From contig JAHBYC010000024.1 in NCBI GenBank assembly GCA_019636175.1, positions 1 through 40,959 of the forward strand: a stretch of DNA of 40,959 nucleotides, given 5' to 3'. Numbering within the stretch: the first letter of the stretch is position 1; every line of letters starts with the position of its first letter. Positions 1 through 40,959 of the stretch are shown here, one piece after another. The position numbers were made by a program, and so were the translations under genes. This DNA comes from Caulobacter sp. (GTDB taxonomy: Bacteria; Pseudomonadota; Alphaproteobacteria; Caulobacterales; Caulobacteraceae). The notes under the pieces were generated by a model that did not search any database, was not told the origin of the DNA, and saw only the letters and a program-made list of their open reading frames with translations.

Positions 1-570
1 AAGGGCAAGCGCTACAACCGCGAGACCCTGGAAATCCTGTTCAAGGGCAAGTCGATCTCCGACGTGCTGGAGATGACCGTCGAGGAGGCCGCCGAGTTCT
101 TCAAGGCCGTGCCGCCGGTGCGGGACAAGATGGAGACGCTCAAGCGGGTCGGGCTGTCCTATGTGCAGGTCGGGCAGTCGGCCACGACCCTGTCAGGCGG
201 CGAGGCGCAGCGGGTCAAGCTGTCCAAGGAGCTGAGCAAGCGGGCCACCGGTCGCACCCTCTACATCCTCGATGAGCCGACCACCGGCCTGCATTTCGAG
301 GATGTCCGCAAGCTGCTGGAGGTGCTGCACGAGCTGGTCGACCAGGGCAACACGGTGGTGGTCATCGAGCACAACCTCGATGTGGTGAAGACCGCCGACT
401 GGCTGGTCGACTTCGGGCCCGAGGGTGGCGACGGCGGCGGCGAGATCGTCGGCGTCGGCACGCCCGAGCAGGTCGCCGCCATCCCCGAAAGCTGGACCGG
501 CCGCTATCTCGACACCCTGCTCAAGCGCCACCGCGACCGCGCCGCCGAGCGCCGCCGCAAGCGGGCCTGA
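1..570 (+). CDS. uvrA: UvrA, excinuclease ABC subunit A (3' part)
   Basis: This is the C-terminal 189 residues of UvrA, the DNA-damage-recognition ATPase of nucleotide excision repair. The frame is open from base 1, so the gene is cut by the window edge and not broken; the full protein is usually about 950 residues. The fragment opens with [11 protein letters not shown], the conserved segment just after the last zinc-binding cysteines. It then shows the ABC signature [11 protein letters not shown] (bases about 190-222) and the Walker B/D-loop [12 protein letters not shown] (about 259-294). The H-loop region [11 protein letters not shown] follows, and the tail is basic. It ends five bases before the convergent stop of the next gene, with no hairpin terminator visible between them. 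Confidence 0.97.
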
Positions 571-574
571 GCGG

Positions 575-1477
575 TCAGTCGAAGACGTCCGGCGCCGAGG
601 TCAGGGCCTTGTAGATGGTGGGGCCCGGGCAGAGGATGATCAGATACGTCAGGGCGCTGATCACCGCCATCAGCAGATAGTAGATGATCATCGGCGGGCT
701 CAGCAGGGTTGCGAAGCTGCTGAAGTCCGGGGCGAAGATCGATCCCAGTCCCTTGAGCCCGAAGCCGGCGGCGATGACGCCGCTGACGATCGCCAGGCCC
801 AGGATGGACACGATCATCGCCATGACCCCGGCCAGCAGGAAGGCCCCGACCAGGTTCCAGAAATGACCCCGCGTCTCACGGAAGGAGGCGGCGATGCCGA
901 TCCTGCCGGTGGCGAAGGTGATCGGGGCCGCCAGCGACAGCCGGACGGCCAGGGCGATGAACAATCCGATCGCGGCGAACACGCCGAGCACCGCCAGAAG
1001 CCCGCCGACCGCCGGATGCACGGCCGAGCCGAGGCCGACCAGAACGCCCATCGCCAGAGACACGACCAGCAGCGCCGCGAACATGATCAGGATGACCAGA
1101 ATCGCCAGCCAGATCTGCCGCAACTCATCGGCGCCCAGCTTCAGAAAGGCGAGACCCTGATCGGCCGGTCGCAAGACCATCCGCGCCGCCGCGGCGTTCA
1201 TGACGCCGGAGAAGACCATCGAAACAAGGATCATCAGGCCATAGGCGGGGCCAAGGCGGGCATAGAGGCGCAACACATCCTCAGGGTTGGCGGAACTGGC
1301 GTTGGCCCCCATCTGCTGGAACTCGACCAGCGCCGGACCAGCCAGGCTGGTCATGATGCCCACGCTGAGCACCATGTTGAGCAGCGCCAGCACGGCCCAG
1401 ACCGGAACCACTCTTGGATATTCCCGTGCCAGCTTGAAGCCGACAAGGCCCGCGTCGGTTGCTGAAAAGCTCGCCAT
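575..1477 (-). CDS. Polytopic membrane protein, paralogue 1 of 3
   Basis: A 300-residue integral membrane protein of unknown function with about six hydrophobic segments. It opens with MASFSATDAGLVGF and has PRVVPVW at the start of the first membrane helix. An ETRGHFW motif lies near residue 210 and the end carries PGPTIYKALTS. The same landmarks recur in the same order in the genes at 2576-3508 and 3611-4519, so the three are paralogues. I see no catalytic motif or signal peptide; the repeated architecture suggests an inner-membrane family, perhaps involved in transport or membrane organisation, but this is a guess. The ATG is supported by alignment with the two paralogues. It diverges from the small secreted protein at 1661. 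Confidence 0.85.
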   Translation of the reverse strand: MASFSATDAGLVGFKLAREYPRVVPVWAVLALLNMVLSVGIMTSLAGPALVEFQQMGANASSANPEDVLRLYARLGPAYGLMILVSMVFSGVMNAAAARMVLRPADQGLAFLKLGADELRQIWLAILVILIMFAALLVVSLAMGVLVGLGSAVHPAVGGLLAVLGVFAAIGLFIALAVRLSLAAPITFATGRIGIAASFRETRGHFWNLVGAFLLAGVMAMIVSILGLAIVSGVIAAGFGLKGLGSIFAPDFSSFATLLSPPMIIYYLLMAVISALTYLIILCPGPTIYKALTSAPDVFD

Positions 1478-1660
1478 GTCTCTCCCCTGCGGGGCCGCAT
1501 CCGGCCCTGTTCGTCCCTACAAATAGCAGAGTGAGCCGTCGTGGCCACCGGCCTGCCGGCGCCCGGTTGGCGCTATTGTCACGGCCATGCTAGCCTTGGC
1601 TGTCGGACGGTTCCTCGCGGGGTCGCCGGTCCTCCTCGATCCACAGTTGAAGAGTTCACA

Positions 1661-1954
1661 ATGAAAGCCCTCCTCGCCGCCGCGGCCTGCGCCGCCCTGG
1701 CCACCGTCTCCTTCTCCGCCCCGACCCTGGCCGCCGAAAAGGGCGTCTCCGAAGCCACCCCGAGTAAGGAAACGGCCAAGAAGGACCCCAACCGCATGGT
1801 CTGCAAGAGGACCCCGGTGACCGGCAGCCGCTTCCCGATCAAGTCCTGCCGCACGGCGGCCGAATGGGACAAGCAGGCCGAGCTGGACAAGCGGGATCTC
1901 GAGGACGCCCAGCGCAACGGCCTGAGCACCTGCGCCACCAACCCCTGCAGCTGA
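1661..1954 (+). CDS. Small secreted protein with four cysteines
   Basis: A 97-residue protein starting at ATG 1661. The frame is open further upstream, but only this start gives a clean signal peptide: MKALLAAAACAALATV followed by a hydrophobic stretch and a likely cleavage after TLAA. The mature part is hydrophilic and has two cysteines in the segment MVCKRTPVTGSRFP...KSCRTAAEWD and two at the end (TCATNPCS), consistent with two disulfides in the periplasm. The segment resembles a short, uncharacterised family that I recall from Caulobacterales and Sphingomonadales, where a Cys-x-x-x-x-VTGSR motif recurs. No function is known to me. The next gene starts four bases after its stop, so the two are probably co-transcribed. 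Confidence 0.8.
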   Translation: MKALLAAAACAALATVSFSAPTLAAEKGVSEATPSKETAKKDPNRMVCKRTPVTGSRFPIKSCRTAAEWDKQAELDKRDLEDAQRNGLSTCATNPCS

Positions 1955-1958
1955 TCGC

Positions 1959-2579
1959 ATGATCCTCTACGGCGAACGCAACCCGGCGCCCAATCCGCGC
2001 CGGGTGCGCATCTTCGTCGCCGAAAAGGGCGCGGATCTCCCCGAGACCCGCGTCGAGATTCGGCGTGGCGAGCACAAGAGCGAGGCTCACCGCGCCCGAA
2101 ACTCTCTCGGCCAGCTGCCGACCCTCGTGCTGGACGACGGCACGGCCATTTCCGAGAGCGTTTCCATCTGCCGCTATCTCGAGCGGCTGTATCCCGACCC
2201 GCCGATGTTCGGGCGCGACGCCCTGGAGGCGGCGCTGATCGACATGTGGATTCGTCGCATCGAGTTCCAGCTGATGACGCCGGTCGGGATGTTCTGGCGT
2301 CACGCCCATCCGCTGACCGCCTCGCTGCTGACCCAGTACAAGGATTTCGGCGAGTCCAATCGCGAGCTCTACGCCCGCGCCTGCGGCTGGCTGGATCGCG
2401 AACTGGCGGCGGGCGGCCCCTTCATCGCCGGCGGGGCCTATACGATGGCCGACATCGTCGCCCAGACCACCATCGATTTCGCCAGCTTCACCGGGCTCGA
2501 GATGCCGGAAACCGCCGCCGCCCTGCGCGCCTGGCACGCCCGCGTCGACGCCCGCCCGAGCGCCTCGGCCAACAGCTAG
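1959..2579 (+). CDS. Glutathione S-transferase family protein
   Basis: A 206-residue cytosolic glutathione transferase. The N-terminal thioredoxin-like domain (about 1-80) carries the cis-proline in GQLPTL (P54) and the glutathione gamma-glutamyl-binding motif ISESVSICRYLE (64-75). The C-terminal helical domain has the N-capping-box-like segment YTMADIV near 150. The N-terminal catalytic Ser/Cys/Tyr is not clear in NPAPNPRRVRIF, so the chemistry (conjugation or reduction) cannot be assigned. It follows the small secreted protein by four bases. Its TAG stop and the TAG stop of the convergent membrane gene share the palindrome CTAG at 2576-2579, so no terminator fits between them. Confidence 0.9.
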   Translation: MILYGERNPAPNPRRVRIFVAEKGADLPETRVEIRRGEHKSEAHRARNSLGQLPTLVLDDGTAISESVSICRYLERLYPDPPMFGRDALEAALIDMWIRRIEFQLMTPVGMFWRHAHPLTASLLTQYKDFGESNRELYARACGWLDRELAAGGPFIAGGAYTMADIVAQTTIDFASFTGLEMPETAAALRAWHARVDARPSASANS

Positions 2580-3508
2580 TTTTCGGACCCGTCCGCCGCG
2601 TCCGCGGCCTCCGCCGAGGTCCCCGACAGGGCCCGGTAGGCATAGACGAGGCTGCCGCAGGCGACGCAGAAGCCGACCGTCATTTCGGCCGAGGACAGCA
2701 GCATCCAGATCAGCGGACCGGGGCCGAAATGGCTGAGCAGGCCACCGTCCGACGGCCACATGAAGTCGTAGAACTGCTGCTGGTCAAAGCCCATGACGAA
2801 GGCGATCACCGTGCCCAGCAGGTAGAACAGGCCCCGGGCGACGAGGATGACCAACACTGCCAGGATGGAATCCAGCACCGCGGTCCAGAACAGCCGCCAG
2901 AACGCCCCCCGGGTCAGTTTCCATGAGGCCTGAATGTCCAGCCGGTGGGTGTCGACCTCGATCAGGGCGGCGAGGGACGAGCGCAGAACGATGAAGGCGA
3001 ACAGCAGGAACGAGGCCAGCTGGCTGAGCAGGGGCACCACCCAGGTCAGCCCCATCGACGCCGCGAGTGGCCCGGCGAACACCCGGCTGTAGCCGATCAC
3101 CACCCCCGACGGGATCGCCGCCAGGGTGATCAGCACCAGCACCGCCAGGAACAGCCAGAACATCCGCGCCTCGTCGGCGCCGAGGCGGAACTCAGGCTCC
3201 TTTGTCTGGCCCAGCATGACCCGGAAAATCGACGGGGCGATGATGCACAGGCCGGCGAAGGTCAGGAACAGGGCGATGATCGCCGCCGGGAGCAGCTGCA
3301 AGGCCAGATCGGCCAGCCCAGGCAGCGACCAGTCAAAGGTGAAATTCTGTTTCAACGCCTCGAGCCGACGGGCCCAGGGCGACAGGTTGAACAGCGTCGC
3401 CGCGAGATTCAGCGCCAGCAGCGCCACCATCCAGATGGTGACGGGACGCGGCCGGTCGCGAATGAACCGGAACCCTTCCAGAGACGCCTGTACGGGCGAA
3501 AACGACAT
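2576..3508 (-). CDS. Polytopic membrane protein, paralogue 2 of 3
   Basis: A 310-residue membrane protein, paralogous to the genes at 575-1477 and 3611-4519. Shared landmarks are the start MSFSPVQASLEGFRF, PRPVTIW entering helix 1, a central charged stretch before helix 3 (FRLGADEARMFW, compare KLGADELRQIW in paralogue 1), the LTRGAFW motif near 210, and YAYRALSG near the end. The last 12 residues are acidic and alanine-rich. There are about six membrane spans, no signal peptide and no enzyme motif. The ATG follows the pattern of the family. It is convergent with the glutathione transferase and overlaps its stop codon by 3 bases. Confidence 0.85.
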   Translation of the reverse strand: MSFSPVQASLEGFRFIRDRPRPVTIWMVALLALNLAATLFNLSPWARRLEALKQNFTFDWSLPGLADLALQLLPAAIIALFLTFAGLCIIAPSIFRVMLGQTKEPEFRLGADEARMFWLFLAVLVLITLAAIPSGVVIGYSRVFAGPLAASMGLTWVVPLLSQLASFLLFAFIVLRSSLAALIEVDTHRLDIQASWKLTRGAFWRLFWTAVLDSILAVLVILVARGLFYLLGTVIAFVMGFDQQQFYDFMWPSDGGLLSHFGPGPLIWMLLSSAEMTVGFCVACGSLVYAYRALSGTSAEAADAADGSEN

Positions 3509-3610
3509 CGTCAGACCGTGCTATCCCCTGCCTCGGGTCGGCTGATTCGCTTCACCCGAGGACAGGGCCAGCCTACGCCAGCTTGCCCCCCGAAGGCGAC
3601 AGGCAAGGCG

Positions 3611-4519
3611 CTATTCGACCACCTCTTGCGGACGCAGGGCCTTGTAGGCCGCGGCCCAGGGCGCCGCCATCAGGGCGATCAGATAGCCGGAGACCAGCCC
3701 GCTGAGGACCATCAGGCCGATGCCCCAGGGGATCAGGGCCTTGAGGCGTTCGGGCTGAAGGAACTGCGTCTCGTCGGTGAAGTCGAACCCGCCAAGGCCG
3801 AAGAAGGCCGCCGCGACCACCCCGAACACGGCGCCGAACACCACGCTCTGGATGATGGTCACCAGAATGGCGTTGAGCAGCCCCATCAGGAACAAGCCGC
3901 CGGCCTGTCCCCTTGTCAGGGGCCAGCTTTCGAACAGCAGGAAGTTCTTGCGGTCAAAGCTCATCGGCCAGGACAGGGAAAACCTCAGACCGCCCCAGAT
4001 GGCCGCGATGACCAGGGCCAGCCCGCCGATCACCCCGGCGATGATCCCCGCCGCCTCGGAGGCCTGGTAGAGCGCCACCGCGGCGATGGCGACGACAATC
4101 ACCCCGACCAGGATCGCCACCGCCAGCAGGATCTTGAAGACGATGCTCACCGCCACCAGCATCACCTCGGCCATGCTGAAGCGCATGAAGAACCAGCGGC
4201 CCTCGCCCGGCGACAGCACGGCGCGGAACACCGCCCCGATGACCAGCCCGGTGCCGACCAGCTGACCCAGCCAGGACAGCGGCGAGACCATCATCATCCG
4301 GCTCTGGATGGCCATGATCTGGCTGATCTCCGGCTCCTGATCGGTCTGGGCCGCATGGGCCGCCAGGCCGAACAGTTCGATCATCGAGGGCAGGATCAGC
4401 AGCAGGGGCACCGCCACCAGCGCCATCTGCACCAGCCCCCACACCGCCGGCGCCAGCGGATTGCGTTTGATCACGCCAAAGCCCGAAAGGGCCGCGTCAC
4501 TGATATTGAAGCCTGCCAA
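3611..4519 (-). CDS. Polytopic membrane protein, paralogue 3 of 3 (TTG start)
   Basis: A 302-residue membrane protein of the same family as the genes at 575-1477 and 2576-3508. I place the start at TTG 4519. A strong Shine-Dalgarno GGGGAGG lies five bases upstream, and the resulting N terminus [14 protein letters not shown] aligns residue for residue with MASFSATDAGLVGF of paralogue 1. The longer frame to 4561 would add 14 residues with no counterpart. It shows LAPAVW at helix 1, LTRGQAG in the centre and AAYKALRP near the end. It has about six to seven spans and no recognisable active site. It is divergent from trmFO, with about 106 bases between them. Confidence 0.83.
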
Positions 4520-4625
4520 GATCACCTCCCCAGGGTCCGGAACCGGCGCTAACCACAACACAACCTCGCCCCGAAGGCCACCGGAAACGGTTTCCCGCCG
4601 GCGCTGGCCGCTCTATGTGTCCGCC

Positions 4626-6005
4626 ATGACAACCAAACCCGTTCATGTGATCGGCGGCGGCCTGGCCGGCTCCGAAGCCGCCTGGCAGATCGCCCGCGCC
4701 GGCGTCCCGGTCGTGCTCCACGAGATGCGCCCGGTGCGCGGCACCGACGCCCACAGCACCGACGGCCTGGCCGAACTGGTCTGTTCCAACAGCTTCCGCT
4801 CCGACGACTGGCGGTTCAACGCCGTGGGCCTGCTGCACGCCGAGATGCGCCGCTGTGACAGCCTGATCCTCTCGGCCGGAGACCTGCATCAGGTGCCCGC
4901 CGGCGGCGCCCTGGCGGTCGACCGCGACGGCTTCTCGGCCGAGGTGACCCGCCGGCTGGAGGCCCATCCCCTGGTGACCATCGCCCGCGAGGAGATCGCC
5001 GGCCTGCCGCCCGAGGACTGGTCCAACGTCATCGTCGCCACCGGCCCCCTGACCTCGCCCGCCCTGGCCGACGCCATCCTGAAGACGACGGGCGAGGAAA
5101 GCCTCAGCTTCTTCGACGCCATCGCCCCCATCGTCCACGCCGACAGCATCGACTTCGACATCGCCTGGCGCCAGTCGCGCTATGACAAGGAAGGGCCCGG
5201 CGGCGACGCGGCGGCCTACATCAACTGCCCGATGGACAAGGCCCAGTACGAGGCCTTCATCGACGCCCTGCTCGACGGCCCCAAGGCCGAGTTCAAGGAT
5301 TGGGAGAACGTCCCCTATTTCGACGGCTGCCTGCCGATCGAGGTGATGGCCGAACGGGGCCGCGAAACCCTGCGCCACGGCCCGATGAAGCCGGTCGGCC
5401 TGACCAATCCGCGCGATCCGACCGTCAAGCCGCACGCCATCGTGCAACTGAGGCAGGACAACGCCCTGGGCACCCTGTTCAACCTGGTCGGCTTTCAGAC
5501 CAAGCTGAAGCACGGCGCCCAGGCCGAGACCTTCCGCATGATCCCGGGACTGCAGAACGCCCAGTTCGCCCGCCTCGGCGGCCTGCACCGCAATACCTTC
5601 CTCAACAGCCCGCGCCTGCTGGACGGCCAGCTGCGGCTGAAGGCCGACACCCGCCTGCGCTTCGCCGGCCAGGTCACCGGGGTAGAGGGCTATGTGGAGA
5701 GCGCCGCCATCGGGTTGCTGACCGGCCGGCTGGCCGCCGCCGAGCGTTTGGGCCAGCCGCTGGAGACGCCGCCGCCCACGACCGCGCTTGGCGCCCTGGC
5801 CGCCCACATTACCGGCGGCTTCCTCGAGGGCGGCGCGAAGTTCCAGCCGATGAACATCAACTACGGCCTGCTACCGCCGATGGAGGCGCCGAAGAAGGAC
5901 GCCGAGGGCGGCAAGATCCCGATGAAGGAACGCGGCCGGGCCAAGAAGCAGCTGATGAGCCAGCGGGCCCTGGACGACCTCGACGCCTGGCTGGCGGCGT
6001 CCTGA
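4626..6005 (+). CDS. trmFO: TrmFO, tRNA m5U54 methyltransferase (folate/FAD-dependent)
   Basis: A 459-residue flavoprotein that methylates U54 in the T-loop of tRNA, using methylenetetrahydrofolate and FADH2 in place of S-adenosylmethionine. The dinucleotide-binding motif [11 protein letters not shown] is at residues 10-20. Other family blocks are [36 protein letters not shown] and [10 protein letters not shown] near the C terminus. The length matches the family (440-470). The frame is open back to 4461, but ATG 4626 gives the canonical N terminus ([12 protein letters not shown]). The rest of the open frame would overlap the divergent membrane gene. The gene is followed by a 9-bp inverted repeat at 6009-6035. 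Confidence 0.96.
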
Positions 6006-6008
6006 AGA

Positions 6009-6035
6009 TCCTTCTCCTGCTCGCCGGGAGAAGGA
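6009..6035. repeat. Short inverted repeat after trmFO
   Basis: TCCTTCTCC (6009-6017) and its exact complement GGAGAAGGA (6027-6035) flank a 9-base loop. There is no T-run on either side, so it is not a classic intrinsic terminator. Its core (CCTTCTCC...GGAGAAGG) resembles the hairpin at 8194-8222, suggesting that both belong to one family of intergenic palindromes. Confidence 0.6.
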
Positions 6036-6112
6036 CTCACCCTCTGGCCTCCCGGTCGCGACGGGACTAGTTTCCGGCGCAACAATCACAACACCTGCGG
6101 GAACGCCCTGAA

Positions 6113-8182
6113 ATGAAGTCTGCTGTCCGCCTGCTCGCCGGCGTCGCCGCCGTCGCTGTCCTGTCCTTCAGCGCCATGCGCGCCGCCGAGGCCCGTCCGT
6201 TCACGGCGAAGGACATGGTCACCCTCGACCGCATCGGCGATCCTCGCGTCTCGCCCGACGGCCGCTATGTGGTCTACAGCCTGCGGACCATGGACTATGA
6301 GGCCAACAAGGCCTCGACCAGCCTGTGGCTCGTCGACCTCAAGGCCAAGGACCAGAGCCCCAGGGCCCTGGCCGACACCGCCGGCGCCAACTCCGCCCGC
6401 TGGGCCCCGGACAGCCAGTCGATCTACTTCCTGGCCAGCCGCGGCGACGCCGGCAGCGAGGTCTACAGCCTGGCCGTGGCCGGCGGCGGCGTGCGGCAGG
6501 TGACCGACCTGCCCTTCGACATCGACAGCTTTGTGGTCGCGCCCAACGGCAAGACCCTGGCCCTCAGCGCCAGCCTCGATCCGACCTGCCCGACCCTCAA
6601 GTGCAACACCGACCGGATGGACGCGCCGAAGACCGACAAGCGCACCGGCCAGGTCTTCGACCGGCTGTTCATCCGTCATTGGGACCAGTGGGCCGACGGC
6701 AAGCGCAACCATCTGCTCGCCGTCACCCTCGACGACAAGGGCGCCCAGGCCGGCGTCACCTACCTGACCCCCGGCCTCGACGCCGACGTGCCCTCAAAGC
6801 CGTTCGGCGACGACAGCGAATATGGCTTCACCGCCGATTCCTCCGCGGTGGTCTTTTCCGCCCGCATCGCCGGCAAGACCGAGCCGTGGTCGACCAACTT
6901 CGACCTGTTCCGCGTCGGCCTGGACGGCCAGGGGCTGACCAATCTGACCGAGGCCAACAAGGCCTGGGACACCGGGGCGGTGTTCTCGCCCGACGGCAAG
7001 ACCATGGCCTATCGCGCCATGAAGCGGCCCGGCTTCGAGGCGGACCGCTGGCAGATCAAGCTGCGCGACGTCGCCACCGGCCAGACCCGCGACCTGGCCG
7101 CCGACTGGGATCGCTCCGCCGACAGTCTGGCCTGGTCGCCCGACGGCAAGACCCTCTACGCCTCGGCCCAGGACCTTGGTCAGGTGAAACTCTTCGCGAT
7201 CGATGTGAAGAGCGGCAAGGTCAGCGCCGTCACCGGCGAGGGCCACGTCGGCGCCTACAGCCTGGGCCCCGAAGGCATCGTCTATTCGCAGGACAATCTC
7301 ACCGCCCCGGCGCAGCTGTTCTTCAAGGGCTGGAAGGCCAAGAGCACCGCCCGGCGCCTGACCAGCGTCAACGCCGACAAGGTGGCCGACATCGACTGGG
7401 GCGCGACCGAGCAGTTCACCTTCGCCGGCTGGAACGGCGAGACGGTGCACGGCTATCTCGTCAAGCCGGCCAACTTCGATCCCTCCAAGACCTATCCGGT
7501 GGCCTTCCTGATCCACGGCGGTCCGCAGGGCTCGTTCGGCAACCTGTTCCACTACCGCTGGAACGCCCAGACCTACGCCGGCGCCGGCTATGCGGTGGTG
7601 ATGATCGATTTCCACGGCTCCACCGGCTACGGCCAGGCGTTCACCGATGCGATCAGCGGCCACTGGGGCGACCGGCCGCTGGAGGATCTGCAGAAGGGCT
7701 GGGCCTACGCCCTGAAGACCTACAGCTTCCTCGACGGCGACCGGGCCTGCGCGCTGGGCGGCTCCTACGGCGGCTTCATGATCAACTGGATCGCCGGCAA
7801 CTGGGGCGAGCCCTGGAAGTGCCTGGTCAATCACGACGGCATCTTCGATTCCCGCTTCATGGGCTATTCCACCGAAGAGCTGTGGTTCAGCGAGTGGGAG
7901 AACGGCGGCACGCCCTGGGAGCCGAACACCACCTACGAGAAGTTCAACCCGGCCAACTACGTGCAGAACTGGAAGACCCCGATACTGGTCATCCACGGCG
8001 GGCGCGACTACCGCGTCCCGCTCGAGGAAGGCATCGCCACCTTCACCGCCCTGCAGCGTCGCGGCGTCGAGAGCAAATTCCTCTACTATCCGGAAGAGAA
8101 CCACTGGGTGCTGAAGGCCCAGAACAGCGTGCAATGGCACGATGAGGTGCTGGGCTGGCTCGACGCGCACACGAAGAAATAG
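6113..8182 (+). CDS. Secreted S9 family peptidase (prolyl oligopeptidase/DPP-like)
   Basis: A 689-residue serine peptidase of the S9 family, related to dipeptidyl/acylaminoacyl peptidases. A signal peptide (about 1-26, MKSAVRLLAGVAAVAVL...AAEA) sends it to the periplasm. Residues about 30-420 are a WD40-like beta-propeller; the repeats are visible as recurring S-PDG-K segments (for example WSPDGKTL and FSPDGKTM). The C-terminal alpha/beta hydrolase domain has the nucleophile elbow GGSYGGFM (Ser551), with Asp632 in GGRDYRVP and His664 in EENHWVL completing the triad. All catalytic residues are present, so it should be active on short peptides. It stands alone on this strand and is followed by palindromic repeats that may end its transcript. 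Confidence 0.94.
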   Translation: MKSAVRLLAGVAAVAVLSFSAMRAAEARPFTAKDMVTLDRIGDPRVSPDGRYVVYSLRTMDYEANKASTSLWLVDLKAKDQSPRALADTAGANSARWAPDSQSIYFLASRGDAGSEVYSLAVAGGGVRQVTDLPFDIDSFVVAPNGKTLALSASLDPTCPTLKCNTDRMDAPKTDKRTGQVFDRLFIRHWDQWADGKRNHLLAVTLDDKGAQAGVTYLTPGLDADVPSKPFGDDSEYGFTADSSAVVFSARIAGKTEPWSTNFDLFRVGLDGQGLTNLTEANKAWDTGAVFSPDGKTMAYRAMKRPGFEADRWQIKLRDVATGQTRDLAADWDRSADSLAWSPDGKTLYASAQDLGQVKLFAIDVKSGKVSAVTGEGHVGAYSLGPEGIVYSQDNLTAPAQLFFKGWKAKSTARRLTSVNADKVADIDWGATEQFTFAGWNGETVHGYLVKPANFDPSKTYPVAFLIHGGPQGSFGNLFHYRWNAQTYAGAGYAVVMIDFHGSTGYGQAFTDAISGHWGDRPLEDLQKGWAYALKTYSFLDGDRACALGGSYGGFMINWIAGNWGEPWKCLVNHDGIFDSRFMGYSTEELWFSEWENGGTPWEPNTTYEKFNPANYVQNWKTPILVIHGGRDYRVPLEEGIATFTALQRRGVESKFLYYPEENHWVLKAQNSVQWHDEVLGWLDAHTKK

Positions 8183-8193
8183 GACGCCTTGGT

Positions 8194-8222
8194 CACCTTC
8201 TCCCGCTTACCGGGAGACGGTG
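8194..8222. repeat. Palindromic intergenic repeat (hairpin)
   Basis: CACCTTCTCCCG (8194-8205) and CGGGAGACGGTG (8211-8222) pair with one mismatch around a 5-base loop, and GGCCCGGAGGGC follows at 8222-8233. This combination of a CTTCTCCCG hairpin followed by a GGCCCG-GGGC segment is a pattern I recall from intergenic REP-like elements in alphaproteobacteria. It lies 12 bases after the S9 peptidase stop and could act as an mRNA 3' end, but no T-run follows. Confidence 0.65.
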
Positions 8223-8272
8223 GCCCGGAGGGCTCGGATGAGGGCTGAGCGGGGGTCTTCAACCCCGCCTCC

Positions 8273-8352
8273 CCGGCGAAGGCCGGGGCCCAGAACGCGC
8301 CAGCGAGTGAGCTGACCTCGCCGAACCCGAACTGGACCCCGGCCTTCGCCGG
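8273..8352. repeat. Intergenic inverted repeat with 21-base arms
   Basis: The arms at 8273-8293 and 8332-8352 are reverse complements with 20 of 21 bases matching; both contain GGCGAAGGCCGGGG or its complement. The spacer is 38 bases. Each arm also has internal symmetry (CCGGC...GCCGG), so either a long stem or two small hairpins could form. It lies between the convergent S9 peptidase and squalene synthase-like genes, where transcripts from both sides end. Confidence 0.75.
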
Positions 8353-8372
8353 CGAAGCGGGAGCAGGTTCCC

Positions 8373-9041
8373 TCAGTCCAGCCGCCCGCGCATCACCGCC
8401 CAGGTCAGCCGCGCGCGCTTGGCCAGCGGGCCGGGTCGCGCCCTCTTCGCATACGCCCCCGCCAGGGCCGCATGGGCGACCGCCGGGAAGGCCGCCGGGG
8501 GCAGCCCCGCCAGGGCGCCGCGCCCCCGCTTGAGGATATCCCGAACCGCCGCGGCGTCGGCCTGGCCTGTGCGGCCCAGCACCAGGGCCCGGGCGGCGTC
8601 GGCCACCTGTTCGACCCGGGCCTGCGGATGCAGCCGCAGCGCCGCCAGGGCCATCACCACCCCGGCCGTTTCGTCGATCCGCGCCAGGAGGGCCTCGTCG
8701 CCGTCCGCCGGCTCGAGCGCTTCGACATAGCGGTCGGGCAGGCCCGCCACGGTGTCCATCGGCAGGCTGGCGCGCGCCAGCCCCTCCAGCACCGGATGGC
8801 CGCGGGTGTCGCCGGTCGCCATCAGCCCCTCGATCGCCTCACGCCACCAGACAAGGCGCATCTCTCCGACCAGCGGCGTGCTGACCTTGCCGATCACCGC
8901 CGCCAGCTCATTGTCGAGACAGTAGAGCGTCACCAGATCGGCCCGCGCCCGGGCGTCCTCGACAAAGCGGCTGGACAGCCAGCGGTCGGGATCCTGCTGC
9001 TGCAGGCGGGCGTCGAGGTCGGCGATGGGATCGGCGGTCAT
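8373..9041 (-). CDS. Squalene/phytoene synthase-like protein (NDUFAF6-type)
   Basis: A 222-residue all-helical protein of the squalene/phytoene synthase fold. The conserved core is RADLVTLYCLDNELA...GEMRLVWWREAIEGL (residues about 32-75), where true synthases carry the first Asp-rich motif. Here only a remnant (LDNEL) is seen, and the second motif near DETAGVV is also degenerate, so prenyl-diphosphate chemistry is doubtful. The mitochondrial member NDUFAF6 is a complex I assembly factor, which is a possible role. The start is ATG 9041, giving MTADPIADLDARL; a TTG at 9056 is in frame but lies inside the T-tract of the upstream terminator. No Shine-Dalgarno is visible. Confidence 0.8.
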   Translation of the reverse strand: MTADPIADLDARLQQQDPDRWLSSRFVEDARARADLVTLYCLDNELAAVIGKVSTPLVGEMRLVWWREAIEGLMATGDTRGHPVLEGLARASLPMDTVAGLPDRYVEALEPADGDEALLARIDETAGVVMALAALRLHPQARVEQVADAARALVLGRTGQADAAAVRDILKRGRGALAGLPPAAFPAVAHAALAGAYAKRARPGPLAKRARLTWAVMRGRLD

Positions 9042-9051
9042 GGAGGTCCGG

Positions 9052-9086
9052 GGCAAAACAAAAGGCCCGCCGTCGCCGGCGGGCCT
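9052..9086 (-). terminator. Intrinsic terminator of the PuuD-like gene
   Basis: On the minus strand, AGGCCCGCC and GGCGGGCCT (positions 9086-9078 and 9071-9063) form a perfect 9-bp GC stem around a 6-base loop. It is followed by the T-rich tail TTTTGTTTTG (9062-9053). It lies 24 bases after the stop of the gene at 9111-9719 and only 11 bases before the ATG of the next gene. Confidence 0.85.
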
Positions 9087-9110
9087 CTCATCCTTAGCGG
9101 AATTCCCGAA

Positions 9111-9719
9111 CTATCCGAATATGGTCTGGTTCATGGTCATCGCCGTCAGCATCGGCAGCGACAGCAGGGTGTTGATGCGCGAGAACAGCATCGCCTTCTT
9201 GCCGGCCGCCGCCTTGGCGTCGGCGTCAAAGCCTTCCTTGATGCCAAGGGCGATCTTCTGCGCCGGCCAGATGAAGGCCCAGACGTTGAAGAACATGATC
9301 GTGCCCAGCCACATGCCGATGCCGATCATCATGTGGCCCTTGTTCACGAAGCCCTCGCTGGCGCCCAGGGTGAAGGCCGAGACCAGATAGCCCCGGTGCG
9401 CCGCCAGGATGACGCCGAACACGAAGGTCAGCAGGGCCGCCCAACGGAACCAGAACAGCGCCTCGGGTGCGATGTACTTGGAGACCGCCGGCTTCAGCTC
9501 GGCCGGGATGTCGGGCATCTTCCGGATCTGCACGAAGTTGAAATAGTAGAGCAGCCCGATCCACAGGATGCCGACGAAGACGTGCAGCCAGCGCAGCACC
9601 GCGATTGCGAAATCGACCGGCGTGCCGGCGTTGTTTTGGAAGTAGGCAAAGATCATCACCAGCGCGAGAATCACGCTGACGATCATGGTGTTTCGGAAAT
9701 TGGACAGCAGCGCCGTCAT
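9111..9719 (-). CDS. PuuD-like (urate oxidase N-terminal type) membrane protein
   Basis: A 202-residue inner-membrane protein with about four to five helices. RWLHVFVGILWIGLLYYFNFVQ (in two parts) and the later GHMMIGIGMWLGTIMFFNVW are typical of the membrane domain of PuuD, the cytochrome-linked urate hydroxylase (Urate_ox_N family). The histidines in these helices (RWLH, GHMM) may be heme ligands. Full PuuD carries a C-terminal cytochrome c domain with CxxCH. That domain is absent and no purine-catabolism gene is nearby, so urate oxidation should not be assumed. ATG 9719 has a good ribosome site (GAGGGG, 8 bases upstream). A candidate promoter (9757-9783) and a clear terminator (9052-9086) make it a single-gene transcription unit. 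Confidence 0.72.
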   Translation of the reverse strand: MTALLSNFRNTMIVSVILALVMIFAYFQNNAGTPVDFAIAVLRWLHVFVGILWIGLLYYFNFVQIRKMPDIPAELKPAVSKYIAPEALFWFRWAALLTFVFGVILAAHRGYLVSAFTLGASEGFVNKGHMMIGIGMWLGTIMFFNVWAFIWPAQKIALGIKEGFDADAKAAAGKKAMLFSRINTLLSLPMLTAMTMNQTIFG

Positions 9720-9756
9720 GATATCGCCCCTCGTAGTGTCCTACCCAGGCGGTCAG

Positions 9757-9783
9757 CTATAGGCCGGTTCGCAAGGCCTGCAA
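9757..9783 (-). promoter_or_regulatory. Candidate promoter of the PuuD-like gene
   Basis: On the minus strand TTGCAG (9783-9778) and CTATAG (9762-9757) are separated by 15 bases and lie about 38 bases upstream of ATG 9719. The pair resembles alphaproteobacterial housekeeping promoters and falls just after the stop of the preceding gene. This was read by eye only. Confidence 0.35.
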
Positions 9784-9794
9784 ATAGGTTCGCA

Positions 9795-10148
9795 TCACAC
9801 TGCTATCAGGGCGGCGGCGAGCCTGCGCCCGTCGGCCGCCAGCACATTGTAGCTGCGCGCGGCGGCCTCGCTGGACATGAATTCCAGGCCAAGCCCTTGG
9901 GCCCGCAGGCCCTCTCGAATCTCCCTTGCGGGAAGGGCCTGGGTCAGGCCGGTCCCCAGCAGCACGAACTCCACCGCCGGGCCCGCCGCGAACACCGCGC
10001 TGAAGGCGTCCAGGGTCAGGTCGGCCAAGCGGGTCACGGTCCAGTCGTAAGGCTGATCATCGATGATCAGCAAAGAGCCGGGCCGCCAGACCCCCGAGAC
10101 GCGGAACCCGCCCCCGCCCCAGGCGTCGATAGACGGCGGCTGTCTCAT
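9795..10148 (-). CDS. Mth938-like domain protein (DUF498/NDUFAF3-type)
   Basis: A 117-residue cytosolic protein of the Mth938/DUF498 fold. Visible family features are GFRVSGVWRPGSLLIIDDQPYDW (in two parts, residues about 14-36) and the block VEFVLLGTG near residue 65. The biochemical role is unknown. The mitochondrial relative NDUFAF3 is a complex I assembly factor, and family members are often found next to secDF in alphaproteobacteria. ATG 10148 starts two bases after the secF stop, so it is translated from the yajC-secD-secF transcript; the longer open frame to 10223 would run into secF. No catalytic motif can be recognised. Confidence 0.88.
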   Translation of the reverse strand: MRQPPSIDAWGGGGFRVSGVWRPGSLLIIDDQPYDWTVTRLADLTLDAFSAVFAAGPAVEFVLLGTGLTQALPAREIREGLRAQGLGLEFMSSEAAARSYNVLAADGRRLAAALIAV

Positions 10149-10150
10149 GA

Positions 10151-11140
10151 TCAGGGCCGCGACGCCGGGCCCAGCACCACCGGGGTGGCTTCCTCGTCCT
10201 CGGTGCGCTGGCCGCCATTCCACAGCAGGATGATCGGCGCGCCGACATAGATCGAGGAATAGGTGCCCAGGGCGATGCCGAACATCATGATGATCGAGAA
10301 GCCGAACAGGGCCGCGCCGCCGAAGATCGCCAGGCCGGCCAGGGCCACCACGGCGGTCAGGCCGGTGATCACCGTCCGCGACAGGGTTTCGTTGATCGAC
10401 AGATCGATCAGGTCCCGCATCGGCATGCGCTTGTACTTGCGCAGGTTCTCGCGAAGCCGGTCGAAGACCACGACGGTGTCGTTCATCGAATAGCCGATGA
10501 TGGTCAGGATCGCCGCCACCGTGGTGAGGCTGAACTCCAGCTTGAACAGGGCGATCATGCCGAAGGTCAGCAGCACGTCGTGGAACAGGGCCGCCACGGC
10601 CCCCAGGCCGAACTGCAGCTCGAAGCGGAACCAGATGTAGAGCAGCATCAGGCCGATCGCCGCCAGCAGGGCCCAGATGCCCTTCTGGAACAGCTCGCCG
10701 GACACCTTGGGACCCACCACCTCGGTGCGGGTGAAGGACTTGTCGGTCAGGCCGAACTTCTGGGTCAGGGCCGCCTTGATCTCCTCGACCTTCTGCGAGG
10801 GATTGGCGCCCGGCTCAAAGCGGGTCGAGACGTTGTACTGGCCCTTGGGGTCGGTCGGGCTGCCGAAGGTCTGGACCTGCGGATCGCCGACGCCCTGGGC
10901 GATCAGCAGGGCGCGGGTCGCCGCCGGATCGGCCAGCTTGGGCGCGGTGTTGAACTCAAGCACCGTGCCCCCCTTGAAGTCGATGCCGCAGTTGAGGCCG
11001 CCGCACGGCGGCTTCAGCGGGAACACCGCCAGGTAGATGGAGGCGATCGCCGCCAGCACCGAAATCACCGCCGCATACTTCGAGAAGGCGACGAACCGGA
11101 AATCGGTCTTGACGGGAAGAATTCTGATCATCGGCCACAT
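10151..11140 (-). CDS. secF: SecF, protein translocase accessory subunit
   Basis: A 329-residue inner-membrane protein that works with SecD and YajC to drive protein export through SecYEG by using the proton gradient. Helix 1 is at about residues 20-40. The SecF signature NCGIDFKGGTVLEF follows near 55, then a periplasmic domain, and five more helices from about 160 onward. The conserved IIGYSMNDTVVVFDRLREN (in two parts) and the LSRTVITGLT segment are present. The ATG has the ribosome site AGAGGTG and lies 10 bases after the secD stop. Length and order (secD, secF) are as usual in alphaproteobacteria, where the two are separate genes. Confidence 0.97.
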   Translation of the reverse strand: MWPMIRILPVKTDFRFVAFSKYAAVISVLAAIASIYLAVFPLKPPCGGLNCGIDFKGGTVLEFNTAPKLADPAATRALLIAQGVGDPQVQTFGSPTDPKGQYNVSTRFEPGANPSQKVEEIKAALTQKFGLTDKSFTRTEVVGPKVSGELFQKGIWALLAAIGLMLLYIWFRFELQFGLGAVAALFHDVLLTFGMIALFKLEFSLTTVAAILTIIGYSMNDTVVVFDRLRENLRKYKRMPMRDLIDLSINETLSRTVITGLTAVVALAGLAIFGGAALFGFSIIMMFGIALGTYSSIYVGAPIILLWNGGQRTEDEEATPVVLGPASRP

Positions 11141-11150
11141 GGTCGCACCT

Positions 11151-12737
11151 CTAGGCGATCGGCAGGGTCTTGGGACGGGCGGTGCGATACCAGACCGCCA
11201 GAAGAACCTGGGTGATGAGGACAGCCGCGAACACCGAGGTGAACACGCCGATCGAAAGGGTCCAGGCGAAGCCCCGGACAGGGCCGGCCCCGGCGCCGAA
11301 CATGATCGCCGCGGCGATCAGGGTCGTCAGGTTGGCGTCGACGATGGTCGACATGGCCCGTGAGAAGCCGGCGTCCATCGAGGCCAGCAGCGGTCTGCCC
11401 GCCCGCACCTCGTCGCGCATCCGTTCGTAGATCAGCACGTTGGCGTCGACGGCGACGGCGAGGGTCAGGATCAGGCCGGCGATGCCCGGCAGGGTCAGGG
11501 TGGCCTGGGTCAGGCTCATCGCCGCGACGATCAGCAGGCAGTTGACCAGCAGGGCGATGATCGAGATGCCGCCGAACAGCACCCCGTAGGCCAGGAACAT
11601 GAACACCAGGATCGAGACGAAACCGACCAGGGTCGAGATCTGCCCCGCCTTGACCGCGTCGGCGCCCAGCTCGGCGCCGACCGTGCGCTGCTCCTCGACC
11701 TTCAGCGGCGCCGGCAGGGCGCCAGCGTTGAGCAGGATCGACAGCTCGTTGGCGGTCTGGACCGTGTAGCTGCCGCTGATCTGGCCCTGGCCGGTGGTGA
11801 TCGCGTCATTGATCACCGGCGCCGACTGCACCACCCCGTCGAGGATGATGGCGAAGGGCTTGCCGATATTGCGGCTGGTCACCGCGCCAAATCGGCGCGC
11901 GCCCTCGCTGTTGAGACGGAAGTCGACCACCGTCTGGCCGTTCTGGTTGGTGCCGACCCCGGCGTGGGTCAGCATGTCGCCCGACACCTCGACCCGCTTC
12001 TTGACCAGGGTCTCACCGCCATCCTTGTTGGGCAGCAGTTCCGATCCCGGCGGCACGATGCCGTCACGCAGTTCAGCCTGTCCGGCCACATCGACCATCT
12101 GGAAGGTCAGCTTGGCGGTCTTGCCGATGATGTTCTTCAGCTTTTCAGGATCGCTCTCGCCCGGGGCCTGGACCACGATGCGGTTGGCGCCCTGGCGGGT
12201 GATCGAGGTCTCCTTGGTGCCGATCTCGTCGATACGGCGGCGAATGATCTCGATGGCCTGGTTGACCGCATTGGTCGACATGTCGTTCAGGGCGGTGTCG
12301 GTATAGGTCAGCCGGATCAGCTGGTTGTTCTCGCGCCCGATCTTGATGTCGGCCGAACCGGCGCTGGTCGCCGTGGTCAGCTGACGGCTGAGCAGGCTGT
12401 AGGCCGCGTCGACCTTGGCGGGGTCGTTGATCCGCACGGTGACGCCGTTTTCCAGCGGGGAGATGCCGGAATAGGGAATCTTCTCCTGCTCCAGGCTGCG
12501 GCGCACCTCTTCACCCAGGTTGCCGACCTTTTCCTTCTGCAGCACCTCGGTCTGTACCTCGAGCAGCAGGTAGGAGCCGCCCTGCAGGTCGAGACCCAGG
12601 TTCAGGGTGTTCTTCGGCAAGAAGCCTGGCATGCCCGCTCGCACATCTGGCGGCAGGACATTGGGGAAGGCGAAAAGGATGCCTAAGACCACCGTCGTGA
12701 TCACGACAATGAGCTTCCAGCGCGACAGCTGCATCAT
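11151..12737 (-). CDS. secD: SecD, protein translocase accessory subunit
   Basis: A 528-residue inner-membrane protein, partner of SecF. Helix 1 (WKLIVVITTVVLGILFAF) is followed by the signature LNLGLDLQGGSYLLLEV, the large periplasmic P1 domain and five C-terminal helices from about 350. AVAVDANVLIYERMRDE (near 430) is the conserved SecD motif in transmembrane segment 4. I chose ATG 12737, which gives MMQLSRWK as expected and has GAGGAA upstream; the open frame to 12770 adds 11 arginine-rich residues. yajC lies upstream in the same direction with a 148-base gap that contains a 9-bp inverted repeat. Confidence 0.97.
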   Translation of the reverse strand: MMQLSRWKLIVVITTVVLGILFAFPNVLPPDVRAGMPGFLPKNTLNLGLDLQGGSYLLLEVQTEVLQKEKVGNLGEEVRRSLEQEKIPYSGISPLENGVTVRINDPAKVDAAYSLLSRQLTTATSAGSADIKIGRENNQLIRLTYTDTALNDMSTNAVNQAIEIIRRRIDEIGTKETSITRQGANRIVVQAPGESDPEKLKNIIGKTAKLTFQMVDVAGQAELRDGIVPPGSELLPNKDGGETLVKKRVEVSGDMLTHAGVGTNQNGQTVVDFRLNSEGARRFGAVTSRNIGKPFAIILDGVVQSAPVINDAITTGQGQISGSYTVQTANELSILLNAGALPAPLKVEEQRTVGAELGADAVKAGQISTLVGFVSILVFMFLAYGVLFGGISIIALLVNCLLIVAAMSLTQATLTLPGIAGLILTLAVAVDANVLIYERMRDEVRAGRPLLASMDAGFSRAMSTIVDANLTTLIAAAIMFGAGAGPVRGFAWTLSIGVFTSVFAAVLITQVLLAVWYRTARPKTLPIA

Positions 12738-12827
12738 GGCGGAACAGTTCCTCGGACGTCGCCGGGACACGGACGGCTCTGGCGGGTGAAGCCCCGGCCG
12801 GTCGTCGCATCCCGAGAATAGGGTGTC

Positions 12828-12877
12828 GGGCCCGCGGCGCCCGCGTCAGGTGTGGCCACCCGGCGCGGCGCGGGCCC
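12828..12877. repeat. Inverted repeat between yajC and secD
   Basis: GGGCCCGCG (12828-12836) and CGCGGGCCC (12869-12877) are perfect complements with a 32-base interval that is itself GC-rich. It lies just after the yajC stop (12886) in the direction of transcription. With no T-run it could be an attenuating or mRNA-stabilising structure between yajC and secD rather than a full stop. Confidence 0.5.
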
Positions 12878-12885
12878 AGCGACGG

Positions 12886-13194
12886 TCAGCTCTTGGCGTC
12901 GTTGGCGGGGGCGGGCTCGCCCTTGGTGCGGACCACCGCGATCATCGCCTTGACGACCTTCACCGTGACGCCCTGCGCCACCTCGACGCCGACCTCGCGG
13001 TCCTCGACGCGGACGACCTTGCCGATCAGCCCGCTCGACAGCTCGACCATGTCGCCGCGCTTGAGATTGCTCACCATGGTCTGATGTTCCTTGGCGCGCT
13101 TCTGCTGCGGCCGCAGGATCATGAAATAGAACAGCACGATGAGCAGGATCGGCAGGCCGACGGCCTGCAGGAGGCCAGAGGCGTCTCCAGTCAT
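12886..13194 (-). CDS. yajC: YajC, preprotein translocase subunit
   Basis: A 102-residue single-span inner-membrane protein that associates with SecDF. The membrane helix is GLPILLIVLFYFMILRP (about 13-30), followed by the family motif QQKRAKEHQTMVSNLKRGD and an SH3-like cytoplasmic domain (VELSSGLIGKVVRVED). The start is ATG 13194 with the ribosome site TTGGAG; an upstream in-frame extension to 13284 has no family similarity. It is first in the yajC-secD-secF-Mth938 run and is divergent from the DUF815 ATPase gene. Confidence 0.96.
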   Translation of the reverse strand: MTGDASGLLQAVGLPILLIVLFYFMILRPQQKRAKEHQTMVSNLKRGDMVELSSGLIGKVVRVEDREVGVEVAQGVTVKVVKAMIAVVRTKGEPAPANDAKS

Positions 13195-13255
13195 TTCAAC
13201 TCCAAGGTCTTGGTCGGGCGCTGCCGCGGGGGCGCGCCGGTTTTCAGGTCGGCGG

Positions 13256-13284
13256 AAACTAGGGCTTGACCCTCCTGTTTGCAA
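13256..13284 (-). promoter_or_regulatory. Candidate promoter of yajC-secDF
   Basis: On the minus strand TTGCAAA (13284-13278) is followed after 14 bases by CCTAGTTTC (13263-13255). This resembles the Caulobacter housekeeping pattern (TTGacgs, 10-14 bases, GCTANAWC). It would start transcription about 55 bases before the yajC ATG. Read by eye; weak. Confidence 0.3.
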
Positions 13285-13359
13285 TGAGCGGGGGCAAAGC
13301 AGACTGGACCCTGTGGCATTTCTCCGTCATGGCCGGGGCGTGCGATGGACCTGTGACCG

Positions 13360-14199
13360 ATGACGACGCCTGATATCTCTCCCCTGCTGACCCGGATCGC
13401 CGAAGCGCTGGAGCGTCTGGCGCCGCCGGCCCCGCCCGTCGCCGACTTCAGCGCCGCCCGTCTGTTCCGCCACGATCCGGCCGCCGCCGCCTTCCTGCCG
13501 GCGCCCGACTACGGCCTGCCGCTGGACCTGCTGGTCGGGGTAGACCGCCAGAAGGCGCGCTATGTGGAGAATCTCGCCCGCTTCGCCGCCGGCCTGCCGG
13601 CCAACCACGCCCTGCTGTGGGGCGTGCGCGGAACCGGCAAGAGTTCGCTGGCCAAGGCGGCCTTCATGGACGCGGCCCGCGACAATCCCCTGCTGAAGCT
13701 GGTCGAGGTGGACCGCGACGAGGTCACCGCCCTGCCCGCGCTGTTCGACGCCCTGCGCGGTCGCCGCGAGCGGTTCGTCGTCCTGTGCGACGATCTCTCG
13801 TTCGAGGACGGCGCCGCCGCCGCCAAGGCGCTGAAATCGGCGCTGGAGGGCGGCGTGGCCGGGCCGCCGGAGAACGTGCTGTTCACCGCCACCTCCAACC
13901 GTCGTCACCTGATGCCCCGCGACCACGCTGAAGGCCGCGGCCTGATCGCCGCCGCCGAGGACGCCGAGGAGGAGGTCAGCGTCTCGGATCGCTTCGGCCT
14001 GTGGATCGGCTTTCCGCCGATGGATCAGGCGGCCTACCTCTGGGCGGTGCGCAGCTATGCCGACCGCTTCGACCTGGCCGCCGCCGACCTGGACCGCCGC
14101 GCCCTGCAGTGGTCCCAGGCGCGCGGCTCCCGCTCCGGCCGAGTAGCCTGGCAGTTTATCCGCGACCTGGCCGGGGAGTTGGGCAAACCCCTCCCCTGA
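13360..14199 (+). CDS. DUF815-family ATP-binding protein
   Basis: A 279-residue AAA-like ATPase of the DUF815 family. Walker A is GVRGTGKSS (residues 88-96) and Walker B is VVLCDDLSFE (140-149), followed by the sensor-like segment VLFTATSNRRHLMPRD. The C-terminal part is helical and contains the family end motif SGRVAWQFIRDL. Members are common next to yajC/secDF and LytM genes in alphaproteobacteria, but their target is not established. It is divergent from yajC and convergent with the LytM/LysM lipoprotein gene, whose stop is eight bases away. Confidence 0.9.
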   Translation: MTTPDISPLLTRIAEALERLAPPAPPVADFSAARLFRHDPAAAAFLPAPDYGLPLDLLVGVDRQKARYVENLARFAAGLPANHALLWGVRGTGKSSLAKAAFMDAARDNPLLKLVEVDRDEVTALPALFDALRGRRERFVVLCDDLSFEDGAAAAKALKSALEGGVAGPPENVLFTATSNRRHLMPRDHAEGRGLIAAAEDAEEEVSVSDRFGLWIGFPPMDQAAYLWAVRSYADRFDLAAADLDRRALQWSQARGSRSGRVAWQFIRDLAGELGKPLP

Positions 14200-14207
14200 G
14201 CGGCGGG

Positions 14208-15641
14208 TTACCTCGGCAGGACGATCTGCGGATCGATGGCCTTGGCCTTGAACTTCGGGGACGGCGAATGGCGAACCTCGAAGTGGAGCTGGGGCTTGGG
14301 GGCATCGCCGCTCTGGCCGACCAGACCGATCTGCTGACCCTTCGACACCTGCTGCTGCATCTTCACGTCCGCCCGCTGCAGGTGGCCATAGACCGTCACC
14401 CAGCCGTCGGCGTGCTGGATCAGCACCGTGACGCCGAATCCGGGGACGTCGCCGCCGGAGTAGACCACGGTGCCGTCGGCCGAAGCCCGCACGGGGGTGC
14501 CCGCCGAGGCGCCGATATCGACCCCGTCATTGCGCTGGCCCAGCGTCTTGGGGCCGTAGCCTGACAGGATGGTCCCGCGCACCGGCCATTCGAAGCGGCC
14601 GGCGGCCATCCGCGCATAGTCGGCGTCGGTGTAGACCGGCGGCTTGTCATCCTGCAGCGGCGGCGGCTTGCTGATCGCCGGCGGCGGGGTCTGGCCCGGC
14701 GGAACAGTCGCGGGCGGGGTCTTCGGCGACGTCGCCTTGACCGGCGGCTTGGCGACCGGCGCCGGCGGTCTCGCGACCGGAGGGGCCACGGGCGTCGTGG
14801 CAGGCGGCGTGGCGGCCGGCGGGGTCTGGACGGGCGGCCGCTCAACCGGCTGCGGCGGCGGGGTCGGGCGGGGGCGCGGCGGAGGCGGCGGCGCCTCGAT
14901 GGTCACCGTCACCGTCTTCTTGATCGGACCGCTGTCCTTGAAGCCTTCCGGCAGCCGCAGCTTCTGGCCCGGACGAATCGGATCGTCGACCTCGAAGCCG
15001 TTCTCCTCGGCGATCGATCCGCCGCTGACGCCGAAGCGCCGGGCGATGGCGTAGAGGGTGTCGCCGCTCTGCACGACATAGGCCTTGCCCTTGGTCGCGG
15101 GGCCCTTCAGCACCTGGCCGGGCTTGAGGCGATAGGGTTCCTTCAGATCGTTGTCGGCCGCCAGCTGCTTGCGCGTCGTGCCCATGTCGCGGGCGATCGC
15201 GTCCAGACCCTGGCCCGGCTTGACGGTGTAGGTCTTGGGCTTGCCGTCGACGGAGACGACCGGTCCCTCGATGGTGGTGACCGTGCGGGTCTCGGTGCGC
15301 GGCGGCGGCGGAACGTAGGGTTCGGGCTCAGGCTCCGGCGGCGGCGCCATCTGGGCCACCTCGACACGGCCGGTCGAGGGCGCCGGCGTCAGGGTCGTCA
15401 CCTCGACGTCTCCGCTGGGCGCGGCGCGCGGCGCGGGATCGTCGTACCCGTTCGTTTCGGTCTCGGCGGCCTCGCGCTGGCGAATGGGATAGGCCGGCTG
15501 GCGCAGCTCGATGCCCTGCGGCCCCTCGCCCGCTTCCCGCCCTTCATCGATCGGATAGCGCGGCGCGGGCGAACTGGCGCAGGCCGCCAAAGCCGCCGTG
15601 GACGCCGCGATCAGGATCGCTCGGGGTAGGAATTGGGTCAT
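14208..15641 (-). CDS. LysM/LytM (M23) lipoprotein, NlpD/DipM type, degenerate active site
   Basis: A 477-residue envelope protein. A lipoprotein signal with lipobox LAAC puts the acylated Cys at 21. LysM domain 1 spans about 136-180 and LysM 2 about 187-232; a proline-rich linker (about 250-335) leads to a C-terminal LytM/M23 domain (about 345-477). Of the zinc-site residues, Asp375, His420 and His453 are present, but the first histidine is replaced by Asn371 (RNDGVDI) and the HxH motif reads QLH. E. coli NlpD has a similar Asn in its inactive domain. It is therefore more likely an activator of cell-wall amidases or a division factor than a hydrolase. Gene order surE-pcm-this gene matches surE-pcm-nlpD of E. 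coli; DipM is the Caulobacter counterpart by type. Confidence 0.9.
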   Translation of the reverse strand: MTQFLPRAILIAASTAALAACASSPAPRYPIDEGREAGEGPQGIELRQPAYPIRQREAAETETNGYDDPAPRAAPSGDVEVTTLTPAPSTGRVEVAQMAPPPEPEPEPYVPPPPRTETRTVTTIEGPVVSVDGKPKTYTVKPGQGLDAIARDMGTTRKQLAADNDLKEPYRLKPGQVLKGPATKGKAYVVQSGDTLYAIARRFGVSGGSIAEENGFEVDDPIRPGQKLRLPEGFKDSGPIKKTVTVTIEAPPPPPRPRPTPPPQPVERPPVQTPPAATPPATTPVAPPVARPPAPVAKPPVKATSPKTPPATVPPGQTPPPAISKPPPLQDDKPPVYTDADYARMAAGRFEWPVRGTILSGYGPKTLGQRNDGVDIGASAGTPVRASADGTVVYSGGDVPGFGVTVLIQHADGWVTVYGHLQRADVKMQQQVSKGQQIGLVGQSGDAPKPQLHFEVRHSPSPKFKAKAIDPQIVLPR

Positions 15642-15728
15642 CGCCGCTCCGTTCGGTCTAACAGCACACCTGGCGTGATGCGCGTTAATCTCGCGTTAAG
15701 CACACGGCCTCGCCGGCAAGAAATCGGT

Positions 15729-16394
15729 TCAAAGCTCGCGGGCCACGCCGTCCAGCAAGGGAACGAAGCGGACATCGCAGAGCGTCTCCCTGTGGAAGCC
15801 TCCGGCGCCATCGCCCGCATAGCGGATGAGTTGCTGGACGGGCCCCTTTCCCACCGGCGCCACCAGAACCCCGTCCGGTTTCAGTTGCGCGAGCAAAGCC
15901 TTGGGCTCATCCGGCGCCGCCGCTGTGACCATAATGCGGTCAAAAGGCGCCTGCTCGGCCCAGCCGATCCCGCCATCGCCAAATTTGGTGATGACATTGG
16001 TCAGGCCGAGTGTCTTGAACCGCTCCTCGGCCTCGCCCAGCAGGGTGCGATAGCGCTCCACCGTATAGACCAGCCGAGCCATGCGGCTGAGGATCGCGGT
16101 CTGGTATCCGGACCCGGTGCCGATCTCCAGCACCCGCGAGCGGCGATCCAGGGTCAGGGCCTGACTCATCAGCCCAACGATATAGGGCTGGCTGATGGTC
16201 TGACCGCAGGCGATCGGCAGGGCGGAATCTTCCCAGGACCGCTCCTTGAACAGGTCCGGCGTGAACAGCTCCCGCGGCGTCTTCTCCAGCGCCCCCAACA
16301 CCTTCATGTCGGTCACGCCCTGTTCCCGCAGCGCCAGGATCAGGCGGGCGGTGCGGGTTTCGGCGGTGTCGTCATCGTCGGGGGAAGAGGTCAT
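15729..16394 (-). CDS. pcm: Protein-L-isoaspartate O-methyltransferase
   Basis: A 221-residue cytosolic enzyme that uses S-adenosylmethionine to methylate isoaspartyl residues in aged proteins and start their repair. Visible motifs are SALPIACGQTISQPYIV (substrate side), motif I VLEIGTGSGYQTAIL and VYTVERY (motif II region), then DRIMVTAAAPDEP. ATG 16394 shares its A with the TGA of surE (TGATG), a typical translational-coupling arrangement; a GTG one codon earlier is the alternative. Pairing with surE is widespread in proteobacteria. Confidence 0.95.
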   Translation of the reverse strand: MTSSPDDDDTAETRTARLILALREQGVTDMKVLGALEKTPRELFTPDLFKERSWEDSALPIACGQTISQPYIVGLMSQALTLDRRSRVLEIGTGSGYQTAILSRMARLVYTVERYRTLLGEAEERFKTLGLTNVITKFGDGGIGWAEQAPFDRIMVTAAAPDEPKALLAQLKPDGVLVAPVGKGPVQQLIRYAGDGAGGFHRETLCDVRFVPLLDGVAREL

Positions 16395-17176
16395 CACAGC
16401 TTCGGCGGCGCTCCGCCGAGCATGCCCTTGAGGGCATGGACGGTTTCGTTGTGGGTCAGGTCGATATGCAGGGGCGTCACCGAGATCCGCCCCTCATAGG
16501 TGGCTCGCAGATCGGTGCCCTCGGCGGGGTTGGACAGCTTTCCCGAGAAGCCCATCCAGTAGTAGTCGCGGCCGCGCAGATCGGTGCGCTTTTCGGCGCT
16601 GCGGATGTGCATGTCGCGGAAGCCCTGGCGGGTCACCTCCACCGCCGTCACCTCTTCCGGCGGCCGCGAGGGGAAGTTGACGTTCATGATCACGTCCTTG
16701 GGCCAGCCGATCTCCAGCAGCCGCTTGACGATCCCCGGCCCGTAGGCCTCGGCGGTTTCCCAGTAGGCCTTCACCTCGTCATGGAAGGCCAGCATCGACT
16801 GCGACAGGGCGATGGACGGAATGCCCAGCGCCATGCCCTCGATGGCTCCGGCGACGGTGCCCGACATGGTCACGTCCTCGGCGATGTTCTGGCCCCGGTT
16901 GACCCCCGACAGCACCAGATCCGGCGCCTTGCCCTCGACCAGGTTGCGGACGCCCAGCATCACACAGTCAGTCGGGGTGCCGGTCACCGCCCATTTGCGG
17001 TCATTGATCTTTCGCACCCGTAGGGGATCGGCCAGGGTCAGCGCCCGGCTGGCGCCCGATTGCTCATATTCCGGGGCGACCACCCAGACATCGTCGGTCA
17101 GGGCCCGGGCGATGTTTTCCAGCGCCATCAGGCCCTCGGCGTGGATGCCGTCATCGTTGGTCAGCAGGATGCGCAT
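16394..17176 (-). CDS. surE: SurE, 5'/3'-nucleotidase
   Basis: A 260-residue metal-dependent phosphatase acting on nucleoside monophosphates (survival protein SurE). The metal-binding N terminus [15 protein letters not shown] has Asp8 and Asp9, Ser40 in [10 protein letters not shown], and the SGVNRGQN loop with the metal-ligand Asn. [11 protein letters not shown] and the C-terminal part [10 protein letters not shown] complete the family pattern. The length is normal. It is coupled to pcm by overlapping stop and start codons, and separated from serS upstream by a palindromic element. Confidence 0.97.
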
Positions 17177-17189
17177 CTAACGAGTCTCC

Positions 17190-17326
17190 CCGTCATCCCG
17201 GAAGGCGCGCGGCGCCTGTCCGGGACCCAGGGGTTGCAGCGCACCAGCCGCAACGCCGCCGTCGATAGCCGGATCCTTCACCCCCTGGGTCCCGGATAGC
17301 CCGCTTCGCGGTCTTCCGGGATGACG
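17190..17326. repeat. Nested palindromic element between serS and surE
   Basis: CCGTCATCCCGGAAG (17190-17204) and TCCGGGACCCAGGGG (17219-17233, one base uncertain) recur as exact reverse complements at 17282-17296 and 17312-17326. Each arm also holds its own small hairpin (GGCGC-GCG-GCGCC on the left, CCGC-TTC-GCGG on the right). The whole unit of about 137 bases could form a long cruciform. The CCGTCATCCCGG / GGGACCCAGGGG core is a pattern I recall from dispersed intergenic repeats of alphaproteobacteria. It occupies nearly all of the serS-surE gap. Confidence 0.8.
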
Positions 17327-17340
17327 GAAAAGGAGGGGGA

Positions 17341-18618
17341 TCATGCCTTGGCCTCAAGGTGCTTCAGGCCGCCCATATAGGGCTGAAGAACGTCCGGAAT
17401 CGCGATCCGGCCGTTCTCGTCCTGGTAGTTCTCCATCACCGCCACCAGGGTGCGGCCGACGGCGAGGCCCGAGCCGTTGAGGGTATGGACAAAGCGCGTG
17501 CCCTTCTCCCCGGCCTTCTTTGACCGGGCGTCCATGCGCCGGGCCTGGAAGTCGCCGCAGTTGGAGCAGCTGGAAATCTCGCGATAGGTGTTCTGCGACG
17601 GCAGCCAGACCTCCAGGTCGAAGGTCTTGCGGGCCGAAAAGCCCATGTCGCCGGTGCACAGCAGCATGGTGCGGAACGACAGCCCCAGCTTCTTCAGGAC
17701 GCTCTCGGCGCAGGCGACCATCCGCTCATGCTCGGCGTCGGACTCTTCAGGCGTGGTGATCGAGACCAGCTCGACCTTGTAGAACTGGTGCTGGCGGATC
17801 ATGCCGCGGGTGTCGCGCCCGCTGGCCCCGGCCTCGGACCGGAAACTGGGGGTCAGGGCCGTCATCCGCAGGGGCAGCTCTTCCTCCGCGGTAATGGCCT
17901 CGCGGACGATGTTGGTCAGGGAGACCTCGGCGGTGGGGATCAGCCAGCGCTCGTCGGTGGTGCGGAACAGGTCCTCGGCGAACTTCGGCAGCTGGCCGGT
18001 GCCGAACATGGCGTCGTCCTTGACCAGCAGGGGCGGACTGACCTCGGTGTAGCCGTTCTCCGTCGTCTGCACGTCGAGCATGAACTGGCCAAGCGCCCGT
18101 TCCAGCCGGGCCATCTGCCCCTTGAGCACGACAAAGCGCGAGCCGCTCATCTTCGCGGCGGCCTCGAAGTCCATGCCGAGCGCCGCGCCCAGATCGACGT
18201 GGTCGCGGGCGTGGTTCAGCCGCAGGGGGTCGCCATGGCGACGGACCTCGACGTTTTCCGTCTCGTCCGCGCCGGCCGGGGTCTGCGGATCGGGGATGTT
18301 CGGCAATGAGGCCAGCAGGTCGCGCAGCTCGCCGCCGACCCGCGCCTCGGCCTCGGCCTGGGCGGTCATCTCGCCCTTCAGGGCCTCGACCTCGGACATC
18401 AGCGCGGCGGCGCCGGCCTCATCCTTCTTCGCCTTGGCCTGGCCGATCAGCTTTGAGGCTTCGTTACGGCGGCTCTGGGCGGCCTGCAGGGCCGTCTGGG
18501 CGGCGCGCAGCTGTCCGTCCAGCGCCAGGATCGCCGGGGTCTGCGGCGACAGGCCACGCGAGCTCCAGCCGGCGTCGAAGGCGGCGGGATTGTCTCGGAT
18601 GGCTTTGATGTCGTGCAT
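17341..18618 (-). CDS. serS: Seryl-tRNA synthetase
   Basis: A 425-residue class II aminoacyl-tRNA synthetase charging tRNA-Ser. The N-terminal coiled-coil arm (about 30-105) begins after [17 protein letters not shown]. The catalytic core has motif 2 ([21 protein letters not shown], in two parts) and motif 3 ([20 protein letters not shown]). The serine-binding TAEVSLTN and [12 protein letters not shown] segments are also present. The length matches bacterial SerRS. ATG 18618 gives the canonical N terminus. Confidence 0.98.
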
Positions 18619-18696
18619 GGGTCTTGGCCGGTTGCTGGAGGCCGCCCTGTCTAGTGCGCGTTGCCCGGACGGGGAAGCCCTCGGGACCGGCTGACC

Positions 18697-19524
18697 TCAA
18701 CCCTTCTTCGAAAAATAGGTCTCCGCCTCGGCCGGGAAGGCGCGGGCCTTGACGTCGGCGGCGTATCGGGCGGCCGCCTCGCCGATTTCGCCGCGCAGGT
18801 CGGCGTAGCGGCGCACGAACTTGGGGGTCCAGTCGAACAGGCCCAGCATGTCGTCTGTGACCAGGATCTGGCCATCGCAGCCGGCGCTGGCGCCGATGCC
18901 GATGGTGGGCGGGGCGATGGCGGCGGTGATGTCCCGGGCCAGCCCCTCGGCGACCCCCTCGACCACCACGGCGAAGGCGCCGGCCTCGGCGGTGGCGGCG
19001 GCCTCGGCGATGATCCGGTTGTGGCTGGTCTCGTCACGCCCCTTGGCCTTGAAGCCGCCGTCGACCAGCACCGCCTGGGGCCGCAACCCGACATGGCCCA
19101 TCACCGGGATGCCGCGCTGGACCATGTAGTGGATGGTGTCGGGCACGGTCGGTCCGCTCTCGACCTTCACCGCCTGGGCGCCGGTTTCCTTCATGATGCG
19201 GGCGGCGTTGGCGTAGGCCTCCTCCGCGCTGCCCTCGTAGGATCCGAAGGGCATGTCGACCACCACCATGGCCCGGCGCGAGCCGCGCATCACCGCCTGG
19301 CCGTGCAGGATCATCATCTCCATGGTCACCCCCACCGTATTGGGCAGGCCGTGCACCACCATCCCGACGCTGTCGCCAACCAGCAGCAGATCGCAGTGGT
19401 CATCGAGGATGGCCGCGATCGGGGCGGTGTAGGCGGTGAGGCAGACAATGGGCTCGCCGCCCTTGCGGGCGGCGATATCCGGCGCCGCGAGACGCCGGAC
19501 GCTTTCCTGACGATGCGAAGACAG
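18697..19524 (-). CDS. panB: PanB, ketopantoate hydroxymethyltransferase (probable CTG start)
   Basis: Transfers a hydroxymethyl group from methylenetetrahydrofolate to ketoisovalerate, the first committed step of pantothenate synthesis. Family blocks are [57 protein letters not shown] and the catalytic glutamate region AVVVEGV. The decamer-forming (beta/alpha)8 length is normal (275 residues). No ATG, GTG or TTG lies in frame near the expected N terminus. CTG 19524 gives [12 protein letters not shown], is preceded by AGGAG eight bases upstream and lies two bases after the stop of the preceding gene. The only upstream alternative (19596) would overlap that gene by 70 bases. Confidence 0.93.
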
Positions 19525-19526
19525 AA

Positions 19527-19910
19527 CTAGAACTCCTGGGTGGCCCGGGTAATGGCGAAGCCAAGGGCTGTAACACCCAGAGCCGCCGTCATCCACAGCA
19601 CTTCAGGGCTGACCGGCAGGGCGCCCATGTTCGAGCTGGCCGAGACCAGTTGTTCCCAGACCTTGCCCGCCGTGCTCGCCTGCTGGCTGGCCTCGACCCC
19701 GGCGGCCTTCAGGAAGACCCCGGCGCTCATCAGCTGGCTGGCGCCGAACAGACCCGCGACGATCCCCGCCGCGCCGATGAACAGACGCCGGATCGACCAG
19801 CCGCGCTCCAGCCGGGATTCGACCTTGCGGGCGAAGCCCTCTGCGTCCTCGAAATGCGGCGGTTCGGCGAACAGCCGGTCCAGCCGGGTTTCGAACTCAA
19901 GATCAGACAT
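19527..19910 (-). CDS. Two-helix membrane protein, putative anti-sigma factor (cassette B)
   Basis: A 127-residue protein with a cytosolic N-terminal part of about 45 residues ([18 protein letters not shown]...), a membrane helix (about 47-65) and a second helix near the C terminus (about 107-123). Its start overlaps the end of the ECF sigma gene by eight bases, as is usual for sigma/anti-sigma pairs. The N-terminal half resembles the protein at 21007-21309 in the same relative position: a LF/FF segment, a charged stretch, then an R-rich turn before helix 1. No zinc-binding anti-sigma motif (HxxxCxxC) is present, so assignment as anti-sigma factor rests on position and topology. panB follows directly. 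Confidence 0.78.
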
Positions 19911-20478
19911 GACCCTGCCTTTCCGCATCGCGCCCCGCGCCTTCAGCAGGCGCAAGTCGGAGCCGGAGTTTATCCAAACCACGTTTGACATGGGACTTCA
20001 CCGTTCCCAAGGGGGCGCCGATGGTTTCCGCCGCTTCCGCGTGAGAAAGTCCTGCGCCGTAACATAAAGACACACACAAACGTTCCTGTTCGGACAGGCT
20101 CTTCATGGCCTCGTCCAGATCGATGCGGCTGGCGGCCGAAACCTCCCCGCCGTGACCTTCGTCGTCGGCCTCGACCTCCTCGGTCATCCGGCTGTCCTTG
20201 CGCCAGCGACGCACATAGAGCCGGGCGGCGATCCGTTTGACCCAGGCGGCGAAGGCGCCCTCGCCGCGGAACTCCGCGACCCGCTCGAAGGCGGTGAGAA
20301 AGGCGTCCTGAGCGATGTCGTCGGCGGTGGAGGGTTGCGCGCCCATCCGCCGCAAAAGGCCCCGGACGGCCGAACCATGGCGACGAACCAGTTCGCCGAA
20401 GGCCGCCCGGTCGCCCGCCGCCGCGAGGGCGGCGAGCTCGACATCATGCAGTCCTGTGACAGCCCTTGATGGGGCCAT
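19903..20478 (-). CDS. ECF-type RNA polymerase sigma factor (cassette B)
   Basis: A 191-residue extracytoplasmic-function sigma factor. Region 2 (about 25-95) includes the DDIAQDAFLTAFERVAEFRG core that binds RNA polymerase and the -10 element, and region 4 (about 130-180) ends with the helix-turn-helix LSHAEAAETIGAPLGTVKSHVKRG (in two parts). A short acidic linker (EVEADDEGHGG) joins them. There is no C-terminal extension. The downstream overlapping gene encodes a membrane protein probably acting as anti-sigma factor, and the upstream gene (39 bases away) is DUF6249-like. A near-identical gene order recurs at 21007-22264. Confidence 0.95.
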   Translation of the reverse strand: MAPSRAVTGLHDVELAALAAAGDRAAFGELVRRHGSAVRGLLRRMGAQPSTADDIAQDAFLTAFERVAEFRGEGAFAAWVKRIAARLYVRRWRKDSRMTEEVEADDEGHGGEVSAASRIDLDEAMKSLSEQERLCVSLCYGAGLSHAEAAETIGAPLGTVKSHVKRGLDKLRLRLAPAEGAGRDAERQGHV

Positions 20479-20517
20479 TGCGAAGTCTCCCCCTCGCTGT
20501 TCAGCGCCAGACCGGGG

Positions 20518-20892
20518 CTACTTGCCCTTGTTGGGGTTGAAGAAGCTGAGGACGATGAAGGCGAGGCCAATGATCACCGGGATGCCGGCGATGCCCATCA
20601 GCGGATAGTGGGCGTCGGCGTTCTCATAGCTGACCATGAAGCCGAACAGTCCCAGGCCCACCCCGACGGCGACCCAGATGACGCCGGTCCGGATGTCGCT
20701 GACCGCCGTGGCCTGAGCCTTCACCGGCTTGGTCATGGCGTCGATCATTTCCTGCGGCACCGGTTGGCCCTTGTCGATGGCGGAGCGCAAGGTGGCCTGC
20801 ATTTCGCGCCGCTCCTGGCTCTTGAGGTAGGACGGCACGATCACGATGGCCGCGATCATCGCGAAGAAGACAATGGGGATCCAGACTTCCAT
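20518..20892 (-). CDS. DUF6249-like membrane protein (cassette B)
   Basis: A 124-residue membrane protein: helix 1 at about 5-22, a cytosolic stretch with the characteristic segment LRSAIDKGQPVPQEMID (about 36-52), then two helices (about 70-90 and 98-115) and a basic end (NPNKGK). The DKGQ-P-P-E pattern recalls the DUF6249 family and is shared with the protein at 21827-22264 (YADKGQEPPAELM). ATG 20892 has the ribosome site AAGGAG; the open frame upstream lacks family features. It precedes an ECF sigma factor gene, so it may be part of its signalling circuit. Confidence 0.82.
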   Translation of the reverse strand: MEVWIPIVFFAMIAAIVIVPSYLKSQERREMQATLRSAIDKGQPVPQEMIDAMTKPVKAQATAVSDIRTGVIWVAVGVGLGLFGFMVSYENADAHYPLMGIAGIPVIIGLAFIVLSFFNPNKGK

Positions 20893-21006
20893 CAGTTTGC
20901 TCCTTGGAAACTTGCATGACGCCGCGCCTTGCGTGCGCCTTATGACCATGAGAGGCGCCAAGGGACCCATTCGGATGCGGCAGGCGGCATGAATAGTTCG
21001 TAAGGC

Positions 21007-21309
21007 TCAGGCCTTGCGCAGCATCCGCTCGCCCAGCCCGACCAGACTGAGGGTCGCGACCAGCAATCCGGTCCCGGCCAACAGGGACTGTGACAGCGGC
21101 TCCAGCGCGGTCGCCAGCACCGGCGCGGTCGCCCACAGCGCCACCCCGCCGCCAAGCGCGAGGACAGCGCCGGTGAGCAGGGCCCGAACCAGTTCCCGCC
21201 GCGCCACACGCTCCATGACCGCCGCATTGAAGGCCGGCGCGGCCGCCGGCGCGCGATCGGCGTCGAAGAAGGCGGCGAGCTTTTCGTCAGGGGTCATCGG
21301 CGGGGTCAT
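21007..21309 (-). CDS. Two-helix membrane protein, putative anti-sigma factor (cassette A)
   Basis: A 100-residue protein with a cytosolic N terminus (MTPPMTPDEKLAAFFDAD...), about 45 residues long, then two membrane helices (about 46-63 and 73-92) and the end ERMLRKA. Its ATG overlaps the sigma-factor stop in ATGA. It resembles the protein at 19527-19910 in position, N-terminal pattern and topology. It has no zinc-binding anti-sigma motif. An alternative is an unrelated membrane partner; the coupling to the sigma gene makes anti-sigma activity the simplest reading. Confidence 0.78.
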   Translation of the reverse strand: MTPPMTPDEKLAAFFDADRAPAAAPAFNAAVMERVARRELVRALLTGAVLALGGGVALWATAPVLATALEPLSQSLLAGTGLLVATLSLVGLGERMLRKA

Positions 21310-21827
21310 GAGCACGCTCCCAGTTCACTCAGCAGTCTATCGCGTCCGCGCGTCACATGCGACTTCACCGTCCCCAGCGGCAGGCCCAGCATCTCCGCGG
21401 CCTCGCCATGCGACCACCCCTCGCCCAGGCAAAGCGCCACCGCCGCCCTCTGGTCGTCGGGCAGCGCCGCCAGGGCCTTCTCAAGCGCCATGCGATCTTC
21501 GGGCGCCAGCTCAGACCCGCGCTCAAGGTCCTGCGCCTCGATCCACTGCCCGCCGCGCCGGGCCGCCCGCTGGCCCGAGCGCGCGGCCGTCATCGCCTTG
21601 CGGTGAGCGATGCCGAACAGCCATGGCCGGAAGCCGGCGTCATCGCGAAGCCGCCGAAGCATCGACCAGGCGGTGACGAAGGCCTCCTGGGCGATGTCGT
21701 CCGCCTCGACCCAGGAGCCGTGAGTGCGGCTCAGGAAACTCCGCAGCGCCTGCTGGTGACGGTCCACCAGCCGGGCGAAGGCGGCCTGGGACCCGTCCCT
21801 GGCCGCCCGCACCAGGGCGGCGTCCAT
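21306..21827 (-). CDS. ECF-type RNA polymerase sigma factor (cassette A)
   Basis: A 173-residue ECF sigma factor. Region 2 (about 12-80) contains EADDIAQEAFVTAWSMLRRLRDD followed by PWLFGIAHRKAMTAAR (first split here for length), and region 4 (about 115-165) has the helix-turn-helix WSHGEAAEMLGLPLGTVKSH. Both regions are complete, with no extra domain. Its start shares an A with the stop of the DUF6249-like gene (TGATG), and its stop overlaps the start of the two-helix membrane protein (ATGA). The three genes are thus translationally coupled. Its region 4 resembles that of the sigma factor at 19903-20478 (PLGTVKSHV in both). Confidence 0.95.
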   Translation of the reverse strand: MDAALVRAARDGSQAAFARLVDRHQQALRSFLSRTHGSWVEADDIAQEAFVTAWSMLRRLRDDAGFRPWLFGIAHRKAMTAARSGQRAARRGGQWIEAQDLERGSELAPEDRMALEKALAALPDDQRAAVALCLGEGWSHGEAAEMLGLPLGTVKSHVTRGRDRLLSELGACS

Positions 21828-22264
21828 CAGTCACGCCGGGTGGTCAGCGTGGTGACCAGCGAGGCCAGGCACAGGGCGGTCATCACGAAGGTGACGATTA
21901 CGAAGGCTTCGCCCGCGCCGTAGATGTCCTGGAAGCTGGCGTAGCCGAAGCCGACCGCCATGACCCCGAACAGCACCACCGAATACCAGCCGCCGCCGCG
22001 GCCATAGCGATAGTAGCGCCGACGGCGGCGGCGACTGATGCGGTCGTCGCCGTCATCGTCATCGAGGTCTTCGACGGCGCCGTCACGGCCGCCCAGACGC
22101 TTCATCAGTTCGGCCGGCGGCTCCTGGCCCTTGTCGGCGTAGGTCTTGATCAGGTTCAGGGTGTCGCGGTGCCGCTGATAGCGCAGAATCTGGTCCACCG
22201 ATCCGGCCACGAACCAGGCCAGCGGGAACAGCAACCACCAGTAGGATCGGAACAGGTCTTCCAT
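21827..22264 (-). CDS. DUF6249-like membrane protein (cassette A)
   Basis: A 145-residue membrane protein. Helix 1 is at about 8-24, then a cytosolic segment with LIKTYADKGQEPPAELMKR (about 39-57), as in the protein at 20518-20892. Next comes a striking charge switch, seven acidic residues (EDLDDDDGDD) directly followed by a run of six arginines and a Tyr/Gly stretch (about 67-90). Two further helices follow (about 93-110 and 118-138). The charge pair could be a protein-protein or nucleic-acid contact; this is inference. A ribosome site GGAG precedes ATG 22264. It is the first gene of the translationally coupled trio with the ECF sigma factor. Confidence 0.82.
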   Translation of the reverse strand: MEDLFRSYWWLLFPLAWFVAGSVDQILRYQRHRDTLNLIKTYADKGQEPPAELMKRLGGRDGAVEDLDDDDGDDRISRRRRRRYYRYGRGGGWYSVVLFGVMAVGFGYASFQDIYGAGEAFVIVTFVMTALCLASLVTTLTTRRD

Positions 22265-22367
22265 CGTCAGATTTCTCCAGCCCCGGAACGATCATCGCCC
22301 GGTTTTGCAGAATAGTCGCCGCCAGTCGCCGCCCTGGATGCAGGCGGCGCCAATTTATTTTCAGCGC

Positions 22368-22916
22368 CTATTTGCCGGCCTTTTCCCGGATCGAAGCGAT
22401 CTGGGCGGTGAAATAGGGCGGATGACCCTGCCGCTTCAGGTCGCGATCAAAACTCTCCAGCAGCTTGATCGCCTCGGCGGTCTCGCCCTTGCGGACGAGT
22501 TGCTGCGCGAGGCTGCCACGCACATCGACGAGACTGGGAACAATCTCCAGCGCCTTGCGATTGGCCCGGATCGCGCCATCCAGGTCGCCCGCCGCATCGA
22601 GGCTGAGGGCGTAGTTGGCGAACAGGTCGTAGGTGACCACCCCGCCCTCCTCGGCCTTGGCATAGGCCGGCAGGGCTTCACGATGCTTGCCGGCCCGGGT
22701 CAAGGCGATGCCGAGCTTGGCCTGGGTCTTTGAATCGGTCGGATAGGCCTTCAGATAGCCGGTGTAGTTGGCCGCCGCGCAGCGGTAGTCCCGATTGGCG
22801 AGACAATCGTCACCGTCAGCCAGACTGGCGGGTTCCGGCGCCAGGGGCGCGGTCTCATTACAGGCGCCGGCCCACAGAGCCATTGCTCCGACAAGTCCGA
22901 TGGTCCCGATGCGCAT
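22368..22916 (-). CDS. TPR-repeat lipoprotein
   Basis: A 182-residue lipoprotein: signal MRIGTIGLVGAMALWAGAC with lipobox WAGAC (Cys19), then about three to four tetratricopeptide repeats (about 35-165), seen as recurring CAAANYTGYLKAYP, REALPAYAKAEE and LDGAIRANRKALE helices. Two extra cysteines (DCLANRDYRC) may form a disulfide. Such proteins usually act as scaffolds in envelope complexes. I place the start at ATG 22916 because it gives the lipoprotein signal; the longer frame to 23141 is basic and unlike a signal. The DUF6249/ECF cassette follows 103 bases downstream in the same direction. Confidence 0.85.
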   Translation of the reverse strand: MRIGTIGLVGAMALWAGACNETAPLAPEPASLADGDDCLANRDYRCAAANYTGYLKAYPTDSKTQAKLGIALTRAGKHREALPAYAKAEEGGVVTYDLFANYALSLDAAGDLDGAIRANRKALEIVPSLVDVRGSLAQQLVRKGETAEAIKLLESFDRDLKRQGHPPYFTAQIASIREKAGK

Positions 22917-23011
22917 CTGAATCGCCCTCCGCCAGATCCGTCTGACTAGCACGGCCCGGGGAGGGTCGTCTGCACAGGGTCGGCCATGGCCCATGAGGCG
23001 CTGTGAGCGCG

Positions 23012-23554
23012 CTACAGAAGACCGGCGACCCGCTTGGCGTCTTCGAGCGCCGAGGGCACCGCGCCTGGCCCGGCGATGCTGATGCTGGCGTAGCGGGTCT
23101 GATCGAAAAACACCTGGAGGGTCCGGACCTGGGCGGTCCACAGGGCGTGGGCGCCAACACCGTCGACATCCGTCGCCGGGGGCATGTTGCCACCCATGGT
23201 TCTGGCCATTTCGATCGCCTCCGGGGTCGCGTCGCCGACGGGAGACACCCGGGTCAACAGCGTGAGTATTCGCCCATCCGCCAGGGTGAACCCGCAGGTC
23301 GAAAACACCGCCCCGCCGCCCGGGCTCTTCGACAGGAGTTTGGCCGAGACGACCTTGCCGCCAACCGCCTGACCGAGCTTGTCGTGATCAACCGCCGAAC
23401 AGGCGTCCAGACCCGTCCAGCCGCCGCCGGAGGTCGCGACCGACGCCGATCCGCCAGAGCTGGTTTCGCCGGCCGGAGACGCTTCCTTGCCAGGCCCGCA
23501 GCCCGCCAGCAGGGCCAGGGTCGCCGTCGCCACGATCGTCCCGAGGTGTCTCAT
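23012..23554 (-). CDS. Hypothetical lipoprotein
   Basis: A 180-residue lipoprotein of unknown function. The signal MRHLGTIVATATLALLAGC has lipobox LAGC (Cys19), followed by a Ser/Gly-rich tether (about 20-45) and a single compact domain starting DACSAVDHDKLGQAVG. Two cysteines (DACS, STCGF) probably pair. The pattern of a DAC-x-x-V-x-x-x-x-x-G start followed by a CGF strand recalls DUF3558-like lipoproteins, but I cannot confirm this. ATG 23554 is chosen for the signal peptide. It lies 19 bases after the Inh-like gene, so both are probably co-transcribed. Confidence 0.78.
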   Translation of the reverse strand: MRHLGTIVATATLALLAGCGPGKEASPAGETSSGGSASVATSGGGWTGLDACSAVDHDKLGQAVGGKVVSAKLLSKSPGGGAVFSTCGFTLADGRILTLLTRVSPVGDATPEAIEMARTMGGNMPPATDVDGVGAHALWTAQVRTLQVFFDQTRYASISIAGPGAVPSALEDAKRVAGLL

Positions 23555-23573
23555 CACTCGCTCCTGTGCTTGT

Positions 23574-24218
23574 TCATTGCGCCGCCTTGACCATCGCCCA
23601 GGAGGCGGCGTCCGGCGCCAGGGTGGCCGCATCGCGCCAGAGCAACCTCACGGTCGGGCTCCGCCGCGGCGTCAGGGCGACGCCGCCAGGGATGACCTGC
23701 CATTTCGCCCCCTGAAGATTGCGCCATCGCCGGCTGCACTGGCTCACCGCGACCCCGCCATTCACGGTCAGGGAGAGGCGGCAGAGGGGCCTGGTCGGGG
23801 CTGACTTGTCGTAGAGAAGCCAGCTTCCCGCGGCGCGCTCCGTTTCGGTCAGCTGAGGCGATGGGGGTCCGGCGAGGGCGAAGTCCCGCTCCCCGACCCT
23901 GAGGGTCAGACCGGCTTCGTCCTCGATGGCCTGGGCGACCGGCTTGCGCAAGGCGTTGAACAGTCGAAACCCGCCGGCCCCGTCACTGCTCCATCGCGCG
24001 GCGTCGTTGATCGGGCCAAGCGCCCCCTCGCAGCCGGCGCCGGCCTCAACCTCCCCGCCCACATCGTCGGCATAGGACAGGGTGAAATGGCAGCTGACGC
24101 CGTCCGCCCCCGTCGCCACATAGTCACCCGCCAGCATCCGCTCGGCATCCTGGGAATGGGCCGCTCCGCCGATGGTCGCGGCGGCCAGAGCTGTGGCGAC
24201 CCGGACTGCAAGCCTCAT
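23574..24218 (-). CDS. Secreted protein with two Inh (AprI-type protease inhibitor) domains
   Basis: A 214-residue secreted protein with signal MRLAVRVATALAAATIGGAAHS. The mature part appears to hold two Inh/AprI-like beta-barrel domains: domain 1 at about 28-115 (LAGDYVATGADGVSCHFTL... with a second Cys in GCEGALG and RWSSDGAGGFRLF) and domain 2 at about 130-205 (AAGSWLLYD...LCRLSLTVNGGVAVSQC). Each has the W/Y-start, a Cys pair and the L-x-L-x strand pattern of AprI inhibitors, which plug serralysin-type metalloproteases in the periplasm. No serralysin is encoded in this window. The start is ATG 24218. It lies between the large CARDB protein and a lipoprotein gene. Confidence 0.72.
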   Translation of the reverse strand: MRLAVRVATALAAATIGGAAHSQDAERMLAGDYVATGADGVSCHFTLSYADDVGGEVEAGAGCEGALGPINDAARWSSDGAGGFRLFNALRKPVAQAIEDEAGLTLRVGERDFALAGPPSPQLTETERAAGSWLLYDKSAPTRPLCRLSLTVNGGVAVSQCSRRWRNLQGAKWQVIPGGVALTPRRSPTVRLLWRDAATLAPDAASWAMVKAAQ

Positions 24219-24282
24219 GATGATCTCCTGGATGGGCCGTGAAGGACGGACTGTCGCCAACCTCGCTCGATGCTCGCGGACC

Positions 24283-27141
24283 TCAGTTCCCGGCCGCCGC
24301 GGCGCGAGCCTTCGAGGCCTTGATCTCCGCCGCGAACTTGGCGCCGAACTGCGGACCGACAACGGTCTGGACGTGAAGCGAAGACCAGTCCGGGTTGGCG
24401 CTCTGGGTCTTTACCAAGGCGGCCTGCAGCTGGTTGCTCAGCATCTCGACGTTCTTCAGACAGGGAACATCGCTGCATTTCTTCGACCAGACGGCCTGGG
24501 TCAGCAGCTTGTAGCCCTGGCTGGCGGACTGGGTCATCCGCGCCTGTCCTTCCTGAACCGCGATCTTGGCGCCCTGTTCGGCCTTGGCGAAAACTTCCGG
24601 ATTGGCGCTGAACACCGGCTCCGAGCTTTGCGCGGTTTCAGAGGCCTTCAGGTAGAGGCCGTAGACGTTCTTGGCCCAGGCCTGGGCGTTGGCGCGGTGC
24701 AGCTTGACCGCAAACATGCAGATCTCGTCCGCGCATTGCGGCAGATACTGCGTCTCGAAGGTCTTGGCCCATTTCTCGACATCGGTGAGGAATTTCGACG
24801 ACTGGCCAAGGCTCTCCCCCTGCTGGGTCGGCGAGTAGACGTAGTTGCGGGTGCAGGTGGTCAGGCTGTGACAGGCGAACTCGACGTCGTTGGGCGGGAG
24901 CTTGACCGCGAGTTGCGGAAACCAGACCGGCCAGTCCCAATGATCCGACCAGACCCCGATGTCGATGAACAGCCGCGCGTCGATCCCCGGAGTGACCAGG
25001 AAATGTAGCCCATAGACGGGGTCGCCGATCGAAAAGCGGCTCGACTGATCCTTGGCGTCAACGCCGAGGGCAATCGTCTTGCCCGTCCCCTCGAGCAGGG
25101 TCTCGACGCCCCGGACATCGTCAAACACCTTGAAGGTCAGTTTGTCGGAAGACAGCTCGGCCTTGATCGCCGGGAACACCTGACCTCCCGCAACCCCGAT
25201 ATTGGCGCGGCCGCCTATCAGGTCGAAGTCATCGAACACCTTGACCAGAGGGGCGTTGGTGGAACCGGGCGACGGCGGCTTGAACTGCCCGTTGGCATAG
25301 GGGGCAGGCAATCCCTCGGTGAAGTCCTTGCCGACCGGAATGCTCACGGAAAGCGGTGGGGCGAGAGGCAGGTACACGCTCGCGCCGGCGGTCGCCGAAA
25401 ACTGGGCGACCAGTTCCTTGCCGGAAAAGATCTTGGGTTGCGGCAGGCCGGTCGCCGCGTAGTCGCTGGCGCTGCCGTCCACGGGCGCAAAGTTGACCGT
25501 CAGACTGGCCTTGTCCTTGCCCTCGTAGGAATACTGACCGCTCAGGGCGATCGGGAAGCGCAGGCCGAAGCCATAGTCAAAGGTCGCGAAGAGCTCCGCA
25601 TAATAGGTCTCCTCGCAGCCGAACACGCACCAGCTGATCGTCGTCTGCACCCGCTTGCGCCATTCATAGGCCCGGCCAAGGGTAAAGCCGGTCAGGAAGG
25701 TCGTACCCTGCAGGCTCTTCTTGACCGGCTGGGGGTTGGAGGGCGGCGGCGCGGATTTGGCGTAGGGCGCCAGATAGATCTTGCCCGTCTGCCCCCCGCC
25801 GCCCGGCGCGATCAGGAAGGACGCCGCCAGGGTTTCGCCGTCGATCTGGTCGCTTCTGGGGATGAACATGAACTGTTCGACCTTCTGGACGCCGGAATTG
25901 ACCAGTTCGTCCCCGAGCTGGCTGTTCGACATCCCGCTGAGCCGCAGCGAGGCCCCCTTGCCCCATTTGGCGTCGATCGCCGCCCGACCGGCAGGATCGG
26001 ACAGGCTGGAGCGCAGTTGACCGACATAGCCGTCGATCTGCTGCTGCGACCTCTTGGCCGCTTCGCGCGCCTCGGCCGTCGCTTGGGCGCGCAGATCGGG
26101 GCGGGCGATGTAGCGCGGGCTGTTGCGGTCGGCGAACTCGGCCGCGCGTTCGGCGTCGCTGGTGCGCCGGGAACAGCTGATCCCCGTTCGTCCAAGGTCG
26201 GCCCGTCGAGCCTGATCGGCGCAGGCCCCGGGCCGCAGTTGAAAACTCACCGAGCTGCGGACGACCAGCCCTTCGGGAACCTCATAGACCGTCAGATCCG
26301 AGCTCAGGACATCGGCCAGGGCCGGCGAGGCCTTGAGCGTCTTGCCGACGTTGAGCGGCAGGAGGGGATTGTCGAGGATCGGCTTGAAACTGATCGTGGC
26401 CGATCCGAGCGTCATGACCGGCTTGCTCTGAATCTGCGTGGCCGAATACTGCTTTATCACCGTCAGTTTCGAGAGAATCTGGTCGGTCGAGCCGCCCCGC
26501 AGGATGACCGAGCCGGGGACCGAGAGATTGGCGACCGAGGCGGGAGCGACAATCTTGTCGGTGGCGATCTTCGACGACACCACCGGACTTTTCGGTTGAA
26601 CCGGCGCCACGCTCCCGCCCGAGGCTGGAACGGGGCTGGCCGGTCGGCCCTGCGGCGCGGGCCGCCCCCCGGCGGACGCCGAGGATGAAGGGGCATCGAC
26701 AGAGGTGATCACCAGCACCGGCGGACGGTTGTTGCCCTCGTCGGATTCGGCCACCAGACCATCCATGTCGGCCATGACCTGGACCCGCTGGGCGCCCTGC
26801 GGCAGGGCGAAGGCGACCGTGATGGTTCGACCAGGCGCGATGCCGGCCAAGGGTTGGGTGGCCGCTTTCCGTCCGCCGACCAGAAGCGTCACATCGGTCG
26901 CCGTCGAAGGGGCCGACCCCGCGTTTCGAACATCGGCGAGAACCTGTCCCCGCTGTTGCCGGACATTCTCGACAACAAGGTCCGGCAGGCCGGCCGCGCG
27001 CAATCTGGTCGTCGGCGGCGGGATGGCTCCACCCCGGGGACTTGTCTGGGAATTGCCGACCGTCGCGGTCGCCAACGCCAGCGTCAAGGACAAGGTCGCC
27101 AAGGCTCCCCAGCGCGTTGCACGAGAATGTCCGCTCATCAT
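24283..27141 (-). CDS. Large secreted CARDB-domain protein
   Basis: A 952-residue exported protein of unknown function. Signal peptide about 1-31; CARDB adhesion-type Ig-like domain at about 52-147, ending with the typical VAESDEGNN; a Ser/Pro/Gly linker (about 150-190); a beta-rich part (about 195-305); a helical, Arg/Gln/Ala-rich part (about 325-425). A large beta-rich region follows (about 485-760), with aromatic-glycine strands such as FDYGFGLRFPIALSGQYSY, and a C-terminal helical region (about 780-952) with several Cys pairs. I see no protease, glycosidase or sortase motif. It is the first gene of a run with the Inh-like protein and two lipoproteins, and is divergent from a LuxR-type regulator. 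ATG 27138 is an equal alternative start. Confidence 0.85.
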   Translation of the reverse strand: MMSGHSRATRWGALATLSLTLALATATVGNSQTSPRGGAIPPPTTRLRAAGLPDLVVENVRQQRGQVLADVRNAGSAPSTATDVTLLVGGRKAATQPLAGIAPGRTITVAFALPQGAQRVQVMADMDGLVAESDEGNNRPPVLVITSVDAPSSSASAGGRPAPQGRPASPVPASGGSVAPVQPKSPVVSSKIATDKIVAPASVANLSVPGSVILRGGSTDQILSKLTVIKQYSATQIQSKPVMTLGSATISFKPILDNPLLPLNVGKTLKASPALADVLSSDLTVYEVPEGLVVRSSVSFQLRPGACADQARRADLGRTGISCSRRTSDAERAAEFADRNSPRYIARPDLRAQATAEAREAAKRSQQQIDGYVGQLRSSLSDPAGRAAIDAKWGKGASLRLSGMSNSQLGDELVNSGVQKVEQFMFIPRSDQIDGETLAASFLIAPGGGGQTGKIYLAPYAKSAPPPSNPQPVKKSLQGTTFLTGFTLGRAYEWRKRVQTTISWCVFGCEETYYAELFATFDYGFGLRFPIALSGQYSYEGKDKASLTVNFAPVDGSASDYAATGLPQPKIFSGKELVAQFSATAGASVYLPLAPPLSVSIPVGKDFTEGLPAPYANGQFKPPSPGSTNAPLVKVFDDFDLIGGRANIGVAGGQVFPAIKAELSSDKLTFKVFDDVRGVETLLEGTGKTIALGVDAKDQSSRFSIGDPVYGLHFLVTPGIDARLFIDIGVWSDHWDWPVWFPQLAVKLPPNDVEFACHSLTTCTRNYVYSPTQQGESLGQSSKFLTDVEKWAKTFETQYLPQCADEICMFAVKLHRANAQAWAKNVYGLYLKASETAQSSEPVFSANPEVFAKAEQGAKIAVQEGQARMTQSASQGYKLLTQAVWSKKCSDVPCLKNVEMLSNQLQAALVKTQSANPDWSSLHVQTVVGPQFGAKFAAEIKASKARAAAAGN

Positions 27142-27338
27142 GTCGCCCCTGAATGTTCGGTGTCCGGTCGCCCTCAGAACTCGAGAGCGGGGCGGGTTCG
27201 GAAACCAACGCGGCGCGCCGATTTCCCTTGTCGCAAAAGCCTCCGGTCGCCGTCGATCCTAGCTGTCAACGCATCTTGAAACTCGTCCCGGATGGGAGCA
27301 GTTTTTTGCGGGAAGCATGCGGGGCGGCGCTGAACGGG

Positions 27339-28397
27339 ATGCGGATTTCGGCGGCGATCCAGCACATTCGTCACATCGCAATTCAGGGCCTGCCCCACCA
27401 CGTCGCGATCCCCATGATGGTCGACGCGCTGGATCTGATCATGCCGGCCCGGACCCGCACCTTCGTGTGGCTGGACAGCTCGGGCCAGACGACCGACATC
27501 TACGAGCGCGACCCCATCGTCGAGGCTCTGGACGCCTTCAATCTTCAGACCCCGGACCTGGTCGCGCGAGGAGAGCCTTCCAGCGCCGATCTTGTCAGGA
27601 GCCCGGAGGCGTTCGGCGGCTGGCGCCGCCTGCTGCTGCATCCCAACTGGGAGCGGTCGGTGATGAAGAACGAGCTCTTCCGGCCCTACGGCATCGGCAA
27701 CAATCTTGATTTCCCCTTGCGGGACCAGGGGCAGGTCAGGGCAACCCTGCTCGTCGGTCGGGAACCGGGTTCAGCCCCTTTCACCCGGACCGAGATCCAG
27801 GCCGTGCTGGGCTTGCGGCCGCACTTTCTGCACGCCCTCAATACGCCGGCGTCGTTGCAGCCGGGCGCGGACCTGGTCGAGCGCGAGTTCGGATTGGCGG
27901 TGATCGCCCCGGACGGCCATGTCTCCAGCGCCGACGGCCAGGCCAGCAAGGCCCTGTACATGCTCGACGCCACGCCGGGCTTGCGCCCGATGCGCCCCAC
28001 CACGGCGCCCGCCACGGTGATGCGGGTCATCGAGAGTCTCGCCCGGGCCCGACGCGAGAGTTCGGCCGCGCCGCCATCAGCGGATATCTCGACCCGGTGG
28101 GGGGATGTCCGGGTCGTCGCCCATGTGTTGACCGGCTCCGGCGAGACCGTCGTCTCGTTCCGGCGCCTGCTACCGGTCAAGGTCGGCAGGCTTGAACGGC
28201 TCCGGACGCTGGAACTGGCGCCACGCGAACGGGAAGTGGCCCTGATCATGTGCGAGCAAACGCGCGGCGAAGCGATCGCCGCCAGGCTCGGCATGACAAC
28301 CGGCGCCTATCGCCAGTATGCCAAGCGCATCTATGCCCGACTGAATGTCGAGGGTCGCGAAGGCGTCGTCAGGCTGCTTGACCGCACGGCGGTATGA
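27339..28397 (+). CDS. LuxR-type helix-turn-helix transcriptional regulator
   Basis: A 352-residue regulator. The C-terminal 65 residues are a LuxR-like DNA-binding domain: LAPREREVALIMCEQTRGEAIAARLGMTTGAYRQYAKRIYARL (split: recognition helix near TTGAYRQYAKRIY). The N-terminal about 280 residues form an unassigned sensing region with two possible GAF/PAS-like parts (HHVAIPMMVDALD..., and after residue 190 EFGLAVIAPDGHV). There is no receiver aspartate pattern, so it is probably a ligand sensor. ATG 27339 is my choice; TTG 27306 with GGGAG upstream is a good alternative and gives 11 more residues. The frame is open back to 27153. It is divergent from the large CARDB protein, which it may control. 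Confidence 0.83.
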   Translation: MRISAAIQHIRHIAIQGLPHHVAIPMMVDALDLIMPARTRTFVWLDSSGQTTDIYERDPIVEALDAFNLQTPDLVARGEPSSADLVRSPEAFGGWRRLLLHPNWERSVMKNELFRPYGIGNNLDFPLRDQGQVRATLLVGREPGSAPFTRTEIQAVLGLRPHFLHALNTPASLQPGADLVEREFGLAVIAPDGHVSSADGQASKALYMLDATPGLRPMRPTTAPATVMRVIESLARARRESSAAPPSADISTRWGDVRVVAHVLTGSGETVVSFRRLLPVKVGRLERLRTLELAPREREVALIMCEQTRGEAIAARLGMTTGAYRQYAKRIYARLNVEGREGVVRLLDRTAV

Positions 28398-28415
28398 CCC
28401 CGCCCCGACGGCGCG

Positions 28416-28760
28416 CTAGCCCAGAGCGGCCTCATAGCGCTCGGGCTTGAAGCCGACGAGCAAGGGCCCCGCCCCCTCCAGCACCGGCCGCTTGATCATC
28501 GAGGGCTGGGCGACCATCAGGGCGATGGCCCGGGCCTGCGTCAGATCCTGGCGGTCCACCTCCGGCAGCTTGCGGAAGGTCGTCCCGGCCTTGTTGAGCA
28601 GCACCTCCCAGCCGACCTCGTCGCACCAGGCCTTCAGGCACTCGGCCGTCACGCCCTGCGTCTTGTAGTCGTGGAAGTCATAGGCCTGGCCATGCTCGTC
28701 CATCCAGCGACGGGCCTTGGCCACGGTGTCGCAATTCTTGATCCCATACATGGTCGTCAT
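28416..28760 (-). CDS. ArsC/YffB-family reductase-like protein
   Basis: A 114-residue thioredoxin-fold protein of the arsenate-reductase-like (ArsC/Spx/YffB) family. MTTMYGIKNCDTVAKARRW has the active cysteine in NCDT (Cys10), and the arginine region QPSMIKRPVLE near 85 is typical of YffB. The true substrate is unknown for YffB types, and arsenate reduction should not be assumed. ATG 28760 gives the family N terminus; the frame stays open far upstream across the divergent PQQ dehydrogenase gene, which is a high-GC artefact. It is convergent with the LuxR-type gene, 18 bases apart. Confidence 0.9.
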   Translation of the reverse strand: MTTMYGIKNCDTVAKARRWMDEHGQAYDFHDYKTQGVTAECLKAWCDEVGWEVLLNKAGTTFRKLPEVDRQDLTQARAIALMVAQPSMIKRPVLEGAGPLLVGFKPERYEAALG

Positions 28761-28892
28761 GGCGCGGCTCCTGATTGCGGGGCCGTCTGATAGCGCGGGC
28801 GCCGGGCCCAAGTCGACCGGCTTTGGAACAAGGCGCCCCCTCGCCCGTTCCCTTCCGGACGATCCGGTGAAACTCCAGTTGCAGATGTATCC

Positions 28893-31307
28893 ATGACACA
28901 CGGCCTTACCCGACCTCAGCGGGGGGCGTTCGCCTCCGGCTATCTGATCACCCTTGGCGTCATTCTCGCCCTGATTGGTCTGGTTCTGGTGGTCGGGGGG
29001 GTCAAGCTGATTTCGGTCGGTGGGTCGGCCTACTACCTGCTGGCCGGCCTGGGCCTGATCGGGTCCGGCGTGCTGATCGCACTCAAGCGGATGCTCGGCG
29101 CCTGGATCTATGTCGGGGTCTTCGTCGTCACCGCCCTCTGGGCGCTGTGGGAAGTCGGGCTCGCGCCCTGGCCCCTGGTTCCGAGAGTCGTGGCGCCGAT
29201 GGTGTTGATGGCCCTGGTGGTCGCCGCCATGCCGCTGCTTGAACCGGGGCGGCCCGGCCGCCTTCCCACCCTGGCGACCGGCGGCGGCCTTGCGGCGGTG
29301 CTGGTGGTGGGGATCATCGCCATCAACATCGCCAATCCCCGCCCCGCCCCGGCGATGATGCCGGCCGACACCCTGGCCAGCGGCGGGACCGACGCCGGCG
29401 CCGACTGGACGGCCTATGGCGCCACCTACGGCGCCCGGCGCTATTCCACCCTCAACCAGATCACGCCGCAAAACGTCGGCCAGCTGAAGCGGGTCTGGGT
29501 CGCCCACACCCGCGACCTGCCCAGCGACAAGGCCAAGGGCAAGTACGGCGCCGAGACCACGCCGCTGAAGGTCGGCAACCGGCTGTATCTCTGCTCGGCC
29601 AAAAACATCCTGATCGCCCTCGACGCGGCGACCGGCAAGGAGATCTGGCGCCACGACCCGCAGGTTTCGGACAACTGGATTCCCTATACCGCCGCCTGCC
29701 GGGGGGTCAGCTACTTCACCGCCCCCGAGACCGCCTCCGGAGAGGCCTGCGCCAATCGCATCGTCGAAGGCACCCTGGACGGGCGGCTGATCGAGGTCGA
29801 CGCCGCCGACGGCAAGCCCTGCAGCGGCTTCGGCGACAACGGCCAGGTCGATATCAAGGTCGGCATGGGCAAGGTGCATCCGGGCATGGTCTCGATGACC
29901 GCCGCCCCGACCATCGTCCGCGGCGTCATCGTCACCGGCCAGCAGGTGCTGGACGGCCAGGACCGCTGGGCGCCGTCAGGGGTGATCCAGGGCTTCGACG
30001 CCGTCACCGGCGAACCGAAATGGGCCTGGGACATGAAGCAGCCCGACATCGGCCCGGCCCCCAAGGACGGCAAGACCTTCTCTCGCGGCACCCCCAACAT
30101 GTGGACGACCGCTTCGGGCGATGAGGCGCTGGGGCTGGTCTATATTCCGCTGGGCAATTCCGCCGCCGACTATTTCAGCGGCACCCGTTCGCCGGTCGAA
30201 AACCAGTATTCCTCGTCCCTCGTGGCCATCGACGTGACCAGCGGCAAGCCGGCCTGGTCTTTCCAGACGGTGCACAAGGACGTCTGGGACTATGACCTCG
30301 GCTCCCAGGCGACGCTGATTGATTATCCTTCCAAGACCGGTCCGGTCCCGGCCCTGGTGCTGCCCAGCAAGCAGGGCGACCTCTACATCCTGGATCGCCG
30401 TACCGGACAGCCGTTGACCGGCGTCGAGGAACGACGCGTGCCCGGCGGCGGCGTCGAGCCGGACCAACGCTCACCGACCCAGCCGTTCTCGCTGTTCCAC
30501 AATCTGCGCAAGGCCGACCTGACCGAGCGGTCGATGTGGGGCATGTCGCCGATCGACCAGATGCTCTGCCGCATCCAGTTCCGCGAGGCGTCCTACAAGG
30601 GCTTCTACACCGCCCCGACCACCGACCGGCCCTGGATCGAGTATCCCGGCTATAATGGCGGGTCCGACTGGGGCGGCGTGGCGGTCGATCCGGTGCGCGG
30701 GTTGATCGTGGCCAACTACAACGACATGCCCAATTACAACCAGCTGATCCCCCGCAAGGTGGTCAATGAGAAGGGCTGGATCCCGCGCGACCAGATGAAG
30801 CCGGGCCAGCTGAAGGGCGGCCCGGAAGGCGCCGGCGATCCGCAGGTGGGAGTGCCCTACGGCATCCAGGTCAACGCCGGCTGGCGGATGCCCTTCACCG
30901 GTCTGCTGTGCAAGGCGCCCCCCTACGGCGGCATCCGGGCCATCGACATCCGCACCGGCAAGACCCTGTGGGACCGGCCGCTGGGGACCGCCCGCAAGAA
31001 TGGCCCGTTCGGCATTCCCTCCATGCTGCCGGTCAACATCGGCACGCCGAACAACGGCGGCTCGGTGGTCACCGCCGGTGGGCTGATCTTCATCGCCGCG
31101 GCGACCGACGACCTGATCCGGGCCATCGATATCCGCACCGGCAAGACCGTCTGGCAGGACACCCTGCCCGCCGGCGGCCAGGCCACGCCGATGACCTATT
31201 CGGTCGGCGGCAAGCAGTATCTGGTCATCATGGCCGGGGGTCACCACTTCATGGAAACCCCGATTGGCGACGAGCTGGTGGCCTACGCCCTGTCGCCAGA
31301 GACCTGA
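28893..31307 (+). CDS. gcd: Membrane PQQ-dependent dehydrogenase (glucose/quinate type)
   Basis: An 804-residue quinoprotein with five N-terminal membrane helices (about 15-150) and a periplasmic eight-bladed beta-propeller. It oxidises a sugar or cyclic acid in the periplasm and passes electrons to ubiquinone; E. coli Gcd (glucose) is the best match I recall, with QuiA (quinate/shikimate) in the same family. Matching blocks are ARRYSTLNQITPQNVGQLK, LYLCSAKNILIALDAATGKE, TCRGVSYF-like CRGVSYFTA, SPNMWT-like TPNMWTT, QTVHKDVWDYDL, and near the end AGGQATPMTY and AGGHHFMETPIGDELVAYAL. The substrate cannot be told from sequence. No pqq biosynthesis genes are in the window. A hairpin at 31330-31357 follows. 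Confidence 0.93.
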   Translation: MTHGLTRPQRGAFASGYLITLGVILALIGLVLVVGGVKLISVGGSAYYLLAGLGLIGSGVLIALKRMLGAWIYVGVFVVTALWALWEVGLAPWPLVPRVVAPMVLMALVVAAMPLLEPGRPGRLPTLATGGGLAAVLVVGIIAINIANPRPAPAMMPADTLASGGTDAGADWTAYGATYGARRYSTLNQITPQNVGQLKRVWVAHTRDLPSDKAKGKYGAETTPLKVGNRLYLCSAKNILIALDAATGKEIWRHDPQVSDNWIPYTAACRGVSYFTAPETASGEACANRIVEGTLDGRLIEVDAADGKPCSGFGDNGQVDIKVGMGKVHPGMVSMTAAPTIVRGVIVTGQQVLDGQDRWAPSGVIQGFDAVTGEPKWAWDMKQPDIGPAPKDGKTFSRGTPNMWTTASGDEALGLVYIPLGNSAADYFSGTRSPVENQYSSSLVAIDVTSGKPAWSFQTVHKDVWDYDLGSQATLIDYPSKTGPVPALVLPSKQGDLYILDRRTGQPLTGVEERRVPGGGVEPDQRSPTQPFSLFHNLRKADLTERSMWGMSPIDQMLCRIQFREASYKGFYTAPTTDRPWIEYPGYNGGSDWGGVAVDPVRGLIVANYNDMPNYNQLIPRKVVNEKGWIPRDQMKPGQLKGGPEGAGDPQVGVPYGIQVNAGWRMPFTGLLCKAPPYGGIRAIDIRTGKTLWDRPLGTARKNGPFGIPSMLPVNIGTPNNGGSVVTAGGLIFIAAATDDLIRAIDIRTGKTVWQDTLPAGGQATPMTYSVGGKQYLVIMAGGHHFMETPIGDELVAYALSPET

Positions 31308-31329
31308 CCCCGACCTGATCCTGCCCGGC

Positions 31330-31357
31330 ACGGCGCCGCCCGCCAGGACGGCGCCGT
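31330..31357 (+). terminator. Hairpin after the PQQ dehydrogenase gene
   Basis: ACGGCGCCG (31330-31338) and CGGCGCCGT (31349-31357) form a perfect 9-bp stem around a 10-base loop, 23 bases after the stop. The following bases are TGTCATG, not a T-run, so it is a weak terminator or a 3'-end stabiliser. Confidence 0.5.
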
Positions 31358-31396
31358 TGTCATGCAACCGACACCCGGGAAAATCGTTGTTCGGGC

Positions 31397-31966
31397 ATGA
31401 GGCTGTTGGGACATTCGATCATTCTTATCGCGGCGTTGAACGCCGCCGCCGCCTCGGCCCAGACGGCCGAGCCCCCCACCGCTTCGGCCGTGCGACTGGC
31501 GCCGACCGACGGGCGTCTGCAACCGTTGCTGGCCAGCCCCGGCGCCCGCCAGGCCTTCCGGGCCGGGGACGATGACAATGCGCCGGGCTTCGAACTGCGC
31601 TGGCGCGGCGAGGACAGTGACTGGAACCTTTCGGCCGCCAGCCGGCTGGTCGAGGAGTCCCGCGCCAACGCCGCCGACTTCCAGACCCCGGGCCTGTTCG
31701 AGACCGAGGCCGCCCTGGTCCGCAAGGTTGGCGATTTCCGTATCGGGGCCGCCGGCTATTCCGCCCGCCAGGTCGGCGACAAGGGCAAGCAGGCCCCGAA
31801 GCTCGGGCCCATGCGCTGGCAAGGCAGCGCGGTGGGGCCGGTCGTCGGCTATGACACCCGGATCGGCGGCAAGCCGGCCACGGTCTCGCTTCGCTGGTAT
31901 CGCGAGATCGACGCCCCGGGCGAGAACGGCGACACCATCTCCGCCGCCTTCACCCTGCGCTTCTGA
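31397..31966 (+). CDS. Small outer-membrane-type protein
   Basis: A 189-residue exported protein with signal MRLLGHSIILIAALNAAAASA. The mature part has alternating polar/hydrophobic strands (GFELRWRGEDSDWNLSAAS, FRIGAAGYSARQV, PVVGYDTRIGG, TVSLRWYREIDAPG) and ends in AFTLRF, a C-terminal phenylalanine as in beta-barrel outer-membrane proteins. A small barrel is likely; no substrate or enzyme motif is visible. The short pattern near the end recalls the phenol_MetA_deg-type outer-membrane family, without certainty. It follows the PQQ dehydrogenase by 89 bases, with a hairpin between. Its TGA abuts the TGA of the convergent glutathione transferase (TGATCA). Confidence 0.8.
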   Translation: MRLLGHSIILIAALNAAAASAQTAEPPTASAVRLAPTDGRLQPLLASPGARQAFRAGDDDNAPGFELRWRGEDSDWNLSAASRLVEESRANAADFQTPGLFETEAALVRKVGDFRIGAAGYSARQVGDKGKQAPKLGPMRWQGSAVGPVVGYDTRIGGKPATVSLRWYREIDAPGENGDTISAAFTLRF

Positions 31967-32674
31967 TCAGGCGGGCCGGGCCGGGATCGTCAGGCCCCGC
32001 TGCACCGCCGGACGCGCCAGACCCCGCTCAAGCCAGGCGGGAACACGGGTCAGGCTGGCGTAGTCGACAATATCGGCGGCCTCGTAGAATCCGATCAGAT
32101 TACGCACCCAGCCGAGCATCGCGACATCGGCGATGGTGTAGTCATCGCCCATGATCCAGTCGCGGCCTTCCAGCCGGCTCTCCAGAACACCCAGCAGGCG
32201 CTTGCTCTCGGCGGCGTAGCGGTCGCGAGGACGCTTGTCCTCATACTCACGGCCGGCGAATTTGTGGAAGAAGCCCAATTGGCCGAACATCGGCCCCGGT
32301 CCGCCCATCTGCCACATCACCCACTGAAGCGTCTCGTAGCGCCGCGCCGGATCGGCCGGCAGCAGCTTGCCGGTCTTCTCGGCCAGATAGACCAGGATGG
32401 CGCCCGACTCGAAAAGGGCCAGAGGCTTTCCGCCCGGGCCGTCGGGATCGAGGATCGCCGGGATCTTGCCGTTGGGATTGAGCGAGAGAAATTCCGGCGT
32501 GTGGCTCTCGTTCTCGCCGATGTCGATCAGATGCGGCTCGTAGGGCAGGCCGATCTCTTCCAGCATGATCGACACCTTGACGCCGTTGGGGGTCGGCAGG
32601 CCGTAGAGCTGAAGCCGATCGGGATGAACGGCCGGCCAGCGTCGGGTGATGGGAAAATCGGACAGGTCGGCCAT
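31967..32674 (-). CDS. Glutathione S-transferase (Nu-class, YfcG/YghU-like)
   Basis: A 235-residue glutathione transferase. The thioredoxin domain begins at RLQLYGLPTPNGVKVSIMLEE (split), with the Thr-Pro-Asn motif of the YfcG/Ure2-like Nu class. It has the proline loop NPNGKIPAILD and the gamma-glutamyl motif LFESGAILVYLAEK. The C-terminal helical domain has the N-capping-box segment YTIADVAMLGW. These enzymes are usually disulfide-bond reductases with glutathione. ATG 32674 is used; no alternative is needed. It is convergent with the small outer-membrane gene with no bases between the two stops. Confidence 0.92.
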   Translation of the reverse strand: MADLSDFPITRRWPAVHPDRLQLYGLPTPNGVKVSIMLEEIGLPYEPHLIDIGENESHTPEFLSLNPNGKIPAILDPDGPGGKPLALFESGAILVYLAEKTGKLLPADPARRYETLQWVMWQMGGPGPMFGQLGFFHKFAGREYEDKRPRDRYAAESKRLLGVLESRLEGRDWIMGDDYTIADVAMLGWVRNLIGFYEAADIVDYASLTRVPAWLERGLARPAVQRGLTIPARPA

Positions 32675-32742
32675 GGCGCGCTCGCGATGCTTCAGGGTCC
32701 CCTTCAGATAGGCGCCCGTCGCCGGTTCTCAACGCGCCCGCC

Positions 32743-33846
32743 CTACTCCTTGAGGCCCGCCACCCGCTCGAGCGCCGGCCGCAGCAGGACGGGAAACCAT
32801 CCGGCCAGGCGAATGGCGAGGTTGCGCCCGGCGATGACAAGAGGAGAACGCGCCTGGGCCACGGCCAGGGCCCCCTCGCTGAGCCTGATCCAGCGACGGC
32901 CGACCGGACGGCGTTCATCGCAATAGCCGGCAAGATCATCGTCCATCACCCGGCGGGCGAAGGCCGCGGCGTCCTCGATCCCCAGGTTCATGCCCCGCGC
33001 GCCCAAGGGGGAATGGACATGCGCCGCATCGCCGCCGAGGAAGACCGGGCCCTTCCGATAGGTCGAGGCCTGTCGGATCGGCAGCGGAAACAGATCCGTC
33101 CGCAGCACCCGGTCCACCCGGAAATCGCCATGGATCCTGGCCATGGCGTCCGGCGTGTTCGACACCGCGCGAAACCGCCCCTCACCGATCGGAATGATGA
33201 AGCCAACATCGCCATCGGGGTGAAAGAAGACCTGGGCGAGGTCGGGGGAATGCGGCCAGTCGCCGATCTCGACATCGGCGATGCTCCACTGTCGCCGATG
33301 GTCATAGCCTTCGAAGGCGATGCCGGCCGCCTCCCGGACCCGGCTGTGGACGCCGTCGGCGCCGAAGATCAGATCAAAATCCGCCGTCTCCCGGCCGCGC
33401 GGCCCCTCCAGCGCCACCGAAGCCCCCTGCCCCGCGATCGTCAGGTCCGTCAGCCTCACGCCCCATTCGACCGTCACGCCCAGACCGGCCAGGGCCCGGG
33501 CCATCACCGTCTCGGTCTGGCTCTGCGGCAGGGACAGCAGGAAATTGTAGCGGTGCGGCAGAGGGCCGAAATCGACCGCCCCGATGCGACGGCCGTGATA
33601 GCGGACCTGCGCGCCCCTGACCCTGATCCCCTCCGACAACAGCGTGTCGGCGACGCCTGATGGATGCAGCAGGTCCAGGCTATGGGGGCTTATACCGACC
33701 GCCTTGCTCAGGGGCGTCGGCCCCTCGTCCCGGTCGATGATCCGCGGCCGCAGTCCCCGCCGCGCCAGTTCAAGCGCGGCGGTCAGGCCGGTGGGACCGG
33801 CCCCGACGACGAGGATACGGGGTAGGGTTCGGGGCATGGAGCCCAT
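32743..33846 (-). CDS. FAD-dependent aromatic-type monooxygenase (class A)
   Basis: A 367-residue flavoprotein monooxygenase of the PHBH-like group. Rossmann motif VVGAGPTGLTAALELARRG near the N terminus; the DG motif IFGADGVHSRVRE near 165; and the GD motif VFLGGDAAHVHSPLGARGMN near 275 that binds FAD ribose and phosphate. The family hydroxylates aromatic or polyketide-like substrates with NAD(P)H and oxygen; the substrate is unknown. The start is ATG 33846 (MGSMPRT); ATG 33837 three codons later is equally possible. It is divergent from a second FAD monooxygenase at 33942. Confidence 0.9.
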   Translation of the reverse strand: MGSMPRTLPRILVVGAGPTGLTAALELARRGLRPRIIDRDEGPTPLSKAVGISPHSLDLLHPSGVADTLLSEGIRVRGAQVRYHGRRIGAVDFGPLPHRYNFLLSLPQSQTETVMARALAGLGVTVEWGVRLTDLTIAGQGASVALEGPRGRETADFDLIFGADGVHSRVREAAGIAFEGYDHRRQWSIADVEIGDWPHSPDLAQVFFHPDGDVGFIIPIGEGRFRAVSNTPDAMARIHGDFRVDRVLRTDLFPLPIRQASTYRKGPVFLGGDAAHVHSPLGARGMNLGIEDAAAFARRVMDDDLAGYCDERRPVGRRWIRLSEGALAVAQARSPLVIAGRNLAIRLAGWFPVLLRPALERVAGLKE

Positions 33847-33941
33847 TGTAGCCCCACGAAGTCGTGACGCCACGTTCCGCCGCCCGGACGGGCCATCGCC
33901 CGGCCAGGGGTGTAGGGTCAAGCAAAGGAACAGGAGCCGCC

Positions 33942-35135
33942 ATGAGGATCGCCGTCAGCGGCGCCGGCGTCGCCGGCCCGACCGTTGCCTGGTGGCTGGC
34001 GAAGGCCGGCCATGACATCACCCTGATCGAAGTCGCCCCGGCCTTCCGCGCCGGCGGCTATGTCATCGATTTCTGGGGCGTCGGCTACAGCGTGGCCGAA
34101 CGGATGGGCCTGCTGCCGAAGATTCATCAGGCGGGCTACCGCTTCAACGCCCTGCGGCTGGTCGATGAACAGGGCCGCAAGGTCGGCGGTTTTTCCACCG
34201 AACCCCTGCGACGCCTGACCGGAGGGCGCCTCACCAGCCTGCCGCGCGGCGATCTGGCCAGGATCATCTTCGACGACCTCGCCGGGCGGGTCGACACCCG
34301 CTTCGACGAAAGCATCACCGCCGTGGAGGACGACGGCGACCGGCTGCGCCTGCGGTTCAAACATTCGGGCCCAGAGGATTTCGATCTGTTGATCGGCGCC
34401 GACGGCCTCCACTCGAATGTCCGGCGACTGGTCTTCGGGGCCGAGGACCGTTTCGAAAAGCAGCTCGGCTTTCGGGTCGCCGCCTTCGAGACCACGGGAT
34501 ACCGGCCGCGGGAGGCGTTGACCTATGTCGCCCATTCTCCGCCAGGTCAGCAGATCGCCCGTTTCGCCCTGGACGGCGATCGCACGGTTTTCATGCTGGT
34601 CTTCCGCGCCGACCTGATGGACGGGCCCGAGCCCCGTTCAAGCGACGAGGTCCGCGCCGTCCTGCACAGGGTCTATCGCGACGTCGGCTGGGAAACCGGC
34701 GCCATCCTCTCCGCCATGGACGCCGCGCCGGAACTCTACTTCGACCGGGTCAGCCAGATCCGTATGGACCGCTGGTCCAAAGGCCGGGTGGCGTTGCTGG
34801 GCGATGCGGCGTCGGCCGTGTCGCTGCTGGCCGGTGAGGGAACCGGCCTGGCGATGACCGAAGCCTATGTGCTGGCCGGCGAACTGGCCCGGGCCGGCGG
34901 CGATCACCGCGCCGCCTTCGCCGCTCATGAGGCCAGGCTGCGCCCGTTCATCACCGGAAAGCAGAAGGCGGCGGAGGGCATGGCCGCCTCCTTCGTGCCC
35001 CGGACGGCGCTGGGCGTCTGGTTCCGCAATCTGGTGACCCGGGTGATGGCCGTGCCGGGACTGGCCGAGCTGTTCCTGGGCGGCAGCGTGAAGGACGACT
35101 TCGACCTGCCCGACTATGATATTCGGGGTTCTTAG
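33942..35135 (+). CDS. FAD-dependent monooxygenase (TetX/UbiH-like)
   Basis: A 397-residue flavoprotein monooxygenase. MRIAVSGAGVAGPTVAWWL is the FAD Rossmann motif; the DG motif is LLIGADGLHSNVRRLV (near 150); the GD motif is VALLGDAASAVSLLAGEGTG (near 285). A C-terminal hydrophobic helix (WFRNLVTRVMAVPGLAELF) ends the protein. The pattern resembles the TetX/RebC-like group, which hydroxylates small lipophilic molecules; no substrate can be named. ATG 33942 has the ribosome site CAGGAG. It shares a 95-base divergent gap with the other FAD monooxygenase gene, so the two may be regulated together. Confidence 0.9.
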   Translation: MRIAVSGAGVAGPTVAWWLAKAGHDITLIEVAPAFRAGGYVIDFWGVGYSVAERMGLLPKIHQAGYRFNALRLVDEQGRKVGGFSTEPLRRLTGGRLTSLPRGDLARIIFDDLAGRVDTRFDESITAVEDDGDRLRLRFKHSGPEDFDLLIGADGLHSNVRRLVFGAEDRFEKQLGFRVAAFETTGYRPREALTYVAHSPPGQQIARFALDGDRTVFMLVFRADLMDGPEPRSSDEVRAVLHRVYRDVGWETGAILSAMDAAPELYFDRVSQIRMDRWSKGRVALLGDAASAVSLLAGEGTGLAMTEAYVLAGELARAGGDHRAAFAAHEARLRPFITGKQKAAEGMAASFVPRTALGVWFRNLVTRVMAVPGLAELFLGGSVKDDFDLPDYDIRGS

Positions 35136-35208
35136 GGTCATGCGCGCCGGGATCAATTTCGCGGACCGGCCGTTGTCCTGTCTCGCGGCGCGCGGGAGGG
35201 AGCCAACA

Positions 35209-35952
35209 ATGCTGATCAGGTCCGGGATTTTAGTCGCCCTCATGCTGCCCCTGGCCGCATGTGGGCCCACATCGCCCTCGGGCCCGGCTCCGGCCGAGGA
35301 CCGGACGGCGACGGCCTCCGACCCGGAAATCCCGACCGCTCCTGCTGCAACCGATCCCGCCCCCGCAGCACCCGCCGCGCCCGTCGGCCTGATCGCCTGC
35401 GCCACCCAGATCGGCGTGGGACCGGCCCGGACCCTGGCGGATCAGTGCCGCCAGGTCTCGCCGGCGACCCGTCCGCCCTGCCATATCGCCAACAGCTGCG
35501 CCCTGATCCGCGACGAGATCGCCCGCAGCTGCAGCCTGCTGGGGCCTGACGCCGCCGCGGCCGGCTGCCCGGTCGATCCCGGCGGCGCCCAGGCCGCCAC
35601 CGACGTCGTGAGCCGGTACTATGAGGCGCTCAATGCCCGCGACTACGCCACCGCCTACAGCCAGTGGCGCGGCGACGGCGAGGCCAGCGGCAAGTCCTAT
35701 GCGGATTTCAGCGCCGGTTTCGCCGCCACCCGGTCGACATCGGTCACCCTGGGCCGCCCCGGCGAGATCGAGGGGGCGGCCGGCTCGCTCTATGTGACTG
35801 TTCCGGTCACCGTCGACGCCGTCCTCAATGACGGAACGCGCCAACGGTTCGTGGGCGAGTACAGCCTGCGCCGGGTCAATGGCGTCGATGGCGCCACGCC
35901 CGAACAGCTGCGCTGGAAGCTGGCGTCCGCCAGCCTGAGGGCTTCCAGCTAA
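35209..35952 (+). CDS. Hypothetical lipoprotein with NTF2-like end
   Basis: A 247-residue lipoprotein: signal MLIRSGILVALMLPLAAC with lipobox LAAC (Cys18), then a Pro/Ala/Thr-rich tether (about 20-62). A Cys-rich middle follows with six cysteines (about 66-130: IACATQI, QCRQVS, PCHIANSCAL, SCSLL, GCPVD), and a C-terminal domain (about 140-245) starting VVSRYYEALNARDYATAYSQW. That last opening is typical of NTF2/SnoaL-like folds, which bind small ligands, but no function is known. The ribosome site GGGAGGGAG precedes ATG 35209, 73 bases after the FAD monooxygenase stop, same strand. Confidence 0.83.
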   Translation: MLIRSGILVALMLPLAACGPTSPSGPAPAEDRTATASDPEIPTAPAATDPAPAAPAAPVGLIACATQIGVGPARTLADQCRQVSPATRPPCHIANSCALIRDEIARSCSLLGPDAAAAGCPVDPGGAQAATDVVSRYYEALNARDYATAYSQWRGDGEASGKSYADFSAGFAATRSTSVTLGRPGEIEGAAGSLYVTVPVTVDAVLNDGTRQRFVGEYSLRRVNGVDGATPEQLRWKLASASLRASS

Positions 35953-36040
35953 GAGGCCGCGGCCATCGCCTGAACGGTGCGTCGTTCTCGGCAAGGGACC
36001 CCCTCAGGCAACCAAGCCGCCGCGCCGCCGTTGAGGCAGG

Positions 36041-36631
36041 ATGCGAAACCCTGCCCTGACGACCGCGTCCGCCCTCGCCATCACGCTCACCCTTTGCGCC
36101 TGCTCGCCAGCAGCCGACACGTCGCCGGCCGGTCCGCCCGCGGCCGACCAGCCCGCGCCCTCCCCGCCGGCCGAGCAGACGCCGGGTCCCGCGACCAATG
36201 CGCGGGTGCTGGGGCTGGAAGGTCTGGGCGATCTTCGCATCGGCCGGCCGCCGCCGGCGGGAAGCTCGTGGGCCGAACGCGGCGCCCAGGAAGGCGAGGC
36301 CTGCCGAACCATCACCTCGCCGGACTACCCGGGCGTCTACGCCATCGTCTCGGGCGGCCAGGTCCGGCGCATCACCATCGGACAGCGCTCGGATGTGAAA
36401 CTGGCGGAAGGCATTGGCGTCGGCGCCACCGAAGCCGAGGTCAAATCCTGGTTCGGAGGCTTCCGCGAGACGCCGCACAAGTACGAGGCCGCCCCGGCCA
36501 AATACCTCACGGCCCCGAACGCGGCGAGCGGTGATCCCGCCCTGCGGTTCGAGATCGGCGCCCATGGCCGGGTCAAGCTGATCCACGTCGGCATGATGCC
36601 CGAGCTGGGCTACGTCGAAGGCTGCAGCTAG
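36041..36631 (+). CDS. Hypothetical lipoprotein
   Basis: A 196-residue lipoprotein: signal MRNPALTTASALAITLTLCAC with a CAC lipobox (Cys at 19-21), a Pro/Ala tether (about 22-52), and one compact domain from LGLEGLGDLRIGRPPP (about 56). Later segments VYAIVSGGQVRRITIGQRSDV and GVGATEAEVKSWFG (a helix-turn after GIGVGAT) repeat a pattern seen in small periplasmic domains that follow a 'DLRIG' start. Two cysteines (EACRT, VEGCS) may pair. I cannot name a family. It follows the previous lipoprotein on the same strand after 88 bases and is convergent with guaA. Confidence 0.8.
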   Translation: MRNPALTTASALAITLTLCACSPAADTSPAGPPAADQPAPSPPAEQTPGPATNARVLGLEGLGDLRIGRPPPAGSSWAERGAQEGEACRTITSPDYPGVYAIVSGGQVRRITIGQRSDVKLAEGIGVGATEAEVKSWFGGFRETPHKYEAAPAKYLTAPNAASGDPALRFEIGAHGRVKLIHVGMMPELGYVEGCS

Positions 36632-36651
36632 GCCTGGACAGCCAGCCGCCG

Positions 36652-38202
36652 CTACTCCCACTCGATGGTGCCGGGCGGCTTGGAGGTCACGTCGTAGACC
36701 ACGCGGTTGACGCCCCGGACCTCGTTGATGATCCGGGTCGCGGTCTTGCCCAGGACGGGCCAGGGAAATTCGTAGAAGTCGGCGGTCATGCCGTCGGTCG
36801 AGGTCACCGCCCGCAGGGCCAGAACGTTCTCGTAGGTGCGGGCGTCGCCCATCACCCCGACGGTCTTGACCGGAAGCAGCACAGCGAAGGCCTGCCAGAT
36901 GTCGTCGTAGAGACCGGCCTTGCGGATTTCGTCGAGATAGATGGCGTCGGCCTGCTGCAGCACCGTGACCTTCTCGGGCGTGATCTCGCCCGGGATGCGG
37001 ATCGCCAGGCCCGGGCCCGGGAAGGGATGGCGACCGACGAAGTCGGGATGCAGGCCAAGCTCGACGCCCAGCGCCCGGACCTCGTCCTTGAACAGTTCGC
37101 GCAGCGGCTCGACCAGCTTCAGCTTCATATAGTCGGGCAGGCCGCCGACATTGTGGTGGCTCTTGATCACCGCGCTGGGTCCGCCGCGCGCCGAAACGCT
37201 TTCGACCACGTCGGGATAGAGGGTGCCCTGGGCCAGGAACTCCGCCCCCTCGATCTTGCTGCTCTCGGCGTCGAAGACATCGATGAACAGCTTTCCGATC
37301 ACCTTGCGCTTGGTCTCGGGGTCGCTGACGCCGGCCAGTCCGCCAAGAAATTCCTTCGATGCATCAACGTGGACCAGCGGAATATTGTAGTGGTTTCTGA
37401 ATAAGGAGACGACCTGCTCGCTCTCGCCCTGGCGCATCAGGCCGGTGTCGACATAGACGCAGGTCAGCTGGTCGCCGATGGCTTCATGGATCAGCACCGC
37501 GGCCACCGAGCTGTCCACCCCGCCGGACAGGCCGCAGATCACCCGGCCCTTGCCGACCTGCTGGCGGATGCGGACTACAGCCTCGTCCTTGAAGCGAGCC
37601 ATGGTCCAGTCGCCGGTCATGCCGGCGATCAGATGGGTGAAGTTCCACAGCAGGGTCTTGCCGCGGGGGGTGTGAACCACCTCGGGATGGAACTGCACCG
37701 CGTAGATCTTGCGCGCCTCGTCGGCGATGGCGGCAAAGGGCGCTCCGTCGCTGACGGCGATGACCTCGAACCCCGGCGGCAGGGCGGTGACCCGGTCGCC
37801 ATGGCTCATCCACACCGGCTCGCGGTGGCCCACCGCGCCGATGCCGGCGAACAGGGCGCTGTCCTTGCGGATCTCGATCTCGGCCCGGCCGAATTCCCGG
37901 TGATGACCGGCCTCGACCTTGCCGCCCAGTTCGGCGCAGATGGTCTGCTCGCCGTAGCAGATGCCCAGCATCGGCAGGCCCGACTCGAACAGCGCGTGGT
38001 CGGCCCTCGGGCTTTCGGCCTCGGTCGTGCTGGCCGGCCCGCCCGACAGGATGATCGCCGCCGGCTTCAGGCTTTCCAGCGCCTCGGTCGCCTTGTCGTA
38101 GGGATGAATCTCGCAATAGACGCCGCTCTCGCGAACCCGGCGGGCGATCAGCTGGGTCACCTGGCTGCCGAAATCGACGATGAGAACGGACTGGTGGTTC
38201 AT
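36652..38202 (-). CDS. guaA: GMP synthase (glutamine-hydrolysing)
   Basis: A 516-residue enzyme converting XMP to GMP with ATP and glutamine. The N-terminal class I glutamine amidotransferase has the catalytic triad Cys82 (LGICYGEQ), His172 and Glu174 (QFHPEV). The ATP-pyrophosphatase P-loop SGGVDSS is at 226-232, and the C-terminal dimerisation domain ends KPPGTIEWE, as is universal for GuaA. The ATG at 38202 overlaps the stop of the rsmB-like gene in ATGA, so it is translationally coupled; a longer open frame to 38751 lies inside that gene. It is the last gene of guaB-rsmB-guaA. Confidence 0.98.
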
Positions 38203-39464
38203 GGCTTTCTTTCCAGCAGGGCCGCGAAGAAGCCGTCCGTGCCGGCCGTTCGGGGCGAAAGCCGCAGATAGCCCTGCGGCGTGAGGTGGTCGGGGAACAG
38301 GTCCAGCTTGCGGCCCCTGAACGCGGCGTTGCGCTCCAGAAAGGCGGCGACCTGGTCTTCGTTCTCCTCGGCGAGGATCGAACAGGTCACATAGATCATG
38401 CGCCCGCCCGGCCGGACGAACAGGCTCGCCTGGTCCAGCACCTTGCGCTGCTCGTTGAGGCGCCGCTGCAGGGCGTCGGGACTGAGCCGCCACTTGGCGT
38501 CGGGATGCCGCCGCCAGGTGCCCGACCCGGTGCAGGGGGCGTCGACGAAGACCAGGTCCATGGCCGCTTCCAGCCCGTTCAGCGGATCCTTGTTGAGCGG
38601 CGTGCGCAGGTCGAGGTTGGTCACCCCGGCGCGGGTGGCGCGGGGAATGATGTCGGTCATTCGCCGCGCATCGCTGTCGTAGGCGTAGATTCGCCCGGTG
38701 TTGGCCATCGTCGCCGCCAGGGCCAGGGTCTTGCCCCCGCCTCCGGCGCAATAGTCCAGCACCTGCTGGCCGGTGAGATCTCCGGCGCAGGCCGCGGCCA
38801 TCTGGCTGCCCAGATCCTGGACCTCGAACCAGCCCATGGCGAAGGCCGGATGGATTTCCACCGCCGCCGCCCGCTCGGCCGCCGCCGGAGCCGGCACGCG
38901 CAGGGCGTCGGGCAGCATCCCCGCCGGCTCGGCGCCCATCGACCCAAGGGCCTTCAGAACGTCATAGGCGTCGCTCTTGAGCCTGTTGACCCGCAGATCG
39001 ACCGGCGCCCGCTGGGCGAAGGCCTGGCCTTCCGCGACGCGGTCCTCCCCATAGGCCCGGACCATGCTGGCCTCGATCCAGTCGGGATAGTCGCCCTGAA
39101 TATCGGCCCTGGCCGCCGCGAGCGACACCGGCGTCGTCAGCGCCTCGACCTCGGCGCCGCTCAGAGGCGAGGGTCCATGCGGATCGTTGCAGGCTTCCCC
39201 GATCCGGTCCGTCTCCCAGTCCCACAGCCAGCGCAGGGCCCCCAGGCAGCGGGCCCGGTTGCTCTCGTCGCCCATCTGGAAGGCCAGGGATCGATTGCGT
39301 CGCAGGACATCCAGCACCAGGCCCGATACCCAGGCCCGGTCCTTCGACCCCGCGTATCGGGCGCCGTCGCTCCAGGTCTTCAACGCCTGCCGGACCGGCT
39401 TGTGGCGCAGTTCGATATCATCGAGGACCTGGATGGCCGCCGCGATCCGCCCGCCGTCCCGCAC
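38199..39464 (-). CDS. rsmB: RsmB/NOP-family rRNA (cytosine-C5) methyltransferase
   Basis: A 421-residue S-adenosylmethionine-dependent RNA m5C methyltransferase, most likely acting on 16S rRNA. The SAM-binding motif is [12 protein letters not shown] (about 235-246); the two conserved cysteines are Cys311 in [12 protein letters not shown] and Cys361 in [11 protein letters not shown] (the latter the nucleophile). The N-terminal part (about 1-150) is helical and could be a divergent NusB-like RNA-binding domain. It starts at GTG 39464, immediately after the TAG of guaB (TAG-GTG), and its stop overlaps the guaA start. Its exact target base (C967 in E. coli) is inferred from the family, so the symbol is tentative. 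Confidence 0.88.
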
Positions 39465-40958
<1,494 letters not shown>

Positions 40959-40959
40959 T

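Follow-up and report, generated by a model that had tools for sequence, protein, structure and literature searches.

Two neighbouring DUF6249-ECF sigma-small membrane protein trios in Caulobacter as candidate self-regulated membrane circuits

Among the described systems that come closest to the locus analysed here is SigAb-AabA-AabB of Acinetobacter, in which an ECF sigma factor gene is overlapped by the gene of a small membrane anti-sigma factor (AabA, 107 aa, membrane helix 42-64), the cytoplasmic part of which alone inhibits SigAb. According to the accessible part of the source, this system is self-regulated, has a very small direct regulon, carries a third component in its operon and uses a promoter with a 17-base spacer and an A/T tract that may act as an UP element (PMC12153292). 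The class II anti-sigma factor CnrY wraps the sigma factor CnrH with two helices (excerpt of PMC7406223), and in Caulobacter itself the ECF sigma factor SigF is paired with NrsF, a negative regulator located mostly within the membrane and provided, in the available text, with six membrane helices (DUF1109; PMC3511200). The ECF29 sigma factor RpoE8 of S. meliloti is associated with a promoter containing the element GCATCCAA and, in the accessible part of the report, with no known anti-sigma candidate (PMC6180224).

In the present study, a 40,959-nucleotide stretch of Caulobacter sp. DNA (assembly GCA_019636175.1, contig JAHBYC010000024.1, positions 1 to 40,959), hereafter the window, was analysed. 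An earlier note on this DNA had described two head-to-tail trios on the minus strand, and all six genes are indeed present in the order DUF6249-like membrane protein, ECF sigma factor and two-helix membrane protein. Trio A consists of A1 (21827..22264, DUF6249-like membrane protein, 145 aa, assigned by Pfam and profile-profile comparison), A2 (21306..21827, ECF sigma factor, 173 aa, Sigma70_r2 and r4_2 over cut-off) and A3 (21007..21309, small two-helix membrane protein, 100 aa, a candidate anti-sigma factor from profile comparisons). Trio B consists of B1 (20518..20892, DUF6249 membrane protein, 124 aa, PF19762, E 1.9e-16), B2 (19903..20478, ECF sigma factor, 191 aa, sigma-70 domains over cut-off) and B3 (19527..19910, small two-helix membrane protein, 127 aa, a candidate anti-sigma factor from profiles and a model). 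The gene couplings given in that note, TGATG for A1/A2, ATGA for A2/A3, a 39-base gap for B1/B2 and an 8-base overlap for B2/B3, were all borne out. Directly downstream of B3 lies, as a syntenic neighbour on the minus strand, a gene (18697..19527, start codon unsure) that from its sequence we take to be panB-like; of the 75 loci that extend far enough to show such a gene, 60 have it just 3' of trio B in the same orientation, and it is possibly cotranscribed with the trio.

The trios resemble SigAb-AabA-AabB in format, the shared traits being the ECF sigma gene with an overlapping small membrane protein gene, the third component in the operon, the 17-base spacer with its A/T tract, and autoregulation and a very small direct regulon, which for the trios would be putative traits. 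Unlike the trios, the Acinetobacter operon begins with the sigma gene, has the promoter GTCAAC/CGTT and encodes in AabB a predicted periplasmic protein that is not DUF6249 (accessible part of PMC12153292). SigF-NrsF shares with the trios an ECF sigma factor with a membrane-embedded negative regulator, which in the trios would be a candidate one, and differs from them in its six helices, and RpoE8 shares a promoter element and differs in having no known anti-sigma candidate.

The gene arrangement extends well beyond the window. In 299 Pseudomonadota genomes, an ECF sigma gene was next to DUF6249 in 16/16 loci over the Pfam cut-off and adjoined 4/7 weaker matches, being absent beside the other three, which upholds the proposal that the DUF6249 protein is a real third component; in the class set, 2/4 weaker matches (G208 and G180) had no ECF gene beside them. 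A member of the third-protein family followed DUF6249 and ECF in 15/16 of the over-cut-off loci; seven of these 15 proteins had themselves gone into the outside-set model, and the family models were built from Caulobacteraceae. In one of the 16 modules, G544, the third gene codes for a two-helix protein that lacks the family motif. Outside Caulobacteraceae, DUF6249 was followed by ECF in 9/9 cases and then by the third gene in 8/9. The outside-set model found 24 places in the 299 genomes, and all 15 with E below 1e-5 lie in a module, eight of them beyond the loci used to build the model; seven of the nine weaker places are not beside a DUF6249 match. DUF5056 was matched three times in the same genomes (once over cut-off), each time inside a module. 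DUF6249, an ECF sigma factor and a small membrane protein are a recurrent unit, found together more than by chance, and no local oddity.

Of the two first genes, B1 belongs to DUF6249 (PF19762) with 60.3 bits against a cut-off of 33, and A1 remains below this cut-off with 15.7 bits; comparison of the A1 and B1 sets by profiles (prob 97.2, E 3.4e-11) indicates distant homology. The predicted B1 model has three long helices (pLDDT 86), and its Foldseek search against the PDB gave no match below E 0.001. A1 and B1 would be three-helix membrane proteins and regular third components of the circuit, and because of the charges around helix 1, the conserved loop (G-Q-x-x-P-x-E in B1) is placed in the cytoplasm. 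CnrX, the sensor of the CnrY-CnrH system, is not a DUF6249 protein. A search for plasmid relatives of DUF6249 found none, and the literature search returned nothing for DUF5056 and, for DUF6249, a sole text match concerning plant kinases. Among 14 control genomes there were three DUF6249 matches, two of them over cut-off, with Caulobacter vibrioides among the three; Bacteroides ihuae, another control genome, matches both DUF5056 and DUF6249.

The third proteins were more difficult to place. Neither A3 nor B3 contains cysteine, and therefore neither has the HxxxCxxC zinc motif, in agreement with the claim that they lie outside the zinc (class I) anti-sigma factors. BLAST gave no meaningful match between A3 and B3, and their profiles match over the N-terminus and the first helix (prob 93, E 3.3e-7); the A3 and B3 sets both match the outside set (prob 97.6, E 3.6e-12 and prob 97.9, E 3.2e-13, respectively), a control comparison against DUF6249 giving prob 5.8 and E 0.0066. 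On this profile evidence, the third proteins are one fast-evolving family that reaches Pfam DUF5056. The window A3 and B3 did not reach the DUF5056 cut-off (PF16479, 28 bits), neither being among the matches listed; 8/47 A3 relatives match DUF5056 weakly (E up to 0.1), it was not among the families listed for 75 B3 relatives, and six of ten outside third proteins match it at E up to 1, L185 alone passing with 28.9 bits. The third genes do touch a named Pfam family in DUF5056, itself without known function.

The monomer model of B3, with pLDDT of 87-93 over residues 1-60, has one helix at residues 3-15 and another at 23-62 that continues into membrane helix 1. In this monomer, two cytoplasmic helices precede the membrane helix, as in the class II, CnrY-like format. 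The modelled two short helices suggest a small anti-sigma factor of the CnrY/AabA type and not of the zinc class, and they recall the two helices described for CnrY in the accessible part of PMC7406223. No sequence match to CnrY was found: when the A3 and B3 profiles were searched at E up to 10 against the sequences of solved structures, the lists of 4 and 12 sequences included no solved anti-sigma factor and no CnrY chain, and Foldseek of the B3 model against the PDB gave no match. This lack of a detectable sequence relation, together with RpoE8 as a case without a known anti-sigma candidate in the accessible part of PMC6180224, would suit the unlikely alternative that transcription alone, or DUF6249, governs sigma activity and that the third protein serves DUF6249 as a structural partner; against it, each trio's third gene begins before its sigma gene has ended, and the conserved part of the third protein is its cytoplasmic N-terminus with the first helix. 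We infer from the sequences, the model and the analogy with described systems that the third protein probably binds and inhibits the sigma factor.

A2 and B2 are ECF sigma factors with regions 2 and 4 only (PF04542, PF08281/PF04545 and TIGR02937 over cut-off) and share about 41% identity. Of the B2 relatives found in this 87% complete genome, A2 is the nearest, scoring 109 bits where the runner-up scores 63, and this could point to a recent local duplication within this Caulobacter lineage; such an origin is, however, highly improbable, since trios A and B are each found across Caulobacteraceae with sigma groups of their own and lie apart in genus g15. DUF6249 was matched in 139/149 Caulobacteraceae genomes (133 over cut-off), all 29 inspected loci of these matches (L002-L030) show B1-B2-B3, and the trio A third gene was matched in 57/149. 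In the sigma tree, A2 and B2 fall into separate groups, each Caulobacteraceae-wide. The first tree included 14 of 44 A2 rows, 14 of 110 B2 rows and 46 of 54 other sigma rows, without the rows of L133, L134, L137, L144, L146 and L150; seven long-branch rows were dropped from the second, and the B2 search kept the best 80 of 235 confirmed relatives. Because both sigma lineages run through Caulobacteraceae, the tandem is old. Of the proposed duplication followed by divergence, the paralogy of the trios therefore stands and the local event does not, which leaves an ancestral duplication as the only possible one (AU p 0.218 for the sister relation of the A and B sigma groups). SigV of C. vibrioides (CCNA_02837) was also considered as a match and rejected; it adjoins an EF-hand gene, and no link to the trio unit was seen in the material available.

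Upstream of both operons lie promoter-like blocks on the minus strand, recognised by their conservation: GCATCC - 17 nt - CGACTA for A (22313..22341) and GCATCC - 17 nt - CCTCTC for B (20950..20978). Counted anywhere within upstream stretches of 150 bases or more whose start codon had been located (36 A stretches of about 170 bases and 108 B stretches), GCATCC occurs in 36/36 and CGACTA in 30/36 for A, and exact GCATCC in 71/108 and GCCTCT in 82/108 for B. The pattern GC[AC]TCC, 16-18 bases, [CG]GA[CT][TC] is present in 36/42 A operons, and GC[AC]TC[CT], 17 bases, [CG]CTC[CT] in 89/109 B upstream stretches. GCATCC is thus common to both operons and the element 17 bases downstream differs, a sequence relationship that fits either overlap or insulation of the two. 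An A/T-rich tract upstream of the A block (22352..22361, minus strand), read from the sequence, may be UP-like, or a -35 region in the alternative reading, and several relatives show GAAATTATTTC at its position. Upstream of the B block lies the element TTACGAACTATTCAT (20989..21003, minus strand), which reads TTACGAANNTTTCAT in relatives. A leader hairpin was rejected as a shown regulator (leader alignment of 26/36 leaders, z 0.31 for the window copy).

Outside Caulobacteraceae, TGCATC[CT] with the downstream element was found in strict form in 10/20 upstream regions and in none of 500 shuffle rounds, with a pattern written after viewing those sequences, a choice that the shuffles do not cover. 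Two of the regions (L113 and L190) come from one genus and three (L115, L118 and L119) from another, and L143, which shows the motif, is absent from the strict count since the set start cut it off. The literature search for GCATCC/TGCATCC gave, in the texts accessible, an ECF29 promoter in one case and an oligonucleotide in another. The published ECF29 promoter, GGGAAC / GCATCCAA in the accessible part of PMC6180224, raises the question of whether GCATCC is instead a -10 and GAA..TTTC a -35 element, the element 17 bases downstream being something else. This assignment is conceivable rather than probable: the window B copy does have GAA 21 bases before GCATCC, reading CGAACTATTC, but TGCATC[CT] with the downstream element is kept in other families and classes, where the GAA element is, by eye, merely A/T-rich in most modules. 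RpoE8 is also placed apart from the module sigmas, on a very long branch and with no more than 28% identity, and no DUF6249 or third-protein match was found in 5 kb around it. ECF29 membership of A2 and B2 seems unlikely, and we are unsure which of the promoter-like elements serves as -35 and which as -10. Two Rhizobium sigma factors considered as ECF29 members were rejected, their neighbour being a VWA-domain gene.

The strict patterns also bear on the role of DUF6249. Strict TTACGAANNTTTCAT occurs once each in 21/119 Caulobacteraceae genomes, in all 21 just upstream of B1, against two places for the reversed control; the window copy, one base off, is not itself a match. For the strict A pattern, 61 places were found in 26 genomes, where the reversed control gave 37, an excess of 24 or about one per genome, and the window A block is one of three matches in its genome. 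These patterns disclosed no recognised other target, the A and B pattern places being not individually mapped. Since DUF6249, or a short copy of it, also comes first behind the promoter block in the loci examined, it might be the output and not the sensor of a circuit that balances the amount of this membrane protein, the operon being nearly the whole regulon. We regard this as conceivable though not favoured. Degenerate sites escape strict patterns, and the strict B form, with 20 places where its control had 14, was close to chance and did not pick up the B block of the window itself; moreover, a narrow regulon does not separate an output from a sensor.

The reading we prefer, and consider fairly probable, is that each trio is a self-contained, membrane-linked ECF circuit that regulates itself, with a minimal anti-sigma candidate in the membrane and DUF6249 as third component. 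A2 and B2 would be held at the inner membrane by A3 and B3 through a cytoplasmic N-terminus of about 40 residues that forms two short helices ahead of membrane helix 1; A1 and B1 would relay a signal to this anti-sigma factor or be the product kept in balance, and the freed sigma factor would transcribe its own operon from the GCATCC-containing promoter. More tentatively, and with some doubt, DUF6249, an ECF sigma factor and a DUF5056-type minimal anti-sigma factor could represent a widespread, undescribed class of autonomous membrane circuit common to Pseudomonadota and Bacteroidota, with its own operon as main target, of which Caulobacteraceae would keep two ancient side-by-side versions, related but insulated, with one promoter element shared and one differing. 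The module sigma group may already be listed in the main ECF classification.

The unit provides a first functional context for two Pfam families, DUF6249 and DUF5056, and points to a candidate minimal anti-sigma family missed by homology searches. A direct test of the circuit is probably feasible, since the laboratory model Caulobacter vibrioides has a DUF6249 match. Should the operon prove to be its main target, the circuit would be unusual among ECF systems in being organised around a single membrane protein.

The order, strand and overlaps of the six genes agreed with the earlier note, which had described two trios on the minus strand, each encoding a DUF6249-like membrane protein (A1, B1), an ECF sigma factor (A2, B2) and a small two-helix membrane protein that is a candidate anti-sigma factor (A3, B3). 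B1 is a DUF6249 protein (PF19762), and A1 is a divergent relative, with a Pfam score of 15.7 bits and an E value of 3.4e-11 when the A1 and B1 families were compared as profiles. Curated family models identified A2 and B2 as ECF sigma factors, and the curated family search gave no family over its own cut-off for A3 or B3. The predicted model of B1 (pLDDT 86.4) contains three long helices, and that of B3 (mean pLDDT 78.7) has its helices at residues 3-15, 23-62 and, the last one, 102-126.

The frequency of the DUF6249-ECF-third protein module was gauged by DUF6249, which gave a match in 139 of the 149 Caulobacteraceae genomes, passing the cut-off in 133, in 14/289 genomes of Alphaproteobacteria, these 14 including the window's own genome and two of the same family (3/14), and 21/299 of Pseudomonadota, 16 of them over the family cut-off. 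In all 16 of the latter, 7 of which are Caulobacteraceae, an ECF gene lies next to DUF6249, downstream and on the same strand, followed in 15 by a gene of the third-protein family; outside Caulobacteraceae the corresponding counts are 9/9 and 8/9, and in G544, the one module that departs from this, the gene in third position codes for two helices but lacks the family motif. Among the seven weaker matches in Pseudomonadota (five from additional genomes, the other two being the second match of G569 and that of G646), an ECF gene adjoins four, three of them divergently, and none is found at the other three. In Alphaproteobacteria an ECF gene adjoins DUF6249 in 12 of the 14 genomes, the two without it being the weakest matches (G208 and G180). 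Because of these neighbour counts, over-cut-off DUF6249 is an ECF-linked family within the sample. At three loci (L189, L191 and L193), weak DUF6249-like genes are oriented divergently to an ECF gene that belongs to a different clade.

Alignments of 47 A3-type, 75 B3-type and 18 outside third proteins, the last from modules beyond Caulobacteraceae, have a common pattern, in which a helix with L..LF or similar is followed by D..F...V and the first membrane helix, with an arginine-rich stretch between the latter two in most proteins. Profile comparisons join the three sets (A3 with B3, E 3.3e-7; outside with A3, E 3.6e-12; outside with B3, E 3.2e-13; DUF6249 control, E 0.0066). A model of the outside set found 24 places in the 299 Pseudomonadota genomes; all 15 with E < 1e-5 lie in modules, as do two of the nine weaker ones. 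DUF5056 was matched in three of these genomes, once over the cut-off, and every time inside a module; the third protein of locus L185 exceeds the DUF5056 cut-off (28.9 vs 28) and is also over the cut-off of an unrelated second model, PF13796, at 29.1.

Gene order was tallied in 111 sources, namely 110 loci and the window, which recurs as L001. B1-B2-B3 stands alone in 59, the complete double cassette occurs in 22, the double cassette preceded by an extra short A1-like gene in 19, and other or cut-off orders in 11. The extra gene, absent from the window, encodes about 60 aa directly upstream of A1 (for example, in L037, L039, L051, L063, L071 and L101) and contains only the first membrane helix and the G-x-x-P-P segment, which suggests that this half works alone. 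A3 was matched in 57 of 149 Caulobacteraceae genomes, some weak matches being third genes of further cassettes. For the 36 genomes whose match exceeded 65 bits, a hand count put it immediately 5' of B1, in the same orientation, in 34, the two exceptions having the genes on different contigs (G125) or in reversed order (G043). In genus g15 (L131-L139) the A modules lie away from trio B; two of the nine genomes concerned, G080 and G124, are without a DUF6249 match. G043 carries B before A (L140) together with two further modules (L141 and L142). A congeneric relative, G022, has a third, unlinked A-type module (L145), and in genus g3 (L122, L146 and L147) the A3-B1 gap is about 0.6-1 kb vs 0.1 kb in the window. 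A panB-like gene (18697-19527) follows B3 on the same strand, as in 60 of the 75 loci with room for it; this synteny is conserved, and the two genes are possibly cotranscribed.

In the sigma tree, the A2 clade (support 97/81) comprised 25 rows from Caulobacteraceae or unplaced Alphaproteobacteria plus a single row belonging to a different family within the order; this last row falls outside the clade in the tree with RpoE8, the ECF29 sigma factor of S. meliloti. The B2 group comprised 19 rows, including one that belongs to a different family within the class, with support 80/0, and reached SH-aLRT 98 in two other sigma trees. The sigma tree gave no resolved deep order for the two groups, and a constraint placing A2 and B2 together was not rejected (p 0.218).

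Within about 170 bases upstream of the operons, GCATCC was present in 36/36 A operons and CGACTA in 30/36 (top shuffled six-mer, 12/36); in B operons the exact GCATCC was found in 71/108 and GCCTCT in 82/108 (top shuffled six-mer, 20/108), and GC[AC]TC[CT] occurred somewhere in all 108 stretches. The block is held at a set spacing in 36/42 A operons (16-18 bases) and 89/109 B operons (17 bases). Outside modules carried TGCATC[CT], 14-18 bases and GC[AG]TC[TA] in 10/20 upstream regions and in none of 500 shuffle rounds; the pattern was present in 12/1050 tiles from the same loci, which include the upstream regions themselves. An A/T-rich element lies some ten to twelve bases upstream of the block, and its strict B-lineage form occurred once per genome in 21/119 genomes, each time 5' of B1. 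GCATCC is favoured as a candidate -35 element, since modules from classes elsewhere in the phylum (L184 and L185) also preserve the pair that it forms with the downstream element. Both promoter readings are kept, because in the ECF29 promoter GCATCCAA serves as the -10 (PMC6180224); GCATCC would then be the -10 element, a tentative assignment that we consider the less probable one. RpoE8 itself falls outside the module sigmas, on a very long branch, in the tree that includes it. The A-operon leader (22262-22313 in the window, and relatives) has a small GC hairpin ahead of the ribosome site, with 8 cells of paired changes vs 1.2 in shuffles; the ribosome site is also paired in some A leaders, and the stability of the window's own hairpin was not beyond chance (z 0.31).

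The literature searched mentioned DUF6249 in an unrelated context only and gave no mention of DUF5056, and no description of the module was found in that on ECF systems and Caulobacter, the main ECF classification lying outside the search. Our claim to novelty is modest, since that classification is the most likely to list the group, and the module is regarded as a variation on known ECF circuits, not a wholly new kind. The closest worked example is SigAb-AabA, in which the cytoplasmic part of AabA, a membrane protein of 107 residues, suffices to inhibit the sigma factor; the promoter of that system has a spacer of 17 bases and possibly a UP element, and its direct targets number three (PMC12153292). 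Alongside the observed gene set, linkage, homology and conserved block, we propose by analogy that the modules follow the SigAb-AabA logic: the sigma factor would be sequestered and, upon release, would autoregulate its own operon, and the DUF6249 protein may act as a third component of the circuit.
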